A DNA stretch of 28,630 nucleotides from a virus. The notes beneath the pieces were generated by a model that had not been told where the DNA came from, ran no database searches, and was given only the letters and a program-made list of their open reading frames with translations. The first letter of the stretch is position 1, and every line of letters begins with the position of its first letter. A program made the position numbers and the translations under genes. The stretch lies in IMG/VR virus record IMGVR_UViG_3300030060_003957, positions 1 through 28,630 of that record; one strand, 5' to 3'. Positions 1 to 28,630 of this stretch are shown piece by piece.

Positions 1-182
1 CACTTTGCATCATTGATCTCATAGGATATTAAGTTGGGCAGGATTTTCAGCCAGCTTTCGGCAACGGATAGTTGCATGTCAGTTGACACCCTTGCATCAG
101 GGTCTCCCCAGTTGTCTCGCACATCTTGACGTGCCCCCTCAATCATTTGAAGGGCTTCGTTTATTCTTTCTTCGGTTGTCAT
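1..182 (-). CDS. hypothetical protein, C-terminal part cut by window edge
   Basis: Open reading frame running off the left edge; the first 60 residues are visible, beginning MTTEERINEALQMIEG. The start is the ATG at 182-180, with a purine-rich AAAGGAAAAAAG element just upstream that can serve as a ribosome binding site. The visible part is acidic and helical, without membrane segments or a motif I recognise. It lies about 36 bases downstream of the lysozyme-like gene in the same direction, so it probably belongs to the same minus-strand transcript. Function unknown. Confidence 0.65.
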   Translation of the reverse strand, partial: MTTEERINEALQMIEGARQDVRDNWGDPDARVSTDMQLSVAESWLKILPNLISYEINDAK

Positions 183-203
183 ATCTTTTTTCCTTTCATT
201 AGT

Positions 204-216
204 GGGGCAATGCCCC
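204..216. repeat. GC-rich palindrome GGGGCA-A-TGCCCC
   Basis: A perfect 6+1+6 palindrome lies in the short gap between the lysozyme-like gene and the next minus-strand gene. As RNA only about four G-C pairs with a five-base loop can form, so it is a weak hairpin. It has no following T-tract on the minus strand and is not a convincing terminator. It could be a weak leader structure or a protein-binding site. Confidence 0.4.
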
Positions 217-218
217 GT

Positions 219-620
219 TCAGTTATTACTAGAGTTGAAAAACCCTAGTCTTGCAAGATTTATTTTAACTTTGTTCCAATGCGGTTGCGTTGCCTCCAGT
301 TTCCGGTAGCCGTTCGGCCCCCCGTTGTGAATCCTAGTCCAGTCTTCTATTGTTGGTTGCCTCCCCAATCTTTTGGGGGTTGCATATCTCCCCATATAAC
401 ATTGAATTATTAGTTCAGCCTGTTCAGGGTTGAAGGCATCACTATGCTCAAAGGGCTTGGCAATCACCCCGTTTGCTAGCCCCCACTCGCTAGCATCTTG
501 GACATAGGCAGCTTGCAATTGGTACTTGCCCCAACTATCACCGCCGTCACCAATGGCTTCGGGGTTGCCCCCACTCTCAACTAGAGCAAGGGCCTTTAGA
601 AAGAGGAGCCAAGCAGTCAT
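219..620 (-). CDS. lysozyme / lytic transglycosylase-like muralytic enzyme
   Basis: 133 aa protein with the layout of a compact SLT/goose-type lysozyme domain. The likely catalytic glutamate is E15 in ALVESGGNP, followed by GKYQLQ at 31-36 and RIHNGGPNGY at 96-105, the substrate-cleft signature common in small phage muralytic enzymes. The family cleaves the glycan strands of peptidoglycan. There is no Sec signal peptide: the hydrophobic N-terminus (WLLFLKALALVE) is the helix carrying E15, so export would need a holin. It overlaps the preceding 63 aa gene by four bases (ATGA), implying translational coupling. It may be the endolysin; a virion-associated enzyme is the alternative, but its position away from the virion genes favours endolysin. 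Confidence 0.8.
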   Translation of the reverse strand: MTAWLLFLKALALVESGGNPEAIGDGGDSWGKYQLQAAYVQDASEWGLANGVIAKPFEHSDAFNPEQAELIIQCYMGRYATPKRLGRQPTIEDWTRIHNGGPNGYRKLEATQPHWNKVKINLARLGFFNSSNN

Positions 621-808
621 TCCGCTCCCCCTTTCTTAGTTTGGGATTGAATAAACTTTACAATCCTTGGGGTGAGACCCCACTCCCAATCCATTGAGAG
701 TTGCCCCCCTTCTACCCTTCCATAGTTGGAAGAGTAGTTTCCTATTAGGGCAACGGAGTGCCCCCTTTCGTTTCGTTCAATGATTATTTCAACGTTTCCT
801 ATTTTCAT
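617..808 (-). CDS. hypothetical protein, 63 aa
   Basis: Small protein beginning MKIGNVEIIIERNERG, with a predicted beta-rich N-terminal half and SMDWEWGLTPRIVKFI in the C-terminal half. No signal peptide or membrane segment. It overlaps the lysozyme-like gene downstream by four bases and the 33 aa membrane peptide gene upstream by 20 bases, so the three are likely co-translated. The leader has no Shine-Dalgarno sequence but contains ATCACTAATG and AACTAAAC, both variants of elements seen at other left-arm junctions. Function unknown; its place suggests a link to lysis, but nothing in the protein shows it. Confidence 0.6.
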   Translation of the reverse strand: MKIGNVEIIIERNERGHSVALIGNYSSNYGRVEGGQLSMDWEWGLTPRIVKFIQSQTKKGGAE

Positions 809-890
809 TTTCTTTTTCGTTTAGTTTTATTATCATTAGTGATGCAAGGACAACGGCCCCCGCGATTATTCTTATTAGTTCAGCTTCCAT
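789..890 (-). CDS. 33 aa single-membrane-span peptide, possible lysis accessory protein
   Basis: A short frame from ATG 890-888 to TGA 791-789. It encodes a polar start (MEAELIR), one hydrophobic segment IIAGAVVLASLMII, and a highly charged tail (KLNEKENENRKR). This is the plan of small single-span phage membrane peptides such as pinholin-like or spanin-associated proteins. Support for a real gene: the AACCAATAA motif found before four other left-arm genes lies two bases upstream of this ATG, and the gene fills an otherwise empty gap two genes ahead of the lysozyme. Against: it is very short, has no Shine-Dalgarno sequence and overlaps the next gene by 20 bases. Role in lysis is inference from topology and place. 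Confidence 0.5.
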   Translation of the reverse strand: MEAELIRIIAGAVVLASLMIIKLNEKENENRKR

Positions 891-892
891 TT

Positions 893-901
893 TTATTGGT
901 T
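893..901 (-). promoter_or_regulatory. AACCAATAA leader motif, copy 5
   Basis: Minus-strand AACCAATAA ending two bases before the ATG of the 33 aa membrane peptide; preceded by GAAT. Exact match to the copies before the genes starting at 1742, 2033 and 2302. Confidence 0.5.
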
Positions 902-919
902 ATTCATAGGCCGTCACTT

Positions 920-1123
920 CTATAGCCTCAATTTTTCGGTTAACCCAAGGCGCGGTAGTTTCGGAGCAATTGAGTGTATCCGCTTGCACTCTTTGAAAAT
1001 GTTTATTGCCGTTTCCACTGGCAAAAAGTGCTTGTCCATAATTTGATCCACGGACAGTGCCTTGAGTCGCTTGTATTGGTTATAAGTTATTTTTGCAATT
1101 GTTTCTGTTTTATACTTAGTCAT
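920..1123 (-). CDS. hypothetical protein, 67 aa, basic
   Basis: Basic helical protein beginning MTKYKTETIAKITYNQYKRL. I chose the ATG at 1123-1121 because an AAGGAGTGGA Shine-Dalgarno-like element lies just upstream; a longer frame exists but would run deep into the preceding gene. It overlaps that gene by eight bases (ATGACTAA). The segment LSVDQIMDKHFLPVETAINIFKECK looks like two helices and could be a small helix-turn-helix, but I see no certain family match. This is the one left-arm gene with a good Shine-Dalgarno and without the AACCAATAA leader, fitting its overlapped start. Confidence 0.6.
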   Translation of the reverse strand: MTKYKTETIAKITYNQYKRLKALSVDQIMDKHFLPVETAINIFKECKRIHSIAPKLPRLGLTEKLRL

Positions 1124-1496
1124 TGCGATTCCACTCCTTCCAGTCTTCTTTGAGTCCCTCAATATCCACCTTGAAGGCAATGCCTAGGCAATCGACATAG
1201 TGCAAGTTGCCCTCTTCGTCTTGCCATTCAATCTCGCCAACTGGTAAGTTGATATCACGGCCGGAGTCAAAATAGTTCAGCTCGCGCCACTCGCCAATAT
1301 GATCTTGCAAGTGGAATTCCCTGTCTTCTTCGGGTATTTCTTTGAGGGCTTCGGCGAGCTCCTTGGAACAATAGCGTTCAAGGAATTCTTGGTTAAGTTC
1401 AAGGGCGTTGCCTATTGAATCGGCTAAGGTTTGAGCCTCCCATTCAATAATTTGCTCGGCTTGTTCTTCGGTTATTTCTTTTGTTTTTGTGTTCAT
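1116..1496 (-). CDS. hypothetical acidic protein, 126 aa
   Basis: Strongly acidic protein beginning MNTKTKEITEEQAEQIIEWE. The first ~70 residues look helical and the later part (PVGEIEWQDEEGNLHYVDCLG) beta-like. No membrane segment and no catalytic motif I recognise. Acidic small proteins of this kind are frequent in phage early regions, where some mimic DNA or inhibit host enzymes, but that is only a class resemblance. The leader upstream holds a strong GC hairpin with a GCAA tetraloop (1526-1541) and an A-rich stretch in place of a Shine-Dalgarno sequence. Confidence 0.65.
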   Translation of the reverse strand: MNTKTKEITEEQAEQIIEWEAQTLADSIGNALELNQEFLERYCSKELAEALKEIPEEDREFHLQDHIGEWRELNYFDSGRDINLPVGEIEWQDEEGNLHYVDCLGIAFKVDIEGLKEDWKEWNRND

Positions 1497-1525
1497 ATTA
1501 TTAGTCTTTCTTTTTTTAGGGGTTT

Positions 1526-1541
1526 GGGGGCTTGCGCCCCC
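1526..1541 (-). promoter_or_regulatory. GNRA-type hairpin in the leader of the 126 aa gene
   Basis: On the minus strand the sequence is GGGGGC-GCAA-GCCCCC: six G-C pairs closed by a GCAA (GNRA) tetraloop. It sits between the stop of the 64 aa gene and the start of the 126 aa gene, about 30 bases before the ATG. On the minus strand no U-tract follows, so it is not an intrinsic terminator in the reading direction of these genes; on the plus strand the following bases are T-rich. It could be a processing or mRNA-stability hairpin. Confidence 0.5.
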
Positions 1542-1547
1542 TTTAGT

Positions 1548-1742
1548 TTAGTTGTTTTTCCACTCCTCACACACGTCCCAAACCCAGTGGTGATCTTCCT
1601 CTCCCACAAAATTCACGGGACACGCCATTGGAATTTCCATAGGATCTCCGAATGACTGTTTCTCAATCCAGTCTAAAAGCTTTAACATCTTTTTCTTGTT
1701 TCTTGCTTTGGCGTATTTTATTGCTGCTTCTTGTATTGTCAT
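1548..1742 (-). CDS. hypothetical protein, 64 aa
   Basis: Begins MTIQEAAIKYAKARNKKKML. A basic helical N-terminal half (to about residue 28) is followed by an acidic, aromatic tail containing EEDHHWVWDVCEEW. No membrane segment. There is no Shine-Dalgarno sequence; the leader is ACAATAACCAATAAAA with the ATG seven bases after the motif. Separated by about 20 bases from the 89 aa gene upstream in the same unit. Function unknown. Confidence 0.65.
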   Translation of the reverse strand: MTIQEAAIKYAKARNKKKMLKLLDWIEKQSFGDPMEIPMACPVNFVGEEDHHWVWDVCEEWKNN

Positions 1743-1749
1743 GTTTTTT

Positions 1750-1758
1750 TTATTGGTT
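1750..1758 (-). promoter_or_regulatory. AACCAATAA leader motif, copy 4
   Basis: Minus-strand AACCAATAA, seven bases before the ATG at 1742, in a gap made of little else (stop codon of the 89 aa gene, then ACAAT, the motif, an A-run and the start). Confidence 0.5.
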
Positions 1759-1763
1759 ATTGT

Positions 1764-2033
1764 TTAAAGGGTGTAATAGTGCGGGTGATATTTAAGGCTT
1801 TGCTTGCAAAGCTCGCCGTCTGCTTCTTCAAAGCTGTCAAGCAAATCTTGATCCCTATTTTCAAAGCCTCCGACCTGTTCGTCCGCAAAGCTTTTTCCTT
1901 GGCCCGACCCCTCAATATTTTGCAAGGTGTACGCTATGAAATAGCACCCCTCGTTTTCAAATCCGAACTTTTTAGAAGCTGGTGATGACGGAAATGCGTA
2001 GGCAATATGCTTTGTAAGTTTATTTTTTATCAT
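1764..2033 (-). CDS. hypothetical protein, 89 aa
   Basis: Begins MIKNKLTKHIAYAFPSSPAS. Mixed charge, with an acidic stretch (NRDQDLLDSFEEADGELC) in the second half and an aromatic end (KYHPHYYTL). No membrane span or family motif recognised. The leader is CAATCAACCAATAAAAG and has no Shine-Dalgarno sequence; the gap to the upstream gene is about 20 bases and consists of that motif. Function unknown. Confidence 0.6.
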   Translation of the reverse strand: MIKNKLTKHIAYAFPSSPASKKFGFENEGCYFIAYTLQNIEGSGQGKSFADEQVGGFENRDQDLLDSFEEADGELCKQSLKYHPHYYTL

Positions 2034-2039
2034 TTTCTT

Positions 2040-2048
2040 TTATTGGTT
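2040..2048 (-). promoter_or_regulatory. AACCAATAA leader motif, copy 3
   Basis: Minus-strand AACCAATAA six bases before the ATG at 2033, preceded by CAATC; fills the gap between the 82 aa and 89 aa genes. Confidence 0.5.
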
Positions 2049-2053
2049 GATTG

Positions 2054-2302
2054 TTAAGAAATGGTTGAGTGTGGAAAGGTGAAAGCGTACCCCTCTTTCA
2101 GTCCCCCGTATGTCATTTCGGAAATATTCCAATCTAGGGAGTATTTTTCCTTTAGTGCTTTGACCGCTTCAAAGTGAATAAGCTCGTCGCTCAGCGCGTA
2201 GTCATAGTCGATTGTCACTGAATGTCCGTTGCAAGTAAAGGCTTTGATTCTTGCGCCTTTGGTATTGGTTGGGCCTAGATATTTTGTTTGGATTGCTATC
2301 AT
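2054..2302 (-). CDS. conserved hypothetical protein, 82 aa (KYLGPTNTKGARIKA family)
   Basis: Begins MIAIQTKYLGPTNTKGARI. The N-terminal signature KYLGPTNT.G.RIKA followed by a beta segment (HSVTIDYDYAL), a helix (HFEAVKALKEKYSLDW) and a final GGLKEGYAFTF strand is, from memory, that of a small family of unknown function widespread in phages, plasmids and bacterial mobile DNA. I know no established activity for it. The length is usual for the family. The leader carries the AACCAATAA motif 13 bases before the ATG and has no Shine-Dalgarno sequence. Confidence 0.75.
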   Translation of the reverse strand: MIAIQTKYLGPTNTKGARIKAFTCNGHSVTIDYDYALSDELIHFEAVKALKEKYSLDWNISEMTYGGLKEGYAFTFPHSTIS

Positions 2303-2315
2303 TCTTTTTTTTGGT

Positions 2316-2324
2316 TTATTGGTT
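2316..2324 (-). promoter_or_regulatory. AACCAATAA leader motif, copy 2
   Basis: Minus-strand AACCAATAA 13 bases before the ATG at 2302, preceded by AACTAAACATT; an A-rich run lies between motif and start. Confidence 0.5.
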
Positions 2325-2329
2325 AATGT

Positions 2330-2482
2330 TTAGTTTTTTGATTTTAAAAGATCTTCAACTTTTTGAGGGTTTTCATCCATCCAGCGGATGACGTGACCTA
2401 GTGTATTTCCGCCAATGTCATAAAGAGAGCGGATAAATAGCAGAAGCCAAGGGTTGGCGTTTAGTAATTTTAGGTTATTCAT
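2330..2482 (-). CDS. hypothetical protein, 50 aa, first gene of the left arm
   Basis: Short frame from ATG 2482-2480 to TAA 2332-2330, beginning MNNLKLLNANPWLLLFIRSL. The N-terminal part is hydrophobic (PWLLLFI) and the C-terminal half amphipathic and charged (VIRWMDENPQKVEDLLKSK). The hydrophobic stretch is too short and too interrupted for a confident membrane span. It is the first gene of the leftward unit, directly after the divergent noncoding region. Its leader has AACCACTAA, one base different from the motif before the following genes. Function unknown. Confidence 0.55.
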   Translation of the reverse strand: MNNLKLLNANPWLLLFIRSLYDIGGNTLGHVIRWMDENPQKVEDLLKSKN

Positions 2483-2493
2483 GTTTTTTTCTG

Positions 2494-2502
2494 TTAGTGG
2501 TT
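2494..2502 (-). promoter_or_regulatory. AACCACTAA leader motif, copy 1 (variant)
   Basis: Minus-strand AACCACTAA, one base different from the other copies, 11 bases before the ATG at 2482 and preceded by AATT. It is the first copy in the leftward transcription direction. Confidence 0.4.
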
Positions 2503-2563
2503 AATTTGTAACTCCAAAAAAAGACTCTTTTCCCCTAATCAGCAAGAAAAATCGTCTTTCAGG

Positions 2564-2578
2564 GTGAACTTTTTTCAC
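2564..2578. repeat. inverted repeat GTGAA-CTTTT-TTCAC
   Basis: Perfect 5 bp arms with a five-base A/T-rich spacer, about 85 bases upstream of the first left-arm gene. The size suits a small operator, but no regulator gene is visible in the window to pair with it. Confidence 0.35.
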
Positions 2579-2611
2579 TAGGTAGGGTTTTTGTGGCTCC
2601 CGTTGCGTTTT

Positions 2612-2640
2612 GAGTGGCTTGCAAATAGGACCACCCACTC
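2612..2640. repeat. inverted repeat GAGTGG ... CCACTC
   Basis: Six-base perfect arms separated by 17 bases, in the divergent region. Pairing would extend into the flanking T and A runs if one base is bulged. May be chance or part of a promoter or packaging site. Confidence 0.3.
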
Positions 2641-2708
2641 CAAAAAATAACAGACCAACCAGACCGCCGAGCTTGCTTGTAGTTGCTTAGCGGATACGCA
2701 GACCCAGC

Positions 2709-2730
2709 GGGGAGGGGGTCGGGGGGGCGG
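2709..2730 (+). other. G-rich tract, potential G-quadruplex
   Basis: Plus-strand runs of four, five and seven G separated by one or two bases, then CGG. The seven-G run can be split, so four runs of three or more Gs are available, enough for a G-quadruplex. It stands out in an otherwise A/T-leaning phage sequence and lies about 80 bases upstream of the small terminase gene. Confidence 0.6.
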
Positions 2731-2811
2731 TGCCTGTCGCGTGTATATGTATCTACTAGCCCTGTAAAAAATATTGACAAATAAGGGCTTAGGGCTATTG
2801 GGGGTGTGCAG

Positions 2812-3357
2812 ATGGAGCCTAAGGAGGAACTAATAGACTCAATTCGGGAGGGAATCTTGGAAATCCAAGAACACAATCCCAAGAACAATAGCATATTGTC
2901 TAAGAGTAACCCCGAAAAAACTGCTGAGATATTGTACCTACACGCCACTGGGGTAACCCAGACCCAGATGATAAAGAAGTATGGGCTCAAACGTGAAACA
3001 ATTGTAAACGTCCTGTTGGACTATGCCGACTTTACGGGCAAGTGGAAGCAGCTGGGAAGCAAAGTAAGGGGCAGGGCATTCTTGGAACTATCATCGCTGG
3101 AGGAGGATTTGATAGAGCAGCTAAGAAAAAGAATGGAAGCCGGGGAAATAAAGGCTAGCTTCAGGGATTTGTTGCCTTTAGCCATTGCATTGGAGAAAGC
3201 GGAGAAGGGTAGTAACACATTCAGGGGAGAAGCTAGTACCATTGTAGAAGAGCGTAAGGTGGTTAGCCAAGAGGACTATGAGGCTACGGTGAAAGCTGCT
3301 AGGGAGCGTATAGCTAGCATGAAGAAGGCGGAGGTGGTCATTGACCAAGAAGTGTAA
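2812..3357 (+). CDS. terS: probable terminase small subunit
   Basis: 181 aa from ATG 2812; a GTG six bases earlier is possible, but the GGGGGTG sequence upstream fits the ATG better. Residues about 35-70 (PEKTAEILYLHATGVTQTQM, then MIKKYGLKRETIVNVL) form a helix-turn-helix of the kind small terminase subunits use to bind the packaging site. The middle (95-135) is helical and fits an oligomerisation region; the C-terminal part is charged. It is the first gene of the rightward block, next to the G-rich noncoding region and two genes ahead of the large terminase. No strong family signature; the call rests on the DNA-binding fold and order. Another transcription factor-like protein is the alternative. 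Confidence 0.65.
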   Translation: MEPKEELIDSIREGILEIQEHNPKNNSILSKSNPEKTAEILYLHATGVTQTQMIKKYGLKRETIVNVLLDYADFTGKWKQLGSKVRGRAFLELSSLEEDLIEQLRKRMEAGEIKASFRDLLPLAIALEKAEKGSNTFRGEASTIVEERKVVSQEDYEATVKAARERIASMKKAEVVIDQEV

Positions 3358-3760
3358 AGATTGCGGCCAAGAGCTGCCGATTACCGAGTTTCATAGCAAC
3401 GGTAGCAAGGGGGGGAAGAAAAGGTATAAGCCTAGTTGTAGGAAGTGTAGTAATAATAGGGCAAGAGCCCAAAGAGATGAGCTGATTAAAAACCATTTTG
3501 GGGGTTGGAAATGTTCTAGGTGTGGTTTTGAGGGAAGGCCCATTCAGTTTGATTGTCACCATGCTAGGGGTGTTAAAAGATTTAAAATTTCAGAAAACTT
3601 TAGAAAAGCAGTTAGCAGTAAAACTGTTTTTTTAAAGGAGCTGGAGAAGTGCAATTTGCTATGTGCCAACTGCCATAGGCTAGAGCATGAGGTGGTTCCG
3701 ATTGAAACAAAGCCTTTTACTTCCGAACCAATAAGGCATGACTTAAACAGAATTTTATAA
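3341..3760 (+). CDS. HNH endonuclease with N-terminal zinc-ribbon cysteines
   Basis: 139 aa. The start is TTG at 3341 with GGAGGTGG a few bases upstream, 17 bases inside the end of the small terminase gene. Residues 1-36 carry two CxxC pairs (C5/C8, C33/C36), typical of a small zinc ribbon. Residues 58-116 form the HNH domain: C58/C61, DCHH at 71-74, the central N105, and CANCHRLEH at 108-116 (zinc ligands and the last catalytic histidine). HNH proteins next to terminase genes are known in many tailed phages, where some are needed for cutting during packaging; a free-standing homing nuclease is the alternative. Tight overlaps on both sides favour a packaging role over a recent insertion. Confidence 0.85.
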   Translation: MTKKCKDCGQELPITEFHSNGSKGGKKRYKPSCRKCSNNRARAQRDELIKNHFGGWKCSRCGFEGRPIQFDCHHARGVKRFKISENFRKAVSSKTVFLKELEKCNLLCANCHRLEHEVVPIETKPFTSEPIRHDLNRIL

Positions 3761-3972
3761 TGAACAAAAACATTGAGCTAGTTGAAAAATCTCTAGATAC
3801 TATAAACCCAGAATGGGAAGTGTTCTTAGTCGCCTCTATGGGAAAGAATGGATTTGAGTTTGACACTTTTAGCCGAGGATTTAGTCCTGACCTAGAATAC
3901 CAGATGTCTTGTTTCTTAGCATTGGTTAATGCTTCAACCATGAAGGACTTGGATGATTTTTTTCCGGAATGA
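3760..3972 (+). CDS. hypothetical protein, 70 aa
   Basis: Begins MNKNIELVEKSLDTINPEWE. Acidic, mixed helix and strand, without a recognised motif. It overlaps the HNH stop codon by one base (TAATG) and the large terminase start by four (ATGA), so it is tightly coupled in the packaging operon. Function unknown; a terminase accessory factor would fit the place but nothing in the sequence shows it. Confidence 0.65.
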   Translation: MNKNIELVEKSLDTINPEWEVFLVASMGKNGFEFDTFSRGFSPDLEYQMSCFLALVNASTMKDLDDFFPE

Positions 3973-5621
3973 TTGAGTTTACCGATCATCCAATATTAAG
4001 GCCCCCTACAGACGAGGAAATAGTGTTCTTGGGGGAGAACCACCCCAAGCTACTTAAAGACCTACATGAGGCCCATGAGGGCCGCATACAGGCTTCTGAG
4101 GAAGATCCTGTCAGACATGGGTTCAACCTAGATGGCTGGGAGCGTATTAAAGATGGACTAGGAACATACAACGAGTGTCTGTGCCTTGGAGGAAACCGGA
4201 GTGGCAAGACAACTGGCTGTGCCAAAATTGTAATGGAAAGCGTTACCAATAACCCAGACGGTCACATTGTTTGTTTTTCCCAGAACGCTGATACCAGCGT
4301 AAAGGTGCAGCAAGCTGCGGTGTGGGAAATGATGCCAAGGGAGTTTAAAAAGAAGACCAAGAGTGTTGAGGGCTACATCAACTACTCAATGCAGAATGGG
4401 TTCACTGGTAGCAGTTTTATTTTTCCCGATACCCGGACTAGGGTTGATTTTAAAACCTACACCCAGTTTTCCAATAACCAAACCATCTTGGAAGGATTTG
4501 AGTTTGGGTTTAGGTCTGGGGACAGACTCAACATTGGTACGTGGTTGGATGAATATCTTGGTGATGATGCTTTGATAAACACTTTACGTTTTCGGTTGGC
4601 TACTAGGAATTCTAAGATGTTGATAGCCTTCACCCCTATTAATGGGTACACTCCGTTTATATCAGAATATCTGAAGGGGTCTGAAACTCTGAAGACGAGA
4701 AGGGCGGAGTTGTTGAATAAGGATTTGCCTGTACAACAGTATAGTCCCAAAAGGGATGCTTCTGTGGTCTATCTGCATTCTGATGAAAACCCGTTTGGTG
4801 GGTATAGTCGGATAGCCAAGGATCTGAGGGACAGGCCGGAAGAAGAAATATTGGTCCGTGCTTATGGTGTTCCTGTAAAAAGTGTAACATCGTTGCTTCC
4901 GCTTTTTAATACCGAAGTAAATGTTCTTAGCAATGAAAAGAATAAATATGGTATGTCCTTTCCTGACGTATCAGACCAAAGCAGGTTTACTTGTTATCAG
5001 GTAGTTGACCCGGCTGGGGCTCGTAACTTCACTGCGTTGTGGGCCGCTGTAGATAGGGACGGCTACGTGTACATATGCCGAGAGTGGCCTGACCGCAATA
5101 CATACGGTGAGTGGGCCTTGTTCGGAGATCCCAAGTGGAAAACGGGACCAGCAACTCGCAAGCTTGGGTTAAACGTAGAGGGGTATGCCAATTTGTTTTT
5201 AGAGATTGAGGAAGAGCTAGGAGTAGAGGTGTTTGAGCGTATTGGTGACTCTAGGTATTTTGCTAGGGAGAATGACAACAACGAGGATTTGTTTACGTTG
5301 TTTGACGATTTTGATATGTTGTTCCATCCTTCAGATGGACGCATGGAAGAGGTTGGTATTAGTGCGGTTGACGAATGGTTTACATACAATCCCAATAAAC
5401 CAATAGATGCCGCCAACAGGCCATTGTGCTATATACACAGTGATTGTGGGAATTTGATTGACAGTTTGTTAAATTATAATTCACAAGGTAAAGCGGATGA
5501 AGCTCTTAAAGACTTTTTTGACCTTATACGCTATTTGAGAATGGCAAATGGAGGAGAAGGTCCAGATCACATGGAAAACAGAAGCTTGCTAGCAACAAGC
5601 AAATCAAAAGGAGGATATTGA
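3969..5621 (+). CDS. terL: terminase large subunit (packaging ATPase and nuclease)
   Basis: 550 aa, usual size. The ATPase domain has a Walker A GGNRSGKT at 74-81, a Walker B strand ending in the catalytic acid pair (IGTWLDE, 189-195), and a coupling-type segment IAFTPINGYT at 219-228. The C-terminal RNase H-like nuclease shows the expected acids: D347 in QVVDPAG, D427 in ERIGDSRYF, and D515/D518 in KDFFDLIRYL. The protein pumps DNA into the prohead through the portal and cuts concatemers at the end of packaging. It starts with a four-base overlap of the 70 aa gene and its stop overlaps the next ATG. The Walker and nuclease motifs are seen directly; the exact subfamily is not assigned. Confidence 0.95.
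   Translation: MIEFTDHPILRPPTDEEIVFLGENHPKLLKDLHEAHEGRIQASEEDPVRHGFNLDGWERIKDGLGTYNECLCLGGNRSGKTTGCAKIVMESVTNNPDGHIVCFSQNADTSVKVQQAAVWEMMPREFKKKTKSVEGYINYSMQNGFTGSSFIFPDTRTRVDFKTYTQFSNNQTILEGFEFGFRSGDRLNIGTWLDEYLGDDALINTLRFRLATRNSKMLIAFTPINGYTPFISEYLKGSETLKTRRAELLNKDLPVQQYSPKRDASVVYLHSDENPFGGYSRIAKDLRDRPEEEILVRAYGVPVKSVTSLLPLFNTEVNVLSNEKNKYGMSFPDVSDQSRFTCYQVVDPAGARNFTALWAAVDRDGYVYICREWPDRNTYGEWALFGDPKWKTGPATRKLGLNVEGYANLFLEIEEELGVEVFERIGDSRYFARENDNNEDLFTLFDDFDMLFHPSDGRMEEVGISAVDEWFTYNPNKPIDAANRPLCYIHSDCGNLIDSLLNYNSQGKADEALKDFFDLIRYLRMANGGEGPDHMENRSLLATSKSKGGY
5607..5616 (+). promoter_or_regulatory. strong Shine-Dalgarno before the 124 aa gene
   Basis: AAAGGAGG lies about seven bases before ATG 5621 and decides this start over an in-frame TTG three bases earlier. 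The ATG overlaps the terminase TGA stop by one base. Confidence 0.65.
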
Positions 5622-5995
5622 TGGCTAAAATTAGAATAGGCAAATTAGCCGAAAATCTTGATGTTGATGTGGACAACTTAATTAGACTGGCTAAATCAAA
5701 GCTTTGTGCGTCGATGATGACGGGAAAAGGAGGCAAAGCGTTATGGATTAATGAAGAGGGACAAGAACTATTGAGTATGGCTGTAGACATTCCAGAAATA
5801 GTTCCCAAGCACTACAGTGGACGTGTAATAAAACCTGCCGCAAACCCTAGTTATGTATATTCTTACATTAATGAAATTGATAAGAAGGTTCCTGTATGCG
5901 TACCAAGAAAATTAAAAAAAGCTTTGGTTGGTAAAAATATTAAAATAGAGGCCATTGAAGATGCAACCGGAGTGTCGTACAGGTACGTCAGGTGA
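5621..5995 (+). CDS. small nucleic-acid-binding-type protein with IF-2 N-terminal-like domain
   Basis: 124 aa from ATG 5621, with a strong Shine-Dalgarno. The first ~30 residues (MAKIRIGKLAENLDVDVDNL) look like the small helix-turn-helix found at the N-terminus of translation initiation factor IF-2, which has the same 'K.R...LA..L.v....l' spacing. The C-terminal half (RVIKPAANPSYVYSYI, then VPVCVPRKLKKALVGKNIKI) is beta-rich and basic and looks like a small barrel. Together this suggests DNA or RNA binding. It sits between large terminase and portal, so a packaging or late regulatory role is plausible. The IF-2 resemblance is by eye; homology to IF-2 itself is not claimed. Confidence 0.6.
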   Translation: MAKIRIGKLAENLDVDVDNLIRLAKSKLCASMMTGKGGKALWINEEGQELLSMAVDIPEIVPKHYSGRVIKPAANPSYVYSYINEIDKKVPVCVPRKLKKALVGKNIKIEAIEDATGVSYRYVR

Positions 5996-6002
5996 CATTA
6001 CA

Positions 6003-6188
6003 ATGAACCGACGGTGGATATGCGAGCAGATAGATAGGCTGCTTGCTTGGGAGATTTTGTGTAAAATAGCCAAGCACGATGAGCTTTACTCAGTAAAATC
6101 CAGCGACTTGTGTGATAAGATAGGAGCCAACGAGCAATATTTCTATCACGTTTTCCATAACATAAAAGGCAAGCTCAATGCAAAATGA
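6003..6188 (+). CDS. hypothetical protein, 61 aa
   Basis: Begins MNRRWICEQIDRLLAWEILC. I chose the ATG at 6003, preceded by GGTGA, over a longer frame that would start inside the 124 aa gene. The protein is helical; KSSDLCDKIGANEQYFYHVF resembles a helix-turn-helix, so a small DNA-binding role is possible. Its stop overlaps the start of the portal gene by 11 bases. Function unknown. Confidence 0.55.
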   Translation: MNRRWICEQIDRLLAWEILCKIAKHDELYSVKSSDLCDKIGANEQYFYHVFHNIKGKLNAK

Positions 6189-8268
6189 TTCCATTTCCGA
6201 GTCTCTAACTTACGTTAGCGACGATCCCGACATTACATCCTTACGTTACGCCTATGACCAGTCGGTAACTGAGCTTGAAGCATATTTTGATTTATGCCGA
6301 AGCAGTTATGATGACCGCCGTAACTGGTGGCCCGGCAAGAGCAGGGATCTTCGCAAGCACGGAGCAGACGCTTTCCCTTGGGAGGGAGCCTCGGACATGG
6401 AGAGCCATGTTATAGACGAACGCATAACCAGATTGGTTTCTTTGTTTCTGTCTGCAATGAACAGGGCAAACATCCGAGCATTTCCCGTAGAAGTTAGCGA
6501 CATTGCTAGAAGCAAGGTGGTTACAAATTTTTTGAAATGGATGATAAAAAGCGGTTACATTCCTCGTTTTAAAGAGGAGATGGAACTAGGGGCCAACTAT
6601 ATGTTGGAACGTGGTATATTGATTACCTACGTTGGATGGCACATGGAGGACAGAAGCTTCCTTCAACGTCTTAGTTTAGAACAAATATCTGCAATTAACC
6701 CTGAGTTGGGAGAGATGATTGTTTCTGAAAACGACAACGAACAGGTTGTTCGTATGTTGCAATCTAGCTTTGAGGGAGTTTCTGAATCCAGAGCTAATAA
6801 AGCTTTAAATGATTTAAGGGAACTGGGAGTTGCTGAACTACCAATAGTTCGTCGCCAAGTAAACGCTCCAGAGGTAAAGACACTAGCTCCAGACGGAGAC
6901 TTTATTTTCCCTCCATATGTTACCGATCCACAACGAGCACCATATTGTTTTTGGAAAACCTATTACACTCCACAGGAGTTGCAGAACAAAATTATTACTG
7001 ATGGTTGGGATGAAGATTTTGTAGAACACGTTATTGATCGGTACCGTGGCGTAAACATAGACTCTATTGAGCGAGAGCAGGAAGGCAGAAGATCAATAAG
7101 CCTAACCGACAACGCATACGAAGCCGAGGAACTAATTGAAATTGTTTACGGTTACCAAAGATTGATAGACAAAGAAGATGGTTCTGAGGGAATTTATTGT
7201 ACGGTGTTTCATCGCGAGTTTAGCGGAATGGAAGGAATACCGGGATATGCAAAGTTTGAGTTGTTGAATGGGTATGAAGAATATCCTGTAGTGGTTACTA
7301 AGCTATCTGAAGATAGCAAAAGGCTTTACGACACAATGACGGTTCCCGATTTGTTGCGCGGCATACAGAACCAAGTGAAGGTTGAGCGTGACAGCCGAAT
7401 TGACAGGAACAGTCTTTCTACGGTTCCGCCAATAATGCACCCAGTGGGGCAAGCTCCTACAGACTGGGGTCCGGGTCGCATGATACCATATCGCCGAAAG
7501 GGAGACTTTGAATTTGGTCCGACTCCGGTCTACAACCAAGGATCGGTTGAAATGGAAAAAACCCAAGAAGCTCAAGCTGACAGATTGGTTGGACTAGACC
7601 GTGAAGGTCCGGTTAGCCAGATAAGACAGCAGTTCTTGGTAGACAAATTTTTAACACATTGTTCCAACGTCATAGGGATGTGCTACAAGTGCTTTCAGCG
7701 TTTTGGTCCCGACAGCATATTCTTTCAAGTTACTGGTGTTCCAGACCCACAAATGTTTAGCAAGGGAAACCCGGATGAAAGATTTGACATAACAATTTCC
7801 TATGATGTTCAAAATACTGATCCAGAGAAGCAGGAAAATAAATTAAATTCCATGATCTCTCTTCTTCAGTTGGATAGAAGTGGAAGAATAAACGTAGACA
7901 ATTTAGTAACATTGATAGCTGGTAGCGTAGATCCGGTGTTGGCAGACAGTGTTCTTCAACCAGTGGAAGCTGCACAGCAGCAAATGCTCAAAGATATTAC
8001 AGATGACTTATCAAAAATTTATGCAGGCATTGAGGTTCCGGCACGTCCTAACGGTGCTCAATCTGCTATGCAAATTATTCAGCAATATACTCAGCAACCG
8101 GATATTGCCCAGCGTATGCAAACTGACCAAGCGTTTTCAGCTCGTTTGCAGAAGTATATGGGGCAATATCAGTTCTCTATGCAGCAAGCTGAGAACGCGC
8201 AAATAGGCAGAATTGGTACAGCACCCGCTCAGATGGGTGGAATGCAAACTCAAAACATGTCTCAGTGA
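6178..8268 (+). CDS. portal protein
   Basis: 696 aa, the size of podovirus-type portals. The N-terminal region has RRNWWPGKSRDLRKHGADAF followed by PWEGASDMESHVIDERI (around 40-80), the 'W.gaSd...p.id' signature of large phage portals where the clip and stem begin. The region after about residue 380 (YDTMTVPDLLRGIQNQVKVE) is the long portal helix. The C-terminus is rich in Gln and Met (AQQQMLKD, MQIIQQYTQQ, QMGGMQTQNMSQ), fitting a barrel or crown. The portal is the dodecameric ring that seeds capsid assembly and passes DNA. It follows terminase and precedes scaffold and capsid, the classical order. No good Shine-Dalgarno; likely coupled to the 61 aa gene. Confidence 0.9.
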   Translation: MQNDSISESLTYVSDDPDITSLRYAYDQSVTELEAYFDLCRSSYDDRRNWWPGKSRDLRKHGADAFPWEGASDMESHVIDERITRLVSLFLSAMNRANIRAFPVEVSDIARSKVVTNFLKWMIKSGYIPRFKEEMELGANYMLERGILITYVGWHMEDRSFLQRLSLEQISAINPELGEMIVSENDNEQVVRMLQSSFEGVSESRANKALNDLRELGVAELPIVRRQVNAPEVKTLAPDGDFIFPPYVTDPQRAPYCFWKTYYTPQELQNKIITDGWDEDFVEHVIDRYRGVNIDSIEREQEGRRSISLTDNAYEAEELIEIVYGYQRLIDKEDGSEGIYCTVFHREFSGMEGIPGYAKFELLNGYEEYPVVVTKLSEDSKRLYDTMTVPDLLRGIQNQVKVERDSRIDRNSLSTVPPIMHPVGQAPTDWGPGRMIPYRRKGDFEFGPTPVYNQGSVEMEKTQEAQADRLVGLDREGPVSQIRQQFLVDKFLTHCSNVIGMCYKCFQRFGPDSIFFQVTGVPDPQMFSKGNPDERFDITISYDVQNTDPEKQENKLNSMISLLQLDRSGRINVDNLVTLIAGSVDPVLADSVLQPVEAAQQQMLKDITDDLSKIYAGIEVPARPNGAQSAMQIIQQYTQQPDIAQRMQTDQAFSARLQKYMGQYQFSMQQAENAQIGRIGTAPAQMGGMQTQNMSQ

Positions 8269-8483
8269 GTTTAGAGAAAGATATACAATCGCTACACAAT
8301 CACGAGTCTTTTGCTCGTTTCATAAATGTAATATCAGCTTTGCGCGAGGAGTGCATTGGAGATATGCACGAGGCTGCAACGGAGCAGCTTCAGCAAATAT
8401 CTGGAAGGATAATTACCTATGACCAGATATTGCAAATGGTTGATTCAAAAAAATTAGAAAAAAGACACAAAGATTTTCTTTGA
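8265..8483 (+). CDS. hypothetical protein, 72 aa, between portal and scaffold
   Basis: GTG start overlapping the portal stop by four bases (GTGA). Begins MSLEKDIQSLHNHESFARFI and continues with INVISALREECIGDM and AATEQLQQISGRIITYDQIL, an all-helical small protein. From memory, short proteins with this 'F..FI..I..LREECI ... GRI..YD.IL' pattern lie directly after portal genes in other marine phages; function is not established. It could be a portal- or head-associated factor. Confidence 0.65.
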   Translation: MSLEKDIQSLHNHESFARFINVISALREECIGDMHEAATEQLQQISGRIITYDQILQMVDSKKLEKRHKDFL

Positions 8484-8536
8484 TGCGTGATAGTATGTTT
8501 CCACGCAATCGCTAGGCGTAAATAGTGGAAACAGTT

Positions 8537-9559
8537 ATGCAAGATGAGATCGACACAGCCGTCGCTGAGGCTGAACCAGAATCAGTGGACAACCAAAACA
8601 TATCTGCGTCTGACTTTGTTCAGAGACGTAGCGAGGCTTTACTAGGGCAACAGCCCAAAGAAGAGTCTCAAGAATTGGCCGAGGAAGCTAGTGAGGAAGA
8701 AATTCCAGAGCAAGCAACTAAGGATAATGTTCTTTCACAGTTTGATTTAGACAGTTTGTCGGATGAGGAAAAAGACGCTTTGCGTCAGCAACTCATTCCC
8801 GGCGCGCAGTCACGTATTAGTGAACTTACGGCAAGACGGAAAGCTGCTGAGGAGGAGTTGCAAACTATGCAACTAACAATCAAGGAGCCGGAAGTTAAGG
8901 ACAACCCACTATCTAATTTATCAAGCCTTGAAGATCTTCAAAAGAAGTCTGATGAGGTTAGTGATGTTATTAGTTGGGCCGAAGACCTGTTGTTTGATTC
9001 CGATGAATATTCTGCTGACGATGAAATAACCACCGTAGAAGGTCGCCCGATGACTAAGGCTGAAGTGCGTAAAGCTCTTCAGAGTGCCCGAAAGTCGCGT
9101 GATTCATACATTCCAGACCAGTTGAAAAAACTTCAAGGTTTGGAAGATGCAAAAACAATGCGTCAGCAGTTGGGCAATAAGGCCGTAGAGGAACTTGAAT
9201 GGCTAAGGGACGAGAATGAAAATGAGTTAAAGAGTCAGTTCATATCAATTATGAGTGATCCTAGACTACAAGATTTGGAGAGTTCTTCTCCAGATTTATA
9301 TTCTCAGATTCCCTACTTCATGTCTCACGCTGTAAATAGCATATACGGGAGAAAACCAATAAAAGGAGAAGGCAAAACAATTTCAAAAAAATCGTTAAAG
9401 CTAACCCCTTCTAGTGGTTCAACTCCAGCTTCTGCAATGTCTGAAAAAACTGAAAGACCTTTAGGCAAGGCTTTGAAAGAACATAGGAACCGATTTAAAA
9501 CATCTGGACGAAAATCTGATTTCATCACTTTAAGAACCTTACAATTACAAAATAAATAA
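8537..9559 (+). CDS. capsid scaffolding protein
   Basis: About 340 aa from ATG 8537, preceded by GTGGA; an in-frame GTG at 8525 is the alternative start. The protein is very acidic and helical in its first two thirds (for example EESQELAEEASEEEIPEQ), then becomes basic and Ser/Thr-rich at the end (KALKEHRNRFKTSGRKSDF). That charge layout, with a basic coat-binding tail after a long coiled body, is the typical plan of phage scaffolds, which direct procapsid assembly and then leave. The location immediately upstream of the major capsid gene supports this. Scaffolds are poorly conserved in sequence, so the call rests on composition and order. Confidence 0.8.
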   Translation: MQDEIDTAVAEAEPESVDNQNISASDFVQRRSEALLGQQPKEESQELAEEASEEEIPEQATKDNVLSQFDLDSLSDEEKDALRQQLIPGAQSRISELTARRKAAEEELQTMQLTIKEPEVKDNPLSNLSSLEDLQKKSDEVSDVISWAEDLLFDSDEYSADDEITTVEGRPMTKAEVRKALQSARKSRDSYIPDQLKKLQGLEDAKTMRQQLGNKAVEELEWLRDENENELKSQFISIMSDPRLQDLESSSPDLYSQIPYFMSHAVNSIYGRKPIKGEGKTISKKSLKLTPSSGSTPASAMSEKTERPLGKALKEHRNRFKTSGRKSDFITLRTLQLQNK

Positions 9560-9561
9560 TC

Positions 9562-10554
9562 ATGGCATTCTCAGATACATTTGATACCACAAATCCCGGT
9601 TCGGCTGTTTCCAATCGTGAGGACCTGATGGACGTTTTGACCATCTTGGCCCCCGAAGAAACTCCCGTACTTTCATCCGCATCTAAATCACGAGCAAACG
9701 CTACGTTTGTTGAGTGGACTGTAGACTCTCTTTCATCTCCTAGTACCACTGGGATAGCTGAAGGAGCTGACGTTACTACGTTCACCGACCAATTCAGTGG
9801 CCGAGCTCGTCTAGGCAACTACGTTCAGAAGTTCCGCCGCGACTACATGGTTTCCGACTTACAGGAAGCTGTTGACTCCGTTGGACCTGCTAAAGTAGCA
9901 CAGGCCGAAGCAAAGGCAATCCGCGAACTAAAGCGTGACATTGAAGCTACTCTCTGCTCTACCAACGACCGCTCTGCGGAAGATGGAGCTGGAACGGTTT
10001 ACAAGTTGCGTGGACTTGGTGACTGGATTGATTCCGCAGGACCTTCTGATGTTCCTGCTGCGTTCCGCACTCCTGCTGACAGCATCCACTCAACTGGTGC
10101 TTTCACGGAAACAGTGTTTAACAACCTAATCACATCTATTTTCCGTGTTACGGGAGCTAGCAATGGTCTAACTTTGGTTGCTGACACCGCTCTTCGCCGC
10201 ATCATTAGCGACTTTGCTCGCCTTGATCCAGATGGTTCTGGTGCTGGAACTTCCATCCGCAACGTCAACTATAATGGTGACGTAGCTCAGATTAAGCTTT
10301 CTGTTGAGGTTTACCAGTCCGATCACGGAACGGTGGCTATCATTAACGGAAATCCTGACTGTATGCCCGACACGACTAACAAGGACACTGGTTATCTGGT
10401 TCACCCAGAATACTACGGTGTGTCTGAGTTGATCCCAATGGGCAGCGCACGTCTACCTAATCAAGGTGGTGGCGAGCGTGGATTTGTTGACTGCGCGCTT
10501 ACGCTCGGAGTTTACCATCCCGGTGCACATGGAAAAATAACCGCAATCGCATAA
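9562..10554 (+). CDS. major capsid protein, SU10/DUF5309-like
   Basis: 330 aa. The N-terminal region NREDLMDVLTILAPEETPVL (18-37) and the following ATFVEWTVDSLSSP (47-60) match, from memory, the pattern of DUF5309 major capsid proteins ('REDL.d.l..iaPeeTPf ... feW..D.L'), HK97-fold shell proteins of SU10-like and many marine phages. Later segments fit the family (basic spine helix around 110-135; C-terminal strands with HPEYYGVSELIPMG). It is expected to be the most abundant virion protein. The gene starts two bases after the scaffold stop in TAATCATGG, with no Shine-Dalgarno sequence, which is odd for so highly expressed a gene. Codon choice is GC-richer at third positions than its neighbours. 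Confidence 0.88.
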   Translation: MAFSDTFDTTNPGSAVSNREDLMDVLTILAPEETPVLSSASKSRANATFVEWTVDSLSSPSTTGIAEGADVTTFTDQFSGRARLGNYVQKFRRDYMVSDLQEAVDSVGPAKVAQAEAKAIRELKRDIEATLCSTNDRSAEDGAGTVYKLRGLGDWIDSAGPSDVPAAFRTPADSIHSTGAFTETVFNNLITSIFRVTGASNGLTLVADTALRRIISDFARLDPDGSGAGTSIRNVNYNGDVAQIKLSVEVYQSDHGTVAIINGNPDCMPDTTNKDTGYLVHPEYYGVSELIPMGSARLPNQGGGERGFVDCALTLGVYHPGAHGKITAIA

Positions 10555-10560
10555 GGAGGT
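10553..10560 (+). promoter_or_regulatory. consensus Shine-Dalgarno before the decoration-type gene
   Basis: AAGGAGGT, eight bases before the ATG at 10569, is a near-perfect anti-SD match and among the best in the window. It overlaps the last bases of the capsid stop region. Confidence 0.7.
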
Positions 10561-10568
10561 AAATTATA

Positions 10569-11030
10569 ATGGCTATTGAACTTAAGAAAGTACAAAACAT
10601 TGAAACCCTAGCATTGGGATTCAATTATGAAGCTTCTATTGACTTGTCTACTCTTGGCACAACCGCTGGTTCAGCGACTGCTGTAGACATTCAAGTTGGT
10701 GGAGCTGCTATGGCTGGAGGTATCTTCGGAGCTGCAATCATTGTTGACGAGCTTGTCGTCGGAACCAGCATCTCGGATGCCACTATCGCTATTGGCGATG
10801 ATGGTGACGCTGATGGTTTCGTTGATGAAGTTGACGTTTTCAGTGACAGCGGAAACTTAGGCAAAATGTTCGCCAACACAGGCGCACTTTCTGTTGTAGG
10901 TTTTCATCTTGCTAGCGCTGTTGATCTTACCTACAACTTTACAGGTGAAGGACCAGATGTTGCTACTGAAGGAAAGATTCGTCTTTTGATGAAATACTAT
11001 CCTACGGCAGGACAGTTGTTCGCATCATAA
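10569..11030 (+). CDS. probable head decoration / capsid-associated protein
   Basis: 153 aa, rich in Ala, Gly, Val and Asp, predicted beta-rich, without Cys or a membrane segment clear enough to call. It directly follows the major capsid gene, has a strong Shine-Dalgarno, and its transcript ends in a strong terminator, all fitting a highly expressed head protein such as a decoration or cement protein. Residues 78-86 (DGDADGFVD) form a perfect DxDxDGxxD calcium-binding loop. The middle (AAMAGGIFGAAIIVDELVVG) is hydrophobic but fits buried strands. No family match recognised; the role is inferred from place and expression signals. Confidence 0.65.
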   Translation: MAIELKKVQNIETLALGFNYEASIDLSTLGTTAGSATAVDIQVGGAAMAGGIFGAAIIVDELVVGTSISDATIAIGDDGDADGFVDEVDVFSDSGNLGKMFANTGALSVVGFHLASAVDLTYNFTGEGPDVATEGKIRLLMKYYPTAGQLFAS

Positions 11031-11053
11031 TTAAATAATCAATTAATTATTGA

Positions 11054-11086
11054 GGGAGGTCAGGTCAGTTCTGGCCTCCCTTTTTT
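11054..11086 (+). terminator. strong intrinsic terminator after the capsid genes
   Basis: A 10-pair stem, GGGAGGTCAG pairing with CTGGCCTCCC (one T-G wobble), a seven-base loop GTCAGTT, and a run of six T. It lies 24 bases after the stop of the decoration-type gene and only four bases before the ATG of the next one. Read-through is needed for tail genes unless there is another promoter. This matches the position of T7's late terminator behind its capsid gene, which sets expression levels. Confidence 0.9.
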
Positions 11087-11089
11087 ATA

Positions 11090-11251
11090 ATGAATATTGT
11101 TAAATGCCAAGGAATAGACTGTGATGTTAGATCATCTTGCAGTAGATATTACCCCTTGGGGGTATCAGATGGAGAAGGAAAATCGTTTATTTTTTTAGCA
11201 AAAAACCTTCATAAATTTTTCAAAAGCTGTTTATTCTTAAAGAAGAAATGA
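11090..11251 (+). CDS. hypothetical cysteine-containing protein, 53 aa
   Basis: Short frame from ATG 11090 to TGA 11249-11251. It begins MNIVKCQGIDCDVRSSCSRY, with C6, C11 and C17 (CxxxxC.....C) and a further Cys near the C-terminus, so a small metal-binding knuckle or disulfide motif is possible. The C-terminal part is basic and hydrophobic (FLAKNLHKFFKSCLFLKKK). It overlaps the next start by four bases (ATGA), good evidence for a real gene. The start lies just behind the terminator T-run, leaving no room for a ribosome binding site outside the hairpin. Function unknown. Confidence 0.6.
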   Translation: MNIVKCQGIDCDVRSSCSRYYPLGVSDGEGKSFIFLAKNLHKFFKSCLFLKKK

Positions 11252-11553
11252 ATATAATTACTAAGATACCGACATACTCAGACGGAGAAGTTAACCAAGC
11301 TTTTATGAGAGAAATCCAAATGGGTTTCAAAATGGAACGAGCAAAAGAAGAAGATCGTAGAAATCAAGCAGCTAGAGAAGCAAAAACAAATGTGGGTAAA
11401 ACTCACCCGGTGTTAGGAAAATGCGTTGCCAACATTCCCGCTAGAGAATACTTTAGAATGGTTAAAAACTACGGAGTAGAAACTGTAACAAGCACAGAGT
11501 TTTTGAAATATTATAACAAGAAGTTTCCCGAACTTAGTCCTAACAAAGCGTAA
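11248..11553 (+). CDS. hypothetical protein, 101 aa
   Basis: Begins MNIITKIPTYSDGEVNQAFM. A basic helical middle (MERAKEEDRRNQAAREAK) is followed by GKCVANIPAREYFRMVKNYG and a helical end (EFLKYYNKKFPEL). The 'G.cva.IP..eY..m...yG' segment looks conserved in small marine phage proteins I have seen, but I cannot name a family. Overlaps by four bases upstream and one base downstream (TAATG) with the connector gene. A head-completion role is possible from its place only. Confidence 0.6.
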   Translation: MNIITKIPTYSDGEVNQAFMREIQMGFKMERAKEEDRRNQAAREAKTNVGKTHPVLGKCVANIPAREYFRMVKNYGVETVTSTEFLKYYNKKFPELSPNKA

Positions 11554-12179
11554 TGCAAAATAGAGCTAACAAAGATTTATTTGATTTAATTTCCGCACTT
11601 GCTGGTAATTCAGATTTTACCACACAGGAAATATCTCATCTGCTTTCATTGGCTAATAGAAGGTTTTCTCAAGCCTACAACACCACTCCATATTGGGTTA
11701 GGTATTTAACTGTTGGTGAAGAAAGAACTATTGCAAACTCTATAGTTCCTTTTACCCAAACAAGCAAAACGGATATTGGAGAGTTTCTTAAAATTAATAG
11801 GGAAGAACCTTTCCTGAGAAACTCAACTATTGATTTTGAGTTTTTTGTAGAGAGCGACGGAGCACATGTAATTAACCTTACAGCTTCTGATGCTACAAGT
11901 GTTTTTGTTACTTATAGAAAACCGCTTACACTTCTAACAACTCTAGACAATAACGGAACAGGTGGAGAAACTGAAGTTCCTAACGAATACTTTTTGTTTA
12001 TGACCCATGCAACTTACGCTGATTTCTTGCGTATGGATGGACAGCACTCAAAGGCAGGTTTTGAAGAAGAACTTGCCAATGGATTTTTAGCCGAATCACT
12101 AGACAACCCACAACAAGTTTATAACAACAACACAGTAGGACAGCGTTTTAAAACTTACGTTAGTCAACAATCAAGATAA
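11553..12179 (+). CDS. head-tail connector / adaptor protein
   Basis: 208 aa. The N-terminus is helical (FTTQEISHLLSLANRRFSQA), followed by PYWVRYLTVGEERTI and IGEFLKINREEPF, and later SVFVTYRKPL. This matches the arrangement of podoviral adaptor proteins (tail tubular protein A / gp4-like), which bind under the portal and receive the tail: helices first, then a beta region with a 'GEF.. i.r..PF' stretch and a VTYR strand. Position between capsid and tail genes agrees. The one-base overlap with the preceding gene (TAATG) suggests coupling. I am fairly sure of the role, less of the exact family. Confidence 0.7.
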   Translation: MQNRANKDLFDLISALAGNSDFTTQEISHLLSLANRRFSQAYNTTPYWVRYLTVGEERTIANSIVPFTQTSKTDIGEFLKINREEPFLRNSTIDFEFFVESDGAHVINLTASDATSVFVTYRKPLTLLTTLDNNGTGGETEVPNEYFLFMTHATYADFLRMDGQHSKAGFEEELANGFLAESLDNPQQVYNNNTVGQRFKTYVSQQSR

Positions 12180-12494
12180 ATGAACTCAAGAACATCCAAC
12201 TTATACATTGGGAATGTAAACCCTAATGGAACTCCAGAAAATCTATCAGCAGCAACCTCTGGTTCAGGAGTGTCCTTTGCTGCTTTCCATACTGACACTG
12301 ACTATGTAGTTATTGATGTCCAAGACAACAATGTACTCATTACCTTTGATGGGTCAGCCCCAACTGCCAGCAATGGTCATTTGCTTGTAAAAGAACAAGG
12401 ACTAATTGTACTAAGCAAGAACGCCGCTAAGGGAGCCAAGTTTCTTGGGTCTGGTGGAGCTTCAGTAATTCAAAGCACTGAGTTCGTAGACTAG
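12180..12494 (+). CDS. small beta-rich neck/structural protein, 104 aa
   Basis: Starts immediately after the connector stop codon. Begins MNSRTSNLYIGNVNPNGTPE; the centre VVIDVQDNNVLITFDGSAPT followed by ASNGHLL and KEQGLIVLSKNAAKGAKFLG is a clear all-beta domain. From memory this pattern, with 'v.vTfDGS.PTas.GH.l', occurs in phage structural proteins near the connector. A stopper or head-completion role is plausible. No catalytic motif or membrane segment. Confidence 0.6.
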   Translation: MNSRTSNLYIGNVNPNGTPENLSAATSGSGVSFAAFHTDTDYVVIDVQDNNVLITFDGSAPTASNGHLLVKEQGLIVLSKNAAKGAKFLGSGGASVIQSTEFVD

Positions 12495-12499
12495 TCCTG

Positions 12500-12688
12500 A
12501 TGAGAAACGTAGGACTTAAAAACATTTTTGAGTTCTTGCGGGCGGGTCGCGTAGGAGCTAGGATAGGTACAACTGGGCCAACGGTATTTGAGAACTATAC
12601 TGTCAACAATGGTTCTGGTGGCTTTCAAGACTACAAGGTTTCTGATGGTTCTGGGGGACATGTAATATTTAAAGTGAGACAATCATAA
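12500..12688 (+). CDS. hypothetical protein, 62 aa, upstream of tail fibre
   Basis: Begins MRNVGLKNIFEFLRAGRVGA. A basic amphipathic N-terminus is followed by two Gly/Ser-rich strand pairs (VNNGSGGFQDYKVSDGSGGH) with an internal near-repeat 'DGSGG/NGSGG'. Its last base overlaps the start of the fibre gene. The beta-rich repeat suggests a structural protein, possibly an attachment piece for the fibre. No family match. Confidence 0.55.
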   Translation: MRNVGLKNIFEFLRAGRVGARIGTTGPTVFENYTVNNGSGGFQDYKVSDGSGGHVIFKVRQS

Positions 12689-13938
12689 TGGCATACGAAT
12701 CAAGTTTTGAAGGGACAGCGGTAGATGCTGCGATTACAAAATCGCAGACGATGCCAGAGTTTAAGGCAGCGGTAGCAAACTACGCGAGCTTGCCTGGTAG
12801 TCCATCTACTGGAGATGTTGTTTTAGTTACGGGTGCCACTTCAGGAAAGTCTGCTGGATTCTACCGTTATAGCGGATCTGCTTGGGTGTTTATGGGCAGT
12901 GCTGTTGTTACGGTAAACACTCAAACTGGTGCTGTTGTTTTAGATGCTGATGACATTGATGACGGTTCTACGACGCATAAGTTTACTGATGCTACGGCTA
13001 TAAGTAAATTATCAGGTATTGCGGATGGTGCTGAAGTAAATGTAAACGCTGACTGGAATAGTTCTTCTGGTGATTCTCAGATACTGAACAAGCCCACTTT
13101 GACAAGTGGAACAGTAACCAGTGTAGCTACTGGAACTGGATTGAGCGGTGGAACAATTACCAGCACGGGCACTGTATCCTTAGCAAACACTGCTGTTAGT
13201 GCTGGAAGCTATACGCTATCTAGTATTACGGTAGATGCACAGGGAAGACTAACCGCTGCCTCTAGTGGTGTTAGTGAAGTGTCTAGCGACACCACTCCTG
13301 TCTTGGGTGGAGATCTTGATGTATCTACGCATGACATTGTTTCTGCTTCTAATAGAGACATTGATCTAGGTGCCAACGGCACGGGGTCTGTTGTTGTCAG
13401 GGGGAATGACACGTCAGGAAAACTTGTCCTGAACTGCGAGAACAACTCGCATGGTGTAACAATTAAAGGGCCACCACACAGTGCAGGTGCAACTTACACT
13501 TTAACGCTTCCAAATGATGATGGCAATGCCAATGGACTGCTTCAAACAAACGGTAGTGGTGTTCTGAGTTTTGTTAATTCTGCCACTCTTACTGAGCTAG
13601 ATGTTACCACCCTAGACATGGCTGGTGCTATACAAGAGTTGACATCAAACTCAACTAGCATCACAGGCAACACTGCTTTGAATGCGGGTGGAGGAACTAT
13701 ACAGCGATGGGTTCTTTCTGGTGCAGTAAATATTACAGATAGCTTAAATGAAGGGGAATCTGTTACTCTTGTTATTGGAGATGGAAGTGGAAATCTAATA
13801 GATTGGGGGTACAGTAGCTTAAACATAGAATGGGTTGGTGGATCGGCTCCAACCTTAGACACTACAAACGAAACGATAGTAGTTGTTTGGAAAGTAAACA
13901 GCACATTGTACGGAATGGCATCGGGGGTAGCATCATGA
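12688..13938 (+). CDS. tail fibre protein
   Basis: 416 aa, rich in Gly, Ser, Thr and Asn and without Cys except one. The N-terminus (to about 75) contains LPGSPSTGDVVLVTGATSGK, resembling virion-attachment domains. Around 145-195 comes VTSVATGTGLSGGTITSTGT and then ITVDAQGRLTAASSG, a module repeatedly found in phage fibre shafts. The C-terminal ~90 residues (IQRWVLSGAVNITDSLNEGE...) form a beta domain likely to be the receptor-binding tip. Fibres trimerise and bind the host surface. It overlaps the next gene by four bases. The repeat module is recognised by eye; the host receptor cannot be inferred. Confidence 0.8.
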   Translation: MAYESSFEGTAVDAAITKSQTMPEFKAAVANYASLPGSPSTGDVVLVTGATSGKSAGFYRYSGSAWVFMGSAVVTVNTQTGAVVLDADDIDDGSTTHKFTDATAISKLSGIADGAEVNVNADWNSSSGDSQILNKPTLTSGTVTSVATGTGLSGGTITSTGTVSLANTAVSAGSYTLSSITVDAQGRLTAASSGVSEVSSDTTPVLGGDLDVSTHDIVSASNRDIDLGANGTGSVVVRGNDTSGKLVLNCENNSHGVTIKGPPHSAGATYTLTLPNDDGNANGLLQTNGSGVLSFVNSATLTELDVTTLDMAGAIQELTSNSTSITGNTALNAGGGTIQRWVLSGAVNITDSLNEGESVTLVIGDGSGNLIDWGYSSLNIEWVGGSAPTLDTTNETIVVVWKVNSTLYGMASGVAS

Positions 13939-14615
13939 ATATACTAAAACTTATAAACGAAGTACCTAAACCGTATTCAGAGTCTCGCCTAAAGCGGGAC
14001 AACCCTCAGGTATCTTTTCCAAATCCTTTGAATGACAGGGTTTTGGCAGACTTTGATTGCTACACGTACACCATTGACCCTAAGCCAGATTACAATCCTA
14101 CTCTCCAAAACTTAAACCCAGTATTTGAACAAAGGGATAATGGCTGGGTACAGGCTTGGGATGTTATAGATTTTGAAGAAGATGCTGCTAAAGACAGGCT
14201 TAAATCTAAAATCACTTCTGATCGCTGGGACATGGAGCAAAGTGGCGTTGAATGGCTTGATGAAAATTTTGACTTGTGGCGTATAGCTACAGACAGCAAC
14301 AGTCAGGTTAAAATGACTTCTGTTTTGGCTATGCTAACAGCAGATCCATCCTCCACTGGTTACGCTAGTTGGAAGATGGACAAGCGTGTCACTGTCACTT
14401 ACACAGACATAGACGAGGAGGACAACGAAATTGAACTTACCGAAGAGGTTTGGCAAAAAGAATTTCGGCACAACACGCTAGAGGACTGGAACGAAATGGT
14501 TTCTCTGGTCAGCACCCACATCAAAAATTGTTTTACGGCTGAGGAGAACGCACTAGCTAAGGCTGATGCTGGCGACCTCACTGTAACTTTCCAATCTGAG
14601 TACGAAAAACTCTGA
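13935..14615 (+). CDS. tail fibre-associated protein, DUF4376-like
   Basis: 226 aa from ATG 13935, in a four-base overlap with the fibre stop; a longer upstream frame would run inside the fibre gene. The N-terminal half has RVLADFDCYTYTIDPKPDYN and NGWVQAWDVIDFEEDAAKDR, and the C-terminal half SDRWDMEQSGVEWLDENFDL with RIATDSNSQVKMTSVLAM. The 'R...E..Gve......w.idtd..s......' pattern resembles DUF4376, found in phage fibre tips and assembly proteins. The C-terminus is helical and acidic. It probably helps fold or cap the fibre encoded just upstream; the DUF assignment is from memory. Confidence 0.6.
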   Translation: MNILKLINEVPKPYSESRLKRDNPQVSFPNPLNDRVLADFDCYTYTIDPKPDYNPTLQNLNPVFEQRDNGWVQAWDVIDFEEDAAKDRLKSKITSDRWDMEQSGVEWLDENFDLWRIATDSNSQVKMTSVLAMLTADPSSTGYASWKMDKRVTVTYTDIDEEDNEIELTEEVWQKEFRHNTLEDWNEMVSLVSTHIKNCFTAEENALAKADAGDLTVTFQSEYEKL

Positions 14616-15871
14616 TGCTACGCTGGAAGTCCAGTTTAAAGCCTGCTGCGGCAGCTAGCGGCTTGCAAAACCCAACCTTGTTAGGCATCCGTAACCCAAC
14701 TAGCACCAGCAGCAGTAGCACCTCTATTAACATTTCATCAGCTACTCAAGGTGCTTTGCTCCTTGCATCAGTTACGGCAAGGTCAACTCAAGGGAATTTG
14801 TCAGCCCCAACTGAGGGAGGCTGGACTTTGCTGGCAAGCGTTGACAATGGCAGCAGCTCAGCCAGACCTTTAAACCGAGTTTATTACAAAACTGCTGGTG
14901 CAAGCGAGTCAACAGTCACTTGGACGCATGACGCTGACTACACAAGTGCAGTTGCCATTGAAATAGTTGGAGCCGACACATCTACGCTGGCGGTTACTAC
15001 TAATCAATCAAGCGATGATTTGGGAGTAGTAACTGTTCCAGCAAATGGTTTTGTAATTGCGGTTCACGCAAAAGGTGCTAGTGGCGACACTAGTGCTTCT
15101 ACTGTTAGAAGCTCAAATGGAAGTACCCAGACTCAGTACACTGCGTTGGGCGATGCGTATGGAACTAAGCGTTCTGGTACATTTATGGCGTGGGGTGATG
15201 TTGGGGCAGGTGACACAAATGGAACTGACTATATAGAAGGTGCAGGTAGCGGCAGTGGAAGTGCTACACACCACATTGCAATAAAGCCAAGCGGATCTAC
15301 AACCTACCTTCTTGAAGAAAATTTTGAAGGAACGGGAACGCCTACAAGTTGGTCATCTACTGGCACAGTTGATTATGACTCAACTCCTCCAGCCTCTTCG
15401 CCTAATGGCGGTGAGGTCATGGAGATTACAGACCGCACAAACTACTCTGAGTTTTCTACGACTGGATCAAATTTGTATTTTCAGTTTAGGCTAGGCACAT
15501 TGCCGTTTGCAGCAAATGATTGGGTTGGCCTACTTGACGGATCGGGTTCAATATTAGCTGGTATTGTCATTCAGCCAGATGGAGGTGTTCGTTTACAAAT
15601 GGACAACACTTACAGCACAATGTCTGACACTATTTCGGTAAATCAGTGGTATCACGCTAGGCTTGTGTACGTTTCTGGTGGGCCATCAACGCTTGAAATT
15701 AATACAACAGGCACCTTTAGTGGTGACGGCACCGACTATGTGGAACATACTGACTCGGACGCTACAGCAGCCGTAGCGACTGCTAGGATTAGAGGCCCAC
15801 GCGGCGGTGTAAGGACTGGGTATTATGATCGGGTAATTAGTAGCTCAAATACGATAGGCAACAATCCATGA
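14615..15871 (+). CDS. adhesin-like virion protein with LamG/ConA-type C-terminal domain
   Basis: 418 aa with two beta domains joined by a Gly/Ser linker. Residues about 40-225 form the first (SATQGALLLASVTARS ... HHIAIKPSG), an Ig- or jelly-roll-like domain. Residues about 230-410 form the second: LLEENFEGTGTPTSWSSTGT at the start, SNLYFQFRLGTLPFAANDW, then ISVNQWYHARLVYVSGG, a typical LamG/concanavalin-type lectin fold pattern. Carbohydrate binding at the host surface is likely. It overlaps the fibre-associated gene by one base and the FnIII gene by four. No signal peptide, so it acts as part of the virion. Fold assignment by pattern only. Confidence 0.65.
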   Translation: MLRWKSSLKPAAAASGLQNPTLLGIRNPTSTSSSSTSINISSATQGALLLASVTARSTQGNLSAPTEGGWTLLASVDNGSSSARPLNRVYYKTAGASESTVTWTHDADYTSAVAIEIVGADTSTLAVTTNQSSDDLGVVTVPANGFVIAVHAKGASGDTSASTVRSSNGSTQTQYTALGDAYGTKRSGTFMAWGDVGAGDTNGTDYIEGAGSGSGSATHHIAIKPSGSTTYLLEENFEGTGTPTSWSSTGTVDYDSTPPASSPNGGEVMEITDRTNYSEFSTTGSNLYFQFRLGTLPFAANDWVGLLDGSGSILAGIVIQPDGGVRLQMDNTYSTMSDTISVNQWYHARLVYVSGGPSTLEINTTGTFSGDGTDYVEHTDSDATAAVATARIRGPRGGVRTGYYDRVISSSNTIGNNP

Positions 15872-16284
15872 AAACACTCTTAGCAGCCATAATGTTTACA
15901 ACGACGACTATGATCGGAGCCGATCTAGTGCTAACGTGGCAGGATAACTCCGACAACGAGGATGGCTTTGAGATTTGGCGGCAGCAAAATGGAGGCGAGT
16001 GGTTATTAATTGCAGCAACTAACGCTGATGACGCTACCTTTACGGATGGTGTCATTCCTATTGGAACCACGCTAGCGTATCGGGTAAGAGCTTGGAATCA
16101 GTTCGGGGAATCGGATTACACTAACATTGTAAGCATTAGAACATATCCTCCAGCAGCTCCTACTAGCCTAAAGGGTGCAGCAATTAAAAGCGAAGAGGTT
16201 AGTTTTAAAACAAAACCTACACGCGAGGCTAGAATTAGAACTTATAGGGATCGGTACGGGAGGCTGGTTATAGAAAAATCATGA
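15868..16284 (+). CDS. fibronectin III-domain protein with probable signal peptide
   Basis: 138 aa. The N-terminus (MKTLLAAIMFTTTTMIGA) has one lysine, a hydrophobic core and a small-residue end, as in a Sec signal peptide cleaved before D19. Residues about 19-95 are a fibronectin type III domain: LVLTWQDNSDNEDGFEIWRQ, then TTLAYRVRAWNQFGESDYTN and a final VSIRT strand. The tail is basic (KTKPTREARIRTYRDRYGR). FnIII domains in virions usually help in weak surface binding; an exported phage FnIII protein is unusual. It lies in the fibre cluster and overlaps both neighbours by four bases. It could be an accessory tail protein whose N-terminus only resembles a signal. Confidence 0.7.
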   Translation: MKTLLAAIMFTTTTMIGADLVLTWQDNSDNEDGFEIWRQQNGGEWLLIAATNADDATFTDGVIPIGTTLAYRVRAWNQFGESDYTNIVSIRTYPPAAPTSLKGAAIKSEEVSFKTKPTREARIRTYRDRYGRLVIEKS

Positions 16285-16526
16285 GGAGCGTGAGTAGGAT
16301 AGGTGGCTCCAATGGAGATAGGTTCTTGGATCTTAGTGACTACGAACAAATCTTGGGTTCTATTTGCGAAGAGAACGACTGGGAGTACGAGGCATTTCGG
16401 GACTACGTATTTTTTGACAAAGAATGTTTCAATATAGATAACAGGCAAGACCTCAAAAGTGATTTGGAATGCAGAAGGCTTTCAATCAGCAAGCTTAACG
16501 AGTACGCCTTAAATTACGATACGTGA
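16281..16526 (+). CDS. hypothetical acidic protein, 81 aa
   Basis: Begins MRSVSRIGGSNGDRFLDLSD. Acidic and aromatic in the middle (CEENDWEYEAFRDYVFFDKE), helical at the end (DLKSDLECRRLSISKLNEYA), with three cysteines. Four-base overlaps on both sides (ATGA upstream, GTGA downstream). No motif recognised. It separates the adhesin genes from the holin pair; function unknown. Confidence 0.55.
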   Translation: MRSVSRIGGSNGDRFLDLSDYEQILGSICEENDWEYEAFRDYVFFDKECFNIDNRQDLKSDLECRRLSISKLNEYALNYDT

Positions 16527-16690
16527 AAGACATGGTAGAAAGATCAGTTATAGGGGTGCTAGGATCAGGAGCAGGTCTAGCACTAGCAGGAACAGACCAA
16601 GTGCTATCTGTGGTGGCATCGGCATTCACTGTGGTCTTCATGAGTCTTTCTATTTTAAAAATATTAAAGGAGATTAGAGACAAGAAATGA
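16523..16690 (+). CDS. small two-span holin-like membrane protein, 55 aa
   Basis: A short frame from GTG 16523 (GTGA overlap with the previous stop; an ATG at 16532 is the alternative start) to TGA 16688-16690, overlapping the next ATG by four bases. Two hydrophobic segments, about 9-22 (VIGVLGSGAGLALAG) and 28-46 (VLSVVASAFTVVFMSLSIL), are joined by a short polar turn (TDQ), and the C-terminus is basic (KILKEIRDKK). That is the layout of class II holins, which open the inner membrane to the endolysin. It sits directly ahead of a larger holin-type gene. The role follows from topology and place; sequence families of such holins are too short for a firm match. Confidence 0.7.
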   Translation: MKDMVERSVIGVLGSGAGLALAGTDQVLSVVASAFTVVFMSLSILKILKEIRDKK

Positions 16691-17097
16691 CATCAGAGTT
16701 AGTGGCAATGCTTGGAGGTGGAGTCACGGGATTTGTAATGAAACTAATCTCAGCACAAATGAATATCCAAGCGAATGCTATTGATGCGATGATTAAGAAA
16801 CAAGGAGTATCAGATGATTCCGCAGATAGAGCAGCAAAACGAACAGGAGAAGGAGGAGCGTGGATTAGACGTTTCATTGCAATCTGTATACTTTTCTCAG
16901 TCGTATTTGCTCCCTTTGTCATGGCGTTCTTTGATATACCAGTAACCGTTGAGGCTAGCAAATTAGGAGTATTTAAATTTTTAGGAATAGGAGTAGACAA
17001 ATGGAAAAACTTGGAGGGGTTTGTATTGTTGCCAGAAGTTCGGCAAGGGATGCTAGCTCTGCTGGGTTTTTACTTTGGAAGCTCGCAAGTTAAATAG
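16687..17097 (+). CDS. holin-like membrane protein resembling GTA-type 3TM holins
   Basis: 136 aa. The N-terminal segment LVAMLGGGVTGFVMKLIS could be a first span or re-entrant helix; 60-82 (IRRFIAICILFSVVFAPFVM) is a clear span; the C-terminus MLALLGFYFGSSQVK is a third. The order 'WIRRFIA.....' in the middle and 'LLGFYFGSS..K' at the end resembles the holin family with three spans found in gene transfer agents and marine phages. It is likely to act in host lysis, with the 55 aa protein as partner, antagonist or second holin. The gene ends before a good AGGAG element for the next gene. Confidence 0.7.
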   Translation: MTSELVAMLGGGVTGFVMKLISAQMNIQANAIDAMIKKQGVSDDSADRAAKRTGEGGAWIRRFIAICILFSVVFAPFVMAFFDIPVTVEASKLGVFKFLGIGVDKWKNLEGFVLLPEVRQGMLALLGFYFGSSQVK

Positions 17098-17108
17098 GAG
17101 ACAAAAAT

Positions 17109-17174
17109 ATGGACTACGGAAAACGCAAAAAATGCCCAATGGGAAAACCTATGAAAAAAGGAGGAAAGCGATAA
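17109..17174 (+). CDS. basic microprotein, 21 aa
   Basis: ATG 17109 to TAA 17172-17174, preceded at good distance by AGGAGAC. The product begins MDYGKRKKCPMGKPMKK and ends GGKR, with about half its residues Lys or Arg, a single Cys and Pro-Gly turns. The stop overlaps the next ATG by one base (TAATG), supporting coupled translation of both microproteins. The 'KKCPMGKP' stretch recalls the Cys-Pro-x-Gly-Lys start of the 57 aa protein three genes downstream (KICPEGKAW), hinting at shared origin. Function unknown; nucleic-acid or anionic-surface binding is likely from charge. Confidence 0.55.
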   Translation: MDYGKRKKCPMGKPMKKGGKR

Positions 17175-17230
17175 TGGCTTACTCATACAAAAAACCAAAA
17201 GGTAAGGGCAAAGGTAGAGGAAGGAAATAA
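17174..17230 (+). CDS. basic microprotein, 18 aa
   Basis: ATG 17174 to TAA 17228-17230, one-base overlap with the stop of the previous gene, GGAGG just upstream within that gene. The product is MAYSYKKPKGKGKGRGRK: an aromatic start and a Lys-Gly repeat tail like an RGG or histone-tail peptide. It is at the size limit of a credible gene. In its favour: start-stop coupling, a strong Shine-Dalgarno in the preceding frame, and neighbours of the same composition. Function unknown. Confidence 0.5.
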   Translation: MAYSYKKPKGKGKGRGRK

Positions 17231-17236
17231 TTAGTC

Positions 17237-17419
17237 ATGGGAATGAACGTAAAGCACTATTCTAAAGACGGTAAGGAGCACAAAGGCGGCTACCACAAAA
17301 TGCCTGATGGAAAATTGCATTCTGGAAAAACGCATTCCCGTTCTTCTAAGCCATTGTATCATTACGGAGAGTTGTCTAAATCTGCTCAAAATAAAGCTAG
17401 AAAGTCTTGGAAGGTATAA
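17237..17419 (+). CDS. basic protein, 60 aa (KHY/MPDGKLHSGKTH family)
   Basis: ATG 17237 (a second in-frame ATG six bases later is possible), AAGGAA upstream. It reads as KHYSKDGKEHKGGYHKMPDG, then KLHSGKTHSRSSKPLYHYGE and a helix-forming end LSKSAQNKARKSWKV. From memory, small proteins with 'KHY.kDG....g..HkmPdG.lhtG.tHt..Sk.l.h.geLSk.A..KArk.W' are common in marine phages, with no known function. The His-rich centre could bind metal. The stop overlaps the next ATG (TATAATG). Confidence 0.75.
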   Translation: MGMNVKHYSKDGKEHKGGYHKMPDGKLHSGKTHSRSSKPLYHYGELSKSAQNKARKSWKV

Positions 17420-17592
17420 TGCCAAAGAAAAAAGCTAAGAGCGGAGGCAAAATTTGCCCAGAGGGCAAGGCTTGGGCCAGAAGGACATTTGATACGTATC
17501 CTTCTGCTTACGCTAACTTGGCCGCATCTAAGTATTGTAAAGATCCTAACTACGCTAAGAAGTCTAAGGGAGGAAAAAGGAAAGGACGCTAG
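17419..17592 (+). CDS. basic protein, 57 aa (KICPEGKAWA family)
   Basis: ATG 17419, one-base overlap with the previous stop; a longer in-frame start would lie inside that gene. Begins MPKKKAKSGGKICPEGKAWA, continues RRTFDTYPSAYANLAASKYC and ends in KKSKGGKRKGR. The two cysteines flank the conserved core 'CPeGKaWa.rtFd.yPSAYAN..a.kyC', which I remember from many marine phage genomes. Function is not known. The basic ends and short helical core suggest DNA packing or virion binding. Confidence 0.75.
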   Translation: MPKKKAKSGGKICPEGKAWARRTFDTYPSAYANLAASKYCKDPNYAKKSKGGKRKGR

Positions 17593-17843
17593 TGGCTCAA
17601 CTCAAACAGTGGTTAAAGGAAGACTGGGTAAGGATAGGTACGGATGGATCTATCAAGGGCAAGTGTGGAACTTCACCTAACAAAAAAAGACCAGACAGAT
17701 GCTTGCCTAGAAAAAAAGCAATGAGCCTTACAAAGTCTGAACGAGCTGCTACTGCAAGGAAGAAAAAAAGTGCAGGAGCTAAAGGTCAAAAAGTTGTATC
17801 AAATACACCAAGAGCAAAAGTAAGAAGTGGCAAAAAGTCCTAA
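17592..17843 (+). CDS. basic protein, 83 aa (DUF5872-like)
   Basis: GTG start at 17592, one-base overlap with the previous TAG, AAAGGA upstream. The N-terminal part LKQWLKEDWVRIGTDGSIKG followed by KCGTSPNKKRPDRCLP and KAMSLTKSERAATARKKKS fits, from memory, DUF5872: a 'W.rI.tdG.i.GkCG......PdrClp..kA.sLtk.eraa..rkK' pattern with two cysteines. The C-terminus is a Lys-rich tail. The function of that family is not established; it occurs in phages and large viruses. It overlaps the next gene by 17 bases. Confidence 0.75.
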   Translation: MAQLKQWLKEDWVRIGTDGSIKGKCGTSPNKKRPDRCLPRKKAMSLTKSERAATARKKKSAGAKGQKVVSNTPRAKVRSGKKS

Positions 17844-18120
17844 AGAATCTATGAGATGCGGTCAGGTGCGTAAAAGCACAAGACCTGGCAAGAAGATCAT
17901 GAAGCTGTACTGTGTTGATGGTAAGCGTAAGCTTGTACACGCAGGTGCTTCTGGGTACGGTCATAACTATTCTGATGCTGCTAGAAAGTCTTTTAGGGCT
18001 AGGCATAAATGCGATACTGCAAAACCTGGAACTGCTAAACACTTAGCTTGCACAGAGCTATGGAAGGGCAAGGGTGGCAGAACAAAGAGCAGTCCTAAAA
18101 GCAGAAAGGGTAAATACTAG
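17827..18120 (+). CDS. basic protein, 97 aa (KARKSFRARHKCD-type family)
   Basis: GTG start at 17827, 17 bases inside the previous gene; its stop directly abuts the nozzle gene ATG. The core reads RPGKKIMKLYCVDGKRKLVH, AGASGYGHNYSDAARKSFRA and RHKCDTAKPGTAKHLACTEL, with four cysteines (11, 29, 62, 75) that could make one zinc site. The pattern 'S..ArksFrARHkCdtAkpgTa.hlaC..LW' is, from memory, a family shared by marine phages and giant viruses, of unknown function. The C-terminus is Lys/Ser/Gly-rich. Together with its five upstream neighbours it forms a basic protein row. Confidence 0.75.
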   Translation: MAKSPKESMRCGQVRKSTRPGKKIMKLYCVDGKRKLVHAGASGYGHNYSDAARKSFRARHKCDTAKPGTAKHLACTELWKGKGGRTKSSPKSRKGKY

Positions 18121-20310
18121 ATGGCAAGGTACGATGTATACGGAGCACAGGACAATCGTCTTGTAGAAGATTTAGATCAAGGCTTTACTGGTTTTAATAA
18201 CAAGTTAAGACCTGATCAGCTTCGTTCTGGGATTCTTACTGAGTCTAATAATGGACGTATGGACTTGAATGGGGAGTGGCAACCTAGAAAGGGAATGGAA
18301 ATATTTTCTACTCCTTTTACTGCTTCTGTTTTTAAGTTGTATGCGACTGCAGATAGTTTAGCATTTAGATTGCACGATACTCTTCCATCTGTTTCTAGCT
18401 ATGCTAGAGACGGGACTACTTTTACAGTTAATTTTAGTGGGACTCATGGGATTACTACTGGAGACATTGTAAATTTAAGCGGTTTAAGTACTACAGGAAC
18501 TGTTGATCCTAATGGAAATCATAGTTGTACAGCTTCAACTACCACCCAAATACAGATTACAATAGCTGGATTAGATGCTGCTCCTTCAGGAACATTAACG
18601 GTTACAGGGGCTAAATTAAATACTGCTACATCTAATTTTATTCATGCAGCTTGCGAGTTTTCTGATCCCAATAATGAAGCAGCATCTTACATAGCTGCTG
18701 TAGGTACGCAGAGCACTATACTTGTAAAAACTTCAGACAGTGGAGCTACCACCGTTAATCTTACTTATCCTACTGGCGAAACCGTTCCAGAGGGAAGTAA
18801 TATAATGCAGGCTTTTAACAAGCTTTTTATATTTAGAAAAGGACAAATAGCCTTACAGTGGGATGGAGATGTTAGCACTACTACTTTTTCTTTAGTTGCA
18901 AATGGAACCTTTGTCCAACCCACTGCTATAGCAATTAGTAATCTTGATTTTGGATCTGGTTTAGGAACGGCTACAGTATCCAGTACAAGCTCTTTGTTGG
19001 TGGGTGACGTCCTAACCATAACTGATGCTGGCACATCTGGATTTAGCCTTGGAGACAAGGTAACCGTTAGTACAATAACTAATTCAACAACATTTACATT
19101 TTCTTCAAATAAATCAGGAACAAGCAAAACTGCTACAGTTTCAAAACCTGTATCTATAGGCTTAGGCTTTACGCACATGCCAGCCCCTGAGTTTGGCACT
19201 TACCACCAGCGTAGACTTGTCGTTCCGTACAGGTACGATATAACTGGGTCTTCTGGATCTGCTACGATTACAGATAAAAAGATTCTTGATGAAGCACTTT
19301 TTTCGGATATACTAGATCATAACACCTATGATAGAGTTTTTGGACAGTTTCGGTTTAATGCTGGTGAAGCTGATTTTATTGTGGGCTTTCATTCTTTTTC
19401 AGATGATCAGCTAGTTGTTTTTAATCGAAACAGTATACATACCGTTAAGAATAGTCTATCTTTAGAAAGTAGTATTTCTCAAGTTATAACAAATGATGTA
19501 GGTTGTATTGCCCGAAACAGCATACAGCAGATAGGGAACAAGCTAATGTTTCTTTCTGATAACGGAGTGTACGCTTTAGATTTTATTGACTTGTACAATC
19601 TTAGGGGTCAAGATGTTCCTTTGTCAGAGTCTATACAGGGCACTATAGCTACAATAAATCAGGCTCATGCCCACAAAGCTGTCTCTGCTTACTTCGACAA
19701 CAGGTACTATTTGGCTGTTCCAGTAGGAGACTCCACCACAAACAACCGATTGATTATTTATAATTTTTTAAATCGCCAGTGGGAGTCCATAGATTCTGTA
19801 GCTGACAACGATTGGGAGTACACTCACTTAGTGGTAGGTGGAGCTGGGGATAAAAGAGGCGTATACGTTGTGAATAAAACTGGTGGCGTACACAAGTACG
19901 AAGAAAGATCAGATGACTCTGATAGGTTTTTAGATGCTATTGGTGGCAGCAATCAAACAGCTATTGTTCCTTCGTCTGCTACAACTAGAATGTTTACAGT
20001 ACGCTCTATAGATCGTAAAAAATGGAATAACTTTGAGCTGCATTTACAGTCCTCAGAGACTAATGTTTCTGATGCAACTCTTAGTGCAATCACAGAAAAT
20101 ATTGATGGTATAATAAGCTTAGGAACAATTTCAGATCTTAATGGAGGAGAGCTTGCTATAGACGAAGATGTTTCACTTAGAGGAAGATTTGGAAACAAAA
20201 GAGCTTACGGATTACAGTTTAAACTAGAGACAACAAAAGGAAGACCTAGGCTAAGAGCATTAAAGGTAGCAGGAGGCATAACATTTAGAAACACACAGAA
20301 AGCAGAATAA
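18121..20310 (+). CDS. tail nozzle / tail tubular-type structural protein
   Basis: 729 aa. The N-terminal GFTGFNNKLRPDQLRSGILT with NLNGEWQPRKGM (about 21-60) is the 'G.....l.p.ql..G......n..l..g.wqpRkG' pattern seen at the start of podoviral tail nozzle-like proteins. Two beta insertions follow (about 95-165, with THGITTGDIVNLSG, and about 270-345). The core FGQFRFNAGEADFIVGFHSF, then QLVVFNRNSIHTV and FLSDNGVYALDFIDLYNLRG (about 400-500) resembles a propeller-like repeat common in these proteins. The C-terminus is a beta domain. It would form the lower tail tube through which DNA leaves. The start abuts the preceding gene. The family call is by pattern, moderately sure. Confidence 0.7.
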   Translation: MARYDVYGAQDNRLVEDLDQGFTGFNNKLRPDQLRSGILTESNNGRMDLNGEWQPRKGMEIFSTPFTASVFKLYATADSLAFRLHDTLPSVSSYARDGTTFTVNFSGTHGITTGDIVNLSGLSTTGTVDPNGNHSCTASTTTQIQITIAGLDAAPSGTLTVTGAKLNTATSNFIHAACEFSDPNNEAASYIAAVGTQSTILVKTSDSGATTVNLTYPTGETVPEGSNIMQAFNKLFIFRKGQIALQWDGDVSTTTFSLVANGTFVQPTAIAISNLDFGSGLGTATVSSTSSLLVGDVLTITDAGTSGFSLGDKVTVSTITNSTTFTFSSNKSGTSKTATVSKPVSIGLGFTHMPAPEFGTYHQRRLVVPYRYDITGSSGSATITDKKILDEALFSDILDHNTYDRVFGQFRFNAGEADFIVGFHSFSDDQLVVFNRNSIHTVKNSLSLESSISQVITNDVGCIARNSIQQIGNKLMFLSDNGVYALDFIDLYNLRGQDVPLSESIQGTIATINQAHAHKAVSAYFDNRYYLAVPVGDSTTNNRLIIYNFLNRQWESIDSVADNDWEYTHLVVGGAGDKRGVYVVNKTGGVHKYEERSDDSDRFLDAIGGSNQTAIVPSSATTRMFTVRSIDRKKWNNFELHLQSSETNVSDATLSAITENIDGIISLGTISDLNGGELAIDEDVSLRGRFGNKRAYGLQFKLETTKGRPRLRALKVAGGITFRNTQKAE

Positions 20311-21512
20311 TGGCTATTTTAAGTAAAGGAACTACATATTCAGATGGTGATCAGGTAACGTCCACCAATCTTAACGCACTAGTAGACAGTGCTACATTTG
20401 TATCTGGTGCAGTTGACGATTCAACCACTCAGCTTTCCAGTGGTGCAATAATTGTAAAAGATCTTGGAATTGCTGCTGGCAAGATTGCAACAAACGCTGT
20501 AACAACTGTTAAAATTTTAGATAGTAATGTTACCAAGGCTAAGATAGAAAACGTAGCCAACATGAAGGCTCTTGGCAATGTTTCTGGTAGTGCTGCTGCA
20601 CCTGCTGAGGTGGCAATATTGGATGAGGACAACATGGCCTCTAGCTCTGCTACGTCATTAGCCACACAGCAAAGCATAAAGGCTTACACTGACTCAAAGG
20701 TAGATGGCACAGGGGCTGGATCGTTTACTACGCTGGCGGCTTCTGGAGATGTTACGGTAGATACTACCACCCTTAAGGTTGATTCATCTAATAACCGAGT
20801 GGGTATTGGGACTGCATCTCCAGCCCACAAGCTAGACGTAAATTCTGGAGCCACCAATCAAGTAGCGTTGTTTGAATCTACGGACGAAACGGCTTACATA
20901 GAGCTGGCGGACAGCACTGGTTCTGCTCAACTTGTTACGTTAGGCAGTGGAGACCTGAGGATTTCTACAGGCGGGTCTGGTGCTGGTAATGTTGGAACAT
21001 CTGGCCTGTATATTACCCAAGGTCAAGACGTGGGTATTGGAGATGATACACCTAGCTACAAGCTGGATGTAAATGGAACTGGTAGATTTACTGGCGTTCT
21101 TTCAGTAGGTAGCAACCTAGAAGTTTCGGGAACTATCAAGGAAGGCGTAGACAATGGAAACCTTGTTTTACAAGGCGGCGGTAGCGGTGGTGCTAATATT
21201 GAACTATACGGGACATCTCATCCGTCTGCTCCTAACGGTGCAAATTATGATGCAAATATTCATAGATTTCGTCCAGTAGATGCTTCGGCTAATTCTTTAA
21301 ACATTATTCAAAACGGCAACGTAGGTATTGGTGTTGACACTCCCTCTGCTCCACTGGAAGTAGCTTCTACAACAGGTGGTGTCCTATTGCCTCGCATGAC
21401 TACCACGCAGATGAATGCAATATCTTCTCCTGCTAATGGAGAAATGATCTACAACACAACTGCGAACAAGTTTTACGGTTACGCTAACGGAGCTTGGGTA
21501 GCACTACACTAG
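20310..21512 (+). CDS. second tail fibre / receptor-binding protein
   Basis: 400 aa, one-base overlap with the nozzle gene (TAATG). The N-terminus (SKGTTYSDGDQVTSTNLNAL) resembles fibre attachment domains. A helical stalk region with IKAYTDSKVDG leads to a beta shaft with three units of a head-type repeat: VGIGTASPAHKLDV, VGIGDDTPSYKLDV and VGIGVDTPSAPLEV (roughly residues 165-355), the 'nVGIGt..P..kLdV' repeat of trimeric fibre shafts. The C-terminal MIYNTTANKFYGYANGAWVA is a common fibre-end motif. No intramolecular chaperone (S74) domain is present. A homotrimer bound to the nozzle is expected. Confidence 0.78.
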   Translation: MAILSKGTTYSDGDQVTSTNLNALVDSATFVSGAVDDSTTQLSSGAIIVKDLGIAAGKIATNAVTTVKILDSNVTKAKIENVANMKALGNVSGSAAAPAEVAILDEDNMASSSATSLATQQSIKAYTDSKVDGTGAGSFTTLAASGDVTVDTTTLKVDSSNNRVGIGTASPAHKLDVNSGATNQVALFESTDETAYIELADSTGSAQLVTLGSGDLRISTGGSGAGNVGTSGLYITQGQDVGIGDDTPSYKLDVNGTGRFTGVLSVGSNLEVSGTIKEGVDNGNLVLQGGGSGGANIELYGTSHPSAPNGANYDANIHRFRPVDASANSLNIIQNGNVGIGVDTPSAPLEVASTTGGVLLPRMTTTQMNAISSPANGEMIYNTTANKFYGYANGAWVALH

Positions 21513-21522
21513 AAGGATAAAG

Positions 21523-23421
21523 ATGGAAAACGACTACGAAGACGACTACGAAGAGCTTACCGACGAACAGATCGAGGAGCTTTACGGGTCTAGAGATAAT
21601 CCATTTGATAACAATCCTTTTGGAATATTTAGTGGGACATCTTTAGGTCGTCTAGGTGATCTTGGAGGTTTTTTAGATCTAATTGGTATTAGAGCTTCTG
21701 AAATGTCAAAGGGAAGCTACGAAGACCAAGATGGAGATGGAATAGCTGACGGTATTTATAGTGGCACAGATGAACAACAAATGGGTACACCTGTTACTAT
21801 TGTTCAACGCAATGAAGCTGGTGAACAAATAGGAACGATTCCAGGGATAAGAATTGGAATTGGAGAAAACTCAAGGGTTGTTACAATTGATGAACTAGCA
21901 AGGATTAACGAAATAAGGAGACAGTCAGGACAATCTACAATAGGTACAGGTACGCCAGGGTTTGTTCCAGAACTTGTGGATGAGTCAGGGGCTCCTGTGG
22001 ATAATAGCAGCAATGCTAATGCCGTTAGTTCTACCGATACCAGTGAAGTGGGAGGAGGCGGGCCACCTAGAAGGACTGATGACTCTGGTTCAACCATTAA
22101 TGATGGAGGTAGTAGTGGTGGTGGGATGCGTCCAATTCGGACGCCTTTGGGAATGATATATGTTCCAGAAATTATAGCCGATAATCCAGGTCAATTACTT
22201 ACGCAAGGATACATAACTAATGAAATTTATAATTATTTTACTGGACAGGACGCTCCAGGTGAACCCGTTGAATTAGTCCAAGAAACTGGAGACCCATTGA
22301 GGAAAGAAACTATGACAGACGCAGAATTAAATGGACTTGATCCTAATTTTACAGGAGAAGACAATGGACAGCGATACGAAAACGGGATGCTTGTATCTTC
22401 TGACGGTTTAGAAAATACAGGATCATTAAGCGCAACTGGTGGTTCTTCAAGCGTAGGAGATATTGACGCAGGAGATTCTGAATCTTCTGCAAGCGTAGGA
22501 GATATTGATGCAGGGGATTCTGAAGCCTCTGCAAATGTGGGAGATATTGATGTGGGAGACTCTGAATCTTCTGCAAATGTAGGAAATATTGATGTTAGTT
22601 CTCAATCTGGTCAAGGTGGTGCAGGAGGTAATGTTTCAGTAAATATTGGAGGTGGCTCTGGGTTGTCTTCAGGTGAGATTACCGAAATACTTAAAACGTC
22701 TGGCATTACTGGTTTAATTACTACTCTTTCTGACAGAGGAGAGATTACTCCAGGACAGTTGCAGGATATTTTCCCAGAAGCTGTAAGCCAAATAAAATCT
22801 GGAGAACCTAAAGAGTTTGCTGAAGAGGTAATAAAATTAGATAGAGAGATTGCTCCTCAGCAAGCAGAACTTGCTACTGATCTTTACGGTCAGGTTACTA
22901 GCGCAGTACGTGATTCTCAGAACCCATTGGTTAAATCACTATTTAATCGAGGAGAAACATTGGATTCAAGTATTGCTCAGTACTTTGATCCTAACCTTTC
23001 GTTTTTGGAACAAAGAGGAGCTGAACAACAAGGATTTGCTGAGGCTCTTGCTTTTGGTAGACCGTTTTCTCAGTCAGACGAAAGAGCAAAGAGAAGGATT
23101 CAGGACAGAAAAGATTTAAACTTTCAATTAGGTTTACAGGGATTGGGACAACAGCAAAACCTTGCTGCATTAACATCAGATATTGAGGGTGGTATTTATA
23201 GTCAAATAGCTCCTAATATTGGAATAGATCCTAATGTTCTGCTTAATGTTTTTGGAACAGATATAGGTAACAGATTAAGCCTAATACAAAGTACTCAAGG
23301 AGCTGAAGCAATTAGAGATTCAGGAGATAAACAACTTGCTGCTGAAATTGCTGGCCCAGTTTTTGGAGGTCTTTTAGACCTTGGTATTGGGTATGGCAAG
23401 AAAAAACTTGGAATTAGCTAA
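21523..23421 (+). CDS. large virion protein with acidic N-terminus, tandem repeats and membrane-type C-terminus; probable ejection protein
   Basis: 632 aa, AAGGA upstream. The N-terminus is strongly acidic (MENDYEDDYEELTDEQIEEL). Residues 68-76 (DQDGDGIAD) form a perfect DxDxDGxxD calcium loop. A Gly/Ser/Asp-rich middle holds three full copies and a partial copy of a 14-residue repeat (SVGDIDAGDSESSA) at about 310-358. After about residue 385 it becomes helical (LIKT.., EEVIKLDREIAPQQAELATD), ending in a hydrophobic Gly-rich stretch AGPVFGGLLDLGIGYGKKKL. It heads the three-gene set of long helical proteins, as in podoviral ejection clusters where such a protein inserts into the host membrane. 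An alternative is a tail-associated protein. Role inferred. Confidence 0.6.
   Translation: MENDYEDDYEELTDEQIEELYGSRDNPFDNNPFGIFSGTSLGRLGDLGGFLDLIGIRASEMSKGSYEDQDGDGIADGIYSGTDEQQMGTPVTIVQRNEAGEQIGTIPGIRIGIGENSRVVTIDELARINEIRRQSGQSTIGTGTPGFVPELVDESGAPVDNSSNANAVSSTDTSEVGGGGPPRRTDDSGSTINDGGSSGGGMRPIRTPLGMIYVPEIIADNPGQLLTQGYITNEIYNYFTGQDAPGEPVELVQETGDPLRKETMTDAELNGLDPNFTGEDNGQRYENGMLVSSDGLENTGSLSATGGSSSVGDIDAGDSESSASVGDIDAGDSEASANVGDIDVGDSESSANVGNIDVSSQSGQGGAGGNVSVNIGGGSGLSSGEITEILKTSGITGLITTLSDRGEITPGQLQDIFPEAVSQIKSGEPKEFAEEVIKLDREIAPQQAELATDLYGQVTSAVRDSQNPLVKSLFNRGETLDSSIAQYFDPNLSFLEQRGAEQQGFAEALAFGRPFSQSDERAKRRIQDRKDLNFQLGLQGLGQQQNLAALTSDIEGGIYSQIAPNIGIDPNVLLNVFGTDIGNRLSLIQSTQGAEAIRDSGDKQLAAEIAGPVFGGLLDLGIGYGKKKLGIS
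22450..22596 (+). repeat. 42 bp in-frame tandem repeat, three copies plus half
   Basis: Units at 22450-22491, 22492-22533, 22534-22575 and a partial fourth at 22576-22596. Each full unit is 42 bases (14 codons), encoding variants of SVGDIDAGDSESSA. Differences are mostly third-codon changes plus S/N, A/V and S/A swaps, so the repeat has been kept in frame under protein-level selection or recent slippage. Variation in copy number between related phages is expected. Confidence 0.88.
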
Positions 23422-23457
23422 CAGCTCTGGAGACTAAAAATTAAAAGTAATATAATT

Positions 23458-24867
23458 ATGGCACTTAAATCAAGAACTCCATTAAATCTTAACGCATTAC
23501 GCAGAGATTACTCTACGCTTCCTCAGATAGCTAAGCTCAAAGCTGATACCAATCTTGAGATGGTTAAAACCATTAAGTCAGGTATTGAAAAGCGTAAACT
23601 TGAGGTTGAGAAGAAAGAAAGAATTGCCCTTAACGAAAAGCTTTTGGATGATTTAATCAAATCAGATACCCAAAATAGGCTTTTCCCTGTTGGAGCAGAA
23701 GCCAAAGATTACAGAAAGCATTTTACTACTGAGCAACTATTAGGCTATCGACAAAAATTATCGGCTCTTGACAAGGAAGCTGCTAGGCTTGAGCAAATAG
23801 GCCAAGGCGATATTTTTGCTGTAAATCAATTAATCGGCGATAAAAAACTTACTGCTGAAGAGCAAAAAAAAATTAGTGCTGCTTTATTAGCAAATCCAGG
23901 AATGGCTACTAAAACTTTTTTTGATAGATTAAGGACTCAGCCTTCCTCTCAAGTTTCATCGGAAAATATAGCTGATCTTGCAAAGAAGGGTGCTGAATTA
24001 ACTGGAATTGATGAAGCTACATTGCTTGCCCTTGGTAAAGCTAATCCCAATTCACTATCTACATTGGTATCAAATGTAGCTTCTAGGAAAGAAGATTCTG
24101 AAAATTTAACTGGGTCAGCTTTTCAATACGCCAGAGCTTTTGAGCTACTTTCGTCTGATGACGCAAAAGAGGTTGAGCAAGGTGAACTTTTGCTTCAAGA
24201 TCTAAAAGATACTACTTTAAGCCCAGAAGAAAAAACCGAACAAGCGTTTGATATAGCAAAGGCTACGGCTGAGGGAAGAGCTTCTGGAGAAAAAGAAGCT
24301 GGTATGCAACAGGCAAGACAGGCTCTCCCAAGGCAGATTATTGTTTTAGAAAATAAAATAAACCTAGCAAAAAAAGTTTTAAGCAGTGTTACCGATAATA
24401 GTTTAGGGTTGAGTCAACAAATTCTTAAATTTATTCCTGGAACTGAAGAAGCTGATTTTGATGCAAATGTAGAAACAATACAATCTTTTATAGCTCTTGA
24501 TGGAATGTTAAGCCTAAAGAAAAGCAGTCCTACTGGTTCTACTGGTTTTGGATCTTTGTCAGAAAAAGAGCTTAAAACTTTGCAAGATAGGATAAGAAGT
24601 CTATCAAGGATGCAATCTCCAGATCAGTTTAGAGATGCTTTATCTGAAGTTATTGAGTCATTTGAACTATCTAAGTCACTTTTGGAACTTGAGTATTTAG
24701 GCTGGTCAGACGATGAAGAGGTTATGTCAAAAAGAATAAAAGCTTCTGGGCTAAGCAAACAAGCAGCTAGAGCAGTTTATATTGCCCAAGGCGTAATGCC
24801 TCCTGAAACATACTTCGATGGTGATGATGATTTCAATGAGATTTTACGGAGACACACCAAAAAATAA
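23458..24867 (+). CDS. internal virion / DNA ejection protein
   Basis: 469 aa, almost wholly helical and charged. The N-terminal half has coiled-coil-like stretches (KRKLEVEKKERIALNEKLLD). Around residues 356-383 it has SPTGSTGFGSLSEKELKTLQ followed by DRIRSLSR: the 'G.TGFGaLSe.ELk.Lq..i.sL' signature that, from memory, recurs near the C-terminus of phage ejection and internal core proteins. No membrane span. It lies between two other long proteins of the probable ejection set. Such proteins are packed with DNA and leave the virion first to make a conduit. Start ATG 23458 with weak GGAGA upstream. Confidence 0.72.
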   Translation: MALKSRTPLNLNALRRDYSTLPQIAKLKADTNLEMVKTIKSGIEKRKLEVEKKERIALNEKLLDDLIKSDTQNRLFPVGAEAKDYRKHFTTEQLLGYRQKLSALDKEAARLEQIGQGDIFAVNQLIGDKKLTAEEQKKISAALLANPGMATKTFFDRLRTQPSSQVSSENIADLAKKGAELTGIDEATLLALGKANPNSLSTLVSNVASRKEDSENLTGSAFQYARAFELLSSDDAKEVEQGELLLQDLKDTTLSPEEKTEQAFDIAKATAEGRASGEKEAGMQQARQALPRQIIVLENKINLAKKVLSSVTDNSLGLSQQILKFIPGTEEADFDANVETIQSFIALDGMLSLKKSSPTGSTGFGSLSEKELKTLQDRIRSLSRMQSPDQFRDALSEVIESFELSKSLLELEYLGWSDDEEVMSKRIKASGLSKQAARAVYIAQGVMPPETYFDGDDDFNEILRRHTKK

Positions 24868-24896
24868 CAAAAATTATTTTTATAAATTAATTATTC

Positions 24897-27281
24897 ATGG
24901 CTGATATAACTCAAGAACAGCTCAAGCAGGCTATTATAAATGCTGAGAATGCTGGCAATACTGAAGACGTAAAAAGACTAGTAGAAGAGTATGTTGCTGT
25001 TTACGGCATAGAAGAGCCAAGGCAAACCCCAAATCAACCTGCCTTGGGAGAGCTAATAGATTCTACTGATGAAAGACCTCTTTTAGATAAAGTAAAACAA
25101 TCTGCTAAACAATTTGCTTCTAAGGAGTTAGAAGCTATGAAGAGGGATTTTGAAGGCGTTCGTAGAGGCGTTATACCTTCATATCAATCAAGGCTTGGAG
25201 CTGAAGCAAAACAGTTTGAAAAGCCCCCTAGTATTGAAGATCTTGATGAAGCTGCGAAAATAAAACTAAAGAACCTTAAAGAGTACAGAGGCGGCTTTGG
25301 TGGAATGGTTAATGCTTTGCTATATCCAGATGTTAAGGAAAGGGCTATGCTTCTTGCTGACGAAGGATTTGATGTTAATATTGATGGCCCGTACCCAACG
25401 ATAACTATAAATGGGGAAGAGTTAGCTATAAACTCTCCTGGATGGTCTCTTCAAGACGCTATCTCTTTAGTTGGAGAAATAGCTACATTTATGCCAGCAG
25501 GAAAATTCACCTCTGCTGGGGTAGGTCTAGGAAAAAAAATTGCTAGAGGCGTTGTTTCTGGAGCTACCACATCTGGAATAAGAGAAGGCATTCAAGTAGC
25601 TGGTGGTGGAAGGTTCGACGGCGATCAGGTTCTCTTTGACGCTATAGCTACTGCTGGTGGTGGAGTTTTAGAGGATTTAGCTCCTGCTATCTGGCGGAAA
25701 CTTTCTACATCTGCTAAAAAAAAGGCTTCAAAGGCACGGAGTATTATTTCTTTAATTGATCTTGGTGTAGATATAGATGAATTAAAAGCAGTAGTTTCGT
25801 CGAAAAAAGCTGTGCAGCCTTCTGATGCTTTAGAAGAATTTGCTTCTGCACAGTTCAGGCAGGCATTAGTACAGAATCCAAACCTAGCTGCTAAGTACGC
25901 TATACAGTACGATAATGCCTCTAATAATCTTTCTTCTATGCTTTCAAGAACATTTGGAAGGTTATCTAAGCAAGATATTGACCTTTTAAATCCAGAGGAA
26001 ACACTACTCAATGTTCTTTCGGCATCACAAGATATAGCTTCTAATATACAAAAGGTTCAGTTCCAAATGCCGAAGACATTAATAGGCAGGGAGTACGATG
26101 AAGTTTATAAAAGATTAGGAGACATAAACGTTGCAGGTGCTCTAAACTTAGCTGATGAAATAATAAAAAACAGCAACCCTGGAGACACGGCTCAAAAAGC
26201 TGCTAGGACATGGAAAAGGTATTTGCAGTCTCCTAAAGAAGGAGATGTAGTTCTTTTTGATTCCGCTGGTAAAAAAATAGGTCTTGAGGATAGAGTTGAA
26301 ATAACTAAGCCAGCAGAGCAAGTTCATTTAGCAATTAGAGAACTAAGAGATGTTCTTAAAAAAGATGCTAACTTTGATAAGAGCGTATCAAGCCAGGTTA
26401 AAGCAAACGCTAAAGAATTAATTGAGGAACTAAGAGCCTCTCTTGGCCCTGACTTTAAAAAGGTTGATGACGCTTACTCAAAAGCATCTCAAGCATTAGA
26501 AAACTTTAATAAAAATACTAAGCTAGGAGAAGTTATCAATAAAGGAGAATTGAATACCGATGAATTTCTTGATGGCATATTTGGGGAAAAGGCAAAGGCA
26601 GGAACTGCAAATTTCGATAAGGCAAAGGAATTCATGGACGAAATTGCTAATGTTAGTCCATCAGTAGCCAATGATTTGTACGGAAGTTATTTTGCAGTTA
26701 AGATTAGGTCATTGCCAGATGAGGCCAACATGAAGCAAGTACTTAAAACTATTTATGGAATTGATCGCACTGAGGATATTCTAAAAAGTCCAGTTTATAG
26801 ATTAGCCCCGAATAAGGCTGCTCAAAAAAGAGTACAACAAATTGGATTAATGTTGAAGGCTGGATCAAAAGTAGATAAACTTGATTCATTGCAAGAGGCT
26901 GCACGGAAGCACATAGACAAAAAATTATCTCCAGATGCAGCTCATTTTGTCTACATAAGAATGGCAATATCTAAGGCTATTAAGGATTCTTCTAGCAAAA
27001 AGTTTTTAGATACTGCTTATAACATGGCCCTTAATCCTAAATATAGGAAAGAATACTTGGATTTGATGAATTCTAAACAAGTTTTGCAGGCAGCTTATAA
27101 TTCAAATTTTCTTAAAAGGCAAGATGCCGCTAATACGGTTTACCGCAAAGCTTTAAATATTGCTGAAAAGGTTGCTTCTGACATTAAGAACGGAAGCCTG
27201 ATTGGAGCAGCTATTCCTGGAATACTTACCTCTCAATCTAGGGAAGATGGCGTTCAGCAAGTCCCTTTTCGAAGTAACTAA
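24897..27281 (+). CDS. largest internal virion / ejection protein
   Basis: 794 aa, last gene of the late block. The N-terminus LKQAIINAENAGNTEDVKRL is the 'l..Ai..A..aGd.e.a..La' helix found at the start of many phage ejection proteins. A Gly-rich hydrophobic patch lies at about 190-240 (VGEIATFMPAGKFTSAGVGL ... GATTSGIREGIQVAGGG), a possible membrane-active region. The rest is long helices with coiled-coil character (QVKANAKELIEELRASLGPD), ending in SLIGAAIPGILTSQ and a polar tail. This is the general build of podoviral gp16-like proteins, without a visible muralytic domain. AT-rich leader without Shine-Dalgarno. Role by build and order. Confidence 0.68.
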   Translation: MADITQEQLKQAIINAENAGNTEDVKRLVEEYVAVYGIEEPRQTPNQPALGELIDSTDERPLLDKVKQSAKQFASKELEAMKRDFEGVRRGVIPSYQSRLGAEAKQFEKPPSIEDLDEAAKIKLKNLKEYRGGFGGMVNALLYPDVKERAMLLADEGFDVNIDGPYPTITINGEELAINSPGWSLQDAISLVGEIATFMPAGKFTSAGVGLGKKIARGVVSGATTSGIREGIQVAGGGRFDGDQVLFDAIATAGGGVLEDLAPAIWRKLSTSAKKKASKARSIISLIDLGVDIDELKAVVSSKKAVQPSDALEEFASAQFRQALVQNPNLAAKYAIQYDNASNNLSSMLSRTFGRLSKQDIDLLNPEETLLNVLSASQDIASNIQKVQFQMPKTLIGREYDEVYKRLGDINVAGALNLADEIIKNSNPGDTAQKAARTWKRYLQSPKEGDVVLFDSAGKKIGLEDRVEITKPAEQVHLAIRELRDVLKKDANFDKSVSSQVKANAKELIEELRASLGPDFKKVDDAYSKASQALENFNKNTKLGEVINKGELNTDEFLDGIFGEKAKAGTANFDKAKEFMDEIANVSPSVANDLYGSYFAVKIRSLPDEANMKQVLKTIYGIDRTEDILKSPVYRLAPNKAAQKRVQQIGLMLKAGSKVDKLDSLQEAARKHIDKKLSPDAAHFVYIRMAISKAIKDSSSKKFLDTAYNMALNPKYRKEYLDLMNSKQVLQAAYNSNFLKRQDAANTVYRKALNIAEKVASDIKNGSLIGAAIPGILTSQSREDGVQQVPFRSN

Positions 27282-27315
27282 AAAAGGGCAGCAGGTTTTT
27301 AAGCCCACTGCCCTT
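27280..27315 (-). terminator. intrinsic terminator of the right-arm genes
   Basis: Read on the minus strand: AAGGGCAG, a 16-base loop, CTGCCCTT, then a continuing T-run. The eight-pair stem followed by T's lies 27 bases after the stop of the last right-arm gene (27342). The T-run overlaps the last codon of the plus-strand ejection gene. On the plus strand the stem is there, but no T-run follows, so it ends leftward transcripts best and could only hinder the rightward ones. Confidence 0.8.
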
Positions 27316-27341
27316 GAGGTGCTGTGCGTGCGGAGAGCAGA

Positions 27342-27536
27342 TCACTCTGGATCTGATGTATCGGGAGGGATAATTTCTTCTTTCTCTTTAGATGATAGAA
27401 ACTCTTCTATTCTATCTCTAAGAGATCCAATAACGGAAAGTTCTTTACCGTGGAATGCTCCACGTTTAGCAGCCAGGTCTATAATATTGACGGCTTGGGA
27501 TAAGTCTTGGTACGAAATGGTAGGTTCTTCTGACAT
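27342..27536 (-). CDS. conserved hypothetical protein of marine phages, 64 aa
   Basis: Begins MSEEPTISYQDLSQAVNIID and continues LAAKRGAFHGKELSVIGSLR, with an acidic tail (LSSKEKEEIIPPDTSDPE). The pattern 'tis..Dl......ii..a..RGAf.g.EL..vG.l.drl..f' is, from memory, a small helical family widespread in marine phages and cyanophages, usually in early or middle genes and of unknown function. It starts two bases after the stop of the nuclease gene and is the last gene before the terminator. Confidence 0.7.
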   Translation of the reverse strand: MSEEPTISYQDLSQAVNIIDLAAKRGAFHGKELSVIGSLRDRIEEFLSSKEKEEIIPPDTSDPE

Positions 27537-27538
27537 GA

Positions 27539-27967
27539 TTAAGACTGTAGTGATTCTGGCTTCTTTGTCAACTCCCTTATCAGGACTCTGTACTTCTCTT
27601 TTGTCTGAGGTCTTTTAGCTCTATTGATCCTACGCCTGTACTCTCTGACTACCTTATCTGTGTCTGTTCTGTGCTTAGGATGGATAGGATTTTCTGAGTA
27701 ATCCTTACCCCAGTATTCTATGATAGAAATCAGGACATCCTCATAAGAGGCTCCCAGAGGTCGTATAAAGCGTTTGTACGCATTCCATACCTTACCCTCG
27801 AATGAATTGACTTCACGCTGTAGAACGCATCTGACGTGTCCTGAGACATGATCGTGGTCTAAGACCGCATCTTTGATCTGCAATCCTGTAATAGGATCTC
27901 GTCCTCCTTGTCGTATTAGGAGTTCCTCCCTGAATGATTTGATCTCGGACTGTTTAAGCTTTTTCAT
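27539..27967 (-). CDS. endonuclease VII-like Holliday junction resolvase
   Basis: 142 aa. The core lies at about 28-60: DPITGLQIKDAVLDHDHVSG followed by HVRCVLQREVNSFEGKV. The DHDH..G.VR.vL...vN..eGk arrangement is the beta-beta-alpha metal nuclease signature of the recombination endonuclease VII family (T4 gp49), which cleaves branched DNA before packaging. Unlike T4 gp49, the zinc-binding cysteine pairs around this core are absent (only one Cys remains), placing it with the zinc-less branch of the family. The C-terminal half is helical and very basic (VVREYRRRINRAKRPQTKEK), likely binding DNA. A general HNH nicking enzyme is the alternative. Confidence 0.78.
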   Translation of the reverse strand: MKKLKQSEIKSFREELLIRQGGRDPITGLQIKDAVLDHDHVSGHVRCVLQREVNSFEGKVWNAYKRFIRPLGASYEDVLISIIEYWGKDYSENPIHPKHRTDTDKVVREYRRRINRAKRPQTKEKYRVLIRELTKKPESLQS

Positions 27968-27976
27968 GTTAGATTA

Positions 27977-28297
27977 CTACGGCAAATCTACCTTATACCC
28001 GTTTTCTAATTTATAAATCCATAACTTGTAGTACATTTCTACCTCCATGTTGTCCCATAAATATCTCATTAGATCCTTTCTGAGTTTTTCATTGTTAGGC
28101 AAAATGTACCTCTCGTATCCATCTCTATATCCAAAGTCAACATATTGTCGCATATCGTTAAATTCCCGAACTTCGCAAAAATCATTAGGCATTACTCCCA
28201 TTGAAAGAACGTAGCCAAAAAACTTTTCGTCTCCTACTTTTAGAAGGGGCCATTCTTTTATCTCAAGCTCTTGGTAAACTAGTTCTGTATAGCTCAT
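27977..28297 (-). CDS. hypothetical protein, 106 aa
   Basis: Begins MSYTELVYQELEIKEWPLLK. Very rich in Tyr, Trp and Glu (RDGYERYILPNNEKLRKDLM, then EVEMYYKLWIYKLENGYKV), mixed alpha and beta, no membrane span. Short gap of nine bases to the nuclease gene downstream. Its leader shares TTTTTGAC-type sequence with a left-arm junction (see findings) and has no Shine-Dalgarno sequence. Function unknown. Confidence 0.6.
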   Translation of the reverse strand: MSYTELVYQELEIKEWPLLKVGDEKFFGYVLSMGVMPNDFCEVREFNDMRQYVDFGYRDGYERYILPNNEKLRKDLMRYLWDNMEVEMYYKLWIYKLENGYKVDLP

Positions 28298-28324
28298 TAA
28301 ATGTTTAGTTTTTGACTTTAAGTT

Positions 28325-28528
28325 TCATAACTCTGTGTTGCCGTCTTCCACAAAGTCTACACTCGGGAACCACATCGTCTTTTTGTTCGGCATAAAATCC
28401 CTTACACTGATTTTAACGAGTCCTTCCGCCTCTTCCAACACCTCGTGTGATCCTTGTTTCATCGCTTGAACTTCACTTTGGTTCAGCCAGGTATTGGTTC
28501 CGTCGCCTATAAATTTTAACTTCTTCAT
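28325..28528 (-). CDS. hypothetical protein, 67 aa
   Basis: Begins MKKLKFIGDGTNTWLNQSEV. I chose ATG 28528-28526, which overlaps the stop of the upstream frame by four bases (ATGA) with GAAGAAAG just before; a longer in-frame start would lie inside that gene. The protein is mixed, with a beta-like C-terminal half (GLVKISVRDFMPNKKTMWFP) and an acidic end. No motif recognised. Function unknown. Confidence 0.6.
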   Translation of the reverse strand: MKKLKFIGDGTNTWLNQSEVQAMKQGSHEVLEEAEGLVKISVRDFMPNKKTMWFPSVDFVEDGNTEL

Positions 28529-28630
28529 ACTTGTACTTTCTTCATATCTGAAAGCAAGAACCAACGACATCCGTGGTCATCCTTAGACCGCGGTATACCT
28601 AGTTTTTTAAACAGGTCAATATACAGGTAC
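28525..28630 (-). CDS. C-terminal part of a gene cut by the right edge
   Basis: A frame open from the window edge to TGA 28527-28525. The visible residues read YLYIDLFKKLGIPRSKDDHG and CRWFLLSDMKKVQV. The stop overlaps the next ATG by four bases, the same coupling as elsewhere in the phage, which supports it. Too little is present to name the protein. Confidence 0.55.
   Translation of the reverse strand, partial: YLYIDLFKKLGIPRSKDDHGCRWFLLSDMKKVQV

What the first reader, a model, noticed from the sequence alone, without database searches (positions are those of the whole stretch)
17109..18120. Row of six coupled, very basic Lys/Gly-rich microproteins (18-97 aa) between holins and tail nozzle
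Seen: six consecutive short frames, each starting on or next to the previous stop (TAATG, TATAATG, TAGTG, or a 17-base overlap), all strongly basic, four with Cys, three with GTG or in-stop starts. The two smallest (21 and 18 aa) fall below usual gene-calling limits. Known, from memory: the four larger ones resemble families scattered in marine phages and some large viruses, all without function. Inference: a coupled set of late cationic proteins may act together, for example condensing DNA in the head, binding the nozzle, or acting on host membrane or ribosomes late in infection. The shared 'CP.GK' start in the first and fourth suggests duplication. This is the best candidate for an undescribed system.
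Basis: partly seen in the sequence, partly recalled or inferred. Interest (0 to 1): 0.75.

Follow-up and report, generated by a model that had tools for sequence, protein, structure and literature searches.

The report
Coupled basic microproteins, probably packaged in phage heads
A marine phage carries a tightly linked row of tiny, strongly positively charged protein genes; the three largest are relatives of domains that in other phages sit inside proteins found in or building the virus head, so they are probably packaged with the DNA.

Summary
The six coupled basic frames are real: A 17109-17174, B 17174-17230, C 17237-17419, D 17419-17592, E 17592-17843, F 17827-18120 (pI 10.1-11.2). All show purifying selection (B on one pair). 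The order is kept in relatives: D overlaps E by one base in 72 of 101 E loci, and the TAATG-coupled B recurs in 12 of 18 A loci. Families swap in and out of the slot (F, a short F', DUF6321). The main new point is where the same domains occur elsewhere. In T4-like cyanophages E, D and DUF6321 are successive domains of one chain. S-CREM2 chains carrying D+E and DUF6321 were found in virions by mass spectrometry. In these chains most basic domains are preceded by hydrophobic-x-Glu, like the gp21 prohead-protease motif, as if head proteolysis released them. F is a domain of a portal-MuF fusion, whose gene product was found in virions, and of XkdF prohead proteases. E-F and E-C fusions exist. All families are of unknown function; F and E have no PDB match. 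Best reading: a split, translationally coupled set of head-internal cationic proteins packaged with DNA. DNA condensation versus injected effector is unresolved. A-D duplication is not supported. No direct data exist for this phage.

The parts
17109..17174 (+). A: 21-aa basic microprotein MDYGKRKKCPMGK...; CPMGK invariant in relatives
17174..17230 (+). B: 18-aa basic microprotein MAYSYKKPKGKGKGRGRK, ATG in the A stop (TAATG)
   Evidence: same 1-base coupling and basic frame in most A loci; (one pair)
17237..17419 (+). C: 60-aa basic protein; same domain is fused behind an E-type domain in L118 and is a single gene in Roseobacter phage CRP-902
17419..17592 (+). D: 57-aa 'YPSAYAN' protein (phrog_27331); homologous to a domain of T4-like cyanophage virion proteins
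17592..17843 (+). E: 83-aa protein (phrog_23735; remotely related to DUF5872), GTG start in the D stop
17827..18120 (+). F: 97-aa protein, 17-base overlap with E; domain also found inside portal-MuF and XkdF prohead-protease proteins
18121..20310 (+). tail nozzle / head-closure-like protein directly after F (phrog_3287, weaker phrog_578)
   Evidence: F abuts it in 24 of 33 loci that hold both
16687..17097 (+). 136-aa holin-like protein (phrog_38283, function unknown) upstream of the cassette
16523..16690 (+). 55-aa holin-like protein upstream of the cassette

Best explanation
The row is a translationally coupled late cassette of small cationic head-internal proteins. D, E and F (with swap-in relatives such as DUF6321) are stand-alone versions of basic domains that other phages carry inside head proteins. 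T4-like cyanophages make E, D and DUF6321 as one long chain that is found in the virion and is probably cut at L/I-x-E type sites by the prohead protease inside the head, releasing the basic pieces. Phages like this one make the pieces ready-cut as separate coupled genes. The proteins most likely enter the prohead or head with the DNA, where their charge (+82 per set of one of each) helps neutralise and organise packaged DNA; they may then leave with it. Shown: the genes, selection, linkage, fusions, domain homology, virion detection of homologous chains, and the motif at junctions. Inferred: packaging in this phage, cleavage in cyanophages, DNA binding.
For: Conserved linkage: D directly upstream of E in 77 of 101 E loci, 72 with a 1-base overlap; also in cultured pelagiphages HTVC106P and HTVC027P and in phage C75C1. 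Fusions: E+F (L133) and E+C (L118); E-D-DUF6321 order in 66 of 88 cyanophage-type chains. Virion data: S-CREM2 ORF160 (D at 2.1e-20, E weak at 0.004) and ORF137 (DUF6321 at 2.9e-23) are in the MS virion table with 7 and 4 peptides (PMC10665884); S-SCSM1 gp029 (E-D-DUF6321) is labelled virion protein by authors who did virion MS. Cleavage motif: [LIVMF]xE before the domain in E 50/51, D 51/55, CWxGYE 50/50 (shuffles 9, 25, 18); after clustering at 60% identity 21/22, 18/21, 28/28, 0 of 2000 shuffles reach it; T4 gp21 cuts after L/I-x-E (PMC9026906). F domain in the CL131 portal-F-InPase-MuF chain, a gene product found in virions (PMC6293099), and on either side of XkdF prohead protease in Aeromonas phage 2L372D and ICP1. 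DUF6321 gene between scaffold and capsid genes in S-TIP37.
Against: No proteomics or expression data were found for this phage or its near relatives. The MS peptides of the cyanophage chains may map outside the basic domains (coverage 13.1% and 4.1%; peptide positions not readable). Cleavage at the junctions is inferred from sequence only, the linkers are rich in Glu, and the DUF6321 junction is weaker (26/64 strict, 16/22 clusters). The window proteins have no propeptide and no XkdF-type protease was found in the 34.4-kb record, so the route into the head is unknown. A and B have no link to any virion protein, and C only by fusion to E. The E match in cyanophage chains is weak with my HMM. 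DNA binding is untested.
Confidence: 0.55

Rival explanations
1. Packaged but mainly injected effectors: the proteins ride in the head and act in the new host cell (anti-restriction or host takeover), like T4 IPI or Alt or the polyvalent MuF fusions.
For: F is fused in a portal-InPase-MuF chain, an architecture that Iyer et al. interpret as injected effectors (PMC5512222); slot contents are exchanged between close relatives, as expected in an arms race; T4 IPs are ejected into the host and IPI blocks a restriction enzyme (PMC9026906).
Against: F and E/D cores are well conserved across distant phages, unlike lineage-specific anti-restriction proteins. F-like folds also occur in viruses of eukaryotes (Tunisvirus, a chloriridovirus), where bacterial defence is no target. 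No enzyme-like match was found.
Confidence: 0.22
2. Head-assembly factors (core or scaffold partners) that leave or stay in the prohead but do not bind DNA.
For: Fusion to prohead proteases on either side, gene position between scaffold and capsid in S-TIP37, and T4 IPIII affects head assembly.
Against: Strong positive charge of every member and detection of homologous chains in mature virions fit DNA contact better.
Confidence: 0.12
3. Non-virion late proteins acting on host membrane, ribosome or lysis, kept together only by their place in the late operon.
For: They lie next to holin-like genes in the window and next to an M15 endolysin in HTVC106P.
Against: In other lineages the same domains lie beside neck, capsid or terminase genes and inside head proteins.
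Confidence: 0.09
4. A and B are spurious frames inside a translation or spacer region.
For: Very short; B is conserved only in near relatives and absent in several A loci.
Against: pN/pS 0.36 for A over 13 pairs; invariant CPMGK; 1-base coupling kept for B in most A loci.
Confidence: 0.1

Closest known systems
T4 internal head proteins IPI, IPII, IPIII and core peptides (prohead core, cut by gp21)
   Same: Small, basic, several per phage; the homologous cyanophage chains carry L/I-x-E type sites and are in virions.
   Different: No sequence relation was seen or tested; window proteins have no capsid-targeting propeptide or L/I-x-E site before the domain; made as coupled separate genes.
T4-like cyanophage gene cluster T4-GC119 (phrog_727 / phrog_3477; S-SM1 SSM1_115, S-SM2 SSM2_109) and S-SCSM1 gp029
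   Same: Contains E-type, D-type and DUF6321 domains in that order, homologous to window D and E and to the gene that takes the F slot in some relatives.
   Different: One long chain with acidic linkers instead of separate genes; lies between terminase genes; window has F in place of DUF6321.
Pfam DUF5872 (PF19197), DUF6321 (PF19846), DUF5754 (PF19058)
   Same: E-type relatives hit DUF5872 at 9e-14 and 1.5e-15, slot relatives hit DUF6321 at up to 1e-29, F' hits DUF5754 weakly.
   Different: The window proteins themselves do not pass these cut-offs; DUF5872 and DUF5754 are also reported in an algal giant virus (PMC12085832).
Portal-MuF polyvalent proteins and XkdF prohead proteases
   Same: Carry an F-type domain within one chain (CL131 gp012, 2L372D gp102, ICP1 ORF125).
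   Different: In the window F is a stand-alone gene with no portal, MuF or protease part.

Membership tests
T4-type internal head protein | small basic protein | tested here: met
   pI 10.1-11.2, net +8 to +22
T4-type internal head protein | N-terminal propeptide ending in a gp21 site (L/I-x-E) | tested here: not met
   window frames begin directly in the basic part; no such site precedes the conserved domains; the sites are seen in the cyanophage chains
T4-type internal head protein | present inside the mature head | not testable with these tools
   no proteomics for this phage; homologous chains are in S-CREM2 virions
T4-type internal head protein | ejected into the host with DNA | not testable with these tools
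   none
DUF5872 (PF19197) | match of window E above the curated cut-off | tested here: not met
   no match at E<=1; related E-type proteins of L087 and L133 pass it, and window E shares phrog_23735 with L087
DUF6321 (PF19846) | match of a window protein above the cut-off | tested here: not met
   none in the window; the slot gene of C75C1 and L063 passes
DUF5754 (PF19058) | match of window F above the cut-off | tested here: not met
   12.5 bits against 27.4; F' of L051 21.1 bits
phrog_27331 / phrog_23735 (unknown function) | near full-length profile match of window D / E | tested here: met
   D 1.2e-23; E 1.4e-20
Domain shared with portal-MuF and XkdF proteins | F profile matches a segment of those chains | tested here: met
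   CL131 gp012 2.7e-20, 2L372D gp102 1.1e-20, ICP1 ORF125 3.7e-16; fold match to the 1393-aa entry A0A2H4PAR7, the length of CL131 gp012

The most novel reading that the evidence does not exclude
Viruses of bacteria and of algae share a toolkit of small cationic virion domains that is delivered in two equivalent ways: as a polyprotein cut into pieces by the prohead protease inside the head (T4-like cyanophages), or as a row of translationally coupled microprotein genes (phages such as this one), with portal and protease fusions as a third route.
Probability: 0.4. Interest if true: 0.82.

Novelty: new variant of a known kind. Interest (0 to 1): 0.7.

Why it matters
These families (DUF5872, DUF6321, DUF5754-like, YPSAYAN) are common in marine viruses yet have no function. 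The D-type domain alone is in 365 and DUF6321 in 197 of 50,697 phage records. The evidence ties them to the phage head and gives a direct test: predicted cut sites in a cyanophage virion protein and predicted virion microproteins in cultured pelagiphages. If true it would describe a widespread internal-protein system of marine phages and show that one function can be made either by head proteolysis or by coupled translation.

Tried and rejected
Duplication of A and D: hhalign probability 0.7%. Pfam and NCBIfam on the window proteins: no match above a cut-off. PDB by sequence profile: nothing for F; two de novo designs at E 0.4-0.6 for E. PDB by fold: no Foldseek match below E 0.6 for F and only Z 2.3 to an unrelated kinase; nothing at Z 2 or more for E; absence does not show a new fold. 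XkdF protease in the window's own record: none. Literature on DUF6321, DUF5872 and DUF5754: no function found. A paper on a prohead-cut basic polyprotein in cyanophages: none found. S-SM1 proteomics Table S8 could not be read; the GenBank notes 'similar to S-SM1 protein' on GC119 but not on terminase genes are only suggestive. D frame error was found and corrected. Fetching the wrong ICP1 region first gave nothing.

Full report
OBSERVATION. The six frames exist as described, with exact coordinates A 17109-17174, B 17174-17230, C 17237-17419, D 17419-17592, E 17592-17843, F 17827-18120. All have pI 10.1-11.2 and net charge +8 to +22, whereas most other + strand genes I listed in the window are acidic. 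A/B, C/D and D/E share one base, E/F overlap by 17 bases, and F abuts the nozzle-like gene at 18121. Pooled pN/pS against relatives is 0.36 (A, 13 pairs), 0.19 (B, one pair), 0.24 (C), 0.17 (D), 0.25 (E) and 0.19 (F), in the range of neighbouring genes. B cannot be judged by one pair, but a 15-22 aa basic frame whose ATG lies in the A stop recurs in most loci with A. So the small frames are very likely real genes, B with less certainty.

NEIGHBOURHOOD. Scans of IMG/VR with E and F gave 416 and 378 confirmed relatives, of which 80 loci each were kept. In 101 E loci with upstream sequence, D is directly upstream in 77, with a 1-base overlap in 72; E and F are adjacent in 22 of 50 loci with both; F abuts the nozzle gene in 24 of 33. 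These loci were picked by similarity to the window, and many are related to each other, so they are not independent events. A and B were found only in near relatives, C in few others. The slot is modular: F can be replaced by a shorter F' (L041, L051, L053) or by DUF6321 (L063, L072, C75C1), E and D by divergent versions (L085, L087, L089), and other tiny basic frames come and go. The same D-E core with F' or DUF6321 occurs in cultured pelagiphages HTVC106P (gp26, gp25, gp30) and HTVC027P (gp49, gp50, gp52). In one other lineage (L060) the cassette lies between a major head protein gene and a tail fibre connector gene.

FAMILIES. D is phrog_27331 (1.2e-23); E is phrog_23735 (1.4e-20) and F hits phrog_220, 'minor head protein and DNA pilot' (2.5e-8). 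None of the window proteins passes a Pfam or NCBIfam cut-off, but relatives in the same slots are DUF5872 (E-type, 9e-14 and 1.5e-15) and DUF6321 (1e-29, 1.8e-12), and F' is weakly DUF5754-like. My first scans used D one base out of frame; the corrected ones are used here.

FUSIONS. E and C are one chain in L118; E and F are one chain in L133. In T4-like cyanophages E, D, a CWxGYEKKG piece and DUF6321 are successive parts of one chain: S-SM1 SSM1_115, S-SM2 SSM2_109, S-SCSM1 gp029 (the E part of SSM1_115 is read by eye); 66 of 88 chains show E-D-DUF6321 by profile. In the records checked, this gene (T4-GC119) lies between the terminase genes. S-CREM2 splits it: ORF160 has E (weak, 0.004), CWxGYE and D (2.1e-20), and ORF137 ends in DUF6321 (2.9e-23).

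VIRION EVIDENCE. The S-CREM2 virion proteome table lists ORF160 (128342-129235, 7 peptides, 13.1% coverage) and ORF137 (108049-109521, 4 peptides, 4.1%) (PMC10665884; coordinates agree). S-SCSM1 gp029 is labelled 'virion protein' in its record, by authors who found 45 proteins in virions by mass spectrometry (PMC9602691). Which peptides were seen is not known to me, so detection of the basic parts themselves is not shown.

CUT SITES. T4 gp21 cuts head proteins after L/I-x-E (PMC9026906). In the cyanophage chains [LIVMF]xE ends just before the domain core in 50/51 (E), 51/55 (D), 50/50 (CWxGYE) and 26/64 (DUF6321) distinct windows, against 9.1, 25.0, 18.4 and 21.1 in shuffles. After clustering at 60% identity it is 21/22, 18/21, 28/28 and 16/22, with 0, 0, 0 and 1 of 2000 shuffles reaching it; at the CWxGYE junction the residue two before the Glu is hydrophobic in 28 of 28 clusters. 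The motif class is wider than L/I, so it fits gp21 only in kind. S-CREM2 ORF160 reads LSE|A, LEE|K, ISE|G ahead of its three basic parts. This is what a head polyprotein cut into basic pieces would look like; cleavage itself is inferred.

F DOMAIN. The F profile matches residues of CL131 gp012 between the portal and InPase domains, a 1393-aa chain with portal, InPase and MuF domains; the portal gene product was found in CL131 virions by LC-MS/MS (PMC6293099). It also matches XkdF prohead-protease proteins, ahead of the protease in Aeromonas phage 2L372D gp102 and behind it in ICP1 ORF125. The AlphaFold2 model of F (pLDDT 83.8) matches predicted viral proteins, among them a 1393-aa entry, an XkdF protein, ICP1 ORF125, and giant-virus and iridovirus proteins (several with weak E-values), but no solved structure. 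E (pLDDT 78.3) matches cyanophage DUF6321 proteins and the S-SCSM1 'virion protein' with weak E-values.

MECHANISM. The common denominator of the fusions and of the virion data is the head and head assembly. I therefore take D, E and F as head-internal cationic proteins, made here as a coupled gene row and in cyanophages as a chain probably cut in the prohead. T4 carries about 300 copies of each basic internal protein per head (PMC9026906); at such numbers one set of the six (+82) would offset roughly a third of the phosphates of a 34.4-kb genome (my arithmetic, and the record may be incomplete). DNA organisation is the simplest role for such charge; injected effector is the main rival, supported by the MuF/polyvalent context (PMC5512222). 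I cannot separate them here. How the window proteins enter the head is open: they have no propeptide, and no XkdF protease was found in the record.

NOVELTY. Head-internal basic proteins are a known kind; a coupled microprotein cassette equivalent to a protease-cut virion chain, built from uncharacterised families, would be a new variant. I found no paper that describes it, but subscription journals were not searched.

Noticed in passing
L278:1709-2545 (ICP1 ORF125) and L171:5752-6675 (2L372D gp102): The F-type domain sits on opposite ends of the XkdF prohead protease in the two phages, so the two have probably been joined more than once.
   Followed up: partly
L174:801-4982 (CL131 gp012): A 1393-aa chain joins portal, F-type domain, inorganic pyrophosphatase and MuF domains.
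   Followed up: partly
window 15868-16284: 138-aa protein with weak matches to a GH85 C-terminal domain, Hoc-like decoration and tail fibre J profiles (perhaps fibronectin-like).
   Followed up: no
window 9562-10554: Major capsid protein of the SU10 type (6.5e-49).
   Followed up: no
window 5618-5995: N-terminal 25 residues weakly resemble the IF2 N-terminal region (0.0035).
   Followed up: no
L051:663-800, L072:3634-3774, L168:6354-6482 and L051:772-894, L072:3737-3859: Two further tiny basic families (SPKQ..IA.VAPPR.KIT.ADF and KASKAHAGQAK) recur in the same cassettes of several phages.
   Followed up: partly
L001:20868-21140: 90-aa Pro/Gln/Ala-rich basic protein fills the place before the nozzle gene in phage C75C1.
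   Followed up: no
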